Assembly (NCBI RefSeq): GCF_014529625.1
Contig: NZ_CP076039.1
Location: forward strand, 1,364,001 to 1,428,000
Length of the DNA stretch: 64,000 nucleotides
Direction: 5' to 3'
Origin: Candidatus Pelagisphaera phototrophica
Lineage (GTDB): Bacteria; Verrucomicrobiota; Verrucomicrobiia; Opitutales; Opitutaceae
Made by a program: the position numbers and the translations under genes. The notes beneath the pieces were generated by a model. It searched no databases and had not been told where the DNA came from. It worked only from the letters and a program-made list of their open reading frames with translations. Below, piece after piece: positions 1 to 64,000 of the stretch. Within the stretch, counting starts at the first letter, position 1; every line of letters starts with the position of its first letter.

Positions 1-534
1 GCGGCACTCACGTTTCATGGAAATTTTAGCCAGCTTGACTATACTTTAGCCGTACTAAACACCTTTTGTTCCACGATTGCGATCTCGGGTCGGGCAGACC
101 AACGCTATGAAAGAAGAAGTTCATGGGCCCCGCCATTTGTATCAGATGTCGACGGGGTGGAGGGGCCGATGTCTGGAGTTATCGCTGGATTGCGATTTGC
201 CGGTAATCTTCCGGTTTTAGTATTCGCGTGCGACATGCCACTGGTCGATGCTTCTCTTGTATTGAAATTGCTCTGTCAAAGAAACCCTGAAAAGAGAGCG
301 AGTTGCTTCATCGGGCAAGATGGGAGGCCAGAGCCGTTATTGGCGGTGTACGAGCCAGATTCATTGAAGGAACTCGAGCAGCTTTCGCACGATGGGATTT
401 GCAGCTTAAGGCAGTATCTTGAAAGAGCAGAAGTTGAGCATATTTACTGTAAAAGTCCCCAGTTACTTGCGAGTGTAAATACGCCTGAAGACCTGGATTT
501 AGCGAAGGAACAATTAGCGAAAGAGTCCGTGTAG
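1..534 (+). CDS. mobA: Molybdenum cofactor guanylyltransferase MobA, 5' end outside window
   Basis: The frame is open from base 1, so the N-terminus, including the GTP-binding GxSxRMG-type loop, lies upstream. The visible part matches the MobA family: HGNFSQLDYTLAVL, then AISGRADQRYE, the conserved GPMSGVIAGL segment and the metal-binding ACDMPLVD motif, with a C-terminal NTPEDL typical of nucleotidyltransferases that end in 'NTpeDl'. MobA attaches GMP to molybdopterin to give the guanine dinucleotide cofactor in the cytoplasm. The stop codon TAG directly abuts the ATG of the MOSC gene, which suggests one transcript devoted to molybdenum enzymes. An internal ATG at 157 is not the true start, because conserved sequence extends upstream of it. 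Confidence 0.85.
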   Translation, partial: AALTFHGNFSQLDYTLAVLNTFCSTIAISGRADQRYERRSSWAPPFVSDVDGVEGPMSGVIAGLRFAGNLPVLVFACDMPLVDASLVLKLLCQRNPEKRASCFIGQDGRPEPLLAVYEPDSLKELEQLSHDGICSLRQYLERAEVEHIYCKSPQLLASVNTPEDLDLAKEQLAKESV

Positions 535-1038
535 ATGTCGTCTTTTACGAAAACTAGTATACTAGGTATTTTCATTTCCCCGGGACACGACTTCAAGGGT
601 AGGCATGGGAAGAGTCGCTTGAACCATGGCAGCGAATCAGTGAACTCGGTAGAATGTTTGGCAGGAAGGGGACTAGTGGGCGACCGGTTTCTTGATTATA
701 AGGAGAACTTCAAGGGGCAAGTGACATTCTTTGACGTTAATGAAGCAAAGCAGCTTGAAGCCTCACTGGGTCTAAAAGATTTTGATATATCGCAATTGCG
801 TCGCAATATTCTTATTGAGGGAGCCGAACTAATGCAATGGATTGGTAAGAGCTTTAAGATAGGGGAGGTAGTCTTCGAGGGAGTCGAAGAGTGTGCACCC
901 TGCTATTGGATGAATGAAGTGCTTGGTCGGGGAGCGGAGACTCTTATGCAAGGTCGAGGCGGCCTTCGTTGCCGCATTTTGGAGCCAGGAACGTTGCGTG
1001 TAGGTCCTGTCGAATTGCAAGGAATCACAAATGGCTAA
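535..1038 (+). CDS. MOSC domain protein
   Basis: A 167-residue protein made almost entirely of one MOSC domain (the C-terminal domain of molybdenum cofactor sulfurase, also found in YiiM-like proteins). Visible family features are GLVGDRF near residues 46-52, a QVTFFD strand, the RRNILIEG stretch near 88-95 and the conserved cysteine in EECAPCYWM near residue 120. Stand-alone MOSC proteins are thought to handle sulfur or bind the molybdenum cofactor. It begins on the base after the mobA stop, so the two are probably co-translated. The exact substrate cannot be read from sequence. Confidence 0.85.
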   Translation: MSSFTKTSILGIFISPGHDFKGRHGKSRLNHGSESVNSVECLAGRGLVGDRFLDYKENFKGQVTFFDVNEAKQLEASLGLKDFDISQLRRNILIEGAELMQWIGKSFKIGEVVFEGVEECAPCYWMNEVLGRGAETLMQGRGGLRCRILEPGTLRVGPVELQGITNG

Positions 1039-1282
1039 TATGAATGCTAATGTGATACTTGATGGAGAGGCGGTTAACTTTGAAGGGCCGAGCCCGTCTA
1101 CCCCTGGCGAAGTGTGGACCCTATTATAAGATAACTTGGGGCAGTCGGGTATTCTGATCGACCGGTTTCTAGTCGATGGAGTTTTGTGGTCGCCTGATCG
1201 CGAGCACAATCAGGCAGCTTGTTTTATAATAAAGGTTTTCGCGACAGGACTTCGGTTTCATAGATTGAAGTGCTCATTGTAG
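1031..1282 (+). pseudogene. Small unknown gene interrupted by an in-frame TAA
   Basis: An ATG at 1031 overlaps the end of the MOSC gene and opens a frame that reads MANMNANVILDGEAV and continues to TAA at 1127-1129 after 32 residues. The same frame then stays open for another 50 codons (DNLGQSGILIDRFLVDGVLW and on) to TAG at 1280-1282. The part after the stop looks like protein and completes a pattern of two 'hydrophobic-DG' strands (ILDGEAV and LVDGVLW). The family was not recognised. The simplest reading is an 83-residue protein that lost a sense codon (GAA to TAA would do it). A short truncated product is the alternative. Confidence 0.45.
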
Positions 1283-1368
1283 ATAGAGTATTTTGGGTCA
1301 ATCTTTGAAATCTTGCTAAAGTTACTCACTCCCCGGTCGAAGCAAAGATAGTCTTGGTAGGGTAACGA

Positions 1369-3093
1369 ATGCAGTTTCAATTAGCAGGTTTAGCGAGCGG
1401 TTTTGATTGGCAATCCATGATTGAGCAATTGATGGCAGCTGAACGTATCCCTCAAGCTCGGCTGAGGACGGAGCAAACCGAAAATAATGACAAACGGGAC
1501 GCTCTAGAGCTCTTGGGAACTAAGCTTGATGCCCTCAACGCGACGGTTGGGAAATTCAGCGATAACGCACTTTTCAATTCCAAAACGACTACCTATTCCG
1601 ATGACGCGCTTGGTATTTCGGCGAGCGCCGGGACATCCGCATCCGAGGGAACCTATGAAGTTAGTGTCACTCAGCTCGCTTCGACCTCCAAAAGGACAGG
1701 GTTGTCTGACATTGGTGGAACGATCGGCGATGCCAACACGGTAATCTCCAACCTGAATCTCGCGACTGCTATTACGGAAGGCACTTTTTTCATAAACGGG
1801 CAGGAGATCACGATTCAGGAAACAGATACCCTCCAAGACGTGTTTGACGGTATTTCGATCGCCACGAGCGGTGTGGTCTCGGCTTCCTATAATAGCATCG
1901 TAGATAAGGTTACCCTAACTAGTTCGTCTGGGGAATTGGAACTGGGCGGCGATTCCGACTCTAGCAACTTTCTATCAGCCCTCAAACTGGATCAAATCGA
2001 GGTCGTCAATGCTGGAGGAGGTTCGACCTCACTCACCAGTACAGGATCTCTTGGTGTGGTAGACTTGAATAGTTCGGTCGCGACTAGCGGCATCAGTAGT
2101 GGATCTCCGATTACGGGTTCTGGCACGATTACCATAAATGGGGTCGCCATATCTTTTGACGCAGATTCCGAAAGCATGAGCACGTTGATGTCTCGAATAA
2201 ACGAGTCCAGTGCTAACGTCACTATGACCTACGACTCGGCAGCTGATCAGTTTCGCATTGTGAACAGGGAAACTGGAGCCCTGGGAATACCGGTAATCGA
2301 CAGCGGCAACGGAGTAATGGCGGCTTTAGGACTTGATGGCTCCGCCTCAGTAGGTCAAGACTTGCAATTCTCGATAGATGGCGGGGCGACAATCTCTAGC
2401 CGATCGAATACGATTTCTGAAAACGATCACGGTATCACGGGGCTTACAATCACAGCTTCGGAAACGGGAACCCGGACGATTGGAATCAGTCGCGATTCGG
2501 AAAAGCTGAGCGAGCAAATTAATACCTTCATCTCTGCCTACAACGACGTGCAGGACTATATTCTCGAGCAGACTAAAATTACAGTAGATGGAACGGAAGT
2601 CACGCGAGGTGACCTGGCGGGAAACCGTGAAGTTTATGGCCTCGACACGAAATTGCGCTCGTTGGCGTTTCGCCAGATTGAAGGTCTTGGTGGAGACGTA
2701 TTTCGATTGGAGCATATGGGGATCGACTTTATTAGTGGCACTTCGAAGCTAGAAGTTAAAGATTCTGTTGACCTAGAAGCGGCGCTCTCCGCCAATATAG
2801 GGCAGCTGGAAAGCTTTTTTACTGGCGACATCGACAATGACGGAGATACGGAAGAGTCATTTTCGTCTCGAATGGTGTCGTTCATAGACAATTACACGAT
2901 TGACAACGGAATTTTGGATACTCAGATCGCGACGTTTACGTATCAAAATAAGGAGATTGACGACAAAATCGAAGACATGGAGCGTCGTCTAGAGTTTACA
3001 AGAGCGGCATTGGAAGCCAGTTTTATTGCCATGGAAGAGGCACAAGCTAACATACAACAACAATCAAACGCCCTTTCGGGCTTATCGTTGTAA
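1369..3093 (+). CDS. fliD: Flagellar filament cap protein FliD
   Basis: A 574-residue protein with the FliD layout. The N-terminal FliD_N region begins LAGLASGFDWQSMIEQLMAAE, the usual 'GLaSGlD...lv..lm..e' signature. The middle is Ser/Thr/Gly-rich and variable (residues about 90-400), and the C-terminal FliD_C helices contain QINTFISAYNDVQDYI and a final coiled coil (QNKEIDDKIEDMERRLEFTR). FliD forms the cap at the filament tip under which flagellin subunits fold, and is exported by the flagellar type III apparatus. It is followed by fliS and small chaperone-like genes in the same direction, the common late-flagellar order. Confidence 0.93.
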   Translation: MQFQLAGLASGFDWQSMIEQLMAAERIPQARLRTEQTENNDKRDALELLGTKLDALNATVGKFSDNALFNSKTTTYSDDALGISASAGTSASEGTYEVSVTQLASTSKRTGLSDIGGTIGDANTVISNLNLATAITEGTFFINGQEITIQETDTLQDVFDGISIATSGVVSASYNSIVDKVTLTSSSGELELGGDSDSSNFLSALKLDQIEVVNAGGGSTSLTSTGSLGVVDLNSSVATSGISSGSPITGSGTITINGVAISFDADSESMSTLMSRINESSANVTMTYDSAADQFRIVNRETGALGIPVIDSGNGVMAALGLDGSASVGQDLQFSIDGGATISSRSNTISENDHGITGLTITASETGTRTIGISRDSEKLSEQINTFISAYNDVQDYILEQTKITVDGTEVTRGDLAGNREVYGLDTKLRSLAFRQIEGLGGDVFRLEHMGIDFISGTSKLEVKDSVDLEAALSANIGQLESFFTGDIDNDGDTEESFSSRMVSFIDNYTIDNGILDTQIATFTYQNKEIDDKIEDMERRLEFTRAALEASFIAMEEAQANIQQQSNALSGLSL

Positions 3094-3117
3094 TGAAATT
3101 GTTTCTTTCCCACAGGC

Positions 3118-3804
3118 ATGAGGCTATCTTTTAGGACCCACATAGGTCTGTCCTTTATGGCGACCGTACTAATTGCATTGCTATCAGGTTGCGGAACGGT
3201 TCACAAAGTGAACTCGCAATACGATACGACAATCGGTAAAAAAAGGCAGACTACAAACGTCTATCAGAAGGCTCCGTTGCCCATGAGCCTGAATCGCGTT
3301 GCATTGCTACCCATGTACAAAGGACGCTATGAACACCACGACTTTGAAGGTATCGAGGAAAATTTCCGTCTCGAACTGGTCAAGCGTTCGCTTTTTGAAG
3401 TAGTCAGCCTGACTCCTGAAGAAATGAGCACGTTGTTCCCGGAACCCCGGTACTCCTCGATTGAGTATCTGCCTACAGACTTACTCACCAAACTGAGCGC
3501 GAAGTATGCCATCGACGGTTTGCTGCTCCTTGACGTGAGTTATTTCAAGCCTTATAAACCAGTAGGACTTGGTATTCGAGCGAAGTTGCTCGATGGACAT
3601 ACCGGCGAAATCGTTTGGGCGGCGGACGAGGTTTTCGACGCTTCCAATCCTGCGGTTTCCAACTCTGCCAGGAAATACTATAAGACAGAATCAATTATTC
3701 AATTCCCCCTTCACAACACTCAAACCATTCTACATAGCCCCAATCGATTTTCCAAATATGTCGCACATTCGCTATTCAGAACAATTTATTTACAAAAAGA
3801 TTAA
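3118..3804 (+). CDS. Lipoprotein of unknown function in flagellar cluster
   Basis: A 228-residue protein starting with a lipoprotein signal: charged n-region, hydrophobic stretch, then lipobox LLSGC with the acylated cysteine at residue 25. The mature part has alternating beta strands and helices. It includes RVALLPMYKG near 62, a conserved-looking YAIDGLLLLDVSYFKPYKP near 135-155, and LDGHTGEIVWAADEVFD. That arrangement (an 'ALLP' strand, then a strand listing a dependence on parameters, then 'D..tGeivWa') resembles CsgG or GNA1162-type outer-membrane lipoproteins, but the match is only to the general pattern. It lies 24 bases after fliD and before the FlgM-like gene, so a role in the flagellar envelope structure is possible but not shown. 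Confidence 0.7.
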   Translation: MRLSFRTHIGLSFMATVLIALLSGCGTVHKVNSQYDTTIGKKRQTTNVYQKAPLPMSLNRVALLPMYKGRYEHHDFEGIEENFRLELVKRSLFEVVSLTPEEMSTLFPEPRYSSIEYLPTDLLTKLSAKYAIDGLLLLDVSYFKPYKPVGLGIRAKLLDGHTGEIVWAADEVFDASNPAVSNSARKYYKTESIIQFPLHNTQTILHSPNRFSKYVAHSLFRTIYLQKD

Positions 3805-3877
3805 AGTTCATCAGGAAAGAGCCGTTTTTAAAAGTAATTAACAAATTAGCCTGAATAATCATTAATCTAACTAACGT

Positions 3878-4162
3878 ATGAATATCAATAACCACCCACA
3901 GACTGACGAACTCTATACCCAGAACATAAAGGGAGCTGAGGCAAGAAAGCCGACGCCGTCTTCTACTGAAGTCGATGCGGAAGTTAAGCCCTCCGGAGAA
4001 AAATTGGATCTTTCGATATTAGGTGCTTTACGAAACCAGCCAGAAATCCGGCCGGAAGTGGTCGCTAGAGGTAAGGAATTGCTCAACGATCCTAATTATC
4101 CTTCCAAAGAAATTGTCGATTCGATTGCTAAACTCATCGTGCCCTTTGACGATGAAGAGTAA
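3878..4162 (+). CDS. FlgM-like anti-sigma factor candidate
   Basis: A 94-residue protein with a disordered, charged N-terminal half and a helical C-terminal half (about residues 45-90): LSILGALRNQPEIRP, VVARGKELLNDPNYPSKE, IVDSIAKLIVP. That half follows the FlgM pattern in which a helix containing 'vR.ekV...k..i..G.Y' is followed by 'd...IA..ll'. FlgM holds the flagellar sigma factor FliA inactive until the hook is complete and is then exported. The location between fliD and fliS supports this reading. Because the protein is short and diverged, it could instead be another flagellar regulator. Confidence 0.6.
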   Translation: MNINNHPQTDELYTQNIKGAEARKPTPSSTEVDAEVKPSGEKLDLSILGALRNQPEIRPEVVARGKELLNDPNYPSKEIVDSIAKLIVPFDDEE

Positions 4163-4217
4163 GTAGTATCCGTTAGGATTTGATCGCCTTGTGATCAGTA
4201 AAAATACCAGCTAGCCT

Positions 4218-4667
4218 ATGAACCAAAATGTCGAGTCGTACAAGAAGGCCGCAATTTTATCGGCGAGTCCCGAGCGCTTGATATTGATGCTCTATGATGG
4301 GGCGCTGGATGCGATGCGACGGGCTAAGTCAGGTTTCAAGCTCGAAGAAGTTAAGTCGCGAAATGAAACGATTAGCAATAATCTGATAAAGGCGCAGAAC
4401 ATTTTTGGTGAGCTTCAGCGATCTTTGCGGCCTGAAAAAGGCAAGGATTTTACAGATCGGATGTTTGGCCTATATGCCTTCTACTCGATGAAGTTGAATG
4501 AAGCGAACTTCAAGAAGGAGGAAGCTCCAATCGATCTGGCTATTGAACTTTTTTCCGAGATTCGTGACGCCTGGGAGGAGATGCTCGCGAAGCAGAAAGT
4601 TAAGGCGGAATCCGTCCCCGTTGCCCCGGGAATGGGGGTTGGAGAAGGACTTTCACTCCGAGCCTAG
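4218..4667 (+). CDS. fliS: Flagellar export chaperone FliS
   Basis: A 149-residue all-helical protein. The N-terminal YKKAAILSASPERLILMLYD is the hallmark of FliS ('Y....v.tasp.eLi.mLYdgal'), followed by the helices LDAMRRAK, NNLIKAQNIFGELQRSL and SEIRDAWEEML. FliS binds the C-terminus of flagellin in the cytoplasm and keeps it from polymerising before export. The C-terminal tail after residue 130 is proline- and glycine-rich and probably unstructured. No flagellin gene is in the window. The gene sits in the fliD-to-chaperone run and shares its direction. Confidence 0.92.
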   Translation: MNQNVESYKKAAILSASPERLILMLYDGALDAMRRAKSGFKLEEVKSRNETISNNLIKAQNIFGELQRSLRPEKGKDFTDRMFGLYAFYSMKLNEANFKKEEAPIDLAIELFSEIRDAWEEMLAKQKVKAESVPVAPGMGVGEGLSLRA

Positions 4668-4796
4668 CCTTCTGGTTACCAATAAAATCGAATTTCCTTT
4701 CCGTCAAACTAGCGGAGGTTGCTTGCTTGCTGGTGAGAAACCTTCACGCTAGTGCAAATAAGTAATGACTGATTTAAATACTGTCCGATAGTTTGT

Positions 4797-5171
4797 ATGG
4801 AAAAACGGTTTGTTCTACTCACTGCTTATGAAGATCTCACAGCGAAGGAAACTTTCTGTATTAAGGAAGCGAACTTCGACGAGATCCAAAAAGTCCAATC
4901 AAAGAAGTCGAAACTCTTAGGGGAGCTTGGATCTCTGAGGGATAAGGATCGATTGAGAATCGAGGAGAAGGTGGAATTTAGTAGGCGCGTGGAAGCGTTA
5001 CAGAAGCAAGAGCAAGAGAATGAAAAACGTCTCAGTTTGCTAATGGGTCAAAATAGAGCCGAATTGAGATCTCTTTCAAAGCACGCGACTTCCGTGTCAC
5101 AAATCCGGAAGGCGTATGGGTCTGCATTAAGTCTGGATTCTCCCAATAGGTCTCTTACTGACAAAGCATAA
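4797..5171 (+). CDS. FliT/FlgN-like small coiled-coil protein
   Basis: A 124-residue helical protein with long amphipathic segments: FDEIQKVQSKKSKLLGELG near 28-46 and a second coiled coil, FSRRVEALQKQEQENEKRL, near 61-79. Size, helical content and position directly after fliS fit the flagellar chaperones FliT (for FliD) or FlgN (for hook-associated proteins). The match is structural rather than by clear sequence motif. The start ATG at 4797 follows a 129-base gap in which nothing else was seen. Confidence 0.55.
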   Translation: MEKRFVLLTAYEDLTAKETFCIKEANFDEIQKVQSKKSKLLGELGSLRDKDRLRIEEKVEFSRRVEALQKQEQENEKRLSLLMGQNRAELRSLSKHATSVSQIRKAYGSALSLDSPNRSLTDKA

Positions 5172-5187
5172 GGTTCTTGAGGAAGAA

Positions 5188-5427
5188 ATGTCAGCGGCGG
5201 ACAAGAAGAGAAACGACTCTTGGATTCCCTGTATCATTTTAAAGGATCTAAATTCGCGCCAACCGTTGTGTCTGGTGACGGGAAGAATAGGACGCGAGTT
5301 GTGGAATCGCTTTCCCGATTTTCAAGTTTTGAATACAAATGCGGACCTAATAGTCATGAGCTTGCTGATTGCATCTAGGGCTGTCATTTTGGAATTATTG
5401 GTTGCGGTTCTTCAGCCTATGAATTGA
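5188..5427 (+). CDS. Doubtful small ORF in a possibly decayed stretch
   Basis: An ATG preceded by GAGGAAG at good spacing opens a 79-codon frame (MSAADKKRNDSWIP...). The protein is not recognised and its second half is an ordinary hydrophobic run. A different frame across the same bases (from 5181) also reads like protein: KRLLDSLYHFKGSKFAPTVV, then SSAYELTSIKCRFKGIYVAD after a TAG at 5376-5378. It meets further stops at 5472 and 5496 but remains protein-like as far as about 5690. The stretch 5172-5707 may therefore hold a decayed gene rather than a functional small one. It also contains the unrecognised promoter of the regulator at 5708. Confidence 0.22.
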   Translation: MSAADKKRNDSWIPCIILKDLNSRQPLCLVTGRIGRELWNRFPDFQVLNTNADLIVMSLLIASRAVILELLVAVLQPMN

Positions 5428-5707
5428 CTTCGATTAAGTGCCGGTTTAAAGGAATTTATGTAGCGGATAACTAGGAAAGCATGGTAAAAAGAGTTTAATC
5501 TAAATGGAACTTGCCAGTCGTGTATGGCGGTTCAGTGGGTGATCGGGGTTAGATTGAGTCTATTTTTACAAAAACCTCGTTCGATTTTGTTTCATTCTAT
5601 CGCATTGTCGCTAAGTTAATGGTGTCGGTGCCCAATTCGGGTGGAGCCGAAGTAAAGTTACTTGTGATAGTTAAACCTACAAAATCCGGAACTTAAGCTA
5701 AGCTTTT

Positions 5708-7216
5708 ATGACCGTTGAAAGAATACTCATCTTGGATGATGAGCTTGTGATTAGGAAAGCTCTCGAGGAGCAACTAAGAAGAAAAAGGCTCTCTGTTTGT
5801 AGCGTTTCGAACCTGAGTGAAGCGGAGAAGCACATTCAAAAAGACGAGTTTGATCTCTTGTTTGTGGATGTTCATCTGCCAGACGGGAACGGCACGGAGT
5901 TGCTAGATCGAATCGCAACAATGCAGGATCCGCCTCTTGTCGTGATCATCACAGGAAATGGGACCGTAGAATCTGCGGTCGAATGCATGCGGGCGGGTGC
6001 GTTTGACTACATCATTAAGCCATTTTCGTCATCGCAGATTGATGTCCTGATGAAAAAGGCCAAGGACTATCGCCAACTCGTTAAGGTGAATCAGTTCTTT
6101 GCGAAAGAAAGCGTAGAGGGGGCTGAACTAATCGGCAAAAGTGTGCCGATCGAGAATTTGCGATCTATGGTCGGCAAGGTAGCTCCAACGGAAGCCACCG
6201 TTCTGATCAATGGAGAGAACGGAACCGGAAAGGAGCTGGTTGCGAGTGAGCTTTACCGCAGAAGTAGTCGCCGAAAGGCTCCTTTTATCAAAGTCAATTG
6301 TGCAGCGATTTCCGAAAGCTTGATCGAAAGCGAATTCTTCGGTCATGAAAAGGGGGCTTTTACAGGTGCCATTCAGCGGCGCGAAGGGCGTTTTGAGCTG
6401 GCGGATGGCGGAACCATACTGTTGGACGAAATTAGTGAGATATCGCCAAAGGTTCAGGCCAAACTGCTCCGTGTCTTGCAAGAACGTGAGTTTGAACGAG
6501 TTGGAGGCAACAAGACGATCAAAGTTGATGTGCGAGTGGTTGCGACAACCAACCGCGATCTGATGAAATCGGTTGAAAGAGGGGACTTTCGACAAGACTT
6601 GTACTATCGATTGAATGTATTTCCGATTCACGTCCCACCATTGAGAGAGCGACAAGGAGATGTTCTGTTGCTCGCTAAAACGTTTGCACAAAAATTTGCT
6701 CGAAAGCATGGGATAACTTTGAGGGGCTTTGAGGAAGCAGCGTCTCGTTCTCTGTCTTCTCATCCTTGGCCTGGAAACGTCAGAGAGCTTCAAAATACGA
6801 TTGAACGAGCGGTCATTTTATCCGAATCTGGATTAAAGATTTCCGCGGATTCCCTTGGACTGATGCCGGTGATGGCCAATGTTAACGTCCCTGCCTTTCG
6901 CGAAACAGTAGCTACTCCTGAGCCCGTTGGGGTGGGCGCCGGTTCGACAGGGTATGGAGGTTCGAATCAGGTAGGATTTCCTCCCTCGACTCCAACGTCC
7001 TCATCAACCTTTTCTTCAGAATCGAGCGTGCCTGATTTCGGTGATGAACCGCTTCCTTTGGAGCAGATTGAGAAGCAGCACATCTTGAGTACTTTGGAAA
7101 CCACCAAAGGAAATCGGACTCATGCGGCTAAAATTCTCGGAATCAGTATCAGGACATTGAGAAACAAGCTCGCGATTTACCGTGAGGACGGAGAGTTCAT
7201 TGCCGGAGAAGAGTAG
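5708..7216 (+). CDS. Sigma-54-dependent response regulator, NtrC family
   Basis: A 502-residue activator with three parts. The receiver domain (1-115) has acidic residues D10 and D11, phospho-acceptor D54 in FVDVHLPDG, T82 and K104. The AAA+ domain (about 140-370) has the Walker A GENGTGKE, the sigma-54 contact loop GAFTGA, Walker B GGTILLDEI and the arginine-finger region RLNVFPIHVPPLRER. The C-terminus is a Fis-type DNA-binding helix pair (THAAKILGISIRTLRNKL). A Gly/Ser/Pro-rich linker of some 60 residues separates the AAA+ and DNA-binding parts. It lies at the end of a flagellar block and resembles FlrC, FlbD or FleR, which switch on class III flagellar genes. That role is inferred from position, and no partner kinase is adjacent. 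Confidence 0.9.
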   Translation: MTVERILILDDELVIRKALEEQLRRKRLSVCSVSNLSEAEKHIQKDEFDLLFVDVHLPDGNGTELLDRIATMQDPPLVVIITGNGTVESAVECMRAGAFDYIIKPFSSSQIDVLMKKAKDYRQLVKVNQFFAKESVEGAELIGKSVPIENLRSMVGKVAPTEATVLINGENGTGKELVASELYRRSSRRKAPFIKVNCAAISESLIESEFFGHEKGAFTGAIQRREGRFELADGGTILLDEISEISPKVQAKLLRVLQEREFERVGGNKTIKVDVRVVATTNRDLMKSVERGDFRQDLYYRLNVFPIHVPPLRERQGDVLLLAKTFAQKFARKHGITLRGFEEAASRSLSSHPWPGNVRELQNTIERAVILSESGLKISADSLGLMPVMANVNVPAFRETVATPEPVGVGAGSTGYGGSNQVGFPPSTPTSSSTFSSESSVPDFGDEPLPLEQIEKQHILSTLETTKGNRTHAAKILGISIRTLRNKLAIYREDGEFIAGEE

Positions 7217-7596
7217 GCAGGTTAAGGTTTGCAACTGAAAGGCGGGATTATATCCGCTTCTCAGTTTCCCAGACGGGTTAATTCGAGTCTATTGGGGTCT
7301 CGTGCATCGGGAAAGTTCCTTGGAGAATTACCTTCAGGGCGTCACCATGCGTTTTTTACGCATCCAAGGGCAATTCTACCTAAGCCTTTTGGCGTAGAGT
7401 ATGATATACACAGGAGGGACCGAGAGGATTGTTACCATGGATCAAGTATTTGTAATTTCAACTTCCGAAAGGGACGCAATTTGAGGCTAACGCGAGTATT
7501 CTAGCTTTAGCGTTTCGGGCTACCCACATTCCAGGACCGATGGCCGGAGCATTTCTAGTTTTCGGATTGTTATGAAGAGTCTGATACGAAGATATC
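7217..7596 (+). other. 380-base stretch without a confident gene
   Basis: Several short frames are open here but none is convincing. One begins at ATG 7437 after AGGAGGGACCGAG and reads MDQVFVISTSERDAI before a stop. A one-base shift would continue it as QFEANASILALAFRATHIPG to a stop near 7572, so a frameshifted small gene is possible. The 91-codon frame from 7229 is basic, of odd composition and unrecognised. The region separates the sigma-54 regulator from glnS, which converges from the other strand. No terminator hairpin was found for either. Confidence 0.3.
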
Positions 7597-9267
7597 TTAC
7601 TTCTTTTGCTTTTTCCCCCAGCTATCGCGTAATCCAACGGTACAATTTAATACCAGCTGATCTGATTGGGTGTCTGGATCAACGGCATAGTAGCCCTTGC
7701 GTTCAAACTGAAAGCGCTCGCCAATTGTGGCTTTTCCTAATTCCGGCTCTCCGAAGGCGGTGATGATGGACTCAGAATTCTGATTCAGATTGTCTATGAA
7801 TGTCTGTCCTTCCTCTACGTCTTCTGGGTTGTTTTTCGTGAAAAGCTGCTCATAATTACGAACCTCTAGAGACCGATTTTCAGTGGCGCTAACCCAATGG
7901 ATAGTTCCTTTGACCTTACGTCCGTCGGGTGTAGATCCTCCTCTCGATTCTGGATCGAAGGTGGCGTGGATTTCTTGTATTTCACCTTCTTCGTCCTTTG
8001 TGAATCCGGTGCAAGTAATGTAGCAGGCGTAGCGTAGTCGAACTTCGCGACCAGGACCGAGTCGAAAAAACTTTTTTGGAGGATCTTCCATGAAGTCCTC
8101 TCGCTCGATGTAGATCTCACGAGTTAGAGGAACTGAACGCATTCCAAGTTCAGGTTTCGCCGGGTGGTTGGGGCCGTCGAAGTATTCGGTATCATTCTCA
8201 GGAAAATTCTCTATGATTACTTTAACAGGATTGAGCACGGCCATTCTGCGATAGGCTCGTTCTTCCAAGTCTTGGCGAATGCAATACTCAAGTAGGGCGT
8301 ATTCATTCACTCGTTCTCTCTTGGCAACGCCTGCTCGACGGCAAAATTCATTTAGCGACTCAGGAGTGTAACCACGTCTACGGAATCCGGATACAGTAGG
8401 CATTCTTGGGTCATCCCAGCCTCGTACATGGCCTTCACTGACAAGTTGCAAGAGCTTCCTTTTACTCGTGACAATATGCTCTACATTGAGACGGGCGAAT
8501 TCAATTTGACGTGGCTTGCTGGGAACTGGAAGGTTCTTTAAAAACCAGTTATAGAGAGGTCGGTGAAATTCGAATTCGAGAGAACAGAGACTATGTGTGA
8601 TTCCCTCGATTGCGTCGCTTTGTCCGTGAGTGAAGTCATAGGACGGGTAGATTTTCCATTTGTCTCCAGTCCGATGATGGTTGGCGTGTAGAATGCGGTA
8701 GAGAACAGGATCGCGCAAATTCAGATTTGGATTGCCCATGTCGATCTTAGCCCGGAGGACGCGGTTGCCTTCATCAAACTCGCCATCTTTCATTCGCTGA
8801 AAAAAATCGAAATTTTCCTCTACCGTTCGGTCACGAAAAGGAGAGTTTTCACCAGGTTCTATCAATGACCCTCTACCTTTCCGCATTTCCTCTGGGCTTT
8901 GGTCATCTACATAGGCGAGTCCCTCGCGAATCAGGTGAAGGGCCCAATCATAGAGTTGATCAAAGTAGTCGGACGCGAAAAACAAGTTATCCCCCCAGTC
9001 CGCACCCAGCCATTTGACGTCTTCCTTAATCGCATCAACGTATTCAGATTCTTCCTTCGCTGGATTCGTGTCATCGAAACGTAGATTGAATTGCCCATTG
9101 TAGTCTCGAGCAATTCCGTACGATACTTGAATCGCAAAGGCGTGTCCAATATGCAGGTAGCCGTTGGGCTCAGGAGGAAAACGAGTTACTATTTCTTGGT
9201 TAGGTTTGGCTGCTTTGTATTCGTCGATGATATCTCGAATGAAATTGGATGAGGTTTCTTCAGTCAT
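7597..9267 (-). CDS. glnS: Glutaminyl-tRNA synthetase
   Basis: A 556-residue class Ic synthetase that charges tRNA-Gln with glutamine in the cytoplasm. Visible signatures are PPEPNGYLHIGH (HIGH at 39-42), the active-site segment LRFDDTNPAKE, and the KMSKS equivalent IVTSKRKL with SKR at 268-270, the form characteristic of GlnRS. The C-terminal anticodon-binding beta-barrel contains PVKVIIENFPEN and REIYIEREDF. Length is normal for bacterial GlnRS. It lies 25 bases after gltX on the same strand, an unusual but sensible pairing that gives this organism direct Gln-tRNA synthesis. No tail fusion (YqeY-type) is present. Confidence 0.96.
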   Translation of the reverse strand: MTEETSSNFIRDIIDEYKAAKPNQEIVTRFPPEPNGYLHIGHAFAIQVSYGIARDYNGQFNLRFDDTNPAKEESEYVDAIKEDVKWLGADWGDNLFFASDYFDQLYDWALHLIREGLAYVDDQSPEEMRKGRGSLIEPGENSPFRDRTVEENFDFFQRMKDGEFDEGNRVLRAKIDMGNPNLNLRDPVLYRILHANHHRTGDKWKIYPSYDFTHGQSDAIEGITHSLCSLEFEFHRPLYNWFLKNLPVPSKPRQIEFARLNVEHIVTSKRKLLQLVSEGHVRGWDDPRMPTVSGFRRRGYTPESLNEFCRRAGVAKRERVNEYALLEYCIRQDLEERAYRRMAVLNPVKVIIENFPENDTEYFDGPNHPAKPELGMRSVPLTREIYIEREDFMEDPPKKFFRLGPGREVRLRYACYITCTGFTKDEEGEIQEIHATFDPESRGGSTPDGRKVKGTIHWVSATENRSLEVRNYEQLFTKNNPEDVEEGQTFIDNLNQNSESIITAFGEPELGKATIGERFQFERKGYYAVDPDTQSDQLVLNCTVGLRDSWGKKQKK

Positions 9268-9292
9268 ATTGGAAATGCTTACGCTGGATGTA

Positions 9293-10672
9293 TTAGTGGT
9301 ATTTGTTGATAGCCAACTCTAGGCGATTCAGAACACGTTCTTTCCCTAGCACTTCAAGCATTGGTAGGAAGTCTGGCCCTGAATTTGTACCGCTTACGGA
9401 GAATCTAACGATGGGATACCAGGCAAAAGGTTTAAGCTGTTTTTCATCGGCCAATTGGTTAAACGCGGAATCAATCTCAGTTTGAGTCCAGTTTTGTAAC
9501 GCTGCCAGACGGGGCAGCAACTCCTCCAATCGATCGATCGCTCCTTCCTTTTTCATTACTTTGTTCTCCGCGTTTTCGCTAATAGCGTATTGGTGGGAAA
9601 AGAAATAGGAGGCGAATCCGGGAAGATTTTCGAAACTATCAATTTTCTCCTGACAGAGTTTCATAACAGTGGTCAGATAAGTTTCATCAACTGGTTCTTC
9701 AATCAATCCAGATTTGACTAGCGACCGTTTCCCTATTTGCACATACGCTTGGATCGGCATCGCCTTCATGTACTCAAAGTTTAGGTGAGACATCTTTTGC
9801 TCATCAAATCGAGCACCTCCTTTTTGTACATCTTCGAGTCTAAACCTTGAAGTTAGTTCTTCGATTGTAAAAACCTCTCGCTCATCCTTTGGAGACCAAC
9901 CCAGTAAAGCGATGAAATTGCGGACCGCTTCGGGGATAAAATTGCGTTCCCTGTATTCTGAAATCAAGGCTCCTTTGTCACGTTTCGACATCTTGCCTTT
10001 CCCTTCTTTCGGGTTTTTGAGGATCATCGGCAGGTGAGCGAACTTTGGGGGTTCTACTCCGAAAGCATTGAATAGCTCTATGTGCTTCGACGTATTTGAG
10101 AGATGGTCTTCACCTCGAATGACATGGGTGATTTTCATTGCTATATCGTCGACCACGTTAACGAAGTGAAAGCTCGGGTCGCCGTTTGAGCGTTGAATTA
10201 CGAAGTCTCGATCTTCGCGTCGTGTTACTTTGCCTCGAATGATGTCCTCAATTACAACTGGCAGCGTTTTAACTTTCTCGACGTCGGCTTTCAAGTAGTC
10301 GTCGTATTCGGTAAAGCGATCGCCTTCCAGTTTGAAGTAGATGGCTCCGTCTTTTTCATAAACCCGGTCTTTGTCTTTCAGGATTTTTAGGTATTCGGCG
10401 TAGATATCGTTTCGCTTGCTTTGGAAATGGGGGCCGAAATCGCCTTCCTTACCTGGACCTTCATCCCAGTCCAGACCCAGCCACTTGAGCCCGTCGATGA
10501 GTTCTTCGAGTGCTTCCTGGGTATTTCGCTCCTTGTCGGTATCTTCTATTCTGAGAACGAAAGCCCCCCCCTCTTTGCGGGCAAAAAGCCAATTGAAGAG
10601 CGCGGTTCTCGCGGTTCCAATGTGGGTGGATCCCGTCGGGCTAGGAGCAAATCTGACTCGGACTTGGTTCAT
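9293..10672 (-). CDS. gltX: Glutamyl-tRNA synthetase
   Basis: A 459-residue discriminating-type GluRS. The HIGH motif appears as STHIGT (17-20) after RFAPSPTG, the KMSKS motif as GKMSKRDKG (227-231), and the catalytic-domain block VIRGEDHLSNT near 185-193 is intact. The C-terminal helical anticodon-binding region is complete. It charges tRNA-Glu for translation and tetrapyrrole synthesis. The gene is upstream of glnS on the minus strand and both are probably transcribed together. With a dedicated GlnRS next door, this enzyme need not misacylate tRNA-Gln. Confidence 0.96.
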   Translation of the reverse strand: MNQVRVRFAPSPTGSTHIGTARTALFNWLFARKEGGAFVLRIEDTDKERNTQEALEELIDGLKWLGLDWDEGPGKEGDFGPHFQSKRNDIYAEYLKILKDKDRVYEKDGAIYFKLEGDRFTEYDDYLKADVEKVKTLPVVIEDIIRGKVTRREDRDFVIQRSNGDPSFHFVNVVDDIAMKITHVIRGEDHLSNTSKHIELFNAFGVEPPKFAHLPMILKNPKEGKGKMSKRDKGALISEYRERNFIPEAVRNFIALLGWSPKDEREVFTIEELTSRFRLEDVQKGGARFDEQKMSHLNFEYMKAMPIQAYVQIGKRSLVKSGLIEEPVDETYLTTVMKLCQEKIDSFENLPGFASYFFSHQYAISENAENKVMKKEGAIDRLEELLPRLAALQNWTQTEIDSAFNQLADEKQLKPFAWYPIVRFSVSGTNSGPDFLPMLEVLGKERVLNRLELAINKYH

Positions 10673-10754
10673 ATTCAGGACACGTTGCGCTTAAGGTGAG
10701 GCGAATCAAGGCATCTCTTCGGAAGGGCGATAGAATGGTTGGATTCGGTTTGGT

Positions 10755-12005
10755 TCAACGTCTTGCAAGACGGCTAATTGGGAAAAGCAGCACGATTGAA
10801 AGGGCGACCAGCAGGGAGCCAATAGTTGCCCAACTTTGGATCGAGATCAAATTAAGCATGTAGAAACCGATAAAGGGAGCCACTAGACCCCGCACCCCAG
10901 TCATAAATGAATGAACCGTCATGTAGTCGGACTCCTGCCCTGGTGGCGCGAACTTAGTGACCCAGAGGCTCCAGTTGACGTTTCCTCCCGCCATTGCCAG
11001 GCCGTAGCCTACGGAACCGATATAAATCCCCGCCATCGTGTCCGAAAAAAAGAAGATCAAAATTGCAGCCAGCTGAATGGCACTCGTGAAGGCACGAACG
11101 AGGAAGAAATTAAAGGCGTCAAAAAGGTGCCCCCAGATTGAAGTCGCGAAAATGCGGACAGTGCTGGGAATAATGATGCCTGCGATGGCTATTTGAGTAT
11201 TTGTAGCGTGAATACTGTATTCATCGCTTGTCATATACTCAATTTGAAGGGGCATGGTGCTTAAATTGCCAAATCCAAGGATCATCCACATTCCCAACAT
11301 GCAGCCGAACACCTTGTCCTTCCATGCGAGTGATAGGTGGGTCAGTGGGTTTCCGCTAGGGCTTCGCTGAAGAATCTCAGACGGAACCTTGTAAATGCAT
11401 ATTCCGGAAAAAATGCAGGCTGCCGCCATTATCTGAAAGAGGATTGGGAATTGTGAAAGATCCTCCTCGAGGAGTTGTCCTCCAAACCAGCCAAAAACAG
11501 GGGCAATTGTGATACTAACGGAAATCGCATAGGCGACTCGCTTGCCCCGCAATCCAGAAGCATAGTTGGTGGAGTAAATGTGGATAAGCAGCGGCATTTG
11601 CTGGGCCAAGACAGCGGCTGCAGCGGTTCCCGCCCCTAAGAATAGCCAAAGTGAGTCTACCCCTAAAGAGGCCACCCAGAAAAGAATCCCTGAAATCATG
11701 TAGTTGATGCTGCATAACTTGGAGGTTTGTAGCCTCAGTCGGGGCAGGTAGAACAGCGCGATGGGCGTTGAAAGGAGTCCAATTGTGAATGCAGCTGGAA
11801 CCAATGCCTTTGCAAAGGACGTTCCATCGAAGTAGCGAGTGACAACGAGAAGCGCGAAAATGCGCCACCCTGAATCCATGAGACCACTCAAACAACTTCG
11901 AATAATGTCCCAGCGAAAAGTTTGACGAGCGATTTCGACTTTGCTTGCTGAGACCTGAGGATCGGGAATTTTGGAGTTCCCGTCTTTCACAGGGATTGCC
12001 CGCAC
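10755..12005 (-). CDS. MFS-type membrane transporter
   Basis: A 416-residue polytopic membrane protein with about 12 hydrophobic segments. They begin FALLVVTRYFDG and AAFTIGLLSTPIALFY, have a loop (LQTSKLCS) after the second helix in the region of the MFS motif, and end IGSLLVALSIVLLFPISR. The overall pattern (two halves of six helices with a charged central loop near residues 195-215) fits the major facilitator superfamily. The substrate cannot be assigned. The annotated ATG overlaps the end of the upstream TPR gene by 19 bases, which points to translational coupling or a slightly later start. An unrelated permease family with 12 helices is the main alternative. Confidence 0.7.
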   Translation of the reverse strand: MRAIPVKDGNSKIPDPQVSASKVEIARQTFRWDIIRSCLSGLMDSGWRIFALLVVTRYFDGTSFAKALVPAAFTIGLLSTPIALFYLPRLRLQTSKLCSINYMISGILFWVASLGVDSLWLFLGAGTAAAAVLAQQMPLLIHIYSTNYASGLRGKRVAYAISVSITIAPVFGWFGGQLLEEDLSQFPILFQIMAAACIFSGICIYKVPSEILQRSPSGNPLTHLSLAWKDKVFGCMLGMWMILGFGNLSTMPLQIEYMTSDEYSIHATNTQIAIAGIIIPSTVRIFATSIWGHLFDAFNFFLVRAFTSAIQLAAILIFFFSDTMAGIYIGSVGYGLAMAGGNVNWSLWVTKFAPPGQESDYMTVHSFMTGVRGLVAPFIGFYMLNLISIQSWATIGSLLVALSIVLLFPISRLARR

Positions 12006-12355
12006 GCTTCGACAAGCGATTGGAATTCAGGATGGTTCTCGAGCGAGTTGAAGTCGGAGTCTTGCATAAGCCAATTTCGGTCATCGTACCCGAGCTCAAT
12101 CGCTTTCCTGAGTGAATCGAGAGCTTCGCGTTTTCGCCCTAGCAAGCACAAGGTGCAGGCCAGATTGTACTGTACCCGCGGGTTTTGAGGGGAGATTCGG
12201 GCTAACCTTCGGTCAATGCGGAGAGCTTGATTTGCCATCTCATATTTTGAGTATAGACCGCCCAGCAGCTCTAGCGTCTCTGGGTTCTTGGAGTCCTTTT
12301 TGAGAAGGTTCTCAAAAAAATTTATCTCGAAGGCATCTTGGGCATCGATTTCCAT
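11987..12355 (-). CDS. Small tetratricopeptide-repeat protein
   Basis: A 122-residue protein with two or three TPR units, seen as helix pairs PETLELLGGLYSKYEMANQA, VQYNLACTLCLLGRKREALD and SLRKAIELGYDD, with the usual small residues at the packing positions. The end, DSDFNSLENHPEFQSLV, is a common finish for short bacterial TPR proteins. It has no signal peptide, so it is probably a cytoplasmic scaffold. It overlaps the following transporter gene and is likely co-transcribed with it. Its partner is unknown. Confidence 0.75.
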   Translation of the reverse strand: MEIDAQDAFEINFFENLLKKDSKNPETLELLGGLYSKYEMANQALRIDRRLARISPQNPRVQYNLACTLCLLGRKREALDSLRKAIELGYDDRNWLMQDSDFNSLENHPEFQSLVEACGQSL

Positions 12356-12451
12356 TTCGAAATCTATGCTATGCTGAGGGTGCTTACCTGCAAGCGAAGG
12401 TTTTTCGGAGGTAAAGATATGCCGACGCTAGTGCTGAGAGCAGATTTCTGA

Positions 12452-12989
12452 ATGGATGCCGAAGATTATTATAGATGGTTCGTTCCAGGCATTGAAACTG
12501 AATTGAGCCTGAGCGCTTTCACTCATGAAAGATCAGGTAGGTTCCGGTCGATTCGTAGAGCAGGCTAGGGGCGTAACGGCTAATGAGTCGATTGCTTTCG
12601 ACTGGTATGGTAAAGCTGCGAAGCGCGGCCATCTGAAAGCAACGGCTGCTCTCGCTGAATGCTACTTTAATGGTCATGGGTTCAAGACCGACACAGAAGT
12701 CGCCTTCGGGCTGTTCAATCATGCGTTGGAACGTGGAAGCTTTGATGCGATGCGTAGGTTAGCATCCATCTGCTTGGATGGCGTCTTGGTGAAGAAGGAC
12801 TACGACATCGCTGCCTCTTTCTAGCGTAAAGCGGCGGACAAGGGAGATCCGGCGGCTCAGTTTAGTATGGCTGTGATGCTGGACATTACCCGCAATCGCG
12901 ACGCAGCCATCGCATGGTATCAAGACGCAGCCCGTCAGGGACACAATTCTTCGCAGAAGCGATTGCTCAAACTGCAGTTGGATTGGTAG
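12452..12989 (+). pseudogene. Sel1-repeat protein gene, interrupted
   Basis: The frame from 12525 shows Sel1-like repeats: FDWYGKAAKRGHLKATAALA, ECYFNGHG, then FGLFNHALERGSFDAMRRLA. It hits TAG at 12822-12824 in the middle of a repeat. The same frame continues RKAADKGDPAAQFSMAVMLD and AIAWYQDAARQGHNSSQKRL to TAG at 12987-12989, completing further repeats. Changing the TAG to TGG would restore the tryptophan or aromatic usual at that place. At the 5' end a frame opening at ATG 12452 (MDAEDYYRWFVPGIETEL) would join after a +1 shift near 12540. A good terminator follows at 13055. The gene is probably recently inactivated; the intact product would be about 175 residues. Confidence 0.6.
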
Positions 12990-13054
12990 TCCAACCTCGA
13001 ATTTAGTAAGTGTGAGTTGCTTAGTTAGCAGCCCTATTTGCGTGAGTGAATAGT

Positions 13055-13086
13055 GGGCCGGTTGGTTACCGGCCTACTTCTTTTTT
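13055..13086 (+). terminator. Rho-independent terminator after the Sel1 gene
   Basis: A perfect stem GGCCGGT (13056-13062) and ACCGGCC (13068-13074) with a five-base loop is followed by TACTTC and six T residues. It sits between the Sel1 gene and the convergent Fur-family gene and is oriented to stop plus-strand transcription. Confidence 0.85.
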
Positions 13087-13112
13087 GCGGGGTTGTCTTC
13101 GAATAAGAAGGA

Positions 13113-13589
13113 CTAGTTTGAAGTCTCGACTTTGCTCTTGGAGCAAAATCCCTTTTCCAGGAGTTCTTCGCAGGAAGCCGTAACTTGAAGACGCTGGCTA
13201 ATGGGTGTCAGCCCAAGGTTGGCGGAAACCGTGTTTCCATACCATTCCATGAAGGGGGCTGGGATTTCGAAAATCTTCTGGCAGTCGTTGCAAATAACCT
13301 GGGCCTTCTGGGCGCCTTGTTCCCGGTTGGGCATGTAGTACTTTAGGTTCGTGCCAATATCGACCTCGCGCACCAGACTGCTCTCGACGAGTATGGGAAG
13401 GGTGCGATAGACGGTGGCTCGGGAAACCGTGCGATCGATCAGCCGTGCCTTGTCTAGAAGTTCCTCTGCTGTGAAATGACTCGACTCCTTGAATACGGCT
13501 TCGAAGATAGCCATACGTTGGCCAGTCATTCTCAGATTATGTTTTACCAAAAAGGCACGAAATCGTTCTCTGCAATCTTCGATTGTCAC
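13113..13589 (-). CDS. Fur-family transcriptional regulator with atypical metal site
   Basis: A winged-helix Fur-family protein: NLRMTGQRMAIFEAVF, SSHFTAEELLDKAR and the recognition-helix region SRATVYRTLPILVESSLV are all typical. I place the start at GTG 13589 (158 residues). The ATG at 13694 would overlap priA and add a tail without family character. The metal region is unusual. The His-rich HHxHxH stretch seen in Fur, Zur and PerR is replaced by YMPNREQGAQKAQ, and only one CxxC (C100, C103) is clear, with C140 and C149 loosely placed. It may sense something other than iron or zinc, or only keep a structural site. It is divergent from priA. Confidence 0.8.
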   Translation of the reverse strand: MTIEDCRERFRAFLVKHNLRMTGQRMAIFEAVFKESSHFTAEELLDKARLIDRTVSRATVYRTLPILVESSLVREVDIGTNLKYYMPNREQGAQKAQVICNDCQKIFEIPAPFMEWYGNTVSANLGLTPISQRLQVTASCEELLEKGFCSKSKVETSN

Positions 13590-13598
13590 GAACTGCAG

Positions 13599-13620
13599 TC
13601 TCAATACGTTCTCAATAAGT
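13599..13620. promoter_or_regulatory. Tandem 11-bp direct repeat between the Fur-family gene and priA
   Basis: Two adjoining 11-mers, TCTCAATACGT (13599-13609) and TCTCAATAAGT (13610-13620), differ at one base. They occupy the 52-base space between the divergent start codons. Repeats on the same face of the helix at one-turn spacing are typical of operators. Binding by the adjacent regulator is a guess, and Fur boxes are normally inverted rather than direct. Confidence 0.4.
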
Positions 13621-13641
13621 GTCAATGTCGGATTACCGCTT

Positions 13642-15891
13642 GTGAATTTGAATGATGAAATCGTAGCGGTATGGCCATTGGCGGGGTTTGACAAAACCCT
13701 CCATTACAAAGTGGCCGAGGGGATGTCTCGGCAAATTGCTGTGGGGACACTCGTTCGTGTCCCTGTGGGCAGGCGGTTCACATTAGGGGTCGTTGTCAAA
13801 AAAAAAGCGGATCCGGATGTGGAGTATTCAAAGCTGAAGATGGTCTCGCAAGTTTGCTACGACCAACCTATATTGACGCCAAGGTTGCTAGAGCTCGCGG
13901 GATGGATGAGGTCCTACTACGGGGCGAAACGCGAAGCTGTATTGGAGACGATGATACCCGGTCCGATTCGTCAGGGAATGTCGCCTAAAAGAGACAAATA
14001 TGTGTCAATCGGAAAAAAACTTGGCCAGGAGGAACTGGAGACGTTGGGTAGAAGGGCACCCAAACAGCGGGATTTGTATGATTTTGTCCTTCAGCAAATA
14101 AAGCCTCAAAAAAAGAGCCTGATACTCAATCGATTGAAGCTATCGGCGGCCACATACAACGGACTTCTGGAGAAGGGATTCATTCACGAGGAGTCACGTG
14201 TAGCGGAGCGAGTAGCCTATGAGGACGAGATTGGGGAAATAGAGTTCGCGGTAGAAGAAAAATTCACACTGAACGATGAGCAAGTCGCAGTGACCGAGAG
14301 CTTGAGGGCAACCTTGTCAAAGGGGGGATTTGCAACCCACTTAGTCCAAGGAGTAACGGGCTCCGGAAAGACCGAAGTTTACCTCGATGCGATGGAGGCA
14401 GTCCTGGAAAAGGGGCAGGGGGTGCTTTTTCTCGTGCCTGAAGTGGCACTGACTCCGCAGACCGTGGGAAGAATTCGGTCCCGGCTCGCTCAATATGCTC
14501 ATGTACAAACGGTCGTGTGGCACAGTCATCTTTCGGACGGAGAACGTTTGGACGCCTGGATGGCTCTGGCATCGGGCAGGGCACAGGTTGTCGTTGGAGC
14601 TCGTTCAGCTGTTTTTGCTCCGATTAAAAAGCTTGGACTCATAGTCGTGGATGAAGAGCACGAACCTGCTTTTAAGCAGGATGAGACCCCCCGCTATCAT
14701 GGTCGAGATGTCGCTGTGTATCGGGCGTATTTGGAGAATACGCTTTGCGTGTTGGGTTCCGCGACCCCTTCACTCGAGTCTTATCGTAATGTCACCCTAG
14801 GAAAATACGCTCTCGATCGACTTACGCAAAGAGTAGACGATCGGGCACTGCCGATGATGCATGTGGTGGACATGAGACAGGAGATCGCCCGCACTCGCAA
14901 GTCGACTCAACTATCAACCACGTTGGTTGAGAAACTCCGGGACCGTTTTGAGAAGAAAGAGCAGAGCATACTGTTCATCAACCGAAGGGGATTTTCGTCG
15001 AGCATGCTTTGCCAGGACTGTGGTCATGTTGAGATCTGCAACCATTGTAGCGTCCCCATGACCTATCACCGTAGTGATGAGACTTTGAAATGCCATTTAT
15101 GCGGGGAGGAAGTCAATGCCCCCACGCAATGCCCGTCGTGTAAGAGCCCTAAGATTCGCTGGAAGGGGATGGGGACCCAACGTATTGAAGATTCGGTGAC
15201 ACGAGTGATGCCGAAAGCGAAAGTAGTGCGTATCGATGCGGACACGATGAGTCGAAAACACTTGTTCCGACAGATTCTTGGAGAGTTCCGATCCGGTAAA
15301 ATTGACGTACTTGTCGGGACCCAAATGATCGCTAAGGGGCTTGATTTTCCGAATGTAACACTGGTTGGAATGGTGGATGCCGACTTGTCTCTTCACATTC
15401 CAGATTTCAGAGCGAATGAAAGAACGTTCCAGCTTTTGGTTCAGGTATCAGGTCGTGCGGGTCGAGGGGATTTGGCGGGTGAAGTGGTGGTGCAGACTTT
15501 TACCCCTCATGCGGATCCTATCCAGTTCGCCCGAAGAGGCGAGGTGGATGCATTCTTGGAAATCGAGGCGGAGTCGCGGAAGCGTTTTCAGTACCCCCCG
15601 TACCGTCATCTGATCCGGCAAGTTTTTAGAGGGCCTAATCCAGATAAAGTATCGTTCTTTGCTGAGCAATTTGCCAAGCGGGCAAACGAAAGGTTGGGGG
15701 GCAGAATTGAAACGCGAGGACCAGCTCCTTGTTCGATCGAAAAGATGAAGGACCATTATCGATTCCAAATATGGTATTTCGCTTCGAGTATAACGAATAC
15801 CATGGCTGAGCTGTCAGGGGTCGCTAGTGAAATCGGCTGGCCCCCGGATGTTATACAAATTCTGGATGTAGATCCGATGTCGTTGAGTTGA
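13642..15891 (+). CDS. priA: Primosomal replication restart helicase PriA
   Basis: A superfamily 2 helicase that restarts stalled forks. The N-terminal DNA-binding region starts VAVWPLAGFDKTLHYKV. Walker A is GVTGSGKTEVY (about residue 236), Walker B the VVDEEHE box (about 335), and the zinc-binding cysteine array spans about 455-505 (CQDCG, CNHC, CHLCGEE, CPSCKS). The helicase C-terminal lobe contains GTQMIAKGLDFPNVTLVG and QVSGRAGR. Similarity begins just after GTG 13642, giving 749 residues. The longer open frame back to 13489 lies inside the Fur gene and is unlikely. TTG 13648 is another possible start. Confidence 0.94.
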   Translation: MNLNDEIVAVWPLAGFDKTLHYKVAEGMSRQIAVGTLVRVPVGRRFTLGVVVKKKADPDVEYSKLKMVSQVCYDQPILTPRLLELAGWMRSYYGAKREAVLETMIPGPIRQGMSPKRDKYVSIGKKLGQEELETLGRRAPKQRDLYDFVLQQIKPQKKSLILNRLKLSAATYNGLLEKGFIHEESRVAERVAYEDEIGEIEFAVEEKFTLNDEQVAVTESLRATLSKGGFATHLVQGVTGSGKTEVYLDAMEAVLEKGQGVLFLVPEVALTPQTVGRIRSRLAQYAHVQTVVWHSHLSDGERLDAWMALASGRAQVVVGARSAVFAPIKKLGLIVVDEEHEPAFKQDETPRYHGRDVAVYRAYLENTLCVLGSATPSLESYRNVTLGKYALDRLTQRVDDRALPMMHVVDMRQEIARTRKSTQLSTTLVEKLRDRFEKKEQSILFINRRGFSSSMLCQDCGHVEICNHCSVPMTYHRSDETLKCHLCGEEVNAPTQCPSCKSPKIRWKGMGTQRIEDSVTRVMPKAKVVRIDADTMSRKHLFRQILGEFRSGKIDVLVGTQMIAKGLDFPNVTLVGMVDADLSLHIPDFRANERTFQLLVQVSGRAGRGDLAGEVVVQTFTPHADPIQFARRGEVDAFLEIEAESRKRFQYPPYRHLIRQVFRGPNPDKVSFFAEQFAKRANERLGGRIETRGPAPCSIEKMKDHYRFQIWYFASSITNTMAELSGVASEIGWPPDVIQILDVDPMSLS

Positions 15892-16235
15892 TTAGGGCTC
15901 GTATTCTCGAAGTGCCGAATTGATCGGCTATTCAATTATACCCACGAGGCTAGGGACAAACGCTAGCCTGACGATTTCATCAAATCGAAGATGCCCGTTT
16001 CCCGTATTGGTGAGTTCTACCTATTTCAGCCCCTAGCGAAAGTTACTCAGCTTTATGCCGTAAGAATAGACAGGAAAAAGAGGGCGTGGAGAATACGTGG
16101 GAATGGACTTACTCTCGATTGAAGAGGTCCAGTCAATTGTTTCTTGGATTGTCGGTCCTTGAGTGGCCAAGAACTAATCAAAAATTGATCGAAGAAGTTG
16201 GTTGATGAAAATTACTGGGCTCCTATGTTGCCGAG
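15892..16235 (+). other. 344-base intergenic stretch after priA
   Basis: No gene was found. A seven-base inverted repeat, AGGCTAG (15947-15953) and CTAGCCT (15963-15969), lies 55 bases after the priA stop. It may act as a terminator or processing hairpin, but no T-run follows. The 3' part presumably carries the promoter for mpl. No clear -35/-10 pair was recognised. Confidence 0.4.
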
Positions 16236-17663
16236 ATGCGAATATATTTCCTGGGAATTGCAGGGACCGCGATGGGGAACGCGGCATTATTGCTACGTGA
16301 TTTAGGACACGAGGTAACTGGGTCGGACCAGGCGGTGTATCCGCCAATGAGCGACATGCTCCTTCAGGCTGGGGTTGAGGTGCTAGAGGGCTATAGTGTG
16401 GATCGCTTGCAGAAACTTGAGCCTGATCTTGTGGTGATTGGAAATGCGTTCTCTCGAGGTAACGAAGAGGTCGAGTTTCTTTTGGAATCGAGATCGATTC
16501 CCTTTGTTTCCCTCCCAGGTGTTCTCAACCAGTTTGTGCTTTCGAAGCGCCAAAATATTGTTGTGACGGGCACGCACGGAAAGACGACGACGACTTCCTT
16601 GACCGCATACTTGCTTGAGCAGTCGGGAGCGAATCCGGGTTACTTGATCGGAGGGGCCCCGTTAGACCCAGGCCGAGGTTGGAACAATGGGTCTGCAGAT
16701 GCCCCATTTGTGATTGAGGGTGACGAATATGACAGTGCGTTTTTCGATAAGCGGAGCAAGTTCATCCATTACGCGCCCCACATCGTAATTTTAAACAATC
16801 TTGAATTTGATCATGCGGACATTTTTAGGGATCTCGAAGATGTTAAGCGAAGTTTCGATCATTTGATCCGATTGATCCCACGGAGCGGCTTTTTATTGAT
16901 CAATGAAGATGATTCGAATGTATTGTCTCTTCTGCCGATCAACTGGACGCGCGTTATCCGAGTAGGAGTTTCTGAGTCCTGTGAGCTGCGTATCACAAAA
17001 TATGAGACGAATTCGAAGGGCTCTAAATTCGATCTAGAGTGGAAGAACAGAAGGTGGTTGTCCGTGGAATGGGCCATGTTGGGTCTATTCAATGCCAGAA
17101 ATGCAGCCATGGCGTGTCTGGCGTCAGCGTTGTCCCTCTTGGGTGAAGACAGGATCACGGATTTTCAGGCATCCGGAATCGAACAATTTAGGGGGGTTCA
17201 ACGAAGGCAGCAGATCCGCTTGGAGACCGATAGGCTAATCGCGATTGAGGATTTCGCCCATCACCCAACTGCGATCAAGGAAATACTGGAGTCGGTGCGA
17301 ACTCGGTATCCTAATAGCAGGCTCATTGCTGCCTTTGAACCGCGAAGCAATACCTCACGTTTAGAAATTATGCGAGCGCCTTTGTGTGAGGCGTTGTCGC
17401 TGGCGGATGCGGTCGTGATTGGAGCGGTAAAGAAGAGCCCTGATGAATATAATGAAATTATGAATACGGAAGCACTCGCTTCGGATTTGAATGCTGCGGG
17501 CATAGTCGCGATTGCGAATCTGTCGAACGAAGCGAGCCTAAAAGCCTTGATCGAGCTTTGTGCAGATGACTCAGGGCAACAGTTAGTCGTTTTCTTAACA
17601 AATGGGTCATTTGACGGAATTATCGGCCAGTTCGTTGACCATTGTTTGAGAGGAAATTTCTAA
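16236..17663 (+). CDS. mpl: Murein peptide ligase (UDP-MurNAc:tripeptide ligase) Mpl
   Basis: A 475-residue Mur-ligase fold protein. The N-terminal Rossmann segment YFLGIAGTAMGNAALLL is followed by TGSDQAVYPPMSDML. The ATP-binding loop GTHGKTTTTS lies near 111-120, then IEGDEYDSAFFDKRSKF, LNNLEFDHADIF and a late FAHHP. The 'DEYDsAFFDKrSKF' and 'GaP' (IGGAPLDPGRG) features distinguish Mpl from MurC. Mpl joins the recycled tripeptide L-Ala-D-Glu-mesoDAP to UDP-MurNAc, saving wall precursors. The short start MRIYFLGIAG matches family length. It stands alone in the cytoplasmic gene row before the fumarase. Confidence 0.9.
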   Translation: MRIYFLGIAGTAMGNAALLLRDLGHEVTGSDQAVYPPMSDMLLQAGVEVLEGYSVDRLQKLEPDLVVIGNAFSRGNEEVEFLLESRSIPFVSLPGVLNQFVLSKRQNIVVTGTHGKTTTTSLTAYLLEQSGANPGYLIGGAPLDPGRGWNNGSADAPFVIEGDEYDSAFFDKRSKFIHYAPHIVILNNLEFDHADIFRDLEDVKRSFDHLIRLIPRSGFLLINEDDSNVLSLLPINWTRVIRVGVSESCELRITKYETNSKGSKFDLEWKNRRWLSVEWAMLGLFNARNAAMACLASALSLLGEDRITDFQASGIEQFRGVQRRQQIRLETDRLIAIEDFAHHPTAIKEILESVRTRYPNSRLIAAFEPRSNTSRLEIMRAPLCEALSLADAVVIGAVKKSPDEYNEIMNTEALASDLNAAGIVAIANLSNEASLKALIELCADDSGQQLVVFLTNGSFDGIIGQFVDHCLRGNF

Positions 17664-17706
17664 GTTAGCTTGCGGACTTTTCCGAATTCGCTCAAATTTT
17701 TAGATT

Positions 17707-19341
17707 ATGGCAACGCCTCCTTTTCACTTTCAAAAGCTTTTTGAACTGGACCAAGACGATACTGAGTACCGGCTTCTTACCAAAGAGTTCGTATCCACAG
17801 ATTCGTTCAACGGACAAGAAATTCTCAAAGTCGAACCTGAAGGACTGTCCTGTCTTGTGAGACAGGCGATGCACGATCTTTCTTTTATGCTTCGCCCGGC
17901 CCACCTCGAGCAAGTGGCCTCTATTTTGGAAGATCCGGAAGCCTCCGAAAATGATCGCCATGTAGCCCTGACCCTCTTGCGTAATGCAGAAGTGGCTGCT
18001 CAAGGAGTGCTCCCATTTTGCCAAGACACGGGAACTGCAATTGTCATGGCGAAAAAGGGTCAACAGGTCTGGACCGATGGTGACGATGAGGTGGCTATCG
18101 CGAAAGGCATATACGACGTCTACACAGGCGAAAACCTCAGGTATTCGCAGGTTGCTCCTACGACTATGTACGAGGAAACGAACACTCGGACCAATTTGCC
18201 TGCTCAGATCGACATCTATGCCAATGAGGGAGAAGAATACTCATTTCTGTGTATTGCCAAAGGAGGAGGTTCGGCCAACAAGACCTTTCTTTATCAGGAA
18301 ACCAAAGCCCTCCTGAACCCGGATTCTTTAGAGGCATTCATGTTGGACAAAATGGTCTCCCTCGGAACTTCGGGCTGTCCGCCTTACCATCTCGTTTTTG
18401 TGATTGGAGGGACCTCGGCTGAAGCTTGCTTAAAGACGGTGAAAGTGGCGTCGACCAAGTACCTAGATGGCTTGCCCACAAGCGGAAACGAGCAAGGACG
18501 GGCCTTTCGCGATGTTGAGCTCGAGGAAAAGATGCTCAAGCGGGCGCAAGAGTGTGGGGTCGGAGCCCAGTTTGGAGGGAAGTACTTTGCGCTCGATGTC
18601 AGAATCGTCCGCCTTCCGAGGCACGGAGCGAGTTGCCCTGTTGGGATTGGAGTTTCCTGCTCTGCGGACAGGAATATCAAGGCCAAAATAAACCGGGAAG
18701 GAATCTGGCTAGAGAAACTAGAGGGCGACCCAGGAAGATTGATCCCCATAGCGGTTGGCGGGCAAAAAGAGGCCGATGCGGTGCAGCTCGATCTCAATCG
18801 TCCCATGAAAGACATTTTGGCCGAGCTAACCAAATATCCGGTTCAAACGCGGCTTTCACTATCGGGAACGATTATCGTGGCTCGTGATATCGCGCACGCG
18901 AAACTAAAAGAACGCCTCAATGCCGGGGAAGGGTTGCCGCATTACTTCAAAGACCATCCCGTTTATTATGCAGGTCCAGCGAAGACACCGAAAGGGCTTC
19001 CCTCTGGCTCGTTTGGACCAACAACCGCGGGAAGAATGGATGCCTATGTGGAGCTGTTCCAGAAGAACGGCGGGACGATGATAATGTTAGCGAAGGGGAA
19101 TCGAAGCCAGGAAGTAACGGATGCTTGCCACAAATACGGCGGATTTTATCTGGGTTCCATAGGTGGTCCGGCCGCAATCTTAGCGAAGGAAAATATCAAG
19201 AAAGTTGAAGTGGTTGAGTACGAAGAGCTCGGTATGGAAGCCATTTGGAAGATCGACGTGGTGGATTTCCCTGCGTTTATCTTAATAGACGACAAGGGAA
19301 ACGACTTTTTCCAAATGATCCGAAAGCAAAAACTGGCTTAA
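17707..19341 (+). CDS. fumA: Class I fumarate hydratase, iron-sulfur, single chain
   Basis: A 544-residue fusion of the alpha and beta parts of class I fumarase. Cysteines C105 (LPFCQDTGT), C224 (GTSGCPPYH) and C318 (GVSCSADRN) fall at the positions expected for ligands of the [4Fe-4S] cluster in enterobacterial FumA/FumB. The C-terminal beta part has [20 protein letters not shown] and the loop [20 protein letters not shown]. It interconverts fumarate and malate in the citric acid cycle and is oxygen sensitive. Length and domain order are complete. The gene is flanked by mpl and a sugar-isomerase-type gene and looks transcribed alone. Related tartrate dehydratases share the fold, but the chain length here favours fumarase. 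Confidence 0.92.
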
Positions 19342-19430
19342 TTCCCCTTTTGAATTTGGCACCTGGTCTCAGTTACTGAGAAGGTAGGATTTAAGGTTCT
19401 CAGATAGAACAACCCAAATCGTAAATCATT

Positions 19431-20354
19431 ATGAACTCTCGCCGCCACTTTGTTAAATCTACTCTTGGACTTTCCGCTCTTGCCGCTACCTCGCAGTCTA
19501 AACTGCTCGGTGCCCATCACGCAAAGGGCGAAAAGTGGTTTGATATCTCGCTTGCTCAATGGTCGCTTCACCGAGCGTTCAAGGGCGGTGATTTGGATGC
19601 GATGGATTTCGCGAAGATTTCAAAGCACTATTTTGGCGTAAATGCGATCGAGTATGTGAACCAGTTCTACATGGACAACTTTACTCCCAAAGTGGTCCGT
19701 GAGCTGAAGAAGCGTTCAGCAGACGAAGGTGTCCGAAACGTGTTGATCATGTGCGATCGGCTTGGGAACCTTGGGGACCCCAGTAAGGCCGCTCGAGTCA
19801 AGACGGTTGACAACCACGAAATCTGGGCCGACGCCGCTAAAGAGTTAGGTTGCCACTCGATTCGGGTAAATGCGGGGTCTTCCGGTAGCTATAACGAACA
19901 GATGAAGTTAGCGGCGGATGGTCTGAGCAGGCTAGGAGATTATGGCGAATCGATTGGAATCAACGTAATTGTAGAAAACCATGGCGGACTCTCTAGCAAT
20001 GGGGCATGGCTAGCGAGTGTAATGAAAAAAGCCAATCACCCGCGCGTGGGTACCCTGCCGGACTTTGGCAATTTCATAATCGATCGAAAGACAGGCGAGA
20101 GCTATGATCGATATAAGGGTACCGCAGAACTCATGCCCTATGCAAAAGGAGTCAGTGCCAAGACTCACGATTTCAACGATGCCGGTAACGAGGTAAATAC
20201 CGACTTCGAGCGGATGCTGAAAATCGTGAAGGACGCGGGATATCGGGGTTATATTGGTATTGAGTACGAGGGTCGTGAGACCGGTGAAGTTGAGGGTATC
20301 AAGCTGACTAAGAAACTGCTTCAACGACTGGGCGGTCGCTCCAACGAAGCCTAG
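19431..20354 (+). CDS. Exported sugar phosphate isomerase/epimerase-type TIM barrel
   Basis: A 307-residue protein with a twin-arginine signal (SRRHFVKSTLGLSALAA) and a xylose-isomerase-like TIM barrel. Barrel strands include ISLAQWSLHRAF near 40, CHSIRVNAGSSG, GINVIVENHGGLSSNG (a metal-ligand Glu region), VGTLPDFGNF and the late YIGIEYEG with a likely ligand glutamate. Such proteins act on sugars or polyols in the periplasm and are abundant in Planctomycetes and Verrucomicrobia. The substrate is unknown. The next gene upstream is a fumarase, so there is no pathway context. Confidence 0.82.
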   Translation: MNSRRHFVKSTLGLSALAATSQSKLLGAHHAKGEKWFDISLAQWSLHRAFKGGDLDAMDFAKISKHYFGVNAIEYVNQFYMDNFTPKVVRELKKRSADEGVRNVLIMCDRLGNLGDPSKAARVKTVDNHEIWADAAKELGCHSIRVNAGSSGSYNEQMKLAADGLSRLGDYGESIGINVIVENHGGLSSNGAWLASVMKKANHPRVGTLPDFGNFIIDRKTGESYDRYKGTAELMPYAKGVSAKTHDFNDAGNEVNTDFERMLKIVKDAGYRGYIGIEYEGRETGEVEGIKLTKKLLQRLGGRSNEA

Positions 20355-20688
20355 TAAGCAAAAAATACGCCATTATCGAAGAGGATTTATCCGTTCCAAG
20401 CGATCGGGTTTCAGTCCCCGTAAACGACGTAGTCTTACTGAGAAAACACATTGCTCTCTGAGGGATCTTTTAGTTCTCATTGGGTTATGGCTTCTCTCGA
20501 AAGCGCACTGAAGCTTAGCGGTCTTCTTTAGTCTGATAGCGTTCTTTGCCTTCCATCCATCGGAGCGATTTTCGGCAATTGCCCAATGTAGGGTATATTG
20601 GATCTAAGTCCTTTTGTATGGGGCGAATCCGCTTGTCTTCGAATTAGGGGATACTTATCGCTAGCCCCTTTTCAAATTGAAGCGAGCA
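20355..20688 (+). other. Intergenic region before valS
   Basis: About 330 bases without a convincing gene. Near the 3' end a TTAGGGG and GCCCCTTTT arrangement could form a short GC hairpin followed by T residues, 17 bases ahead of the valS start. This might be a leader terminator, but the stem is only five pairs. No T-box specifier or other riboswitch core was recognised. Confidence 0.35.
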
Positions 20689-23421
20689 ATGTCTGCGGAA
20701 CTAAATCAAAACTACGATCCTAAAGAAGTGGAATCCAAGTGGTACAAGGCTTGGGAGAAAAAGGGCAGTTTCGAGGGAAACGTCCAAAATGGTAAGGATT
20801 CCTTTGCCATTATGATTCCGCCTCCGAATGTGACAGGCATTCTCCACATGGGTCACGTATTGGATAATACGCTTCAGGACATATTCATTCGACGGGCCCG
20901 AGTGGAAGGGAAGTCGTCACTTTGGTTTCCAGGGACCGATCACGCATCCATAGCCACTCAGCATAAAGTCGAGAAAGCGCTTCGAGATGAAGGAACTTCC
21001 CGATACGAGCTTGGCCGGGAGAAATTTTTGGAAAGAGCCTGGGAATGGTCGGATGAGCATGGGGGCATTATTTTTAATCAGCTCAGAAAGTTGGGAGCTT
21101 CTTGTGATTGGCGCCGCTCTCGCTTTACCATGGATACCGCGTATCAACGTTCAGTACAGGCTTCCTTTGTTGAGTTTTATAATCGCGGATATATCTATCG
21201 AGGAAAGCGCTTGGTAAACTGGTGTCCAGCATCTCAAACGGCTCTGAGTAATGAGGAAGTTGAGATGAGACCTCAAAGGGGGAAGCTATACAAAATGCGA
21301 TACGAGATTGTGGAGGAGCCCGGCCGATTCGTAGAAATTTCAACTACACGTCCTGAAACGATTATGGGCGATACTGGGGTGGCGGTGCATCCCAATGACG
21401 AACGATACGCAGATCTTGTCGGCAAGCATTGCTGGCGACCGTTTCCCAGAGCGGAGATCCCCGTTGTTGCGGATCGCTCTGTGGAAAAGGAGTTTGGCAC
21501 CGGTGTTCTCAAAGTAACTCCAGCTCATGACCAAGTCGACTTTGATATTGGAAAGCGGCACGATCTACCTTTGATCGATGTTATGAATCCGGACGGAACT
21601 CTCAATGAACTGGCAGGTGAAGAGTTCGACGGAATGGAGCGTTTCAAAGCCCGTAAATTTGCGGTACAGAAACTCGAAGAACTCGGGCTTCTTATCGATG
21701 CCGAGGACTATGACAATAGTGTGGGTTTCTCTGAAAGAGGGGGAGTTCCCATTGAACCGAGACTCTCGGAGCAGTGGTACCTGAAGTATCCAAAAGTTGA
21801 GGAAGCTAAGCGAGCGGTTGAAAAGGGAATTATTAGGTTCCATCCCAAGCGCTGGGAAAAAGTCTATTTACATTGGCTCAATAATATACAGGATTGGTGC
21901 ATCAGCCGGCAACTCTGGTGGGGTCAACGTATTCCAGTCTGGTATGCAAAAGGCGCTGACCGAAGCGATTCGGCCAATTGGCATGTTTCTGTCGACGGTC
22001 CCAGCGATCCTGAAAATTGGGAGCAGGATGAGGACGTTTTGGATACATGGGCTTCATCAAACCTTTGGCCGTTTGCGACCTTTGGGTGGCCAATCGAAGA
22101 TCAGAAAGTAAAAGCTGAGCTCGATTACTTTTATCCTACTAGCATGTTGGTGACGGGGTTCGATATCATCTTTTTTTGGGTAGCCCGAATGATTATGTCA
22201 GGGCTCGAGCTGATGGGAGAATCCAAAGAGGGTTTGACTGACGAGGAGATCGCCCAGCGCATCCCCTTCAAAGACATTTTCATTCATGGGCTTATTCGAG
22301 ATGCCAAAGGCCGTAAGATGTCTAAGTCACTTGGGAACTCGCCGGATCCACTGGATTTGATTGCCAAATTTGGAGCGGACGGTTTGCGTTTTGGAATAAT
22401 AAATATAGCCCCAAGCGGTTCGGATATTCTATTCGCCGAGGAGCGAATCGAGATTGGGCGCAACTTCTGCACGAAGCTTTGGAATGCCTGTCGCTTTAGA
22501 CAAATGGCGGGTGGCGCTGCCGAGGGACAAAGCTTGGAAGCGATCATAGATCGACTGGCAGGATCGCAGCTGGAGGGATACGGAAACTGGATTCTATTTC
22601 GGTTGTTGCAGACGATGGAGGAGATTGAGGGACAATTCGCTCGTTTTGAGATGCATCAGTTGACACACTCCTTGCACAACTTTCTTTGGGGTGATTTCTG
22701 TGACTGGTACGTGGAGGCAGCGAAGGCGATGTTGCAGTCAAAAGACGATCCAAGACATGATGCGGCTTTAGCTGTATCGGATCTTGTGATACGGCAATCG
22801 CTGCTTTTGTTGCATCCGATAATGCCCCACATTACGGAAGAACTTTGGCAGGCTATGGGCTATTCGGTAGACGGGGAATTCTTGCAAGACGCAGGGCTTT
22901 TGCCAGCTGCCCAACTGCGAGAATTGCTGAATGCGAAGAGTGTTTCAATTGACGCAGAAGGTGCGAGGCAGATCGAACTGATCAAGGAGCTTATCACTCA
23001 GGCGAGAGCGACAAAGGCAGAGTACAATGTAGCCTCTAAGCGCGACGTAACCCTTTTCGTAACACCGACCGACGATTCATGCGCGACGTTGATCGAGGCC
23101 AACCTGGATACGATCAAGCGACTTGCGGGTGCCGCAAGCATCGAACTCGTAGAAGCGGTTGAGAATTTGCCCGGTTCTGTGTCCGCCCTGGGCACTGTTT
23201 ACCTTGATCTGTCAAGTGCGGTAGACGTTGAGGCAGAAAAAGAACGTCTCAGCAAGGAACTCGAGAAGCTGACCAAGGCCATCCAAGCGGGTGAAGGAAA
23301 ACTGAATAACCCAAGCTTTGTTGATAAAGCCCCTCCCCAGGTAGTTGAAGGTGTAAGAAAACAGCTTTTAGAAACGAAAGCGAGGAGAGACGAGATCGCC
23401 CGACTACTCAAGAGCTTGTAG
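20689..23421 (+). CDS. valS: Valyl-tRNA synthetase
   Basis: A large class Ia synthetase of 910 residues from ATG 20689. An in-frame TTG at 20677 would add four residues (MKRA). Signatures are PPPNVTGILHMGH (HMGH at 53-56), the editing-domain block TTRPETIMGDT, WCISRQLWWGQRIPVWY, KMSKS at 543-547 in GRKMSKSLGNSPDP, and a C-terminal coiled-coil tRNA-binding arm (EAEKERLSKELEKLTKAI, NPSFVDKAPPQVVE) typical of ValRS. It charges tRNA-Val and edits mischarged threonine. The gene seems monocistronic, with 160 bases to cysH. Confidence 0.96.
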   Translation: MSAELNQNYDPKEVESKWYKAWEKKGSFEGNVQNGKDSFAIMIPPPNVTGILHMGHVLDNTLQDIFIRRARVEGKSSLWFPGTDHASIATQHKVEKALRDEGTSRYELGREKFLERAWEWSDEHGGIIFNQLRKLGASCDWRRSRFTMDTAYQRSVQASFVEFYNRGYIYRGKRLVNWCPASQTALSNEEVEMRPQRGKLYKMRYEIVEEPGRFVEISTTRPETIMGDTGVAVHPNDERYADLVGKHCWRPFPRAEIPVVADRSVEKEFGTGVLKVTPAHDQVDFDIGKRHDLPLIDVMNPDGTLNELAGEEFDGMERFKARKFAVQKLEELGLLIDAEDYDNSVGFSERGGVPIEPRLSEQWYLKYPKVEEAKRAVEKGIIRFHPKRWEKVYLHWLNNIQDWCISRQLWWGQRIPVWYAKGADRSDSANWHVSVDGPSDPENWEQDEDVLDTWASSNLWPFATFGWPIEDQKVKAELDYFYPTSMLVTGFDIIFFWVARMIMSGLELMGESKEGLTDEEIAQRIPFKDIFIHGLIRDAKGRKMSKSLGNSPDPLDLIAKFGADGLRFGIINIAPSGSDILFAEERIEIGRNFCTKLWNACRFRQMAGGAAEGQSLEAIIDRLAGSQLEGYGNWILFRLLQTMEEIEGQFARFEMHQLTHSLHNFLWGDFCDWYVEAAKAMLQSKDDPRHDAALAVSDLVIRQSLLLLHPIMPHITEELWQAMGYSVDGEFLQDAGLLPAAQLRELLNAKSVSIDAEGARQIELIKELITQARATKAEYNVASKRDVTLFVTPTDDSCATLIEANLDTIKRLAGAASIELVEAVENLPGSVSALGTVYLDLSSAVDVEAEKERLSKELEKLTKAIQAGEGKLNNPSFVDKAPPQVVEGVRKQLLETKARRDEIARLLKSL

Positions 23422-23582
23422 CCTGACCCATCAGTGAGTCTTTGAATCACGTTTTCCTGTGTATCATAGGAATCGCGGTTTATGGGAATTGGAATGCTTT
23501 CTTCTCAATCAACCCCTTGACACGGTCGTCGATTAAGGTAGCCAACATCTATAACTAGATAGATTTACTAGAGATTAAGCGA

Positions 23583-24302
23583 ATGTCGGTGCAAATGGAC
23601 GAAAAATCTGTACAATTGCCAGATTTGGAGGCGGCAACGCCACAGGAGCGGGTACAGTGGGCAGCGGATATATTTGGCGATGAGCTGATCATGACGACCA
23701 GTTTTGGTACGCATTCAGCAGTGATGCTGCATTTGGTAACTTCCGTGATCCCGGATATCCCGGTCGTTTTCATTGATACTGGATATCTGTTCCCTGAAAC
23801 CTACCGGTTCGCAGTTGAATTGATGGAAAAGCTGAACCTCAATCTCAAGAAGTACCGGGCTCATATTTCAGCAGCGGAACAAGAAGCCCTCCACGGACGT
23901 TTGTGGGAAAAAGGTCATGAAGGGCTTAAGCAGTACAATTTGATGAATAAGGTGGAGCCGATGGACAGGGCCGTCCAGGAATTGGGGGCGAAGGCTTGGC
24001 TCGCGGGTTTACGTCGATCCCAAGGTGAGACGCGGGCGAGCCGAAAAGTGGTAGAGAGCCAGAACAAGATGACGAAGATCTATCCTATTCTCGATTTGAG
24101 CGCCCGCGAGATGCATGAGTATATCGAGACTAACGGACTTTCCTTTCATCCGCTTTGGGATTTAGGGTACGTTTCGTTAGGCGACTGGCACAGCACTTCA
24201 AAACTCGAAGCAGGCATGAGTGAGTCGGATACGCGTTTTGGTGGAGCGAGTCGCGAATGTGGATTGCACGAGCCCTCGAGTGACGTGGATTTCCAGATCT
24301 AA
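23583..24302 (+). CDS. cysH: Phosphoadenylyl-sulfate reductase
   Basis: A 239-residue PAPS reductase-family protein that reduces activated sulfate to sulfite with thioredoxin or glutaredoxin. Visible elements are the nucleotide-binding [14 protein letters not shown] (PP-loop type), the [15 protein letters not shown] stretch, [14 protein letters not shown], and the C-terminal ECGLH with the catalytic cysteine near 227. The extra CC and CxxC pairs of APS reductases are missing, so the PAPS type without an iron-sulfur cluster is favoured. ATG 23583 and ATG 23595 are both possible starts. No other cys genes are nearby. Confidence 0.93.
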
Positions 24303-24320
24303 TATCCTTTCCAGCTGGGC

Positions 24321-24353
24321 AAAAAAAAGCCGCTATGTCTTCAGACAACGGCT
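24321..24353 (-). terminator. Terminator after rpmB, possibly two-way
   Basis: On the minus strand the stem AGCCG ... CGGCT, with an inner TGTCT/AGACA pairing, is followed by eight T residues. On the plus strand the same hairpin lies 26 bases after cysH but is followed by T residues only ten bases later, so it may serve both convergent genes. Confidence 0.85.
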
Positions 24354-24383
24354 CATGGAAAGTTTTTTGGGATTGATCAGCGC

Positions 24384-24614
24384 TCAGGCTTTCTCAACTA
24401 GACCTGCTTTGATCGCTTTAACGCTGACCCACAGGCGTTTTACTTGACCGGAAGGGAGGCGAACTTTGATACGTTGCAGATTAGGACGGAACTTGCGTCT
24501 AGTTGCCTTGGTTACGTGCGTACCTATACCGCCGCTTTTCTTGCTTTGACCCTTGCGGTGGATTATGCTGCCGGTTGTGGGTCGTTTACCTGTGATTGCG
24601 CAAATTCTAGCCAT
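24384..24614 (-). CDS. rpmB: 50S ribosomal protein L28
   Basis: A 76-residue ribosomal protein of normal length. It starts MARICAITGKRPTTGS with HRKGQSKKSGG and continues KATRRKFRPNLQRIKV and VSVKAIKAGLVEKA, the standard bL28 blocks. The zinc-type CxxC pairs of some L28 versions are missing; only one cysteine (C5) is present. It contacts 23S rRNA in the large subunit. It lies 72 bases after the methyltransferase gene on the same strand and ends at a strong terminator. No rpmG partner is adjacent. Confidence 0.96.
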   Translation of the reverse strand: MARICAITGKRPTTGSIIHRKGQSKKSGGIGTHVTKATRRKFRPNLQRIKVRLPSGQVKRLWVSVKAIKAGLVEKA

Positions 24615-24686
24615 GACTGAAATTGTTTAAGAGTGGAGGAAAAAAGGGTAGGCATGCTATCTTGGCAAGCAGTTTCTTGGGAAATG

Positions 24687-25718
24687 TTAGGCTGATTGGG
24701 ATCTGCTTACAGGTTCCGTTCGAATGGCACTTAGGGACTGAAATTTCTGGCCCATCAAAGAAGGATGTATCAATTGGCGTAGCGTTCCTTTCAGAGGATC
24801 GCTGATACCTGAATCGGATTCGAATACGCTTCGCACGAAATCGGGCGCCTTTTTGAGAACGAAGGACTCCTGGCTTTCCAGATCAATGGACTGAAACCGA
24901 TTTTGGCAAAGGGCTTCTTCCATCCAATCCCAGCAGATATGACACGTTAGGTCCTGCTGACCGATGTTCTCTAGCAGATTGGGGCTTTGCCGGTGATGCT
25001 GGTAGGCGCGAGCGGTTCCCTGAGGACTGTCGTGGGTGATCGCCTGCCAGGTTTTTCCATAGTCGAGTGCAATGAAAATTCCTTTCCATGGCTGTTGGAT
25101 GATCTGGTCTATCAATACCCTTGAACCAGTTGGTAAATCCACGATGTAGCCTTCTGGCGCGGGAGAAGGCAAGGAGTCCAACAGGGAAGTGACTTTAGGT
25201 GAAATTGGCGGCCTCTCAACGATGCGTAAGCCAGAATCGCTCACTTCAATCATCCGCTCCAGCCAGGTTCTCTCCCGATAGATGACGCTGTTAAAAGGCT
25301 GCGCGTCAAAGAGTTCGTTGGAAAATACGACGAGATCTCCCTCCAGCGTAATCGGTTCGCCTAAACGAATCGCTTGAGCGGAGGCGAACGGATTGGCAAC
25401 CCCCGTGAGAAGAGCGGAACCGGGTTCGGCTCCGATTTCAACCCAATCTGTTTTCGCTGGATCCAGTCCGGACTTTTTGAGGAGACCGATGGATGCTTCT
25501 AGAAGAACTGGCCTGAGAGACTCTTTCAGGCTGTTTGCGGTGAAGAAGTCAGTTTCAGAGCTGCGTCCGACGCGCTCACGCTGGGATCGGTAATACCCAA
25601 ATTCGGTGTGATAGAGGGCGATTTCCACAAATTGGTTGAAACCCAGAAGGTGATTTGAGCCAGAGGCTAATTCTAGGGCTTGCCGTATGCCTTGGGATGC
25701 TATTTCTGTGAAATCCAT
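24687..25718 (-). CDS. SAM-dependent methyltransferase, MidA/NDUFAF7 family
   Basis: A 343-residue protein with the DUF185 pattern: FNQFVEIALYHTEFGYYRS near 28-46, DFFTANSLKESLRP, WVEIGAEPGSALLTGV (a motif-I variant) and the very typical VVFSNELFDAQPFNSV near 135-150, then FIALDYGKTW. In mitochondria the homologue dimethylates an arginine of a complex I subunit. In bacteria the substrate is usually unknown. The glycine-rich SAM loop reads EIGAEPGSA, so it is somewhat degenerate. It is followed by rpmB on the same strand. Confidence 0.82.
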   Translation of the reverse strand: MDFTEIASQGIRQALELASGSNHLLGFNQFVEIALYHTEFGYYRSQRERVGRSSETDFFTANSLKESLRPVLLEASIGLLKKSGLDPAKTDWVEIGAEPGSALLTGVANPFASAQAIRLGEPITLEGDLVVFSNELFDAQPFNSVIYRERTWLERMIEVSDSGLRIVERPPISPKVTSLLDSLPSPAPEGYIVDLPTGSRVLIDQIIQQPWKGIFIALDYGKTWQAITHDSPQGTARAYQHHRQSPNLLENIGQQDLTCHICWDWMEEALCQNRFQSIDLESQESFVLKKAPDFVRSVFESDSGISDPLKGTLRQLIHPSLMGQKFQSLSAIRTEPVSRSQSA

Positions 25719-25811
25719 AAATTAGATGCTGACTCTTGCGGTCTGGTGGATCGGTTCAATCACCAACTATTGAACCGGGTTTGATTATCGTATCCGTCGA
25801 AATGCCAATTC

Positions 25812-27080
25812 ATGAATTTCTTTAAGCGGTTTCTTTTTGCTCTTGTCGCCGGCCTTTCGCTGACGGTTGGGTACCAGTTTGTCTCAGATGTCTCTTTGCA
25901 AGGAGGATTCAGCAATTACTGGGAGTCTCGAAAAAGAGCGTCGGAGTTGGAAGAGGCGTTGAGACTGGTAAACGCGTTCTATGTCGAGAGTGAGTCGGCC
26001 ACTCTAGACGCCCTGACAGAGTCTGCCCTTGCCGGAATGATCTCCGACTTGGATCCGTACTCGGAATATCTGGATTTCGAGAAGCGAAAGCAATTGGAGG
26101 AAGAGACTAGCCAGGAATTTGGTGGAATAGGCGTGGAGGTTGAGATGCGTGACAGAGTATTGACGGTATTGGCTCCTCTAGTGGATTCTCCGGGTGAGCG
26201 CGCCGGGCTTTTGCGAGGGGACCGAATTGTCGAGGTTGATGGAGAGAGCATCAAAGGTCTGAGTATCAATCAGTCTGTTTCCAAACTGAAAGGAAGGCCG
26301 GGAACCAGTGTTGTAATAATCGTGGAGCGAGGTGCTGAAAATGAGGGTATCGAGCTTGAGGTGAAACGCGAACTTATAGAAGTCGATAACGTGCGAGGAG
26401 CGGAAATTCTGGACGGAGATCTTGGGTACCTGAGGATTTCCCAGTTTGGCAAGCGGACCGGTGCCGAACTTAAGTCTTCGATCGACCTGTTAATCGATCA
26501 AGGCATGCGTGGCCTCGTGCTCGACTTGAGAAACAATCCGGGTGGACTGCTTGATGTTGCGGTGAATGTGGTAGAGCTGTTCGTGCCCGACGGAGAGCTC
26601 GTTGTTTACACTAAGGGAAGACACGAAGCGATGAGTGAGGAGTGGTATGCGGAGAATTCGGGTCAGTCGTACAACTTCCCTTTGGCCCTACTTGTTAATC
26701 CAGGTTCGGCCAGTGCTTCAGAAATTGTGGCTGGTGCGCTCAAAGACTCGGGACGAGCTAAGCTGGTTGGAGAAAAGACATTTGGAAAAGGCTCCGTCCA
26801 GAGTGTCCTTCCTTTAAGCTCGAAAACCGGGCTCAAGCTGACGACCGCGAAATACTACACACCCGGTGGGTATGTGATCCATGAAAATGGGATTGAGCCT
26901 GATGTCATCGTCGAACTTTCCCCCAAAGAGGAAGAGAGCCTTTATATTCAACGAAGCCGATTGAAGACAATGCCCCTTGAGGAATTTGTTGAGAGGTATG
27001 CGTTCGAGCCGATCGAAGATAAGCAGCTTGAAATGGCAAAGCAGCTATTGTGGGAAGAGCTTGGCGAGACGAGATCATGA
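25812..27080 (+). CDS. C-terminal processing protease, S41 family
   Basis: A 422-residue periplasmic or membrane-anchored protease. The N-terminus has one hydrophobic signal segment (FLFALVAGLSLTVGYQFV). A PDZ domain spans about 95-185 (GIGVEVEMRDRVLTVLAPLV, GLLRGDRIVEVDGESIKGL). The S41 catalytic core follows, with the nucleophile in GSASASEI and the catalytic lysine in TFGKGSVQ, preceded by GLVLDLRNNPGGLLD. CtpA-type enzymes trim or degrade envelope proteins from the C-terminus. The last four bases, ATGA, overlap the start of tsaD, so the two are translationally coupled. Confidence 0.93.
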   Translation: MNFFKRFLFALVAGLSLTVGYQFVSDVSLQGGFSNYWESRKRASELEEALRLVNAFYVESESATLDALTESALAGMISDLDPYSEYLDFEKRKQLEEETSQEFGGIGVEVEMRDRVLTVLAPLVDSPGERAGLLRGDRIVEVDGESIKGLSINQSVSKLKGRPGTSVVIIVERGAENEGIELEVKRELIEVDNVRGAEILDGDLGYLRISQFGKRTGAELKSSIDLLIDQGMRGLVLDLRNNPGGLLDVAVNVVELFVPDGELVVYTKGRHEAMSEEWYAENSGQSYNFPLALLVNPGSASASEIVAGALKDSGRAKLVGEKTFGKGSVQSVLPLSSKTGLKLTTAKYYTPGGYVIHENGIEPDVIVELSPKEEESLYIQRSRLKTMPLEEFVERYAFEPIEDKQLEMAKQLLWEELGETRS

Positions 27081-28108
27081 TCCTGGGAATCGAAAGTTCC
27101 TGCGACGAGTCAGCCCTTGCCCTTTTGGACGTGTCGAACGGGATCCTAGGTGAATGGATTAGTAGTCAGGTGTCGTTGCACGCCGAATACGGCGGGGTCG
27201 TGCCGGATCTTGCTAGTCGCGAACACCTCAGGAATTTTGGCCCACTAATCGGGGAATTGGAGCGTGAAAACGATCTGGCTCAAATCACTGAGATTGTTGT
27301 GACTTCAGGCCCCGGGTTGGCTGGTTGCCTTGCGATGGGACTATCGGTGGCGAATGCTTTGTCTGCCGCGTTGAGGGTTCCGGTTTTTCCTGCGAACCAT
27401 TTGCGTGCCCATGCTCAGTCAGTGTTTATTTCATTGTATGAAGAAAATGTGGACGCATTTGAAGAGAAAGTGTCTCATCTGTTACCCCATTTGAGTTTGG
27501 TGGTGTCTGGAGGGAACACGATCCTAGCTCAGATAAATGAAGATCGGTCAATTGAGATATTGGGCCAAACGATTGATGACGCAGCGGGTGAAGCTTTGGA
27601 CAAGGGGGCCAAGCTGCTTGGGCTTGGCTACCCGGGAGGTCCAAAACTCGAGTTGATTGCGAAAACTGGAAAGCCGGACCGGTACGATTTTCCCCGAGCG
27701 CTACTACGGAAGGACAACCTTGATTTCAGCTTTTCAGGTCTGAAGACGAGCCTTAGATATCTCATTGAAAAATTTTCAGATAAGGACTTGGAAGCGAAGC
27801 TGCCCGATCTTTGTGCTTCTTATCAGGAGGCAGTCGTAGACGTGTTGATCCAAAAAACGAAGTGGGGCTTGAACAAGGGGGGTATTAGGAGCTTGGGCCT
27901 CTCCGGGGGAGTATCCAATAATGGGTTATTGCGAGAGTGCTTTATGCATCTTGGCGACCGAATGGATTTGCCCACATTTCTAGCCCGCCGCGAACATACG
28001 GGAGACAATGCCGGAATGATCGCGTTCAGTCGCGTGTTTGAACCAATGGACATTCCAAATTCGAAAGTCGATATCGTTCCGAATGCAGCGATCGACGGAG
28101 CGTTTTGA
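27077..28108 (+). CDS. tsaD: tRNA threonylcarbamoyladenosine synthase subunit TsaD
   Basis: A 343-residue ASKHA-fold enzyme. The start ATG at 27077 gives MILGIESSCDESALALL, the canonical TsaD N-terminus; the longer frame from 27050 is not supported. Other hallmarks are the metal-ligand histidines H108 and H112 in NHLRAH, SLVVSGGNTIL, ATP-binding QTIDDAAGEALDKGAKLLGL and LGLSGGVSNNGLLR. With TsaB, TsaC and TsaE it makes t6A37 on ANN-decoding tRNAs. It overlaps the protease gene by four bases. The other Tsa genes are not in the window. Confidence 0.95.
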   Translation: MILGIESSCDESALALLDVSNGILGEWISSQVSLHAEYGGVVPDLASREHLRNFGPLIGELERENDLAQITEIVVTSGPGLAGCLAMGLSVANALSAALRVPVFPANHLRAHAQSVFISLYEENVDAFEEKVSHLLPHLSLVVSGGNTILAQINEDRSIEILGQTIDDAAGEALDKGAKLLGLGYPGGPKLELIAKTGKPDRYDFPRALLRKDNLDFSFSGLKTSLRYLIEKFSDKDLEAKLPDLCASYQEAVVDVLIQKTKWGLNKGGIRSLGLSGGVSNNGLLRECFMHLGDRMDLPTFLARREHTGDNAGMIAFSRVFEPMDIPNSKVDIVPNAAIDGAF

Positions 28109-28129
28109 AACTCTAGGGGACCGAAGGAA

Positions 28130-29059
28130 TCAAGGCAACTCCTGCTTGCCGGGTTTCGGTTTATGGGAGACAGCTTTTTTAGCGACCCGTTTTCGAGGCA
28201 CTTTTTTGGCCTGTTTCTTAGGTCTTTCGATAGTCTTATTAGGTTTTGGGGAGTCTTTCTCGATCAATATTGGGGCTGGTTTGGGCGAGGATTTGATTTC
28301 TTTTTCTTCAAGCTTCTCGCTCGTCTGGCCCGAAGAAGTGATTCTTTGGTCTTTCCTGTTTCGGTTTCTATCCTGCCAGGAAGGGCGACTCCCCTGTTTG
28401 TAGGGCTTCTTTTTTTTAGGTTGGTCCACTTCTGATTTGGCAGGTTTGGGATTGCTTTGCAGGTATTCGTGTATCGAGAAATGTTGGTCTGAATAGGTCT
28501 TTACCAAATTGCTAAACTCTCTGAACCGGGGATGGAGGGCATCGCTGAGAAGGCTATAGAAAACTGTTTCAGTGGGCAGTGCTTGGCAACCTAGGCCGAT
28601 GATGGCGTTGAGAGCGACGTTTCCATCCTCGATTCTGCGGCATCCCAAGGCGTCCGACAGAAAGGTGGCGTCAATATCTTTGTCGATCGCTTGTAGCGCT
28701 GTCTGGTAAACGCAAATGGGTGTTTCCAGTCCGCACACCAGCAAGTGATAGACTTCGTTGTCTCTGAGGAAATTTTCGATTCCTGGGGCGTTCAGTGCTG
28801 AAAAGCTGGTTTTATGAAAGATCTTGGGGCGGGTCGCTCTTCGAAGTAGCTCCTTGTTGGTATGGCCCAGCTTGTCAGGTACTTGTTCAGTAAATAGAGT
28901 ATGTATGCCGAGCGTTCTAGCTGCTTCGATGGCAAATGAGCAGCGTTTTAGGAAGGTCGAGCTATCCGTAAGCGACGATATGAAAGTATCTTGCGCGTCT
29001 ATGACGAGAAGAGCAACAGAGCTGATTAGGTCGTGTGAATCCTTCTTTTTATTGGGCAT
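28130..29059 (-). CDS. Isochorismatase-family hydrolase with Lys/Pro-rich tail
   Basis: The first 190 residues from ATG 29059 are a cysteine-hydrolase (isochorismatase or nicotinamidase-like) domain. The catalytic Asp is in LLVIDAQDTF, the Lys in IFHKTSFSAL, and the Cys in CGLETPICVYQTA. The TFISSL and GCRRIEDGNVALNA parts fit the YcaC/isochorismatase-like hydrolases. The last 90 residues are unrelated and strongly basic (NPKPAKSEVDQPKKKKPYK, KRVAKKAVSHKPKPGKQE), low in complexity and probably disordered. The open frame runs on to 29167, but that start overlaps the divergent gene and lacks family similarity. The natural substrate is unknown. Confidence 0.78.
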   Translation of the reverse strand: MPNKKKDSHDLISSVALLVIDAQDTFISSLTDSSTFLKRCSFAIEAARTLGIHTLFTEQVPDKLGHTNKELLRRATRPKIFHKTSFSALNAPGIENFLRDNEVYHLLVCGLETPICVYQTALQAIDKDIDATFLSDALGCRRIEDGNVALNAIIGLGCQALPTETVFYSLLSDALHPRFREFSNLVKTYSDQHFSIHEYLQSNPKPAKSEVDQPKKKKPYKQGSRPSWQDRNRNRKDQRITSSGQTSEKLEEKEIKSSPKPAPILIEKDSPKPNKTIERPKKQAKKVPRKRVAKKAVSHKPKPGKQELP

Positions 29060-29194
29060 GTAGCACGGTAATATGACGTTGCAATTTGTTAAATCAACTA
29101 GAAGAGAGAAGATTTTACTAGCCAGAGGCGAATCGGCTGGGATAGTGGGGACAATATGGAATGGCATATTGGCCCGATCTCCCGAAAGTCTGCA

Positions 29195-29692
29195 ATGAGT
29201 GACACGGCATTTGAAAAGGATGACCGAATCGCCAGTATATTGGTTCGCTTGGAAGACGATGTTGTGCGAGCGGACGTACTGGAAAGCGAAGAGCCTTTGT
29301 ATGAGCCGCCCGGTGATCTGGTTTGTCGCTGGACGTATATTTTCAAGCCTCGCTCCACTGATGAAAAGGAAGCTCAGGAAGCGATGAAGCTAACTGCGGA
29401 CAATTTATTTATCAGTCTATTCGAAGGCGAGGATGGACCTACCCAAGAGAACGCTAAGCTCAAGCATTTGCTCGGGCTTATGCTGGAAAGGCGACGTTTG
29501 TTGAGGGTGAAAAGTAAGGATAGTACATTCACGCATTATATTCACCGTCCTACGAAGAACGAGTATTCCGTTCCAAATGTAGAACTCGATCCTCAATTCT
29601 TTATCGAAAATCAGGAAAAGCTTGAATTTCTGGGTTCGACGGGACGAGAGGGATCGAGTGAAACGGGAAAAGAGAAGTCAAATAAGAGCTAG
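29195..29692 (+). CDS. Unknown protein, 165 residues
   Basis: No family was recognised. From ATG 29195 the protein reads MSDTAFEKDDRIASILVRLE and is acidic and soluble, with a beta-rich part (DLVCRWTYIFKPRSTDEKEA) and a central helix (AKLKHLLGLMLERRRLLRVK), ending in a polar tail. It has no signal peptide. In-frame starts further upstream (29156) are less attractive because they overlap the divergent gene's leader. Its last 15 bases overlap the end of the convergent gene at 29678. It is divergent from the isochorismatase-type gene. Confidence 0.6.
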   Translation: MSDTAFEKDDRIASILVRLEDDVVRADVLESEEPLYEPPGDLVCRWTYIFKPRSTDEKEAQEAMKLTADNLFISLFEGEDGPTQENAKLKHLLGLMLERRRLLRVKSKDSTFTHYIHRPTKNEYSVPNVELDPQFFIENQEKLEFLGSTGREGSSETGKEKSNKS

Positions 29693-30130
29693 AAGATTCT
29701 TGGGACGGTTCGTCTCGTTAGACGGGTTGTAAAACCAGCGAGGAGAGGCCTCTTTTCGAATAGGGGTTCCTAGTCGGATAAAACGAGGGCGTTTCTCGCG
29801 ATAAGGAATCTGGAAAGCCTGTGCGCACCTTGATTGATACTCGAGGTGTATTTGAATTGTCGATTCAGCTTCAGTTAATCGCTTGGCGATGATCCCAGCG
29901 GATGAATACCGATTCTGGCGGATTCTGATGAGTAAACTCTCCTCTAGGTGCAGCGTCGAAAAAATAGGGCAAGAATGCCAGTTCGGAACGTTAATGAACT
30001 CAATCTTTCCCAAGCGAGTTGTCCCCGCCGCTAGTATAGTGTGATTGCGATCGGTCTCAATCAAAGTCTTGAATCGGGATATGAGAGCTTCCGTTAGTAA
30101 GTTCATTTCCAGATCTGGCTTCTTAGACAT
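29678..30130 (-). CDS. Unknown protein, 150 residues
   Basis: No family was recognised. ATG 30130 gives MSKKPDLEMNLLTEALISRF; the open frame back to 30187 seems too long. The middle (RNHTILAAGTTRLGKIEFIN, EESLLIRIRQNRYSSAG, STIQIHLEYQSR) suggests a small mixed alpha/beta fold, with a basic, aromatic end (ASPRWFYNPSNE). No signal or membrane segment is visible. Its 3' end overlaps that of the neighbour on the other strand by 15 bases, so antisense effects between the two transcripts are conceivable. Confidence 0.5.
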   Translation of the reverse strand: MSKKPDLEMNLLTEALISRFKTLIETDRNHTILAAGTTRLGKIEFINVPNWHSCPIFSTLHLEESLLIRIRQNRYSSAGIIAKRLTEAESTIQIHLEYQSRCAQAFQIPYREKRPRFIRLGTPIRKEASPRWFYNPSNETNRPKNLLALI

Positions 30131-30504
30131 GGAATACGTTCTTGCCTCAGATGAATGGAAGAGGCAAAACTTTTTTCGATCTCGCAATTTGATTTCTATC
30201 CAATTGCAACTGCTTTAGCTGACTAGGACGAGATAGGCATGCAGCCTGTGAAAACCTAGTATAACCCCCATGCGTTAGACGTCGATGACTCTCCTCCGTT
30301 TGAGCAAATGAGCTTATCTTATCCTAGGGGCTAACATGTGATCTGCTATCCTCTTCCACCTTATGCTTGGATTTGTTTCTTCTCTATGTCATTGAAAATA
30401 GGGGTTTTACTGAAACTGAAGTCAGAAATGAAATACAGGCTTTGCCCTTGACCTAAGGGAAGAATCGGTCACTTTTTACATTTCGATTTGCAGCTACAAG
30501 TACA
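30131..30504 (+). other. 374-base intergenic stretch
   Basis: No open frame of note and no tRNA-like fold. It separates the minus-strand unknown gene from the plus-strand periplasmic protein and must hold both their promoters. A possible -35-like TTGACC lies at about 30450, but no matching -10 was convincing. Confidence 0.35.
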
Positions 30505-31494
30505 ATGCAGTCCCACTTGATCGCTCTTTTTCTAGTTCCGTTCCTTTTTGGATCGATTCCAATCTATGGGCAGAATGATTCGAAAGAGCTTAGCATTGCG
30601 GTCGTTCCAAAGGGGACCGACAAGGAGCGATGGAAGGCGATTCACGCAGGGGCGCTGAAAGCAAGCGAGGAACTGTCTGCCGAGGGTGTGAGCGTCAGGA
30701 TTCTCTGGAAAGGAGACAACGCGGCAGCACGTGACAAGCAAATCCAAGTAGTGGATACGTTTACGGGTCAGCGATTGAGTGGCATTCTGGTTGCATCTCT
30801 GGATGAGAGTCAGTTTGCAGGTAATATCCGGTTTGATAGGGAATCGGATTTGCCGATGGTTTACATCGAGTCTGGATTGGATGCGGATCGACCTATAAGC
30901 TACGTAGCCACAGATAATTTTCAAGGTGGCAGTATAGGCGCCGAACGGATCGGTCAGCTTACGGAAGGCGTGGGCAATGTGATTTTGCTAAGGCATCGTC
31001 AAGGCGACTCCAACGCTGAGGCTCGAGAAGCAGGGTTCATCGAGAAAATCAAGACGAGCTATCCCTCGATTCGACTGATCTCGATTGATCAGTATTCTGG
31101 GGACTCGATGAGCCAGGCGGATGAAGCTTCTGAGTATTTGCTAAACCGCTACGGTAGAAGGGTGAACGCCGTTTTTGCGTCGAGTGTCACAGGCACGAAC
31201 TCTATGTTGAATGCGCTGCGAAACTTCAATTTGGCAGGACAGGTATTTCTTGTGGGGTACGATGCTTCCAATGCTTCCCTTGACGCTATCAAGACTGGGG
31301 AGATTCAGGGACTGGTAATCACAAATCCCTTTCGTATGGGTTATCTCGGAGTGTCTACATTAGTAGACTATATCCAGGGGGGCAATATGCCAACCATGGT
31401 CGATGCGGGTGTCACACTGGTTACGATGGCAAACATCGAAAGCACAGAGGTGCAGGAAGTATTAGGTCTGAACAAGACTGAAGCGGTACGTTAG
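30505..31494 (+). CDS. Periplasmic sugar-binding-type protein (LacI/RbsB fold)
   Basis: A 329-residue exported protein. The signal peptide (LIALFLVPFLFGSIPIYGQ) is followed by a type I periplasmic binding fold: LSIAVVPKGTDKERWKAIHA, SGILVASLDESQFAG, DLPMVYIESGLD, NVILLRHRQGDSNAEAREAGF, VNAVFASSVTGTNSMLNAL and FLVGYDASNASLDAIKTGEI. This is the Peripla_BP_4 pattern of ribose- and galactose-binding proteins. No ATPase or permease gene is adjacent, so it may feed a distant transporter or act as a sensor. The following TPR gene is 38 bases away and could be co-transcribed. Confidence 0.85.
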   Translation: MQSHLIALFLVPFLFGSIPIYGQNDSKELSIAVVPKGTDKERWKAIHAGALKASEELSAEGVSVRILWKGDNAAARDKQIQVVDTFTGQRLSGILVASLDESQFAGNIRFDRESDLPMVYIESGLDADRPISYVATDNFQGGSIGAERIGQLTEGVGNVILLRHRQGDSNAEAREAGFIEKIKTSYPSIRLISIDQYSGDSMSQADEASEYLLNRYGRRVNAVFASSVTGTNSMLNALRNFNLAGQVFLVGYDASNASLDAIKTGEIQGLVITNPFRMGYLGVSTLVDYIQGGNMPTMVDAGVTLVTMANIESTEVQEVLGLNKTEAVR

Positions 31495-31532
31495 GGTTTC
31501 GAATCCAGGAGCCTTCAAGTTAGTACGCTCTG

Positions 31533-32492
31533 ATGAAGTCTCGATTGCCCAAGCAGATCTACATCCTGATGGGAGCGGTGCTTTTATTGGGTGTTCTGTT
31601 GATGACGGTGAATCAGCAGGTTCCCGATTCAGAAAGCGAAAGGATCCAAGACGCACTCGACGAAGCGACCCTGATAGCAGGGATTCCTTCTGTCCCGAAC
31701 CTTGCGGGCTGGCCCAAGGATCTGTTCACCGAACTGAAGCAAACTCATGCGGCTTTGAACGAAGCGAGTGAGAGGGTTGCGGCATTGGGTAGACTAGGGG
31801 AAATCTATTTTGCAAATGGATTTTATGGAGAAGCGACTCAGTGTTTCGCGGCATTGATAAAGATAGCGCCGAAGGAGCCCCGCTGGCCGTACTTCATGGG
31901 ATTGGCGTCAAGTGACTATCAAGACAAGAGTGTTGCGATCCGATCGTTTGAAAAAGCTCTCCTACTGGATACCACGTATCCCAGTATCAGGTACGAGTTG
32001 GGACTGGCCTTTTTGGATGCGGGTCACATTTTAGATTCGATTGTCCATTTCGAATCATTGACCCAATTAAAAAAATGGGAGCCCTGGGCGTATTATGGGC
32101 TCGCGAGAGGGCTAGCGATTGAAGAGAGATACGAGAAGGCTCTCGAGTTTATCGAGCGAGCAATCGAACTCGATCAGGATGTAAAGGAATTCTATTCCTT
32201 TGCTGCGGAGCTGATGCTCTATCGGGGTGATCGCGCTAAAGTAGAGGAGGTGGAGGCGATTAAGAACGCGCTTTCTTACGAAAAGAGACCTTTCGACCTT
32301 TGGTTTCAAGGATTGTGGGAATTTTGTTACGATACGTTTAGACTGCTTAGACTGGGAGAGGCCGAAGCCCTGGCAGGCAATCGTGACCGGAGTCTAGAAA
32401 TTCTCGCTAAAGCCAAATTGGTGTCTGGATCTCTCGAATACGACCCATCCTCATTTGAGGCGATCGAAGCGTTGATTGAGGTCTTAAAATAG
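31533..32492 (+). CDS. Membrane-anchored TPR protein
   Basis: A 319-residue protein with one N-terminal transmembrane or signal segment (IYILMGAVLLLGVLLM) followed by TPR-like helix pairs from about residue 75: ALGRLGEIYFANGFYGEATQ, YFMGLASSDYQDKSVAIRSF, YELGLAFLDAGHILDSIVHF and YYGLARGLAIEERYEKALEF. It probably sits on the periplasmic face as a scaffold. It lies 38 bases after the sugar-binding protein and ends at a terminator. Partners are unknown. Confidence 0.75.
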   Translation: MKSRLPKQIYILMGAVLLLGVLLMTVNQQVPDSESERIQDALDEATLIAGIPSVPNLAGWPKDLFTELKQTHAALNEASERVAALGRLGEIYFANGFYGEATQCFAALIKIAPKEPRWPYFMGLASSDYQDKSVAIRSFEKALLLDTTYPSIRYELGLAFLDAGHILDSIVHFESLTQLKKWEPWAYYGLARGLAIEERYEKALEFIERAIELDQDVKEFYSFAAELMLYRGDRAKVEEVEAIKNALSYEKRPFDLWFQGLWEFCYDTFRLLRLGEAEALAGNRDRSLEILAKAKLVSGSLEYDPSSFEAIEALIEVLK

Positions 32493-32524
32493 ACCCGCTG
32501 GAAAGGGTCATTTTCAAATTTTTA
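32492..32524 (+). terminator. Terminator after the TPR gene
   Basis: A short stem GACCC (32492-32496) and GGGTC (32505-32509) is flanked by AAAAT and ATTTT that can extend the pairing. It is followed by ATTTTCAAATTTTT. It overlaps the last base of the stop codon and separates the preceding genes from the phosphate block. Confidence 0.65.
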
Positions 32525-32555
32525 GCAGCGTCGAAAGTGCGTGTAATTCCCAAAA

Positions 32556-32590
32556 TGTTACGATTAGATTACGAATGTGTTACGGAAAGG
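32556..32590 (+). promoter_or_regulatory. Pho-box-like triple direct repeat before porin gene
   Basis: Three heptamers TGTTACG, GATTACG and TGTTACG are separated by four bases each, so the core TTACG recurs at 32558, 32569 and 32580 with exact 11-base spacing. OmpR-type phosphate regulators (PhoB, PhoP) bind direct repeats of seven conserved bases plus four-base AT-rich spacers in just this layout. It stands 65 bases before the porin start and ahead of the pst genes, which strongly suggests phosphate control. Confidence 0.65.
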
Positions 32591-32654
32591 TAGCATTTTT
32601 GCTCTTTGTTAATTTTCACTCGCTACTGTCGGCGGTGGATCCTAACCCGTTGAG

Positions 32655-34046
32655 ATGAAAAAGGTTCCCTTTCTCAATCCCGTAAACAACAAAGCTATTA
32701 TGACCACACGCACGCTAGCGCGATCGTTACGAGTACTTGGGGTGCTGTTCCTTAGTTCCCCAATATCTCATTCGCAGGATGACACGACAGATGTACTGAT
32801 AGAAGTACTCGTTCGAAAAGGAATCCTTACACAGGTGGAAGCTCCTGAGATCAAGGCCGAAGTATCGTCCGTGATGGAGGCCCAGAAAACGGAAATTGTA
32901 AACGCCGCCGTCGCACAGGTTGAAAGCAAGTACGTGAGTGAAGCACCACCTAGTGTGCCCATGCCGAGTGCTCTTTCAGGATTGCAGCTCTATGGAAATG
33001 CGCGATTCCGCTACCATTACGAAAACCGGGAAAGTCGATCGGGTGAAAATAATGACCGGTCTCGCTGGCGCTACCGGTTGCGGCTCGGTTCCATTTACAG
33101 CTTTAAGGAAAGTCCCTTTTCTCTTGGAGTGCAATTTGAGACCGCCACGTCGAACGACTCGAACAACACCAACTTTGGAGGATTTTTTGACAAGTCAGGT
33201 GGTGGAATCAACGTGGGTCGCACATACCTCGCATACAAAGGAGAGGACTGGCGAATCACGTTCGGCAAGCATGAAAGCCCGTTCTATTTACCCAAGATGC
33301 TTTGGGACGGCGACTTGAATGTGGAGGGATTATCTGAATCGACAACCTTGGGTAATTGGACGTTCACGGCGGGTCAGTATATAATTGATGAGGAAAACGA
33401 ATCTCGAGAGGTCGTGGTTGGTCCATCAGTCGCTGACGACGCTTTGCTCATGGCCCAAGCGGCGTGGAGCAATGGAGAAGGACTCAAGTTCGCTCCCATA
33501 TTCATGGCGACAACCGGCGGCACGTCTAATTTCTCTGAGAGCGGTACTTTTGCAGGGGCAAACTCGGTACGATATTTCCACGATTTTGTAGTTGCGGCAG
33601 TACCATTTGAATACGGTTTCAAAACTGATAATGGAGCGAGTCACAAAATCTACGGAGTCTGGGGAACCAACTTCAAGGGAGATGAGCTCATCAATGATCC
33701 GGACTCGCCTTTCTTCGATGGTGCGGGTCAAAGCTCTAAAAACCAATTTGCCAATCTAGGATACCAGTTTGGTTCCGCCAAGAAGGCCGGCTAAAAGCAG
33801 TGGAGCGCCGAATACCGGTTTATGGAAGCGGCGGGATACACGCCGAATCTTTCGGACTCCGACTGGGCCGGTGGGGAGGTCAACTAAGCTGGATACGTAA
33901 TCAATTACAAGCAGATGTTCACGGACTTCTTTGGCCTTAGCGTCACGTATTTTGCTGGTGACAGCATTGACGACGAATATCTGGCATCACCGGGGAACCT
34001 AGGAAACACGCAGGTGCTTTTGGTTGATGGCGAGATCAAATTTTAG
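32655..34046 (+). pseudogene. Phosphate-linked outer-membrane porin gene, two in-frame stops
   Basis: The product has a signal peptide (SLRVLGVLFLSSPISHSQ), a short helical periplasmic segment (VSSVMEAQKTEIVNAAVAQV) and a beta-barrel start, LSGLQLYGNARFRYHYENRE, with alternating aromatic strands. This is the pattern of a 16-stranded porin of the OprO/OprP or carbohydrate porin type. The frame stops at TAA 33792-33794 but continues, still barrel-like, with KQWSAEYRFMEAAGYTPNLS. It meets TAA 33885-33887, then goes on AGYVINYKQMFTDFFGLSVT to the end strand VLLVDGEIKF and TAG 34044-34046. A final strand ending in phenylalanine is the normal porin finish, so the intact protein was about 463 residues. 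ATG 32700 is an alternative start. Confidence 0.65.
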
Positions 34047-34106
34047 CCTTAATCGAACTCCTTGAAGCGAGCTGACCGAGGAGACGAACTCCGCTCTGCA
34101 AAACCA

Positions 34107-34124
34107 GTGTCACCTGATCGTCAC
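34107..34124 (+). promoter_or_regulatory. Pho box upstream of pstS
   Basis: GTGTCAC, a four-base spacer CTGA, then TCGTCAC. This closely follows the enterobacterial Pho box (CTGTCAT, four AT-rich bases, CTGTCAC), with six and five of seven bases kept and the two GTCAC cores 11 bases apart. It is 80 bases before the pstS start, a usual distance for PhoB activation. A diverged -10 such as TAATAC near 34150 could follow. Confidence 0.65.
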
Positions 34125-34204
34125 AGTGAAAGCCTTGTTGTAACAGATTAATACATCAAACTTCGCTGGGGACAATTCAACTAGAAATAGAAAACCCATC
34201 CAAA

Positions 34205-35041
34205 ATGAAAATATTACGTATCACAAAACTATCGTGCATAACTGCTTTACTAAGTTTTTTCACTGCTCTTTCAGTCGCTAATGCAGCCGAAAAGATAGTA
34301 ATCAAAGGGTCTGATACTTTGGGGGCAAAAATGGTTCCCCAACTGGCCGAGGAATTTAAGGCGATCAAAGCTAAACAAGGAATCGACGTAACCTTTGAAA
34401 TTGCGGCTGAAGGCTCATCGACGGGTATCGCTGCAGTGATCGACAAAACGGCAGACTTGGGAATGTCTAGCCGAGACGCCAAAGGGACCGAGATATCCAA
34501 AGGACTTCTGGCTGGAATCAAAATGGAACCCATCACTGTGGCCAAGGACGGAATCGCGATCATCGTTCAAGACAATAATCCGATGGACGAGATCAGCCCT
34601 AGAGAAGTGGAGAAGATATTCACAGGCGATGTGGAAAACTGGTCAGCGATAAACGGGAAGTCCGGGTCGATTTCCATATATACCCGCAATACCTCTTCGG
34701 GAACCTATGCGGTGTTTCAGGATATGGCCCTTCGGAAGCGTGACTACGCATCTTCCTCACAAAAGATGGCGGGTAACGAGCAAATCGCATCAGAAGTGGC
34801 GAAAAATACGAATGGTATTGGCTATGTAGGTCTGGCTTATATCGGAACACCCGGAATGAAGCCCCTTCCGGTGGATGGCATTTCGCCTGACAATCCAGAC
34901 TACTCGTTTGCACGCCCTCTGTACTATTTTTACGACGCGAAGTCTGAAATGAGACCGATTGTGAAAGAATTCGTGGATTTCTGTTTAAGTCCTAAGGGAC
35001 AGGAGATTGTTCAGTCGGTGCACTTCATCTCCATCCTCTGA
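34205..35041 (+). CDS. pstS: Phosphate ABC transporter substrate-binding protein PstS
   Basis: A 278-residue periplasmic phosphate-binding protein with a signal peptide ([16 protein letters not shown]). Phosphate-ligand loops are visible as [33 protein letters not shown] and [11 protein letters not shown]; the last is the characteristic 'R..sSGT...F' helix cap. The late [16 protein letters not shown] is also typical. It is first in pstSCAB-phoU and is preceded by a Pho box, so it should rise under phosphate starvation. Length is at the short end for the family and matches PstS forms related to PtsS-like proteins in marine bacteria. Confidence 0.94.
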
Positions 35042-35104
35042 GGTTGTCACTGCAATCTAGTTACGTTTTGAAAGATACCGGATGGACGCAAAACCACAAA
35101 CGCA

Positions 35105-36697
35105 ATGAGCGTTCAAGATCCCGATAGTCGATACGATTTAGGTAGCCGTCAAAGGTCATTTCTTGGCCTTAACAAAGAGTCCGCCTTGAAGGGGCTATTT
35201 GGTGGAAATGCGTTCGTGTCGATCTTGGTTCTGGGCTTGATTACGTTTTTCCTATTCAAGGAAGGGGCTGGCTTTTTTGGCCAGTACCGGGAGGATCTCA
35301 CAACCTATCGCAGTTCCGGTCTCGAATATGTCGAGTTGATGCGGGAAGAGCAGGACGCACTTTCCGCGCTTAATCGTTATTTGAATTCCATTCGAACGCT
35401 GCAGAGCGAGCAGCTCTCCGCAAGCGGTCTCGAATTTAGGGACGTCAAAGCGATCCTTCGGAAAGACGAAGACTTTTTCAATGATTTCGAGGATCTCGCG
35501 TATCCGTTGCGAGAGCACATTCTCGAGGCGAACGAAATCGTTGCGACGGCTCGGGATAGTTACAATGAGATGCTCGATCTGCAAGAACATCAGCAGAACC
35601 TCTTGAAAGCAGGAAGGGAGGACGAGGCACAGAACTTGACAATTCCAGAGGTCGATTTGGAGATGATGTTTAGCCTAGTCAAAGATACGGAAGCTGAGTT
35701 TCTCGCGATTAATCGCCAGTTGGAGTCGGAAGTTCCGAAATTACTAGATAGAGCTCCAGAATACGACGATTCCGAATTGAGTCTAAAATTGGGCCGTTTC
35801 AAAGAGCTTGCTTCGATGTTCATCTTGGAAATCCCAGACTATGAGTCAAAAGTCGTTTCGTGGAATCGTGCGGAATCTGTTAGTCTGGGAGACGCGTTTA
35901 CGTCCTTTGTTTTCGGAAAGGAGTGGGTCACCAATAGTTCTATTCAAGATTGGTACGGAATTGTACCGCTGTTTTCAGGATCGCTTTTGGTGGCTCTCAT
36001 TGCGATGTGCTTTGCGATTCCACTTGGCGTGGGAGCTGCCGTGTATGTGAACCAAGTTGCTAGTCCCATTGAGCAGAACTTGATAAAACCCTATATAGAG
36101 TTCATTTCCGCGATCCCATCGGTTGTCATCGGATTTTTCGGGATTGCCGTATTTGGAACGCTGCTACGAACCGTTTCCGGTTGGGATTCACTAGGCTGGA
36201 TTGAGTTCTTTCCCCTCAGTGAGCGGCTAACCGGTTTCACAGCGGGCTGCTTGCTCGCTTTGATGGCCATTCCTACGATCTTCACGCTTGCAGAGGACGC
36301 TCTCAACAATGTTCCATTAGCGTTCAGGGAGGCATCGATGGCGATGGGATCGACTAAATTGCAAACGATTGTCCGCATCATCATTCCGACCGCTTTGTCA
36401 GGAATTATATCTGCAACCCTACTCGGTTTTGGTAGAGTAATTGGCGAAACCATGGTGGTACTTTTGTGTGCCGGGAACCGGATCGAGATACCTCAAATAT
36501 CGAAGGGAGTCGGAGTCTTCTTCGAACCGGTTCACACTATGACGGGTATCATTGCTCAGGAGCTGGGTGAAGTCGTTAATGGCAGTCTTCATTACCGAGC
36601 CCTGTTCGTAGTGGGGCTAACCCTATTTTTGATTTCCCTGATGATCAATTACTTCGCTCAGAAGATTGTCACCAAGTTCCAAATTTCACGAGGCTAA
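35105..36697 (+). CDS. pstC: Phosphate ABC transporter permease PstC, with periplasmic insert
   Basis: A 530-residue permease. After a first membrane segment (VSILVLGLITFFLF, about residues 37-50) comes an insert of some 220 residues, mostly helical and probably coiled coil (REEQDALSALNRYLNSIRT, EILDEANEIV-type helices, ALSAL). Then come the five conserved transmembrane helices and the permease loop with EASMAMGSTKLQTIVRIIIP and GFGRVIGETMVVLL. Enterobacterial PstC is about 320 residues, so the insert accounts for the extra length. It forms the channel with PstA. It is co-transcribed with pstA four bases downstream. Confidence 0.93.
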   Translation: MSVQDPDSRYDLGSRQRSFLGLNKESALKGLFGGNAFVSILVLGLITFFLFKEGAGFFGQYREDLTTYRSSGLEYVELMREEQDALSALNRYLNSIRTLQSEQLSASGLEFRDVKAILRKDEDFFNDFEDLAYPLREHILEANEIVATARDSYNEMLDLQEHQQNLLKAGREDEAQNLTIPEVDLEMMFSLVKDTEAEFLAINRQLESEVPKLLDRAPEYDDSELSLKLGRFKELASMFILEIPDYESKVVSWNRAESVSLGDAFTSFVFGKEWVTNSSIQDWYGIVPLFSGSLLVALIAMCFAIPLGVGAAVYVNQVASPIEQNLIKPYIEFISAIPSVVIGFFGIAVFGTLLRTVSGWDSLGWIEFFPLSERLTGFTAGCLLALMAIPTIFTLAEDALNNVPLAFREASMAMGSTKLQTIVRIIIPTALSGIISATLLGFGRVIGETMVVLLCAGNRIEIPQISKGVGVFFEPVHTMTGIIAQELGEVVNGSLHYRALFVVGLTLFLISLMINYFAQKIVTKFQISRG

Positions 36698-36700
36698 TCG

Positions 36701-37768
36701 ATGAACATGACCACGGTAGCAGCCAGTTCAAGTAAGTCGATGGAGCAAGCGCTCTTTGGAAAGCCGACTAAGGCGAAGTCAATCGAGCGAGTTGTTTTTT
36801 GGATGTTTCGCTTGGCGACTTATTTCGTATTGCTTTGTGCCGCGGTGATCTTCGTAGACATATTTTACAAAGGAGGAAAAACCTTGTTCGAAAGTGAATT
36901 CCCGTTTGTGAACCTAGAGTTCCTTTCCGAGTCGCCGCAGACGCTCCACGTATTCGAATATGATGGACAGCAGTACGAATTAAGCGATACGAAGTTTCGA
37001 GAGTTTAAAGAGACGATTGACGAGACGATTGTAACGGAAACCTACGCTTATTCTGGCGGAGGAATTTGGCCGTGTATCGTGGGTACGCTTCTGCTTGTTC
37101 TGGGGGCGATGCTAATCGCACTTACGCTCGGAGTATTGAGCGCCATCTTTCTAAGTGAGTATTCCCGTCCTGGAAAAATATTGAATTCGGTCAGGCTCTC
37201 TATCCTTAATTTGGCAGGAGTGCCGTCGATCGTGTTTGGGATTTTCGGTATGGGCATGTTCGTGTTGGCGTTTGGGTGGAACGTTTCACTCATTGCAGGT
37301 TGGTTCACGCTGGCTTTGATGGTTCTGCCGATCGTCATATCGGCCAGTGAAGAGTCGATGCGCGCGATCCCCCAAGGACTGCGTGACGCGTCGCTTGCTC
37401 TGGGAGCTACAAAGTGGACAACAATCCGAACCAATGTCCTCCCTTATGCGATGCCAGGGATATTGACCTCCTCTATTATCGGTGTTGCTCGGGTCGCGGG
37501 AGAAACCGCGCCGATCATGTTCACGGCGGCTTACGCATTAAGAGACCAGTTGCCGTGGCAAGGCCTCGAACATTGGTACGACTTCTTCTTTCAAGGAGTT
37601 ATGGCGTTGCCCTATCACATTTATGTGGTGAGCGCTAAAATACCCCAAAACGAATTCACTTCGCGGATGCAGTACGGAACGGCGTTCGTGTTTCTATTCA
37701 TCGTGGCCGGTATCGCTTTAGCTTCAATTTTGATGAGAATCCGCATGCGGAAAAAATATCGCTGGTAA
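36701..37768 (+). CDS. pstA: Phosphate ABC transporter permease PstA
   Basis: A 355-residue permease with a first membrane helix near 38-52 ([17 protein letters not shown]), a periplasmic stretch of about 60 residues ([18 protein letters not shown] and on), then the conserved core [20 protein letters not shown]. The ATPase-contact loop reads [21 protein letters not shown] and is followed by [17 protein letters not shown]. It partners PstC across the inner membrane. It starts three bases after the pstC stop and is followed after eight bases by pstB. Confidence 0.94.
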
Positions 37769-37776
37769 TACCCGTA

Positions 37777-38604
37777 ATGGAAGATAGACTCGAAAAAAAG
37801 ACAAGAATGGACGCGACGAATGTGGAATCCCCCCCTGACGAGAAAAACCGGTCTCTCATCAAAATTTCCGACTTCGACTTCTTCTACGGAGACAAGCAAG
37901 CGTTGTTCAATATCAATATGGACATTGCTGAGAAGGAGGTGACCGCATTCATCGGACCTTCGGGCTGTGGAAAGAGCACGCTTTTGCGCTGTATCAACCG
38001 AATGAACGATTTGATCGAGATCGCCCGAATCGGCAGGGGGGATGTTCGGGTGAACGGAGTGGATATCTATGACCCCCGCGTAGATGCCACTGTATTGCGT
38101 AAGCGAGTGGGCATGGTTTTCCAGAAGTCGAACCCCTTTCCCAAGAGTATTTACGAAAACGTTGTTTACGGATTGAGGATTCAGGGGATCAGCAAGAAAT
38201 CCGTTTTGGATGACGCTGTAGAGAAGTGTCTGAAAGGGGCCGCTCTTTGGGAAGAAGTGAGTGATCGTTTGGATACGAGTGGCTTGAGCCTATCGGGTGG
38301 TCAGCAACAGCGCCTGTGTATTGCTCGTGCCCTTGCGGTGGAGCCCGACATTCTTCTAATGGACGAGCCTTGTTCTGCGTTGGATCCAGTGGCTACGGCG
38401 AAAGTGGAAGAACTCATTCATAGTCTAAAAAACGATTACACGATTGTAATAGTCACGCACAATATGCAGCAAGCGGCGCGAGTATCGGACAGGACGGCGT
38501 TCTTTTATTTGGGTAAGCTGATAGAGATGAATGGAACGGATCAAATGTTTATGAGCCCGAATAACGAGCAAACCGAAGCCTACATTTCCGGAAGATTCGG
38601 CTAA
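37777..38604 (+). CDS. pstB: Phosphate ABC transporter ATPase PstB
   Basis: A 275-residue ATPase with Walker [10 protein letters not shown], a Q-loop in [16 protein letters not shown], signature [16 protein letters not shown] and Walker [14 protein letters not shown]. The [20 protein letters not shown] segment is specific to PstB. It powers phosphate import through PstCA. An N-terminal extension of about 25 polar residues precedes the usual start, so ATG 37807 is an alternative. It is in operon with pstA and phoU. Confidence 0.96.
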
Positions 38605-38638
38605 TAGTATAGGTAGTTAAAGCAAGTAGATTATAAGC

Positions 38639-39316
38639 ATGAAAAGATATTTCCACGAAGAGCTTGAAGACGTTCGATCAAATTTAATGCTGATGGGCGA
38701 AAAGTCGGTTGAGATCACGAATTCCGCCATGAAAGCAATGCTGGAGGGTGATCAAGCACTGGCTGAGAAGATCATCAAATCCGACGAAGTAATAAATGAC
38801 ATTGAGACGCAAATCGATGATGAGGTCGAAAGATATATTAGCCTAAGGGGACCGGTAGCTAGAGATCTTAGACTTTTGTTTGTAGCGGTCAAAGCGAGTC
38901 ACGATTTGGAAAGGGTTGGGGACGAGGCATCAAGCGTTGCGAAAAGAACGATTAAAATCCTGACCGAAGGCCCCATTGGGCCTAGCTTGGGTCAGGTTCC
39001 CAAAATGGGTGAGCTCGCGGTTAGCATGTTGAAAGAGGCTTTACAGAGTTTTATCCAGGAGGACGAGAATATCGCTTACTCCATTATCAATCGGGACAAA
39101 GAAGTTGACTCACTGAATCGGGAAAATTTTAGCCAGTTTGTAGAGCTGATGAAGCAGGATCCGTCAACTGTCGCGACTTTTACAGAGATGGTCTTTGTTT
39201 CCAAGTCATTCGAGCGGATTGCAGACCATGCCAAGAATATCGCGGAAGAAGTCTATTATCTCCTGACTTCTCAGTCACTCAAAGAAGTGATCCGAGCGGA
39301 AAAGCAGGGTCAATAG
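38639..39316 (+). CDS. phoU: Phosphate signalling protein PhoU
   Basis: A 225-residue protein formed by two three-helix bundles, each with the metal-binding pattern E/DxxxD. The first has ISLRGPVARDLRLLFVAVKA and HDLERVGDEASSVAKRTIKI. The second has SFERIADHAKNIAEEVYYLL. PhoU links transporter state to the PhoR/PhoB two-component pair and restrains the Pho regulon when phosphate is plentiful. It is last in the operon. The PhoB/PhoR genes are not in the window. A weak GC-rich inverted repeat follows at about 39337-39385. Confidence 0.95.
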   Translation: MKRYFHEELEDVRSNLMLMGEKSVEITNSAMKAMLEGDQALAEKIIKSDEVINDIETQIDDEVERYISLRGPVARDLRLLFVAVKASHDLERVGDEASSVAKRTIKILTEGPIGPSLGQVPKMGELAVSMLKEALQSFIQEDENIAYSIINRDKEVDSLNRENFSQFVELMKQDPSTVATFTEMVFVSKSFERIADHAKNIAEEVYYLLTSQSLKEVIRAEKQGQ

Positions 39317-39496
39317 GGTTATCGTGTATTCTGACATCCTCCCGGGTCTGGGTTTGATTGGGTGATGCCCGGCAAATTGAGGATGCGATAGATTTTCGGA
39401 ACTTGGCTGCTCTCAGTTCTGTCTTGCTAGGATTCCCTGTGACCGTTCGAATGCCGCGATTAGTGAGCTAACTTTTTAGGGTCATTAGAATAAAGC

Positions 39497-41770
39497 ATGG
39501 CAAAATATCCCAAAATAATGAAAAAGGGCATGGGTGTAGTCATCCTGTTTTTGGGCGGCTCTTTAAATGCGCAAGATGCAGAGACGCGAATCGACCTGAA
39601 GCGGAAGGCCCTGGACGAAACGGTTTGGGTGAACGAAGTCCGAGCAGAGCGTTATGGGGATACCATTGCGAAGTTCTGGGATGAGATTCGCGAGGCAGAA
39701 AACCCGCTCGACGTTTTCCGAACTTTTTCTTTAGGGGCCATCGAAACGCCACAATGGACGCTAAACCGTCGATTGCCCGAAAAGATTTTTGAGTTTATCC
39801 ACCGAGCTCCATCGTCGGGGATAAAGTATCTCAAAAGTTACCAGTTCGAAACGATGCTCAATCAGTTCGAGAAAGAGGGATATAGCGTCGATCAGGTGGA
39901 CTTTAGGCATTCGGGGTTTGAAGTTAACCCGGATGGTGTGGGGATCTCGAGGGTTGAGTTCGAAATGAATGTGAGCGGTCCGACCCACACGCTTTACCGG
40001 AGGTCGTTTCAAGGCACGGCGAGGATCGTTTGGAGTGAGGAGCTCGGAGAGGACGACCTCTACTACCCTCAGTCGATCTCGTTTGAGAACTTTCGGCAGT
40101 ATAGACGAACAGGTAAGTCTGGGTTTGAGTCTTCGGACTGGCTGGACGGAGAGGACTCGGGGTCTGCGTACAGCGTCATTCTAGTAGAGGATTTTGATCT
40201 CGATGGTCGGCCGGATATTCTTTTTCCCAGAGCGAACATGCTCTATCGAAACGTGGGTGACTTTCGCTTCGACCCCCGTCCATTTGTAAAGAACCAGGTT
40301 CCTGCGGCAATTGACGCGGCACTGCTGATCGATGTCGATCTGGATGGTGAACGCGAGTACATTGTAACGACCCGTGGACTGGGAGTGCTTCTCTTCGAGC
40401 CTAATCGAAAGTCTGGGCAATTCGATCAGAAGCCGAAAACTTTAGTTAAGCCCAAAAGGCTCTTCAGCGGGTCTTCTATGACGGCTGGAGATTTGAATGA
40501 GGATGGATTCCCGGACTTGTTCATAGGACAGAATGTTGAGGCTTACGTGCGAGGATTGCTGCCAGAGCCCATCTTCGATTCCAATGACAGTTTGCCTTCC
40601 TTTTTGTTGATCAATCAGGGAGGTGGAAAATTTCGAGAAGTGACAGACAAGTCAGGCGTATCCGAAAAATCGAAACGCAGGATCCGAGCGAGCTCAATTG
40701 TGGACTTGAATCTAGATGGTCGAATGGACCTAGTGATGACGAGTAATTTTGCTGGAGTGGATGTTTTTGCCGGGAGCGACGTCTCGCTTCTTGAAGATCG
40801 TACCTCGGAATGGCTTGAAGAGCCGGAACTCTTTGGCTCAAGTCATGTGATTGCGGATTTTAACCGCGATGGGAAATTGGATCTGTTTGCAGCGGCTTCG
40901 AGCTCCGAGGTGGGTCGCAGAATGAGCAAAGCAGGATCCCACAGAGAGGGATTCGAAGGCATTGAAGCAAAGCGTGCGGTCATTTCGAAAGGGAGTCGTT
41001 TATGGCTTGGCAAGAACGGAGGCGGGTTCTTGCTGTTTGAGGATGAGGATGTCTTCACGCGTGCAGGATCGGTTTGGGGAAGTACGGACATTGATTTCAA
41101 TAACGATGGATATCCAGATTTGTATTTGAACAATGGTTATATAAGCAAAACGACCTCTAAGAATTACGACGAAATTTTCTGGAGACATGACGTTTATGAC
41201 AGCAAAGTCGAAGACAAAAAAGAGCTGTCTCTATTTCTTCTCCTCGAGGGTCCTGGAAGCTATTTGTCAAAAGATGAAATGAGCTGGTCACCATTTCAGA
41301 AAAACCGTCTTGCAGCAAATTTTGGAGAAGAGGGTTTCGTAGATATCGCTTATCTCATGGGTCTGTCTTCAGAAAGGGATGGTAAGGCGACAATTTCTGA
41401 AGATTTTAATATGGACGGTAAACCTGATTTACTAGTGGTGGAGTCCGACTCGGTCGAAAGCCAGATTTTCCTGAGGTTTTTGGAGAATAAGATGCTGCAG
41501 ACAGGGAACTGGGTAGGGGTTCAACTGCGCCCTGCGAAGAAGCGCTCTACAGTGGGAGCGACAGTCCGGATAATTGGGAATGACTTTACAGCGGTTAAGG
41601 CAAAAGTATTTGGACAGTCGCGAAATGCTCAAACCTCATCCACGTTGCATTTTGGCATCGGAGAGGCGGATGCGATAGAAGCGATTGAAGTGCAGTGGTC
41701 AGACGGCGAGAAGACTAGGATGGAATCGCCCGCGATCAACCAGTACCACGTCGTGGTTCCTGGCAGTTAA
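39497..41770 (+). CDS. Secreted FG-GAP/VCBS repeat protein with UnbV/ASPIC domain
   Basis: A 757-residue exported protein whose signal segment (MGVVILFLGGSLNAQ) fits a start at ATG 39497 or a later Met. Many calcium-loop motifs of the integrin FG-GAP type are present: EDFDLDGRPDILFPRAN, DVDLDGERE, DLNEDGFPDLFIGQN, DLNLDGRMDLVMTSNF, DFNRDGKLDLFAAAS, DFNNDGYPDLYLNNG and DFNMDGKPDLLVVES. The end, STLHFGIGEADAIEAIEVQW, is the UnbV/ASPIC domain. These form beta-propellers in the envelope or outside the cell and are very common in Planctomycetes and Verrucomicrobia, function mostly unknown. The first 170 residues are helical and not recognised. Confidence 0.88.
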   Translation: MAKYPKIMKKGMGVVILFLGGSLNAQDAETRIDLKRKALDETVWVNEVRAERYGDTIAKFWDEIREAENPLDVFRTFSLGAIETPQWTLNRRLPEKIFEFIHRAPSSGIKYLKSYQFETMLNQFEKEGYSVDQVDFRHSGFEVNPDGVGISRVEFEMNVSGPTHTLYRRSFQGTARIVWSEELGEDDLYYPQSISFENFRQYRRTGKSGFESSDWLDGEDSGSAYSVILVEDFDLDGRPDILFPRANMLYRNVGDFRFDPRPFVKNQVPAAIDAALLIDVDLDGEREYIVTTRGLGVLLFEPNRKSGQFDQKPKTLVKPKRLFSGSSMTAGDLNEDGFPDLFIGQNVEAYVRGLLPEPIFDSNDSLPSFLLINQGGGKFREVTDKSGVSEKSKRRIRASSIVDLNLDGRMDLVMTSNFAGVDVFAGSDVSLLEDRTSEWLEEPELFGSSHVIADFNRDGKLDLFAAASSSEVGRRMSKAGSHREGFEGIEAKRAVISKGSRLWLGKNGGGFLLFEDEDVFTRAGSVWGSTDIDFNNDGYPDLYLNNGYISKTTSKNYDEIFWRHDVYDSKVEDKKELSLFLLLEGPGSYLSKDEMSWSPFQKNRLAANFGEEGFVDIAYLMGLSSERDGKATISEDFNMDGKPDLLVVESDSVESQIFLRFLENKMLQTGNWVGVQLRPAKKRSTVGATVRIIGNDFTAVKAKVFGQSRNAQTSSTLHFGIGEADAIEAIEVQWSDGEKTRMESPAINQYHVVVPGS

Positions 41771-41791
41771 AATTTGATTTTGCCAGGAACC
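41755..41791 (+). terminator. Hairpin at the end of the FG-GAP gene
   Basis: A perfect 11-base stem, GGTTCCTGGCA (41755-41765) and TGCCAGGAACC (41781-41791), with a 15-base AT-rich loop. It includes the stop codon and is followed by AGACTGTTTTA. This is a likely terminator, although the T-run is weak. Confidence 0.6.
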
Positions 41792-41834
41792 AGACTGTTT
41801 TAATGTTCAACCGGTCAGGGTTGTCCTTGAACTT

Positions 41835-42650
41835 CTACCAAGAGTATTGCCATCCCAATATGGTTGTGAGCTTCGTCTCCAATTGGAGCCCGTTGAGGTC
41901 CTGAAAGATTGGCGACACGACTTCCAAGGCAATTCGGTTACCTGCAGCGGATCCTTTATTGAAGAAATAATTCAACCCGATTGCGGCGTCGACGTGCTGC
42001 CCGCCATAATTTTCAGAAAAGGCTGCCGTTACCGTTCTGCGAGAGGGAGCGAATGAAGGATTGAATGAGAGATCGGACTGGGGTCCGCTCATTTTTTCGA
42101 AATACTTATAAGCGATTCTTCCCGAAATGCTCAGTTGATCCATAAGCTTCGACGCGATCCAGCCCGAAGTTTCGAGGGAGTTGCCCAGTCGGTAGTCCTG
42201 GTGATTTGTGTTTAGGCGGATGTCTGCTTTGACTTGAGCACCATAGGACCATGACTCTTTTTGACTGATGTAGGTGATCGACGAATTGAATTCCATGCTA
42301 CCGCTTCCCATTTGCATCGGCGCAGGAAGCTGACGCTGAACGCGTCCACCGGGTCCCGGTACCAAATCGGTTTCCGCGATCGAACCGCTCGGAAGGCTGA
42401 AACCGAGACCGAAGTGGGCCTTGTCTCCAGTGGATTTATAGAATGGGAATAGAGTGCCCATTTTTAGGTCGCCCCAACCACTGCTTCTGGTGGTGAAGGC
42501 GCTAGAGCCGTCGTTTAGTGAAATTAGCGGTGCCGCCATCCCAAAGATTTCGTGGTCCATGCTAGAGTCTAGGTAGGGTAGCATGGCAAATAGAGTCATC
42601 TTGTCAGAGGGGGCGTACATAACACCCAGCATCGTCATATCCATGGTCAC
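41835..42650 (-). CDS. Outer-membrane beta-barrel transporter-like protein, N-terminus lost
   Basis: The 271-residue frame begins MTMDMTMLGVMYAPSDKMTL and AMLPYLDSSMDH, matching the middle of a family of Met-rich beta-barrel proteins (Phenol MetA or 'transporter' type, often near copper genes). Strand-like repeats and a final WQYSW follow. The family N-terminus should precede this. Upstream the frame reads DVFNANYTVTPTR and then meets TGA. Conserved-looking GDGSHRV (near 42715) lies in another frame. A frameshift around 42690 therefore seems to have cut the gene, and the expected signal peptide was not found. It may be a pseudogene. Confidence 0.55.
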   Translation of the reverse strand: MTMDMTMLGVMYAPSDKMTLFAMLPYLDSSMDHEIFGMAAPLISLNDGSSAFTTRSSGWGDLKMGTLFPFYKSTGDKAHFGLGFSLPSGSIAETDLVPGPGGRVQRQLPAPMQMGSGSMEFNSSITYISQKESWSYGAQVKADIRLNTNHQDYRLGNSLETSGWIASKLMDQLSISGRIAYKYFEKMSGPQSDLSFNPSFAPSRRTVTAAFSENYGGQHVDAAIGLNYFFNKGSAAGNRIALEVVSPIFQDLNGLQLETKLTTILGWQYSW

Positions 42651-42859
42651 ACGAGTGGGCGTGACGGTGTAGTTTGCGTTGAATACATCCTGCGAAGCTC
42701 ATCGAAGGGGAAAACCCGATGCGAACCATCACCTAGTCCTTGGGCTTGCCAAGAAGGCTCGCTATCTGGGTCGATAGATTCTTGAGGATAGATTCGCTTT
42801 TTGATGGGGCTAGCGAACCGTTCGTTTCAATTTTTTAAATAGGGCATTGGAAATTGAGC

Positions 42860-43582
42860 TTATCGAGCTTTTCCCGTCACCTTAAATCCCGTTATGGAAC
42901 GGTTCGGATTTTGAAGAGACCCGGTAAAATGTAACTGAAACTGGCCAGCTTTCTTTCCGCTTTCGGGATCGTGGAAATTGAACTCGTACTCGCATCGGGC
43001 CCCTGAGTGGGATTGCGGTTTTGCTATTCTGCTCGGTCTTCCCATGACATCGAAAATTTCGTTGAGCGAAGGGAGGGAAGCGGTGAGCACGGAGGTTTTG
43101 TCCAGCTCAATGCTCATGGATCGTCTCAATTTGTTGATTTTGGCTTCTCCGATATTCTTGAACATCGACAGAATAGGGTCTGAGCCGATCAGCTCAACAA
43201 ACGTTTCGTCGATCTCCATGTGCGTCAACAGGCGATCTTTGAAGCGTGTTTTGAACGCCATTGAAAAGGGCTGGTCTTCGGGGGAGCCTAGCTTTTTATT
43301 AAAGGTCCATGTCCAGACCTCTTCGCGGTGACCCTGGTGGAGTTTCTCGATATCTTCAGGACTCGCGCCGCTTAGGAAAACGAAGTCGGCGTCCCTGACG
43401 ATTGGATCACGAAATCCGAAAACGAGTTTCTGGGAGGATTGGACCGTTACGTTTTGGTCGAAATTCTTTAGCTGGTTCTTGAAATAAAGAAGCCGGAGAT
43501 AGACACACCCGGACAGCGTAAGCGATAAGGTTATCAGGCAAATCGCAGTGAGCAGTCGCTTCGATTGGAATCTCTGGCTCAT
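42860..43582 (-). CDS. Lipoprotein of unknown function
   Basis: A 240-residue lipoprotein with signal ICLITLSLTLSGC; the lipid-attached cysteine is residue 26. The mature protein reads YLRLLYFKNQLKNFDQNVTV followed by a beta-rich part with GFRDPIVRDADFVFLSG, RFKDRLLTHMEIDETFVELI and SIELDKTSVLTASLPSLNEI. No family was recognised. It resembles other Opitutae envelope proteins only in general composition. It lies upstream of the outer-membrane remnant on the same strand with 210 bases between, so the two need not be linked. Confidence 0.65.
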   Translation of the reverse strand: MSQRFQSKRLLTAICLITLSLTLSGCVYLRLLYFKNQLKNFDQNVTVQSSQKLVFGFRDPIVRDADFVFLSGASPEDIEKLHQGHREEVWTWTFNKKLGSPEDQPFSMAFKTRFKDRLLTHMEIDETFVELIGSDPILSMFKNIGEAKINKLRRSMSIELDKTSVLTASLPSLNEIFDVMGRPSRIAKPQSHSGARCEYEFNFHDPESGKKAGQFQLHFTGSLQNPNRSITGFKVTGKAR

Positions 43583-43912
43583 AAAGGTTCGGGCGTTTTA
43601 AAGAATTCGAGAAACTCGAAACAGAAAAAGGTTCAAACTTTGAAAGGGCGAGGACTAAAGGGAATTCGATTGGCCCTCTGCGAGGGTGATTGAATCTACT
43701 AGACCGTGAATGTGCCGGGACTTCGTCTTTCGGTACCCCAGCCTAGTTGTTGTTCGCTGCGTTGTCGCCCTGAATGGGATTCGGTGTTGCCACAGGGAGT
43801 AGGGCAGTTTGAGCGAAGCGATATCAAATCATTTTAACGGAAGTGCTTAGGCTTCCTTAGCTGGACAAATTGGAATCCATCCATTGACTTATTTACGAAA
43901 AAGGCGTCGAAG
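43583..43912. other. 330-base intergenic stretch
   Basis: No gene-like frame or strong hairpin was seen between two divergent genes. TTGACT at about 43885 could be a -35 for the plus-strand gene, but no -10 at the right distance was found. Confidence 0.35.
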
Positions 43913-44755
43913 ATGCTTTGGATTGGCCAGACCTCAAATTCTATGTGTCCTAGATTGACTATCCGATTTGTGACCGGGATCGTTGCTGTTTTAGCGGCGC
44001 CCGCGTTTCAGGGCTCGCTTTGGGGGGCAGGCGATTGGGAGGAGGAAGCCCTGCTGCTCTACAATTCTGGGTCTCCCGAGATCAACGAGCTTAGAGCAAG
44101 GAGTACAGGTAACGAGCGGCTAAAGTTGTACGCGAGAGCGTTGGGGCAATTGCACGTCCAACCCATGAGGGAGGAAAATGCGCTCTTGGCGAAGGAGACG
44201 TTCGATATCCTTTTTGAGTCGAACCCGAACGATCAAGTGGGAATGGCGTCAGCCTATTACCTAGCAAGAATCAACCATAAGCATCTTGACCAGCCTGACT
44301 TGGAGGCAGCGCGTTCTGCTTACCGATACATTTTTGAGTCCTATCCATCGAGGTTTTTTGGGGAGCTGGCCTTTCTGAAGTACCTTCTTATCGAGCTATA
44401 CAATGAGGAAAGCACGCAAAGCGTATCCAATCGAATTGCGAGTTTAGAGATGCTGGGTGATCAGCTAACGATTCCAGATATGATACGGGGTTATCACCGT
44501 GCGGTTGGAGATGCCTATTTAGGCTACGAATTGTCTTATGAAAAGGCCTACGAGCATTTGAAAGCGTCTTATGAGATTAAGTCCTCGGTTCCGGAAACTC
44601 AAGTTGAGCTGATGCTTACGGTCGCCGAGCTAGCGGAATTATTCGGCGAAAAAGACGTCGCAATCGCGGCGCTCCAGGATTTTCTTAAGGCCGCCAATGG
44701 GGATGATCGCAGGGGCGAAGTTGCTCTCCGAATCGCAGCTCTCAATTCGAAATAG
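43913..44755 (+). CDS. Exported helical-repeat protein of unknown function
   Basis: A 280-residue protein; ATG 43943 (MCPRLTIRFVTGIVAVLAAP) gives the best signal peptide. The mature chain is helical with TPR-like pairs: ERLKLYARALGQLH, DQVGMASAYYLARINHKHLD, AARSAYRYIFESYPSRFFGE, AFLKYLLIELYNEE, RGYHRAVGDAYLGYELSYEK and VELMLTVAELAELFGEKDVA. It is probably a periplasmic scaffold. No neighbour explains its job. Confidence 0.65.
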   Translation: MLWIGQTSNSMCPRLTIRFVTGIVAVLAAPAFQGSLWGAGDWEEEALLLYNSGSPEINELRARSTGNERLKLYARALGQLHVQPMREENALLAKETFDILFESNPNDQVGMASAYYLARINHKHLDQPDLEAARSAYRYIFESYPSRFFGELAFLKYLLIELYNEESTQSVSNRIASLEMLGDQLTIPDMIRGYHRAVGDAYLGYELSYEKAYEHLKASYEIKSSVPETQVELMLTVAELAELFGEKDVAIAALQDFLKAANGDDRRGEVALRIAALNSK

Positions 44756-44897
44756 AAACCCACCTGTGCGTCGATTGAGCCTGAGACATTAGTAGGTAAG
44801 GTTTCGATACACTTATGCCCTTTGAGAAAGGAAGCCACTAGCCCGCTTCAGCCGGGTCTGGACAAATGGGAATCATCTGGTTTTGTTGCTTTTCCTG

Positions 44898-45707
44898 ATG
44901 CCTGAGGCCGAACTACCAAACGAACCTGCCTTCATAATCGTCTCGAGTTTTGTCAGAGAGCGAAACGTTCTTTTAGCAATGGCGAATTTCAGCGATCTGT
45001 ATGTGGACTACTATCTCCACCTAAAGGACAACAAGATCGGTATGGATCCTCGAGCGGATGATCTGCTCAAAACCACTTTGGCCGCATTTTCTCTCCATTG
45101 TGTTTCGCGTCCCAGAAATGAAGTCTTGGCCTGGACCATCAATTTTCAGGACCCGCTGCTCAACCTTTTTCTAGGAGGGGATACGGAAATTGGGTCGGTG
45201 GTAGGGCGTGCTTTCACCGAAAATGTCAAGGAGGCGGAAGAGAACGTGTTTTATCAGGAAGTCGCCAAGGGAAATAAGCCGATCCATCGCAGTGTGGTCC
45301 CTTTTGAAGGGAGCGATCCGTTGGCGGCCGTGGAGGCCTTTTACGCGATGAGTGAGCAGCGCCCAGCCCGTTTTTTCAGGCTCGATACGGAGACCTTTGC
45401 CATCGTCTCTGCCCATCCAGATTATGATGAAGAATGGTTCAGGGATCTGACGGTAGACGATTTGCGTGTCTTATCGGTAACTGAGCAAGTGAACCCCCTG
45501 GAGACTCGAATTGTTAAATGGGAATGTGGCTGTAATCAAAAGCGGATTCTCCAGGCGTTGGAACCAGTATGGCGCCAAAGCCCCGATGAGCTGTTTCTCG
45601 GAGAGGAGCTGATTGAAGTGAATTGCCCAAGGTGCGCCGGCAAATATCGAATCAGCAAAGAGATGATGGAAGCCTACGATGAGAGTTTGAAAGACAAAGG
45701 GGAGTAG
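44898..45707 (+). CDS. hslO: Redox-regulated chaperone Hsp33
   Basis: A 269-residue Hsp33. I choose ATG 44898 (MPEAELPNEPAFII); the TTG at 44883 adds only five hydrophobic residues. The N-terminal domain reads RERNVLLAMANFSDLYVDYY and LHCVSRPRNEVLAWTINFQD. The C-terminal redox switch has all four cysteines in CGC (WECGCNQ) and CPRC (NCPRCAGKY), which bind zinc when reduced and form disulfides on oxidative stress. It holds unfolding proteins in the cytoplasm during oxidative or heat shock. Followed by a GC-rich hairpin. Confidence 0.92.
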   Translation: MPEAELPNEPAFIIVSSFVRERNVLLAMANFSDLYVDYYLHLKDNKIGMDPRADDLLKTTLAAFSLHCVSRPRNEVLAWTINFQDPLLNLFLGGDTEIGSVVGRAFTENVKEAEENVFYQEVAKGNKPIHRSVVPFEGSDPLAAVEAFYAMSEQRPARFFRLDTETFAIVSAHPDYDEEWFRDLTVDDLRVLSVTEQVNPLETRIVKWECGCNQKRILQALEPVWRQSPDELFLGEELIEVNCPRCAGKYRISKEMMEAYDESLKDKGE

Positions 45708-45740
45708 TTAGGAGCTGGTTTTTGGTTGATGAATGAAGTA

Positions 45741-45764
45741 GGCCTCGATATCCGGACCGAGGCC
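45741..45764 (+). terminator. Hairpin after Hsp33 gene
   Basis: Perfect stem GGCCTCG (45741-45747) and CGAGGCC (45758-45764) with a ten-base loop, followed by AAGTTTG. It lies 33 bases after the hslO stop. The poor T-run makes it a probable rather than certain terminator. Confidence 0.55.
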
Positions 45765-45792
45765 AAGTTTGTACGAGCGTGTGATTGATGAA

Positions 45793-45912
45793 ATGGCGGA
45801 AATGCTGGGGTTGGCATTAGCGTTGGTGGGTTGTCTTTTTCGGTTGGCCTTGCTGGTTCCGTGGGCGATTGAACGTTTGAAGGAATCGGACCAGTCGTCT
45901 TGCGAGAAGTAG
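45793..45912 (+). CDS. Possible small membrane protein, 39 residues
   Basis: ATG 45793 (or GTG 45781) opens a short frame reading MAEMLGLALALVGCLFRLAL then LVPWAIERLKES and ends TAG 45912. The composition is that of a single transmembrane helix with a charged end. No strong Shine-Dalgarno is visible and no family was recognised. It lies between the hslO hairpin and the M24 peptidase, with no other gene in that 250-base stretch. Confidence 0.3.
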   Translation: MAEMLGLALALVGCLFRLALLVPWAIERLKESDQSSCEK

Positions 45913-45918
45913 GCCCTG

Positions 45919-47133
45919 TTGTGTGGGGTTAGCGGGCTTTACATTTTTCGGAGAGAGATATTGGCTGAACATGTGAGTAAATCTAGTCCTTCGCGAAAGC
46001 GTAAACTGCCTCTCCCGATTTTAATGTATGCGGATACGCGTACCTCAGCGGATCAGCTTTATCTGGCAAAGTTTGGCGTTCCGGATGCCTTCATATCCAT
46101 GAAAATGGGGGCTAAATCAATCGCGGTGCTAAACCAGCTCGAACTTTCGAGAGGATTTAAGGAATCGGCTTTCAGTACCATTCTGGCTCTGGAGGAATGG
46201 ATCGAGAAGGCTCGTACCAAATTTAGGCGGAAGGATGTTGGCGTTGCTGAAATTGTTGCGACCTTGGCAGCGGCGTATCGGATTAATGGATTTAGAGTTT
46301 CGTCGGACTTTCCCGCGTGGCTGGCGTTTCAACTGCAAGGGTTTGGGATAAAAATTGATGCAATGAAAACGTCGATATTTCCAGCCCGAGAAACGAAGAC
46401 GGAGGAAGAAATGCGATTTCTTCGACAGGGTAATCGGTGTAGCGCGGCGGGAATACGGGCGGCAGAAGAAACTCTGAAAAAGTCCACCATTAAGAAGGGC
46501 TACCTTTACCTCGAGGGTAAACGGCTGACCTCGGAAAAGCTTAGGGAAGCAATAGAGGTTGCTTGTTTGACCGCGGGTTCGATTCCGATGGATACAATTG
46601 CAGCGGGTGGAGACCAGGCTTGTGACCCGCACTGCGCGGGTTCGGGACCGCTCAAAGCGAATGAATTGATCATTGTGGATGTGTTTCCGCGGGTCGCGAA
46701 TACGGGATACTTTGGTGACATGACGCGAACTTTCTTAAAAGGAAAGCCTTCTGATGTTCAGAGAGCGCTGGTTGCGACAGTAAAGGGAGCTCAAAGTCAG
46801 GCCATCAAACAAGTTCGGACAGGAGTCGACGGAAAGACTATCCATTCCTCGGTGCAGAAGTACTTCAAGGACCGCAATTACCTAACCACGCACAATGAGA
46901 GTGGAGCTCAAGGATTCTTTCATGGGACAGGCCATGGTTTGGGGTTAGAAGTGCATGAGGCGCCGCGAGTCTCAATCGTAAACTTTCGCTTGAAAAGGAA
47001 CTCGGTTATTACCATCGAACCCGGTTTGTATTATCCCGGATTAGGTGGCTGTAGGCTAGAAGACGTGGTTGCAGTGACAGATACGGGGCCCAAGAAATTA
47101 AGCTCCTATCACTATAATTGGATTGTGGAATAG
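45919..47133 (+). CDS. Xaa-Pro aminopeptidase-type M24 peptidase
   Basis: A metallopeptidase of the pita-bread fold. The longest frame starts at TTG 45919, but TTG 45961 (preceded by GGAGAG) is a better start and gives about 390 residues. The N-terminal creatinase-like domain has ILMYADTRTSADQLYLAKFG. The C-terminal catalytic domain has the metal ligands in IIVDVFPR and YFGDMTRTF (two Asp), FFHGTGHGLGLEVHEAP (His), VITIEPGLYYP (Glu) and GCRLEDVV (Glu). It removes N-terminal residues preceding proline, in the cytoplasm. It is followed after 13 bases by mutM. Confidence 0.88.
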   Translation: MCGVSGLYIFRREILAEHVSKSSPSRKRKLPLPILMYADTRTSADQLYLAKFGVPDAFISMKMGAKSIAVLNQLELSRGFKESAFSTILALEEWIEKARTKFRRKDVGVAEIVATLAAAYRINGFRVSSDFPAWLAFQLQGFGIKIDAMKTSIFPARETKTEEEMRFLRQGNRCSAAGIRAAEETLKKSTIKKGYLYLEGKRLTSEKLREAIEVACLTAGSIPMDTIAAGGDQACDPHCAGSGPLKANELIIVDVFPRVANTGYFGDMTRTFLKGKPSDVQRALVATVKGAQSQAIKQVRTGVDGKTIHSSVQKYFKDRNYLTTHNESGAQGFFHGTGHGLGLEVHEAPRVSIVNFRLKRNSVITIEPGLYYPGLGGCRLEDVVAVTDTGPKKLSSYHYNWIVE

Positions 47134-47146
47134 ATGTTCTTTCAAG

Positions 47147-47941
47147 ATGCCTGAATTCGCTGAGGTCGCGTTTTTCTGCCGCCAATGGGATCCCGGAAAA
47201 CGGAGATTGGTCCAATCGGTGCAGCTGAATGAAAAAGTTCGTTGCTTTCGTGATGTTGATCCAGCGCGATTGGCCCGAAAGCTCAAAGGCAACCGCCTCA
47301 TTGGGTCGAGAACCCACGGGAAACGGATGCTTTTTCAATTGGAAAGGGAAACCTGGCTAGGGGTTCACCTCGGGATGACGGGAAATCTCCGAATTCGAAG
47401 TCATGATCAGTTTCTCGAGAAACATGATCATCTTGCCCTGAAGACGTACATTGGGTGGCTTGTGTTCAATGATCAAAGGCAGTTCGGCAAAATAGAGCTT
47501 TTCGAGTCGTCAGGTCTCCCCAAGTTTTGGGATGAGTTACCGCTGGAAGTGGGATCACCAAAATATGACTACGACTATTTCAATTCGATCATAGAGAAAC
47601 GAAAGCGAGGGCCGCTGAAAAGTCTTTTACTCATGCAGGAGTTTTTTCCTGGCGTGGGCAATTGGATGGCGGATGAGATATTATGGAAGGCGAGGGTTAG
47701 GCCCGACCGAGCTGCGGTATCACTGAGTGGCCCTGAGAAGAAATCGCTTTTCCGTGCCGTCAAATTTGTTTGGGACGGCGCTTTGAAGTACGTTGCCCCA
47801 GATTATTCCGATCCCCCGAAGACCTGGCTGTTTCAGCATCGCTGGAAAGCGGGTGGAATTTGTCCTAAGACGGGTGAAGCACTAAGTCGAAGAACGATTG
47901 GAGGACGGACAACCTGTTGGTCCGCCAAATGGCAGTCGTGA
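47147..47941 (+). CDS. mutM: Formamidopyrimidine-DNA glycosylase MutM/Nei, degenerate zinc finger
   Basis: A base-excision repair glycosylase of 264 residues. ATG 47147 gives MPEFAEV with catalytic Pro2 and Glu3; the frame from 47123 adds an unlikely tail. RTHGKRMLFQLE (Lys near 57), LGVHLGMTGNLRI and the helix-two-turn-helix FFPGVGNWMADEILWKARV are present. The C-terminal finger keeps the DNA-contacting IGGRTT but shows only one cysteine on each side (ICPKTGEALS and TTCWSAKWQ) instead of two CxxC pairs. It therefore probably does not bind zinc in the classic way. It removes oxidised purines such as 8-oxoguanine or related lesions. Confidence 0.85.
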   Translation: MPEFAEVAFFCRQWDPGKRRLVQSVQLNEKVRCFRDVDPARLARKLKGNRLIGSRTHGKRMLFQLERETWLGVHLGMTGNLRIRSHDQFLEKHDHLALKTYIGWLVFNDQRQFGKIELFESSGLPKFWDELPLEVGSPKYDYDYFNSIIEKRKRGPLKSLLLMQEFFPGVGNWMADEILWKARVRPDRAAVSLSGPEKKSLFRAVKFVWDGALKYVAPDYSDPPKTWLFQHRWKAGGICPKTGEALSRRTIGGRTTCWSAKWQS

Positions 47942-47956
47942 GCTTTCGTTTTTGCT

Positions 47957-48601
47957 TTAGGGAGCGAGACGATTCAAGTTCCAGCCAATGTCATCGGACT
48001 TAGAATACAGGAAGCGGTCGTGAATACGATTTTGGCCCCCTTGCCAAAACTCGACCGTCTCAGGAGTAATCCGGAAGCCTCCCCAAAAGGAGGGTAGTGG
48101 GACACCTCCTTTTTTGAATTTCCGTTTCATTTCATCCAACTTGGTTTCGAGGATAGACCGAGAAGAAATGATGCTGCTTTGGGGTGAAGACCAGGCCCCA
48201 ATCTGGCTGCCAAAAGGACGGGTGACGAAGTATTTCAGGGACTCGGTTGCTGGAATCTTTGTCGCAGAACCGGTGATCGCTACTTGTCGATGGATGGAGA
48301 TCCACGGAAAGAGCAGGGAGACTTTTGCGTTTCCTGCTATTTGCTGGGATTTGCGACTGCCAAAATTTGTGAAGAAGACGAAGCCTCGTTTATCCAATCC
48401 CTTCAGCAACACAGAGCGTTGCCACGGTTGCCCCTTTTCGTCGACTGTGGCTAGCGACATGGCATTAGGCTCCACCACCCCCAGATCTTGAGCTTGGGAA
48501 AACCAGGCCTGGAATTGGTCGATGGGATCCCGAGACAGATCCTTTCGGCGCAAACTCTCTCCCGTATAATCCTCTCTAAGCTGGCTGAGGTCTTTGGACA
48601 C
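47957..48601 (-). CDS. pdxH: Pyridoxamine 5'-phosphate oxidase
   Basis: A 214-residue FMN enzyme that forms pyridoxal phosphate from pyridoxine or pyridoxamine phosphate. Family blocks include LREDYTGESLRRKDLSRDP, FQAWFSQAQDLGVVEPNAM, PWQRSVLLKGLDKRGFVFFT, NFGSRKSQQIAGNAKVSLLF, RQVAITGSATKIP and the C-terminal GFRITPETVEFWQGGQNRIH with WNLNRLAP. All FMN- and PLP-binding stretches appear intact and length is typical. It converges with mutM (15 bases apart), so no operon partner is evident. Confidence 0.95.
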   Translation of the reverse strand: MSKDLSQLREDYTGESLRRKDLSRDPIDQFQAWFSQAQDLGVVEPNAMSLATVDEKGQPWQRSVLLKGLDKRGFVFFTNFGSRKSQQIAGNAKVSLLFPWISIHRQVAITGSATKIPATESLKYFVTRPFGSQIGAWSSPQSSIISSRSILETKLDEMKRKFKKGGVPLPSFWGGFRITPETVEFWQGGQNRIHDRFLYSKSDDIGWNLNRLAP

Positions 48602-48647
48602 GAGGATATTTAAGACTAGGGAGGGATTTTGTGTAACGTTTGCGCCT

Positions 48648-48875
48648 CTACTTCTTGAGCCGCTCGAGTGCTTTGTTTGCTAGTTCTGAGACCGACTGAA
48701 GATTGTTCTGCAAACGTTCCAATTCGCAGTCGTCAAATATGTCCGAGTAAGCGGATTTTTTTTGGGAATCCTCCCTAGGGGGCGAGATTTTTTCGGCTCG
48801 TTTGGTATCCCTGTTTTGCTGCGGATTGTTGGGATCGACTGGGCGTGGGATGGAATTCGGTTCGATGCGGTCCAT
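48648..48875 (-). CDS. Small unknown protein, 75 residues
   Basis: A polar, Pro/Asn-rich N-terminal half (PVDPNNPQQNRDTKRAEK) and a helical C-terminus (DCELERLQNNLQSVSELANK). No signal peptide or recognised family. A small adaptor or regulatory peptide is possible. It is upstream of pdxH on the same strand with a 46-base gap, so co-transcription is plausible. Confidence 0.45.
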   Translation of the reverse strand: MDRIEPNSIPRPVDPNNPQQNRDTKRAEKISPPREDSQKKSAYSDIFDDCELERLQNNLQSVSELANKALERLKK

Positions 48876-49153
48876 TTGTGTGGTTATCGATGAGTGTTTG
48901 TTAGCGCGTCTTCAGGTGTATAACCTCATCTCATCGAGAAATGCCTCTATCCGCACGGACTGGGTTCCTCTGAGATGAAATTGTTCAAGACTAAAAGGAA
49001 CGCTTTTACCTCCTGTGGCAACCGATTTTGAGCAAAATGGAAGATATCTTCGATATACTTAAAGATCTTTGAGTTCAAGCGCCTGCTCTTTTCGGACGAT
49101 GCTTTTAGCAGAGCGAATCTGCTTTCACAAAATAAGCCGACTAGTCTGATCCT

Positions 49154-49453
49154 ATGAACCAAGAGCTGTTGGCAATCCCGGTTGGCCCCGAATTAGACGC
49201 CACTCATGGAAAGCTCGCTCAAATGTTGGAAAAGTCTTGGGAGGAAATAGTGAAGCTTTTGCTTGAGGAAGCAGCGTTTGCCGTCGAAGACACTTACGAA
49301 AAGAGCGGCCAAATTTGGGATTCAGTCCGTTTCGAGTATGTTCATGGGGGACGCAGTTCTCTGAGGAGCTTGGCTCCTGAAGCGGAGATCGATACGATTT
49401 TGAATTGCGCGCAGGAAATGAGCAGTGATTCGGATCGCCAGAAGTGGGTTTAG
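49154..49453 (+). CDS. Small unknown protein, 99 residues
   Basis: A mostly helical acidic protein: ATHGKLAQMLEKSWEEIVKL, LLEEAAFAVEDTYEKSGQIW, then a beta-like SVRFEYVHGGRSSL and an acidic end. No family was recognised. The start ATG follows CCT with no clear Shine-Dalgarno. It stands alone in a gene-poor stretch. Confidence 0.4.
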   Translation: MNQELLAIPVGPELDATHGKLAQMLEKSWEEIVKLLLEEAAFAVEDTYEKSGQIWDSVRFEYVHGGRSSLRSLAPEAEIDTILNCAQEMSSDSDRQKWV

Positions 49454-49960
49454 GGCTTTAAAGGATCTAAATCTCGTTGCCAGACAGATCTTGCATCTTT
49501 GCACTGGGATAGTGCTGGTTATTAGGAGAAAGGTAACGCGGAAGAAATCATATACGGTTTTTATGCTGCCCGGCTACAATGAAGAGTGGCCAACCTCTGA
49601 ATATGAGCACCAGGAAATTCTAAGGCTGTTCAAACAGGATCAGCCTTATGACGGAATCCATAACGATTTCTCAGACTACCGAATCGGACCGAAAAAGTCC
49701 GCTCGATCCTAGTTGGGTTCTCGAAGCGAATTTGATATGATATCACGCAAGCCTTTATAGCGTCTTTGATGTCCCGCTTTTCGAAGATCTCGTCCGGTAG
49801 GACATCTAGTGTTACGCGACTAGGGTTTTTGGAATAATGCTCGCGGATCGTTGAGGGATCGACTAGATTAACGTGGTTCTAGGTTGGGGGATTTAAGAGC
49901 AGGTCTAACCGTATTTTATGGCGGGTTCCCTTTGAAGCGTCTGAAACGCATACTCGCTAC
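49454..49960 (+). other. About 500 bases without a confident gene
   Basis: A 95-codon frame (49425-49712) overlaps the previous gene by 29 bases. Its second half (MLPGYNEEWPTSEYEHQEIL and on, from ATG 49564) is hydrophilic and could be a fragment, but it has no recognised family. After 49713 no frame or hairpin of note was found before the convergent acetyltransferase. Confidence 0.3.
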
Positions 49961-50380
49961 TCATTCGAGATCAAGACGCATATCCACGTGGTCGATTCCG
50001 GCCTCAATGTAAACGTCGCCTAGACGTTGAAATCCGAACCTCTCGTAAAAGTTGACTGCCTGAATTTGCGATGACAGTTCAACCTGTTTCCATCCTCTCT
50101 CGCGGGCGGCCTCGACCAGCTTCAGGAGTACCTTCTGTCCAACTCCTGTTGATCGGTACTCTTTGAGGACCGCCATTCTACCGATATGTCCGTCTGGCAA
50201 GAGGCGACCGGTACCGATCGGGAGGCCTCCGTCATACGCGATCGCGTGAACGCACTCCGGGTCCCTACCATCAACCTCTAGGCTTGGTTCGACACCTTGC
50301 TCAGCTACGAAGACATCGAATCGTATTTGGAGGATACTGGATTCAAGTGGGCTGAATTGGGTAAGTTCTATGCGGATCAT
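49961..50380 (-). CDS. GNAT family N-acetyltransferase
   Basis: From ATG 50380 the protein has 139 residues (MIRIELTQFSPLESSILQIR); a longer frame reaches 50413. The acetyl-CoA-binding core shows RFDVFVAEQGV, CVHAIAYDGGLPIGTGRLLP, motif A IGRMAVLKEYRSTGVGQKVL and the late QIQAVNFYERFGFQRLGDVY, then a final metal-type EAGIDHVDMRL. This last part resembles ElaA/YjcF-type acetyltransferases. The substrate is not known. It has no operon neighbours. Confidence 0.85.
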   Translation of the reverse strand: MIRIELTQFSPLESSILQIRFDVFVAEQGVEPSLEVDGRDPECVHAIAYDGGLPIGTGRLLPDGHIGRMAVLKEYRSTGVGQKVLLKLVEAARERGWKQVELSSQIQAVNFYERFGFQRLGDVYIEAGIDHVDMRLDLE

Positions 50381-50599
50381 GGATATAAAAGTCTGGGTTT
50401 TGATGACTGCCAAAAGGATCCATGAAAAGTAAAAATTAGAGGTAGATTAAATCCCGATTCCGCTTTAATATCGCCAAATCTCAAGTTTACGTTCTCATTA
50501 AGTTATCCCTCTATTCCCAATTTTGCGAATCCTTCGGTATATTGATTTAAGAATGTCGAAAAGGAACGTATAGTCCCAAGACGGTTTCTTACAAATTAA

Positions 50600-51907
50600 A
50601 TGTTTCCCACCTGGCTACGAATCTTTGCGATCACTTCAATTGGCTCATTGACTTCCTATTCGGTGGACTCGGAACCGATTGAGGGGCCACCGCTTGTCTT
50701 TGCCCATGACCTGGTGGGAGAAGAGCTTCGAGAGGGAGAGCGTTTCAAGCTAGCCCCAATTGCATATGTGGTAAATTTTGGATACGAGTTCGATTTGGAT
50801 AGCGATTTCGGCGACTTTCATGCTCGAGGCATCAAGATGCTGGAAGTGACTGCCCATGAAATAGACGCGCTCGAGAAGTTGGAGGAAATCACCAAAACCA
50901 AGGCCTTTACGACGTCTTTTTCGGAGGCCCTGAAGAACCCAATTGTCCGCTCATGGGCGGTAGCGCGAAGACCGGTCACTACGGTTGCTCGAATTCCTGG
51001 TGGTATTGTCCGTTATCTGCAGGGAAAGTTTTTTGAGGTAAAACGGGGGTCAGAAAAGTTAGCGGCGAAAACTAAGGAGCATCGATACAGAGGTGAGAGT
51101 AATGAGAAAGAGCCAGTCGCGGAAAAGGTTACGGACGCAGCAAAAAAAGTAGGCAGCACGACAAAGAAATTGAGTCGCCGGCACTTGGGGTTCGACAAGG
51201 CGAAACGGGATTGGTCGAGGCGTTTGAAGGTTGATCCCTACACAACCAACGACTACCTGCAATTTGAGTTGGAGCGGATAGCGTGGGCTTCCTCGGTTGG
51301 TTCCTTCGCAGGTGAATTTGCCATTCCTTCCAGTTCGGTGCTCTCGTACACGCTCCAAGCCCAGGAAATGGTTTGGAGCAAGTCTGAAAAGGAGCTAGAA
51401 AGGTTAAACTCAAAATCCCTGAAGACGATGGGTGTCGACACAAGTGTTCTCGTCCAGTTTGACGAACTAGACCAATATACGCTGACGGAAAAGACAGAGC
51501 TAGTGATCACACTAGAGGAGATCGAAGTGGATGGCAGGCTAGACCTCATTCAACTAATGCTAGAAGTAGAAACGCGGGAGGAAGCGATGCTGATGGTTAA
51601 GATCATCTCTGCGATTGGAAATTATCACCAACTGGTGAAGCCGATCGAGGAGGTTGCGATTCGCAGAGGCCTTGCGGTCTGCTACGACGAAGAGGGAACG
51701 ATGGTACTCCCTCTGGCTTTAGATTATTTGCACTGGTCACAGGAGATCTCAGAAGTGTTGCTTTCGAATGATCTCTATGACGAATCGCGGTCTTTATGGA
51801 TTAGTGGAACCGCTTCTGCGATCGCTAAAAGAAGGCTGGCGACCCACGATTGGAAGCTGAAAGAAAATTGTTTTGATAGCTTTGCTGCCCTGCAACCGAA
51901 TCCCTAA
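50600..51907 (+). CDS. Exported protein of unknown function, 435 residues
   Basis: The N-terminus (WLRIFAITSIGSLTSYSVDS) looks like a weak signal peptide. The next part, VFAHDLVGEELREGERFKLA followed by IAYVVNFGYEFDLDSDFGDF, is beta-rich. A conserved-looking TVARIPGGIVRYLQGKFFEV near 130 is followed by a Lys-rich linker (about 150-195). The rest is long helices with VDPYTTNDYLQFELERIAWA. The pattern 'P.gv...vG..f..v...........K' followed by a 'vDPYT.N..Lq..L..iAwa' resembles a group of proteins seen in proteobacterial and verrucomicrobial genomes without known function. It stands alone. Confidence 0.6.
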   Translation: MFPTWLRIFAITSIGSLTSYSVDSEPIEGPPLVFAHDLVGEELREGERFKLAPIAYVVNFGYEFDLDSDFGDFHARGIKMLEVTAHEIDALEKLEEITKTKAFTTSFSEALKNPIVRSWAVARRPVTTVARIPGGIVRYLQGKFFEVKRGSEKLAAKTKEHRYRGESNEKEPVAEKVTDAAKKVGSTTKKLSRRHLGFDKAKRDWSRRLKVDPYTTNDYLQFELERIAWASSVGSFAGEFAIPSSSVLSYTLQAQEMVWSKSEKELERLNSKSLKTMGVDTSVLVQFDELDQYTLTEKTELVITLEEIEVDGRLDLIQLMLEVETREEAMLMVKIISAIGNYHQLVKPIEEVAIRRGLAVCYDEEGTMVLPLALDYLHWSQEISEVLLSNDLYDESRSLWISGTASAIAKRRLATHDWKLKENCFDSFAALQPNP

Positions 51908-52058
51908 TAAGATTTGCCGTGTTTTAAGACCCTCTATGAGGCAGTCGTTGCCGAAGCCGTGACTTCAGAAAATTCCCAGTGAAAGGATAATTTTCAATTG
52001 CCTCGTTAGAGAAAGCGTGTAATGGTTAAGGTCAGAATCCTAATCCCCCTATAGAATT

Positions 52059-53501
52059 ATGTTATCTCGTCGCAAATTTATTAAATCGTCTGCTTTGGCA
52101 GCGAGCACCTTCGCGATCACGCCCTCATGGGCAAAAGCGGCAAATGGTGATGTCCGAGTAGCCGTGGTCGGCGTTCGCGGACGTGGAAAGAGCTTAATTG
52201 CCGATGTATTCCGTACCGAAGGGTCTCGGTTGGTCGCACTTTGTGACGTGGATACAGCGGAACTCGCAAAACGGGCTGCCGCGGTTGACGAAGAATATGG
52301 CGTCATTGTTAGCCAGGAAACCGATTACCGCAAGCTGCTCGAGAGAAAAGATGTCGATGCGGTCGTCCTGACGACACCGAATCACTGGCATGCCCTGCAG
52401 ACAATCTGGGGTTGCGAGGCGGGAAAAGATGTTTATGTCGAGAAACCCGTGTGCCACACGGTTTGGGAAGGTCGCCAGATGGTGGCTGCAGCAAAGAAAT
52501 ACAATCGTATCGTACAGGCTGGTTTCCAAAATCGTTCTGATGTTGGGCTGCAAGAGGCGTTTCCCTGGATTCATGCGGGTAACATAGGTGAAATCAAGAT
52601 GGTGCGTGGTTTGTGCTACCGAAATCGAGCGAGCATAGGGAAGATCGATACTTCTCTGGTGCCGCCAAAATCGGTCGATTACGATAAGTGGCTTGGCCCT
52701 GCTGAACACCAAGACCTCTACCGTCCGGAATTACACTATGATTGGCACTGGGATTTCAATACCGGCAATGGCGACTTGGGAAATCAAGGTCCCCATGAGC
52801 TCGATTTAATGCGCTGGATTCTTGGTGATCCGGATCATCCGGTTAAAATCCAGTCGTTGGGAGGTCGATTCGGATGGGACGATGCCGGCGATACGCCGAA
52901 TATGGGTGTCACTACATTCGATTGGGGAGGAATTCCGGCCCTGTTCGAGGTGCGCAATCTATGGGTGAAGCCTGAACTGAACAATGCCCCAAACTTCAAA
53001 GGCTCCCGTGTTGGCGTTATTGTAACTTGTGAAGGCGGAGAATTCCGAGGAGGTCGAGGCGGAGGATTCGTCTATGACAATGACGGTAAGCGGGCGAAGG
53101 CATTCAAGGGTGATCGTGGTTCTAATCATTTCCCTGCGTTCGTGAAAGCTGTGAATAGCCGCAAGGAAAGCGATGTGGCGGCTCATTTGGAGAGCGCTTA
53201 CAAATCCAGTTGCCTGGCGCATCTCGGAAACATTTCTTACTTGAAAGGTAAAGATGCTGAAGGGAAGTCAGTCGGGAAGTTTGCGTCGAAGGATGGAGTA
53301 CTCGAGGAAACACTAGGGCGCTATAATGAGCAAATGGCTGAGTGGAGCATCGATCAGTCGAAAGAGCTGTGGAAGCTAGGCCCTGAGCTTGAATTCGATG
53401 CGCGATCTGAGAAATTCACTGGAGGAGATTCATACAAGCAGGCCAACAAGCTCCTCAAGAAGAACTACCGACCTAGCTACGCGGTACCCTCTATCGTCTA
53501 G
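52059..53501 (+). CDS. Tat-exported Gfo/Idh/MocA oxidoreductase
   Basis: A 480-residue protein with a twin-arginine signal (SRRKFIKSSALAASTFA). The NAD-binding Rossmann part has RVAVVGVRGRGKSLIADVF, DAVVLTTPNHWHALQTI and the conserved EKPVCHT (EKP motif). The second domain has HYDWHWDFNTGNGDLGNQGP HELDLMRW in two pieces, where the histidine is the usual catalytic residue. Proteins of this type in Verrucomicrobia and Planctomycetes oxidise or epimerise sugars in the periplasm. The substrate is unknown. It ends before a strong terminator. Confidence 0.9.
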   Translation: MLSRRKFIKSSALAASTFAITPSWAKAANGDVRVAVVGVRGRGKSLIADVFRTEGSRLVALCDVDTAELAKRAAAVDEEYGVIVSQETDYRKLLERKDVDAVVLTTPNHWHALQTIWGCEAGKDVYVEKPVCHTVWEGRQMVAAAKKYNRIVQAGFQNRSDVGLQEAFPWIHAGNIGEIKMVRGLCYRNRASIGKIDTSLVPPKSVDYDKWLGPAEHQDLYRPELHYDWHWDFNTGNGDLGNQGPHELDLMRWILGDPDHPVKIQSLGGRFGWDDAGDTPNMGVTTFDWGGIPALFEVRNLWVKPELNNAPNFKGSRVGVIVTCEGGEFRGGRGGGFVYDNDGKRAKAFKGDRGSNHFPAFVKAVNSRKESDVAAHLESAYKSSCLAHLGNISYLKGKDAEGKSVGKFASKDGVLEETLGRYNEQMAEWSIDQSKELWKLGPELEFDARSEKFTGGDSYKQANKLLKKNYRPSYAVPSIV

Positions 53502-53524
53502 AAAGGTTCGCTGGAAAAACTTTG

Positions 53525-53563
53525 AACCGAGCTTTGGGATTCTCTTGAGGCTCGGTTTTTTTT
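53525..53563 (+). terminator. Rho-independent terminator after the oxidoreductase
   Basis: Stem AACCGAGC (53525-53532) and GCTCGGTT (53550-53557), eight pairs, with a 17-base loop, running straight into an eight-base T-run. It lies 24 bases after the stop and separates this gene from ribE. Confidence 0.9.
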
Positions 53564-53618
53564 GTTCTTGGTATAAATCCGTTGCACTTGGACTTTGAAT
53601 TCGGATTAATTCTGGGAA

Positions 53619-54215
53619 ATGTTTACAGGTCTTGTTGAAGAAAAGGGCGAGGTGCTGAGCTTTCACGAGCAACCGGAGGCTTGGCGGATGAGAGTACGGG
53701 CAAACTTGGTGGCTCAGGAATTGGAGTTGGGTGACAGTGTGGCGATCAATGGGTGCTGCCTATCAGTTGTCGAAATCAGCAAGACGATTTTAACCTTTGA
53801 TGTGCTTGAAGAGACGCGGCGGCTGACAAATCTCAAAAATATCGATCCCGGATCTAAGGTGAATTTGGAGAGGAGCCTGCGCTTCAACGGCCGTGTAGGT
53901 GGACATTTTCTGACGGGGCACGTAGATGGTTCAGGCAAAATCGTGGAGCTCGGAATTAGAGCTAAGGATGTCATCCTGAAGATTGAAGTCCCAAGAGAAT
54001 TTGAACACTATCTGGTGTACAAAGGCTGCATCGGAATCGATGGAATTTCTCTGACGGTTGCTGAAGTTGAGGAAAATGTCCTTACGGTTTGGCTGATTCC
54101 TCACACGCTCCAAGTGACGGGGTTGGGTGATTTGAAGCGAGGGGATAAAGTGAATCTAGAGTTTGATCTACTTGCCAAATATACCGAAAAAATCCTGTCC
54201 AAACAGGAACGCTAG
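53619..54215 (+). CDS. ribE: Riboflavin synthase, alpha chain
   Basis: A 198-residue protein with the two-fold lumazine-binding repeat. It begins MFTGLVEEKGEVLSF and has GDSVAINGCCLSVVEI, LEETRRLTNLKN, RFNGRVGGHFLTGHVDGSGK and the second repeat CIGIDGISLTVAEVEEN with VWLIPHTLQVTGLGDLKRG. It converts two lumazine molecules to riboflavin plus a pyrimidine. No FMN riboswitch was seen in the short leader after the preceding terminator. It abuts the uracil-DNA glycosylase gene (TAG ATG), suggesting coupling. Confidence 0.95.
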   Translation: MFTGLVEEKGEVLSFHEQPEAWRMRVRANLVAQELELGDSVAINGCCLSVVEISKTILTFDVLEETRRLTNLKNIDPGSKVNLERSLRFNGRVGGHFLTGHVDGSGKIVELGIRAKDVILKIEVPREFEHYLVYKGCIGIDGISLTVAEVEENVLTVWLIPHTLQVTGLGDLKRGDKVNLEFDLLAKYTEKILSKQER

Positions 54216-55136
54216 ATGAGATCTCAAATAAATAGCGTCGTTGATGAGCTGAAACGTTTGCGAAAAGAGGGACAGGATCGCATTTATGTATCGGAAGAGT
54301 CCCTACGCGACTTGAAATTGGCGTTAGGGAAGATTGTAGCGGAAGATTCTGAAAAGGAAATGGAGAGTGCGGTTGCTTTGATACCCGATAGAATACGTTC
54401 GGCAACAGCGGAAGATTTTAACCGGGTTCTCAAGGAAGAACCAAAAACGGCTAGTAAAACCTCTGGTGATAGAAAAGCTACCCTTGGAATACCACCTGCA
54501 TTTGAATTGCCGGAAGGCAACAAGCAAAAGCGTTGGGACGCGTTGCGGGAGATCGTACTAAATTGTCCGAAATGCAACGAGAATAAGCGAGAGGGCTATC
54601 AGCTAGTGTTTGGAGTAGGTAGTTTGGATGCTGATATCTTTTTTTGTGGCGAAGCTCCCGGAGCAGACGAAGAAGAGCAGGGGGAGCCTTTCGTCGGTAA
54701 AGCCGGACAGTTGCTCGATAAGATGATTGGCGCCATGGGGCTTGCTCGTGAGGAAGTCTATATTGGAAATATCATGAATTGGCGTCCGCAGCTTCCTACC
54801 CGAGTGGGCAATCGACCGCCAACAATCGGTGAGATTGAATTTTGCCTCCCATATTTAAGGGCTCAGATTGAGGTCGTTAAGCCAAAGCTGATCGTGGCGC
54901 TAGGTGCGACTGCAGCGAAGGGCTTGCTTGGGTCGAAATCGTTTCGTAGTTTGAGGGAAGTAAAAGGGGAGTGGAGGGAATTTGAAAAAACACCTTTGCT
55001 CGCCACTTATCATCCTTCGTATTTGCTCCGAAACGACAGCAAGCGAGATAAGCGATCTGCGTGGGAAGATCTGCTGAAGGTGATGGAGCGTTGCGGCCTA
55101 CCGATTAGTGACCGGCAGCGAGGGTATTTTCTCTGA
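54216..55136 (+). CDS. Uracil-DNA glycosylase, family 4
   Basis: A 306-residue protein. The first 105 residues are helical and not conserved (VDELKRLRKEGQDRIYVSEE). The glycosylase domain follows: Cys pair in LNCPKCNENK, motif A FFCGEAPGADEEEQGEPFVG, KAGQLLDKMIGAMGL, YIGNIMNWRPQ, a third cysteine in EIEFCLPYLR and motif B LLATYHPSYLLR. These are hallmarks of the [4Fe-4S] family 4 enzymes, which remove uracil from DNA. The fourth cluster ligand is probably among the neighbouring cysteines; the exact residue was not fixed. It starts directly after ribE. Confidence 0.92.
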   Translation: MRSQINSVVDELKRLRKEGQDRIYVSEESLRDLKLALGKIVAEDSEKEMESAVALIPDRIRSATAEDFNRVLKEEPKTASKTSGDRKATLGIPPAFELPEGNKQKRWDALREIVLNCPKCNENKREGYQLVFGVGSLDADIFFCGEAPGADEEEQGEPFVGKAGQLLDKMIGAMGLAREEVYIGNIMNWRPQLPTRVGNRPPTIGEIEFCLPYLRAQIEVVKPKLIVALGATAAKGLLGSKSFRSLREVKGEWREFEKTPLLATYHPSYLLRNDSKRDKRSAWEDLLKVMERCGLPISDRQRGYFL

Positions 55137-55457
55137 ATCTCAAGCGCTTTCCTCAAAGAGTGTCCAACAAGTCAGAATGTGTATCGTTGCCTGCCAGATA
55201 AGCCTACCGCAAGGCGGGCACGGGGTGGGTATCCACTGAATGGCTGTTCCCCGCACTCTCAACACAGCGCCAGGCATGTCTGGCGGGCAACCCAACTGGC
55301 AACGCACTTTTTCCCTTTTGGCGGCGTTGCGATTGAGGGCCAAGGCCGTTCGGCTGAGTTCAGGCCTAAGCCCTACTGGCATTTGCACCTCACCCACGCC
55401 TTGCCAGAGAAGAAAAATGACTGCTACGATGCCTATTCTGATTTGTTGGACGATCTC
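55137..55457. repeat. GC-rich self-complementary element, possible dispersed repeat or structured RNA
   Basis: This stretch is richer in G+C than the flanks and can fold strongly. GTTGCCTGCCAGATA (55186-55200) pairs with TGTCTGGCGGGCAAC (55277-55291) over 15 bases, counting two G-U wobbles. Inside are CCGC/GCGG, CACGGGG facing CCCCGCA, GTGG/CCAC and the alternative hairpin GCCAG/CTGGC. A run of T residues follows at 55309. Frames are open on both strands (85 codons minus, 95 plus), and the minus one contains PELSRTALALNRNAAK. Such overlapping frames are typical of a non-coding repeat, not of a real gene. It lies between two convergent genes. Confidence 0.5.
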
Positions 55458-57779
55458 TTAGTTTAAATCGGAGGAAGTCAGTTCAGATAGCTTTTCATTA
55501 AGGAGGTCCAATGTGACGGGCTTCGCCAGTACAAGATCAACGTTTTTGGAGGTCTCATTGTCGTCGCTGATCATGTCGCCAAATCCCGTCGCCATGATAA
55601 TCGGGGTGCGTGAATTAATTGCTTTGATTTTCGCTGCGAGCTGCTCGCCGCTCATATTCGGCATTGCTCGGTCGGTGATAACAAGGTCGAAAGATTCCTT
55701 CTTGAATGCATTTAGAGCAGCTTCGCCATTCTCAAATTTCCTAACTTCATGTCCACCACTGTCCAGAAGCTCCGAAAGAACTTCGAGTAGAACTGCCTCA
55801 TCGTCGACCAGCATTATGCGGAGAGAATTGGACGATTCGGAGGAAATCTTTTTGTCGATTTTTGCTGGGGTCGCATCAACCGCAGGAAGTTGTATTGTGA
55901 CGGTGGATCCACTCCCTTTGATGGACTCAATCTCGATCTCTCCTTTGTGACATTTGACAATTCCTGCCACGATCGATAGCCCGAGCCCGGTGCCCCGTTT
56001 TCCTTTGGTGGAGTAAAACGGGTCCAAGCACTTGACCTGGATTCTCTCGGGCATTCCGCATCCGGTATCTTTAATCTTGATACAAACATTTTTTTTGTAA
56101 TCAATAATTGAGAGTGTAATGACTCCGTCTCCTTCTATCGCATCTGCTGCATTAATAACTAGATTTGATAAAGCCTGCCTGAGCTCAGGTTCGTTCCCGT
56201 GAACGCATTGACGTGATTCAACCATAGATCTGAACTCGATATTGGCCCCCCTTGCCTCGGCCTGGCTTTTCCAACGATGTTGGGTGAGGTCTTTGACTTG
56301 TTGGGCCAGTTTTTTGAGGTCAATGTCTGAAGTTGCTTCTTCTACGGAGGGTTGATTTCCATAAAAGTCTCGAAGCCGCGAGACAACAGCAGCCCCATCT
56401 TGTGCGGCAACCTTTATATTTTCGAGAAAGGAAATCAGTTTCTTGTCATCTCGCCCTCCATTTGGCATGTTCAGGAGTAGTTCCGAGAATCCGAGAATAG
56501 GGGCCAACAGGTTGTTGAAATCATGAGCGATTCCGCTCGCCATTTGGCCTATCGATCTGAGATTTTCTTGATGGACGGAGGTTTTTCGGGAATTTTTTTC
56601 GTTCGTGATGTCGGAGATCGTGAAGGCTGTGTAAAGTAAGTTCCCCTCCTGGTCTTTTAAAGGAAAAGTTTTTAGAGAGACCCAAATGCTGTCACCATTT
56701 TTTCGATGTAGTCGCAGTTCGAATGAATCCTCAATTCCTTCTCGGATGGATGAGGTTGCCTTTGATGTAGCGTTGTTTTCGATACATTCGCCAAAGAGGT
56801 CTTCAAACGTCGGTACCTCTGTTTTTCGATATCCGGTAACTTGCTTGAAAGCGTTATTCACCTCGATAATTCGACAGTTGTCTTCCGATAATTGTACCCA
56901 AGCGAGGGCGGCACTTGAGAGTTTCGCGGAAATGGTCTTCAGATTCTTGGCAGGCTCGACAAGGTCGAGGGTAAGGTCTTGGGCCAGAAGATCGAATTGC
57001 TCTTGAGAGTGTTCCCCAGACAAAAGGAGCGTTCTTACTTTTCCGTGGGAGCTTTTAAAACGTAATGATTTCGTTTCGGATCTCCCGCTTTTCTTTAAAG
57101 TCTCCAGATAGGTTATTAGATAAGTCCGATCTTCGGGATCGATTATATCAGACAGATTTTGAATTGCCGATTGGTCCTTTGGGATGCCAAAATAGTTCGA
57201 CCATTCCTCGGGTCCACCAATGAAATTGCCACTCGAATCGCAACTAAAGAAAAGAGACGGATGAATCTCTTGTTTCGTTTTGGTACTTACGGTAACCGCT
57301 TTTAGAACGATGCGTGAAAGGGAGGGCTGCGACCCGATGAAAATTGGTACTCGTTTGAGGGAAACGGGTGCGGGCTCTGAATCTCCATCTATTCTATTGG
57401 TAGAGAATACTTCATTTTGGGCATCATGTTTCAGGCTCAAAAACCAATTCGAAAACGCTTTACTGGGCTCGATGAAATCGCTGATTCGGGAGCCAAGGAT
57501 CTCTTCCTCTGACCGATTCCAAAGATTTTCACAACCACCCGTTATTTTTATGAAAAGGCCATTTCCGTCATGAAGAGACAGCGAGGCGTTTTCTCCGGGT
57601 AGGGAAAGTTGTGACAAAAGATTCCAATCCAACTCGGGAATATGTTCATCGAAATGGCTCTTGCCATTCTCCAAAGACTCAAGAACCCTATGGGGATAGG
57701 GTAGTGGCTGTTCCCGATACTCAGTACTTGAATCTACAGGCAGCGAGATGCTAGTAATCTCTGGTCGTTTACCATCCAT
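55458..57779 (-). CDS. PAS-containing hybrid histidine kinase with receiver domain
   Basis: A 773-residue cytoplasmic sensor, as no membrane segments are seen. Three PAS-like regions lie at about 65-150, 195-270 and 305-410 (the last with IEVNNAFKQVTGYRKTEVP). Then follow the phospho-acceptor helix GIAHDFNNLLAPILG, an HATPase with NLVINAADAIEGDG, KDTGCGMPERI and GTGLGLSIVAGIVKC, and a C-terminal receiver (from about 650) with MLVDDEAVL and VITDRAMPNMSG. The 'HDFNNLL' type is the HisKA group often paired with NarL regulators. It follows the regulator gene on the same strand after 152 bases that form hairpins. Confidence 0.92.
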   Translation of the reverse strand: MDGKRPEITSISLPVDSSTEYREQPLPYPHRVLESLENGKSHFDEHIPELDWNLLSQLSLPGENASLSLHDGNGLFIKITGGCENLWNRSEEEILGSRISDFIEPSKAFSNWFLSLKHDAQNEVFSTNRIDGDSEPAPVSLKRVPIFIGSQPSLSRIVLKAVTVSTKTKQEIHPSLFFSCDSSGNFIGGPEEWSNYFGIPKDQSAIQNLSDIIDPEDRTYLITYLETLKKSGRSETKSLRFKSSHGKVRTLLLSGEHSQEQFDLLAQDLTLDLVEPAKNLKTISAKLSSAALAWVQLSEDNCRIIEVNNAFKQVTGYRKTEVPTFEDLFGECIENNATSKATSSIREGIEDSFELRLHRKNGDSIWVSLKTFPLKDQEGNLLYTAFTISDITNEKNSRKTSVHQENLRSIGQMASGIAHDFNNLLAPILGFSELLLNMPNGGRDDKKLISFLENIKVAAQDGAAVVSRLRDFYGNQPSVEEATSDIDLKKLAQQVKDLTQHRWKSQAEARGANIEFRSMVESRQCVHGNEPELRQALSNLVINAADAIEGDGVITLSIIDYKKNVCIKIKDTGCGMPERIQVKCLDPFYSTKGKRGTGLGLSIVAGIVKCHKGEIEIESIKGSGSTVTIQLPAVDATPAKIDKKISSESSNSLRIMLVDDEAVLLEVLSELLDSGGHEVRKFENGEAALNAFKKESFDLVITDRAMPNMSGEQLAAKIKAINSRTPIIMATGFGDMISDDNETSKNVDLVLAKPVTLDLLNEKLSELTSSDLN

Positions 57780-57796
57780 GGAATGAATTGTGAGAA

Positions 57797-57877
57797 GAGC
57801 TGAGTCCTTTCAGCTCGGAGTCGCGTCGCAGGAAATCCCGCGGGGCGACTTGAAGTAAAACTCTATCTAAGAGTTTT
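57797..57877 (-). promoter_or_regulatory. Three successive hairpins between the regulator and kinase genes
   Basis: Read on the minus strand: AAAACTCT/AGAGTTTT (8 pairs, 57857-57877), then AGTCGC/GCGACT enclosing GCGGG/CCTGC (57819-57850), then GAGCTGA/TCAGCTC (57797-57816), the last about 18 bases before the kinase ATG. The first could attenuate transcription from the regulator into the kinase. The others may affect translation of the kinase. Confidence 0.45.
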
Positions 57878-57931
57878 CAGGCGGAAGATAGTCAAAATAG
57901 GCTGTGTAAAATGTGGAGTAGGTTTGTCGCT

Positions 57932-58570
57932 TCAGGCGAGGGAGATGAGATCGTTCTTGATCGCATACCGCGTCAAAGCCGCGACATCATGGAGATTGAG
58001 TTTTCTCATTATATTCGTACGGTGGTTGTCGACGGTTCGTACGGAAATATAGAGGCGAGCTGCAATTTCCTTAGTTGAATAACTCTCGGCAACGAGTTGG
58101 AGAATTTGTTTCTCCCTGTCAGAAAGGGGGATTTCGCTAGAGCTAGAATCTGGGTTGAGAATTAGAGAGCGCATGAGACTTGCCATCTTGGGGCCGATGA
58201 ATGTTCCGCCTCCTGAGATGATCTCGAGCGCTTTCTTAAACTCGTCGAATCCGTCCATTTTGTCGACGTATCCTTGTGCCCCAGCAGAAAGCAGTTCACG
58301 GATGTTCGCAGAGCTCGCTTTACCTGAGAAAATGAGAACTTTGACTCCGGGCACATGCAACGTTAGTCCTTTAAGGACATCGGTTCCACTGAGTTTGGGG
58401 AGACCAACATCTAGGATGACAGTTTCCGGTCTAAGTTTTATGCATCCCTGCAGTCCTTCCTCGCCGTTGCCGAACGAACCTACAATCTCGTATCCTGGTG
58501 AGAGGGAGATGAACTCGGAAACCATTTCCCTGACTGCAGTTTGATCTTCTATAATTACGACGCTTTTCAT
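57932..58570 (-). CDS. NarL/FixJ-type response regulator
   Basis: A 212-residue regulator. The receiver domain has acidic E8/D9, D54 in VILDVGLPKLSG, the switch serine in VLIFSGKAS, and K104-region QGYVDKMDG. The C-terminal LuxR-type helix-turn-helix (about 145-208) reads LSDREKQILQLVAESYSTKE then IAARLYISVRTVDNHRTNIM. It binds DNA when phosphorylated. It probably receives phosphate from the hybrid kinase encoded just downstream on the same strand. The target genes are unknown. Confidence 0.94.
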   Translation of the reverse strand: MKSVVIIEDQTAVREMVSEFISLSPGYEIVGSFGNGEEGLQGCIKLRPETVILDVGLPKLSGTDVLKGLTLHVPGVKVLIFSGKASSANIRELLSAGAQGYVDKMDGFDEFKKALEIISGGGTFIGPKMASLMRSLILNPDSSSSEIPLSDREKQILQLVAESYSTKEIAARLYISVRTVDNHRTNIMRKLNLHDVAALTRYAIKNDLISLA

Positions 58571-58887
58571 GTATTTGAACTTGCTGTTGCTCTTTATACT
58601 TACGGACTCAGAGTGTTTTTCTTAAGTAGCAATTATTCAGTAAATCATTGTATTGGGCGATTTTGCTCCTTTTCCCCTAGAGTCTCTTTACGATGTTATT
58701 TCGGATCTATGGCGAAAATGTCATGAATCAGACTCCACTTTTGACGGTTGCCCCATTGCTTCAACTCGATGGGTTAGGCAAAAAAGACGAGCCCCAGTAA
58801 AAACTGGAGCCCGCCATCCTATTCCTGCACCACAAAGTGGTTGATTTATCAAACCTACCCCCGGGTTTATATTATCTACAAACTACA
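58571..58887. other. Intergenic stretch, 317 bases
   Basis: This region contains the terminator listed at 58780-58810 and the promoter of the minus-strand response regulator. No gene was recognised. A small 61-codon plus frame at 58541 overlaps the regulator and is considered spurious. Confidence 0.4.
58780..58810 (-). terminator. Terminator after the MamK-like gene
   Basis: On the minus strand the stem GCTCCAGT/ACTGGGGC (58791-58798 with 58803-58810, eight pairs including G-U) has a TTTT loop and is followed by CGTC and a T-run of six (58785-58780). It ends the MamK-like operon about 80 bases after the stop. Confidence 0.75.
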
Positions 58888-60141
58888 CTAACGTAAAAGA
58901 TTTTGCCATTGGCGTTCGTCCGCTTGGTGAGCCGTGATCAAGGCTCCCGCTGCGACTTTCGATTTGTACGAATCGCCTGCACAAATAACTTGGCATCCCT
59001 CGAAGCCCTCTTCCAATAGGAGCGATTCGAGTGCTTCATCAAGCCCGGGGATCATGCTTCCTCCCCCGGTGATGATGATGTTTTCCAAAAGAGAAGGGAT
59101 GCTTTCAGGTTCGGCATGCATCACTAGGGTGCGGACTGCCTGGTAAATTTTTTCTAGAAGGGCGTTGCAGGCGGTACCGATTGCATCGGCTACTTCGAGG
59201 CGTCGCACCTTTCCACGTATCATTACCGGAGCGAGGACCGAATTCTTGGATCCGTTGACGAAACTATAGGTTTCCTTGATCTCGCGGCATTTGGCGACCG
59301 AGATTCCGCAATCTGGGTACTTTGCGAGAATGGCTTTTTGGATGATCCGGTCGACCGTGTCCCCTGCGAATGGGAGGCTGATTTGGTCGTCACTGGATGG
59401 ATAGTATCCTTGAATGAGGCAGACGTCCGAAGATCCGGCTCCAATATCTACGAAAATCGAATTTGTGACGGGATCTATGCCGGTTGATTCCTTGCGACTG
59501 CCGAGAGCAGCTAGGAAAGGCTCCGGGATAAGTATGACTTTGTCAAAAAGCTGGGTTACGGCTAAGCGAATGTTCTCCTTCGCCTGGGAACTGGCATTAG
59601 CTGGAGTGCCTATGACCGCCCGGTATTCCGTGTCTTTGGAGTCGCCGATACGTTCTTTCACATGGGCAAGAAAGTCACGGGCTGCTTCCAAGTCTTCTAT
59701 TGCGCCGTCTTTCAGTGGCGGAACCAAATCGAGGTGGAGTTTATGGGCGATTGCTTCGTCGCCGAAAAAGGTGGTTTGGTTGCCAGGCAAGACGTCTGGC
59801 AGTATTCCCGGACGGGAGTAGCCGACTACGGTAGGGATTAAGGCTGAAGCTTCTATAGCCTGTGCTCCGGGTTCTGCGATCTGGACATAGGTCGAGTTCG
59901 TTCCGAGATCGAGTCCCACCAAGAGCGTCTCGATGTTCGAGCGTTTAGGCTGAAATTTCCGAGTGCTCTTATCCGTCGCCTTCTTGGAGGGTGAAACCTT
60001 GGCTGCGGATTCCGGATTTTCCTCAAAATCAGGATCAGCTGTAGAAATGAGAGATGGTGAGTACGGATAGCCTAGAAATGCGTTGTCCTCAGATTCAGCA
60101 TAGAGGCTATCCGCATTTTGAGTGTCAGTCTTTTGTTGCAT
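58888..60141 (-). CDS. MamK-like bacterial actin
   Basis: A 417-residue actin-fold ATPase. After a polar, probably disordered extension (1-72) come phosphate-1 VGLDLGTNSTYV (75-86), GDEAIAHKLHLDLVPPLKDG (127-146), AVIGTPANAS, the catalytic-type Glu in IPEPFLAALG (E207), phosphate-2 VDIGAGSSDV (231-240) and the adenosine motif ITGGGSMIPGL (357-367). The segments 'pLkDG..e', 'DQISLPFAGDTVDRIIQKAI' and 'EIKETYSFV' match MamK, the magnetosome filament actin, better than MreB or ParM as I recall those families. No mam gene is in the window. MamK-like filaments normally organise cell components along the cell axis. It is in operon with the gene at 60188. Confidence 0.82.
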   Translation of the reverse strand: MQQKTDTQNADSLYAESEDNAFLGYPYSPSLISTADPDFEENPESAAKVSPSKKATDKSTRKFQPKRSNIETLLVGLDLGTNSTYVQIAEPGAQAIEASALIPTVVGYSRPGILPDVLPGNQTTFFGDEAIAHKLHLDLVPPLKDGAIEDLEAARDFLAHVKERIGDSKDTEYRAVIGTPANASSQAKENIRLAVTQLFDKVILIPEPFLAALGSRKESTGIDPVTNSIFVDIGAGSSDVCLIQGYYPSSDDQISLPFAGDTVDRIIQKAILAKYPDCGISVAKCREIKETYSFVNGSKNSVLAPVMIRGKVRRLEVADAIGTACNALLEKIYQAVRTLVMHAEPESIPSLLENIIITGGGSMIPGLDEALESLLLEEGFEGCQVICAGDSYKSKVAAGALITAHQADERQWQNLLR

Positions 60142-60187
60142 GGCTTTGGCAGAAAAAGGTTAGATTGCGTGGCGGTTCAGGGAACGA

Positions 60188-60781
60188 TCAGGATTCGGAA
60201 AGAATAGTGTCTACTCTCGCTCGGTCCAGGGTTCCCACGATTTGTTCGAGAGGAAGCATAGAGTTTGCTACTAGTTCAGAGTCATTTTTTTGCACGGCGT
60301 CGATCATGCTCCTAACATCGTTGATCGAGACGCGCCTTGCCTGTGAAGATTCCAAGGAAGTGGCTTCGGGCGAAGATAGCTTAACCCATGTCCGCTTGCG
60401 TACTGCTTCGAGGTCGTGAGCTCGCTTTTGTTGCTCTTTCAAATAGATCGCCCGGTATTTTGCCGCAACTTGTTCCTCTACTCGAGGAATGATCTGCTGG
60501 ACGAGTGTTTCTCGAAAAACGTTTTGCAGACGCATTCCCTGGTCAACGAGGGACTGCTCCTTCGTAAACATGTCTCTTAGATCTGCTTTGGCGTCTTCCT
60601 TCAGCGAGGTCGGCAAAAGTTTGATCCACGATTTGATCAGGACGGGAAGTTCCCCTTTGATTATCTGGCGCGATTCGGCATCCCGGTTCTCCCGGTGGAG
60701 TATACAGGCGGCACGAAAACGTTCGACTATGAGTGTCCAACGACTTTCCGCTTGCTCTGTAACTTTGCTCGATGCGATCAT
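60188..60781 (-). CDS. Helical protein of unknown function, partner of the MamK-like actin
   Basis: From ATG 60781 the protein has 197 residues (MIASSKVTEQAESRWTLIVE); an in-frame TTG at 60841 would add 20. It is almost entirely helical, basic in the middle and probably coiled coil: IPRVEEQVAAKYRAIYLKEQ then QKRAHDLEAVRKRTWVKL, with a C-terminal helix SINDVRSMIDAVQKNDSELV. No signal, membrane segment or recognised family. It ends 46 bases before the actin start on the same strand, so they are almost certainly co-transcribed. An adaptor, regulator or cargo-linking role for the filament is inferred only from this linkage. Confidence 0.6.
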   Translation of the reverse strand: MIASSKVTEQAESRWTLIVERFRAACILHRENRDAESRQIIKGELPVLIKSWIKLLPTSLKEDAKADLRDMFTKEQSLVDQGMRLQNVFRETLVQQIIPRVEEQVAAKYRAIYLKEQQKRAHDLEAVRKRTWVKLSSPEATSLESSQARRVSINDVRSMIDAVQKNDSELVANSMLPLEQIVGTLDRARVDTILSES

Positions 60782-61094
60782 GGACTGGTGATAGCTTGCA
60801 GAGCTAACTGCGTGCCAAATCCGTAAGTGTTTGATAAACAATATAAAACCTAAAGGATTAGCGAAGAATTCCGTGATTGAAGCGTTTTTTGCCTAGTTGT
60901 TGCGACAAAAATTGGCCGGTATTCAGACTCAAAACCGGATGGATTTCAGACAACTGATGTCTATGCGGACGTTGACTCTTGGCAAAAGCGGCAACAGAAA
61001 TCCAAAGTTGAAACCTGAGGATTGCATCAGTCGTCCAATGTAAAGTAGCATTTCCTACAATAAACCTAAAGCTTGCAGAGCCTTTTTTGACAGT
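60782..61094. other. Divergent promoter region, 313 bases
   Basis: No gene was recognised. It separates the minus-strand actin operon from the plus-strand gsp operon and must hold both promoters. TTTTTTGACA lies directly before the gspG start, too close to act as its -35. No operator repeat was found. Confidence 0.35.
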
Positions 61095-61538
61095 ATGATT
61101 ACAGAGCAAATGAAAAGAAGACGGTCACTTTCGAATAAACGTGGTTTTACCCTAATAGAGATAATGCTCGTGATAGGGTTGATGGTTCTCCTGGTCGGAC
61201 TTGTCGTAACGAATGTCGACAATCTCTTCGGGACAAACCAGGCGGAGTTGGTTCGCTTTAAGGTTAAAGAGTCCTTCAAGACACCTTTGACTAGCTATCG
61301 AATTCACATGGGCAGTTTCCCCTCGACCCAGCAAGGCTTGAAGGCGTTGGCGGTTCGCCCGGAAGGTGACGGCGGCAGATGGAGAGGCCCGTACATCGAG
61401 GGTGAAGAAAATCTGAAGGATCCCTGGGGCCACGATCTTCAATACCGGTATCCTGGCACGCACAATACTTCATCGTACGACCTTTACTCCCTCGGACCGG
61501 ACGGCACTGAGTCGGGCGACGATATTACCAACTGGTAA
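61095..61538 (+). CDS. gspG: Type II secretion major pseudopilin GspG
   Basis: A 147-residue prepilin. The leader ends KRG with cleavage before F18 and glutamate at mature position 5: RGFTLIEIMLVIGLMVLLVG. The C-terminal GspG signature is present: SFPSTQQGLKALAVRPEGD, WRGPYIEG, LKDPWGHDLQYRYPG and YDLYSLGPDGTESGDDITNW, with the calcium-binding aspartates. It forms the main shaft of the T2SS pseudopilus. ATG 61110 is an alternative start. It is first in gspGHIJK. Confidence 0.94.
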   Translation: MITEQMKRRRSLSNKRGFTLIEIMLVIGLMVLLVGLVVTNVDNLFGTNQAELVRFKVKESFKTPLTSYRIHMGSFPSTQQGLKALAVRPEGDGGRWRGPYIEGEENLKDPWGHDLQYRYPGTHNTSSYDLYSLGPDGTESGDDITNW

Positions 61539-61605
61539 TCGTTTTTGAGGAGGGTTTAAGTTGCGAGCTTAGTCCGGTTGGCATTCTGCCGGGCAGTACT
61601 AGGGT

Positions 61606-62151
61606 ATGAGCAATCAAGCGATGAAAGTTAGAGTTGGCGATTGTGATTGGCGTCGAGCGTTCACTTTGATTGAGCTGATGCTCACGATGGCCTTGATCGC
61701 CCTTTTGTCGTCGTTGTTTATTTGGAATATTAATGCGCTTTTGAAGCAAGGAGAACTGGAAGCCCTGCAGAACGAGTTGTGGGGAGCAGTAGAAAAGGCG
61801 AAGCAGGCGGCGGTGTTTAGCCGTCAGCCTCACAAGGTCCGCTTTGACGAAAAGCTTAAGTCGTTCATGGTTTCGTCGGGCGGCGAAGAGATCGCCTTTA
61901 AAGTGGACGCCAGTGGATTTGGCGAAGAAGTCGAAATCGAGGTCTTGTTTAAAATGATTCTTCCCATAGATGGTTATCGTCTTGTACGGGGCGAATTGGT
62001 CACCCATCGCGAAATCGAATCGGTTACGTTTTTTCCTGACGGGACTTGCACGCCATTCTCTGTAGATTTGAAAATTGGTGAATATGAAAGTGGATACCAA
62101 ATTGATCCATGGACGGGGTCCCAATTGACGGCTCCCGAGGAAGACGCATGA
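61606..62151 (+). CDS. gspH: Type II secretion minor pseudopilin GspH
   Basis: A 181-residue prepilin-like protein. The N-terminal signal reads CDWRRAFTLIELMLTMALIA, with glutamate at mature position 5. The residue before the cleavage point is alanine rather than the usual glycine. The rest has the beta-rich GspH-type body: VEKAKQAAVFSRQPHKVRFD and VTFFPDGTCTPFSVDLKIG. GspH is a low-abundance subunit near the tip. It overlaps gspI by four bases (ATGA). Confidence 0.82.
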   Translation: MSNQAMKVRVGDCDWRRAFTLIELMLTMALIALLSSLFIWNINALLKQGELEALQNELWGAVEKAKQAAVFSRQPHKVRFDEKLKSFMVSSGGEEIAFKVDASGFGEEVEIEVLFKMILPIDGYRLVRGELVTHREIESVTFFPDGTCTPFSVDLKIGEYESGYQIDPWTGSQLTAPEEDA

Positions 62152-62618
62152 GGGTTAGGGCGAAAAGGAAGAGGAGGCGGGGTTTTACTATTATAGAGGT
62201 GATGCTCGCCCTCGCTTTGTTTGGGGTGGCCGTAACGACCTTTACTGCGGCCTATCTAAATATTATCAATGCCATCGCTGCGATACAGGTCGACCAGGCT
62301 TATGAGCAAGACATGTCCATGATCCGGTTAGACGCGTTTTCGAGCGTTTTAGTCGAAGACTTGGAAGAGGGTGGGAAGGTTTTCACTGGAAGCCATGGTG
62401 AGGCGTCTTGGAGAGTTGAGTACGAGCCCACTTTGGTTGCTGACCTTTTTCGGGTTAGTCTTCTCATGGAAATCTTGGACAAGGAAAAAGACGAGATGAA
62501 GGAAGTGGAAGAAGTTCATTATCTGACACGACCGACTTGGTCGGACCCGGTGGAGAGGGCGGAGCTGCGGGCAGAAACAAGGGACCGGCTGCTTGCAAAG
62601 CAAAGCGGCTTGGAATAA
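62148..62618 (+). CDS. gspI: Type II secretion minor pseudopilin GspI
   Basis: A 156-residue pseudopilin from ATG 62148, overlapping the gspH stop. The leader MRVRAKRKRRRG is very basic. The processed end is FTIIEVMLALALFGVAVTT with the expected glutamate. The remainder is short and polar with WRVEYEP and a beta strand LFRVSLLMEI. GspI is part of the pseudopilus tip (GspIJK). The frame beginning at 62109 lies within gspH and is not used. The gene is two bases before gspJ. Confidence 0.8.
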   Translation: MRVRAKRKRRRGFTIIEVMLALALFGVAVTTFTAAYLNIINAIAAIQVDQAYEQDMSMIRLDAFSSVLVEDLEEGGKVFTGSHGEASWRVEYEPTLVADLFRVSLLMEILDKEKDEMKEVEEVHYLTRPTWSDPVERAELRAETRDRLLAKQSGLE

Positions 62619-62620
62619 GC

Positions 62621-63301
62621 ATGAGTCCAACAAAACAGCGAAACCGATCTCTCCGTTCGAGCAAAGGATTCACTTTGCTTGAGGTGATGTTTGCGGTGTT
62701 CATGGGTTCCGCCTTGCTGGTCGCGGCGACCGCATTTGTGTTCGCCCTAGGAGAGCTGTGGGGTAAAGGGGCAAACGTTTGGCTATTTCAGAAACACGTG
62801 CGAGGCGTATCCAGATTTTTGGAACAGTCCATACAAAAATCCGGCTGGAAGACGCCTGCGGGCGGAGCGCAGACCCCTGTCTATTGGTCAAGTCGTGGAG
62901 GTCGGGCCTATGAGAATGAGCAATTTCTAACGTTCGAACTAGACAAAAGCCCGGGTGTGCTGGTTTGGCCGGAAATGCCCTTGCCGCATGTTGTCTGCTC
63001 GCTAGAGCTGGACGGGGAGGATGGGCTCTATTTGCTTTGGCGGTCGCGGCTTGAAACAGGCTTTGAAGAGGAAGAACCGCGCAAAACGCTCATCTCACCT
63101 TTCGTCACGGAAATAAAATACTTTTATCTAGACGCTGAGGATGAGGAAGCGGAATGGGAAATTGAAGACGATCCCAATAAGGAAGCAGATGGCCAGTTTC
63201 TCTTGCCGCAGCGAATTGAAATAACCTTCGAATACGAAGGCAGAGAAGAAAAGCGACAGATCGTGCTGCCTGTCTTTTTCGACGGGGTTCCCTTTTTCTG
63301 A
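62621..63301 (+). CDS. gspJ: Type II secretion minor pseudopilin GspJ
   Basis: A 226-residue pseudopilin from ATG 62621. The leader ends SSKG, followed by FTLLEVMFAVFMGSALLVAA with glutamate 5. The body has GVSRFLEQSIQKSGW, an aromatic YWSSRGGRAYENEQFLTFEL and the late LPQRIEITFEYEGREEKRQI, the usual GspJ finish where a beta hairpin precedes the C-terminus. It forms the tip with GspI and GspK. It overlaps gspK at TGATG. The longer frame from 62537 is not supported. Confidence 0.82.
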   Translation: MSPTKQRNRSLRSSKGFTLLEVMFAVFMGSALLVAATAFVFALGELWGKGANVWLFQKHVRGVSRFLEQSIQKSGWKTPAGGAQTPVYWSSRGGRAYENEQFLTFELDKSPGVLVWPEMPLPHVVCSLELDGEDGLYLLWRSRLETGFEEEEPRKTLISPFVTEIKYFYLDAEDEEAEWEIEDDPNKEADGQFLLPQRIEITFEYEGREEKRQIVLPVFFDGVPFF

Positions 63302-64000
63302 TGATGCGCCGTCTGGATTCAAACCGATGCCATTCTAAAAAGGGCTCCATTTTGCTGATGGTGTTGGTGCTAATCATTGTCTTGAGCTACGTGTTGACAA
63401 AATTCGTCGAGCGAGCCCAGGTCGAGGTCCAAGGCGAGGGCTACTATGTCGAGCGAACACGTTTAAGGCTCCAAGCTTGGTCGATGCTCGAAGTTGCGGT
63501 TGCGGTACTGGCGGATGTGAAAGTGATAGACGAAGCCATTTACGCTCCGGCCCAAGGATGGGGTGATCCGATTGACTACTCGAAGATTGAGATTCCGGAA
63601 GGAATGAATGTGACCTTCGAGTTCATAGACGAGTCTTCGAAACTCAGTATCAACGAGCTGGATGAAGGGTCGCTCTTTCTGCTGTTTGACGAAATGGACT
63701 TTGATTTGGATGTGAGCCAGACTTTGACGAACATGCTACTCGATTGGATCGACGAGGACGACGACGCCCGAATAGATGGAGCGGAGTCGAGAGAGTACAG
63801 CACGACCGAATTAGAGATGCACCCGGCCAATGGACCGCTCCGCTCTTTGGATGAACTTTCCTCGGTGATCGGATTTAAGGACCATTTCTTCGACGAGAAT
63901 GGATTTCCCAATGACAATTTTAAACGATTGTCCGAAGTGGTAACGTACCATCCCGTGCTGCAATTGAACGTAAACTCCGCATCTCCGCTTGCTCTCCAGT
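63301..64000 (+). CDS. gspK: Type II secretion minor pseudopilin GspK, 3' end outside window
   Basis: Starts at ATG 63301 (or the next codon), overlapping the gspJ stop, and is open to the window end (233 codons seen). The N-terminus has SKKGSILLMVLVLIIVLSYV, a leader like that of GspK, which lacks the glutamate at position 5. FEFIDESSKLSINELDE, MLLDWIDEDDDARIDGAES, REYSTT and PLRSLDELSSVIGF are the GspK calcium and helical blocks, and LNVNSAS begins the second conserved part. GspK caps the pseudopilus tip. Confidence 0.9.
   Translation, partial: MMRRLDSNRCHSKKGSILLMVLVLIIVLSYVLTKFVERAQVEVQGEGYYVERTRLRLQAWSMLEVAVAVLADVKVIDEAIYAPAQGWGDPIDYSKIEIPEGMNVTFEFIDESSKLSINELDEGSLFLLFDEMDFDLDVSQTLTNMLLDWIDEDDDARIDGAESREYSTTELEMHPANGPLRSLDELSSVIGFKDHFFDENGFPNDNFKRLSEVVTYHPVLQLNVNSASPLALQ

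Follow-up and report, generated by a model that had tools for sequence, protein, structure and literature searches.

Background

The genomic window analysed here, a stretch of DNA of 64,000 nucleotides, encodes an actin-like protein preceded by a gene for a protein of no known family, and the locus raises the question of which bacterial actin is present and whether the upstream gene offers a clue to its cellular use. BeeR, an actin published in 2025, forms an ATP-dependent, three-stranded tubular hollow filament with no assigned function, and is closest to MamK, yet comes from non-magnetotactic Verrucomicrobiota (PMC11929497). The hallmark of BeeR is a disordered N-terminus, and filaments of the protein lacking it bundle in vitro; the Opitutus terrae BeeR is the protein shown to polymerise with ATP into the tubular filament (PMC11929497). 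The main text of that report names no partner for BeeR, and a literature search, with most subscription journals and all preprints outside its coverage, returned no further BeeR papers.

Organization of the locus

The window sits on a single 4.09-Mb contig of an organism that has Opitutaceae and Pelagicoccus as its nearest named relatives. The features relevant to the module are as follows.

58888..60141, minus strand: BeeR-family actin, 417 aa (NCBIfam NF053558, phmmer match to PDB 8r2n, tree)
60188..60781, minus strand: cognate partner, 197 aa, with a predicted N-terminal helical bundle, flexible linker and C-terminal motif helix
60290..60322, minus strand: partner C-terminal amphipathic motif NDVRSMIDAVQ, residues 154-164, with near-invariant D161
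60142..60187, minus strand: partner-BeeR spacer, 46 nt (-4 to 89 nt across related loci)
58786..58815, minus strand: intrinsic-terminator-like stem-loop and T run, 3' of the actin gene
57932..58570, minus strand: LuxR-type response regulator, non-core, adjoining BeeR only in the Pelagicoccus-like clade
55458..57779, minus strand: PAS hybrid histidine kinase, clade-specific neighbour, non-core

On the minus strand the partner gene is followed after 46 nt by the actin gene and then by the stem-loop, in agreement with the reading frames and spacing originally described. The partner start was taken as MIASSKVTE (60781), the longest open reading frame extending to 60841. The proposed end of the operon at a terminator is supported by a 13-bp stem followed by TTTTTT, 73-102 nt past the actin stop (58815-58786, minus strand); the count of such sites is not significant by itself (mean of 3.4 in shuffled sequence), but this stem has a good length and position for a terminator. 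An Rfam search of positions 50000-64000 found no RNA elements. Directly upstream of the module lies a divergent type II secretion pseudopilin cluster (61095-63301, plus strand) whose members are GspG (a Pfam assignment), one N_methyl protein and a further two.

Family assignment of the actin

Membership of the actin superfamily, as first proposed, is confirmed by strong matches to actin-fold profiles (Pfam MreB_Mbl, 5e-25). The protein scores 554.4 bits against the NCBIfam BeeR equivalog model NF053558 (cut-off 530), covering positions 1-349 of 349. Its score against the MamK model NF040964 is 231.8 bits, under the curated cut-off of 400, which rules out MamK membership; that against the MreB subfamily is 70.8 bits of the required 293, which rules out an MreB paralogue, and a separate MreB is encoded elsewhere in the genome (489 bits to PF06723). 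The best PDB sequence match is the BeeR filament 8r2n (phmmer E 8e-107), followed by MamK structures (4e-44). In a tree that took in only one MamK, the actin falls inside the BeeR clade with the O. terrae protein, at a moderate support of 0.72, with MamK as sister of BeeR (support for BeeR plus MamK 0.90) and MreB outside; the placement inside MreB that would have spoken against the original prediction was thus not found. Judged by sequence, the window actin is a member of the BeeR family and not an undescribed MamK relative. The MamK-like short segments noted earlier are indeed present, but are common to BeeR and not specific to MamK, and the proposal of an undescribed MamK-like actin falls, as the protein passes the BeeR model and has a published filament structure in its family (PMC11929497). 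Two weak actin-fold matches in the same genome (L003 and L004, G000:C1:3306715-3307035 and 1516228-1516752; MreB_Mbl 44 and 34 bits) group with neither MreB nor BeeR in the tree.

The window protein shares with the published BeeR (8R2N) a full-length actin core, an N-terminal extension and the phylum, in addition to passing the curated cut-off. Its extension is long, as had been predicted, with about 75 residues before the first phosphate motif, against 30-50 in the published protein and 21-77 in most relatives. Several published cross-strand contacts also differ: in a comparison of contact positions other than 252 and 380, where the paper mismatches the chain residues, E153, N246 (D), I277, L284, T307 and L385 are kept or similar, and E149 (S), R157 (L), R242 (A) and Q310 (M) are changed.

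Distribution of BeeR and conservation of the partner

BeeR was detected in 19 of 132 genomes of an order-level sample with a clean split in scores (423-613 bits, all remaining matches being below 90), in 17 of 388 genomes of a phylum sample, every one in the order of the window, and in 44 of 120 genomes of a family sample. These samples overlap, many genomes are drafts, and reading frames came from a simple script with approximate starts. BeeR is patchy and, within the samples examined, confined to one order.

The published BeeR has no described partner, whereas the BeeR of the window has a conserved one. The window partner matched nothing at a meaningful level in Pfam, NCBIfam or PHROGs; we describe the family by a profile built from 12 Pelagicoccus-type close relatives. 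A position-blind search with this profile of the 4,195 open reading frames of 41 BeeR loci gave 14 further matches (E<1e-3), all of them the reading frame directly upstream of BeeR. After iteration the partner was found in 38 of the 41 loci, always directly upstream, with the two frames overlapping where the script had set the BeeR start too early. The original prediction of an actin with its own partner of no known family, which a lack of conservation next to the actin in related genomes would have undermined, is upheld by this result.

Co-occurrence of the pair in other Verrucomicrobiota, which had been proposed as a check, was also seen across genomes (counts uncorrected for relatedness): all 17 BeeR genomes among the 388 of the phylum sample carry the partner. 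The two other matches in that sample were a pseudogene in G410 and a weak hit in G303 (E 9e-4); the latter and a match in G575, which sits inside an apparent DapA-type protein, were left out of the family. The order sample has the partner in 17 of 19 BeeR genomes (15 adjacent, 2 unlinked); in one of the remaining two, G131, BeeR lies 72 nt from the contig end, and the other, G012, is without a partner. In the family sample the search found it in 40 of 44 BeeR genomes, or 41 after inspection of G504. A recognisable partner is absent from the BeeR genomes G489 (complete), G538 and G556 of the family sample and G012 of the order sample, which indicates that BeeR does not strictly depend on the partner or that the partner is replaceable. 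The family sample yields a partner without a BeeR match in G410, where it is a pseudogene, in G552, whose BeeR has an internal deletion, and in G542, whose partner lies at the end of a contig. The conservation of the two genes as a pair far exceeds what chance would give.

The remaining neighbours vary by clade, with the type II secretion genes and two-component pair in Pelagicoccus relatives and other genes in Opitutaceae and family f2. The partner-BeeR pair is the sole constant of these loci and there is no constant third gene to point to as a cargo candidate; type II secretion and the two-component pair were rejected as constant partners, being present in one clade only. As a separate observation, the response regulator (57932-58570, minus strand) is 90-95% identical across Pelagicoccus-like genomes, and in the more distant of these identity is only 40-52% for the hybrid kinase next to it and 58-67% for BeeR.

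Loss, unlinking and duplication of the pair

Several genomes provide natural experiments. In G410, of the same genus, the locus is retained between flanking genes that are 93-96% identical, with BeeR reduced to 57 codons, the response regulator gone, the kinase a 38-residue remnant, and the partner, at 73% identity, interrupted by four in-frame stops. Since BeeR, response regulator and kinase were also lost, decay of the partner could stem from loss of the whole block. The decaying partner-BeeR-regulator-kinase block (L120 9603-10567) is bordered by genes for type II secretion and uracil-DNA glycosylase, which are well kept.

BeeR is missing from G118 and G130, two species of one genus that perhaps represent a single event, and their partner homologues retain the N-terminal body and stop before the tail; in the related G568, which has BeeR, the tail is retained. 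In G011 and G015, BeeR stands without an adjacent partner, and an unlinked partner still carries a tail of similar pattern. G487, G519 and G560 each encode two BeeRs, every one with its own partner, and the nearest neighbours of these paralogues agree in the BeeR and partner trees. Judged from this matching, species relatedness alone is an insufficient explanation; the overall correlation of the two trees (r 0.75) was set aside as evidence, as shared ancestry would also yield it. In G552 (L125 5353-5997) an intact partner lies alongside a BeeR from which about 158 internal residues are deleted in frame; the deletion may be genuine or may stem from faulty assembly.

Partner architecture and the C-terminal motif

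The helical, coiled-coil-like character first attributed to the partner is supported by AlphaFold2, which predicts three helices, of which the last is very long (58-131), and a disordered linker that leads to a C-terminal helix. Residues 1-90 mostly have a pLDDT of 93-98, and the C-terminal helix has a low one of about 62; a family-f2 orthologue has the same predicted layout with this helix at 80-86. Searches of the PDB with both models gave no significant fold match, the weak likeness of the N-terminal bundle to MIT-type three-helix bundles (PDB 1WFD, 4A5X) having a Foldseek E >1.

The linker ranges from 21 to 134 residues among partners, and the tail that follows has the pattern D/E/N-I/V-x-x-M/L-I/L-D-x-hydrophobic-L/Q. 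Among the 38 aligned members, all BeeR-linked, the central position is aspartate in 36 and glutamate in 2, and the amphipathic moment exceeds that of 97% of shuffles in 35. The median charge is -3, and an acidic, amphipathic tail of this kind speaks against membrane binding.

Proposed function and alternatives

A functional partnership between BeeR and the upstream protein is very likely. From what was observed or computed, namely assignment to the family, the order of the genes, their joint conservation and loss, paralogue pairing, predicted architecture and the motif, the reading that we consider probable, with some reserve, is a BeeR filament module in which the partner acts as an adaptor gripping BeeR by its predicted tail. 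Like the O. terrae protein, the window BeeR would assemble with ATP to form a stiff, tubular filament, and the upstream gene would supply a dedicated partner, possibly a dimer, whose helical bundle has a long third helix. A flexible linker would join the bundle to the acidic amphipathic C-terminal helix, which is the leading candidate for contact with BeeR and may dock on it. The tail may thereby grip the filament or BeeR subunits, the helical body holding a second target, either cargo or a cell site; a second target is favoured because the body survives without BeeR in G118 and G130. Of the filament with its own adaptor positioning a non-magnetosome cargo in the original prediction, the two-gene actin-partner module stands, and we infer the adaptor role and the positioning. 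Chances seem about even that BeeR is half of a two-component cytoskeleton, with an adaptor family not described before, a body that can occur without BeeR and a predicted BeeR-binding C-terminal motif, forming a dedicated filament-cargo system distinct from the magnetosome, MreB and plasmid-partition systems.

The novelty lies in the partner, BeeR itself being already described. For a structurally solved actin without a known role, the partner is a concrete lead to the use of the filament, and its co-occurrence, one-to-one pairing with BeeR paralogues and breakage where BeeR is lost provide a handle on function. The conserved tail constitutes a specific binding-site hypothesis, and the partner can be tagged, deleted or used as bait; few actin-adaptor pairs are known from bacteria, and confirmation would add a new one.

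Among other explanations, it is possible, though we think it unlikely, that the partner regulates BeeR assembly as a nucleator, capper or anti-bundling factor whose tail binds subunits. Short helical peptides bind eukaryotic actin, and the tail is predicted to form a short helix, acidic and amphipathic, at the end of a flexible linker; there is one partner gene per BeeR gene, paralogues included, and bundling of BeeR without its disordered N-terminus in vitro (PMC11929497) suggests that bundling needs control. Retention of the helical body in two BeeR-less genomes, however, suggests a separate target. Co-regulation can likewise yield conservation and co-loss, so that the partner might be a conserved operon neighbour making no direct contact with BeeR, but we regard this as improbable given the unlinked copies in two BeeR genomes, the one-to-one pairing of paralogues and the missing tail where BeeR is absent.

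DNA segregation with the partner as a DNA-binding adaptor would recall ParM-ParR, in which one two-gene operon encodes a filament-forming protein and a small adaptor that has a C-terminal helix, an arrangement that the module shares. This appears very improbable: no repeat array lies beside the operon (60782-61100, 58570-58890), in family f2 only 42-80 nt separate the partner from the gene before it, scant room for a centromere, and the predicted helical bundle has no DNA-binding family match, an absence that is weak evidence. No plasmid or phage match covered 80% of the query, and a plasmid or phage origin was rejected on this basis. We give very little credence to a filament serving flagella or bacterial microcompartments. 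FlhA is found in 34 of 44 BeeR genomes versus 32 of 76 others (p 0.0003, relatedness uncorrected), but this mere association is broken by the complete genomes G035 and G238, which have BeeR and no FlhA match, and flagellar service was rejected. Microcompartment cargo was also discarded, as shell genes are not associated with BeeR (25 of 44 versus 43 of 76) and are missing from the genome of the window itself.

Relation to known filament systems

MamK (NF040964; PDB 5JYG, 5LJV) works in magnetosome alignment. It is the sister of BeeR in the tree and has core segments in common with it, but the window actin scores under the MamK cut-off, and the neighbours tested around the module belong to a type II secretion cluster and to a two-component pair. 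ParM-ParR resembles the module in that a small adaptor gene adjoins the actin gene, and its C-terminal helix is the proposed grip; the window module differs in that it has neither a centromere-like array nor a plasmid match and that its adaptor matches no DNA-binding family. The C-terminal peptide of FtsZ binds the actin homologue FtsA, and this short conserved tail on a disordered linker has a D-I-x-x-hydrophobic pattern resembling the partner tail, although the partner is a helical protein and not a tubulin, and homology is not shown. Pelagicoccus-type partners carry a second short stretch after the motif, LSLDDIVxxMND (residues 166-197, 60191-60286, minus strand), which looks like a degenerate copy of the tail motif.
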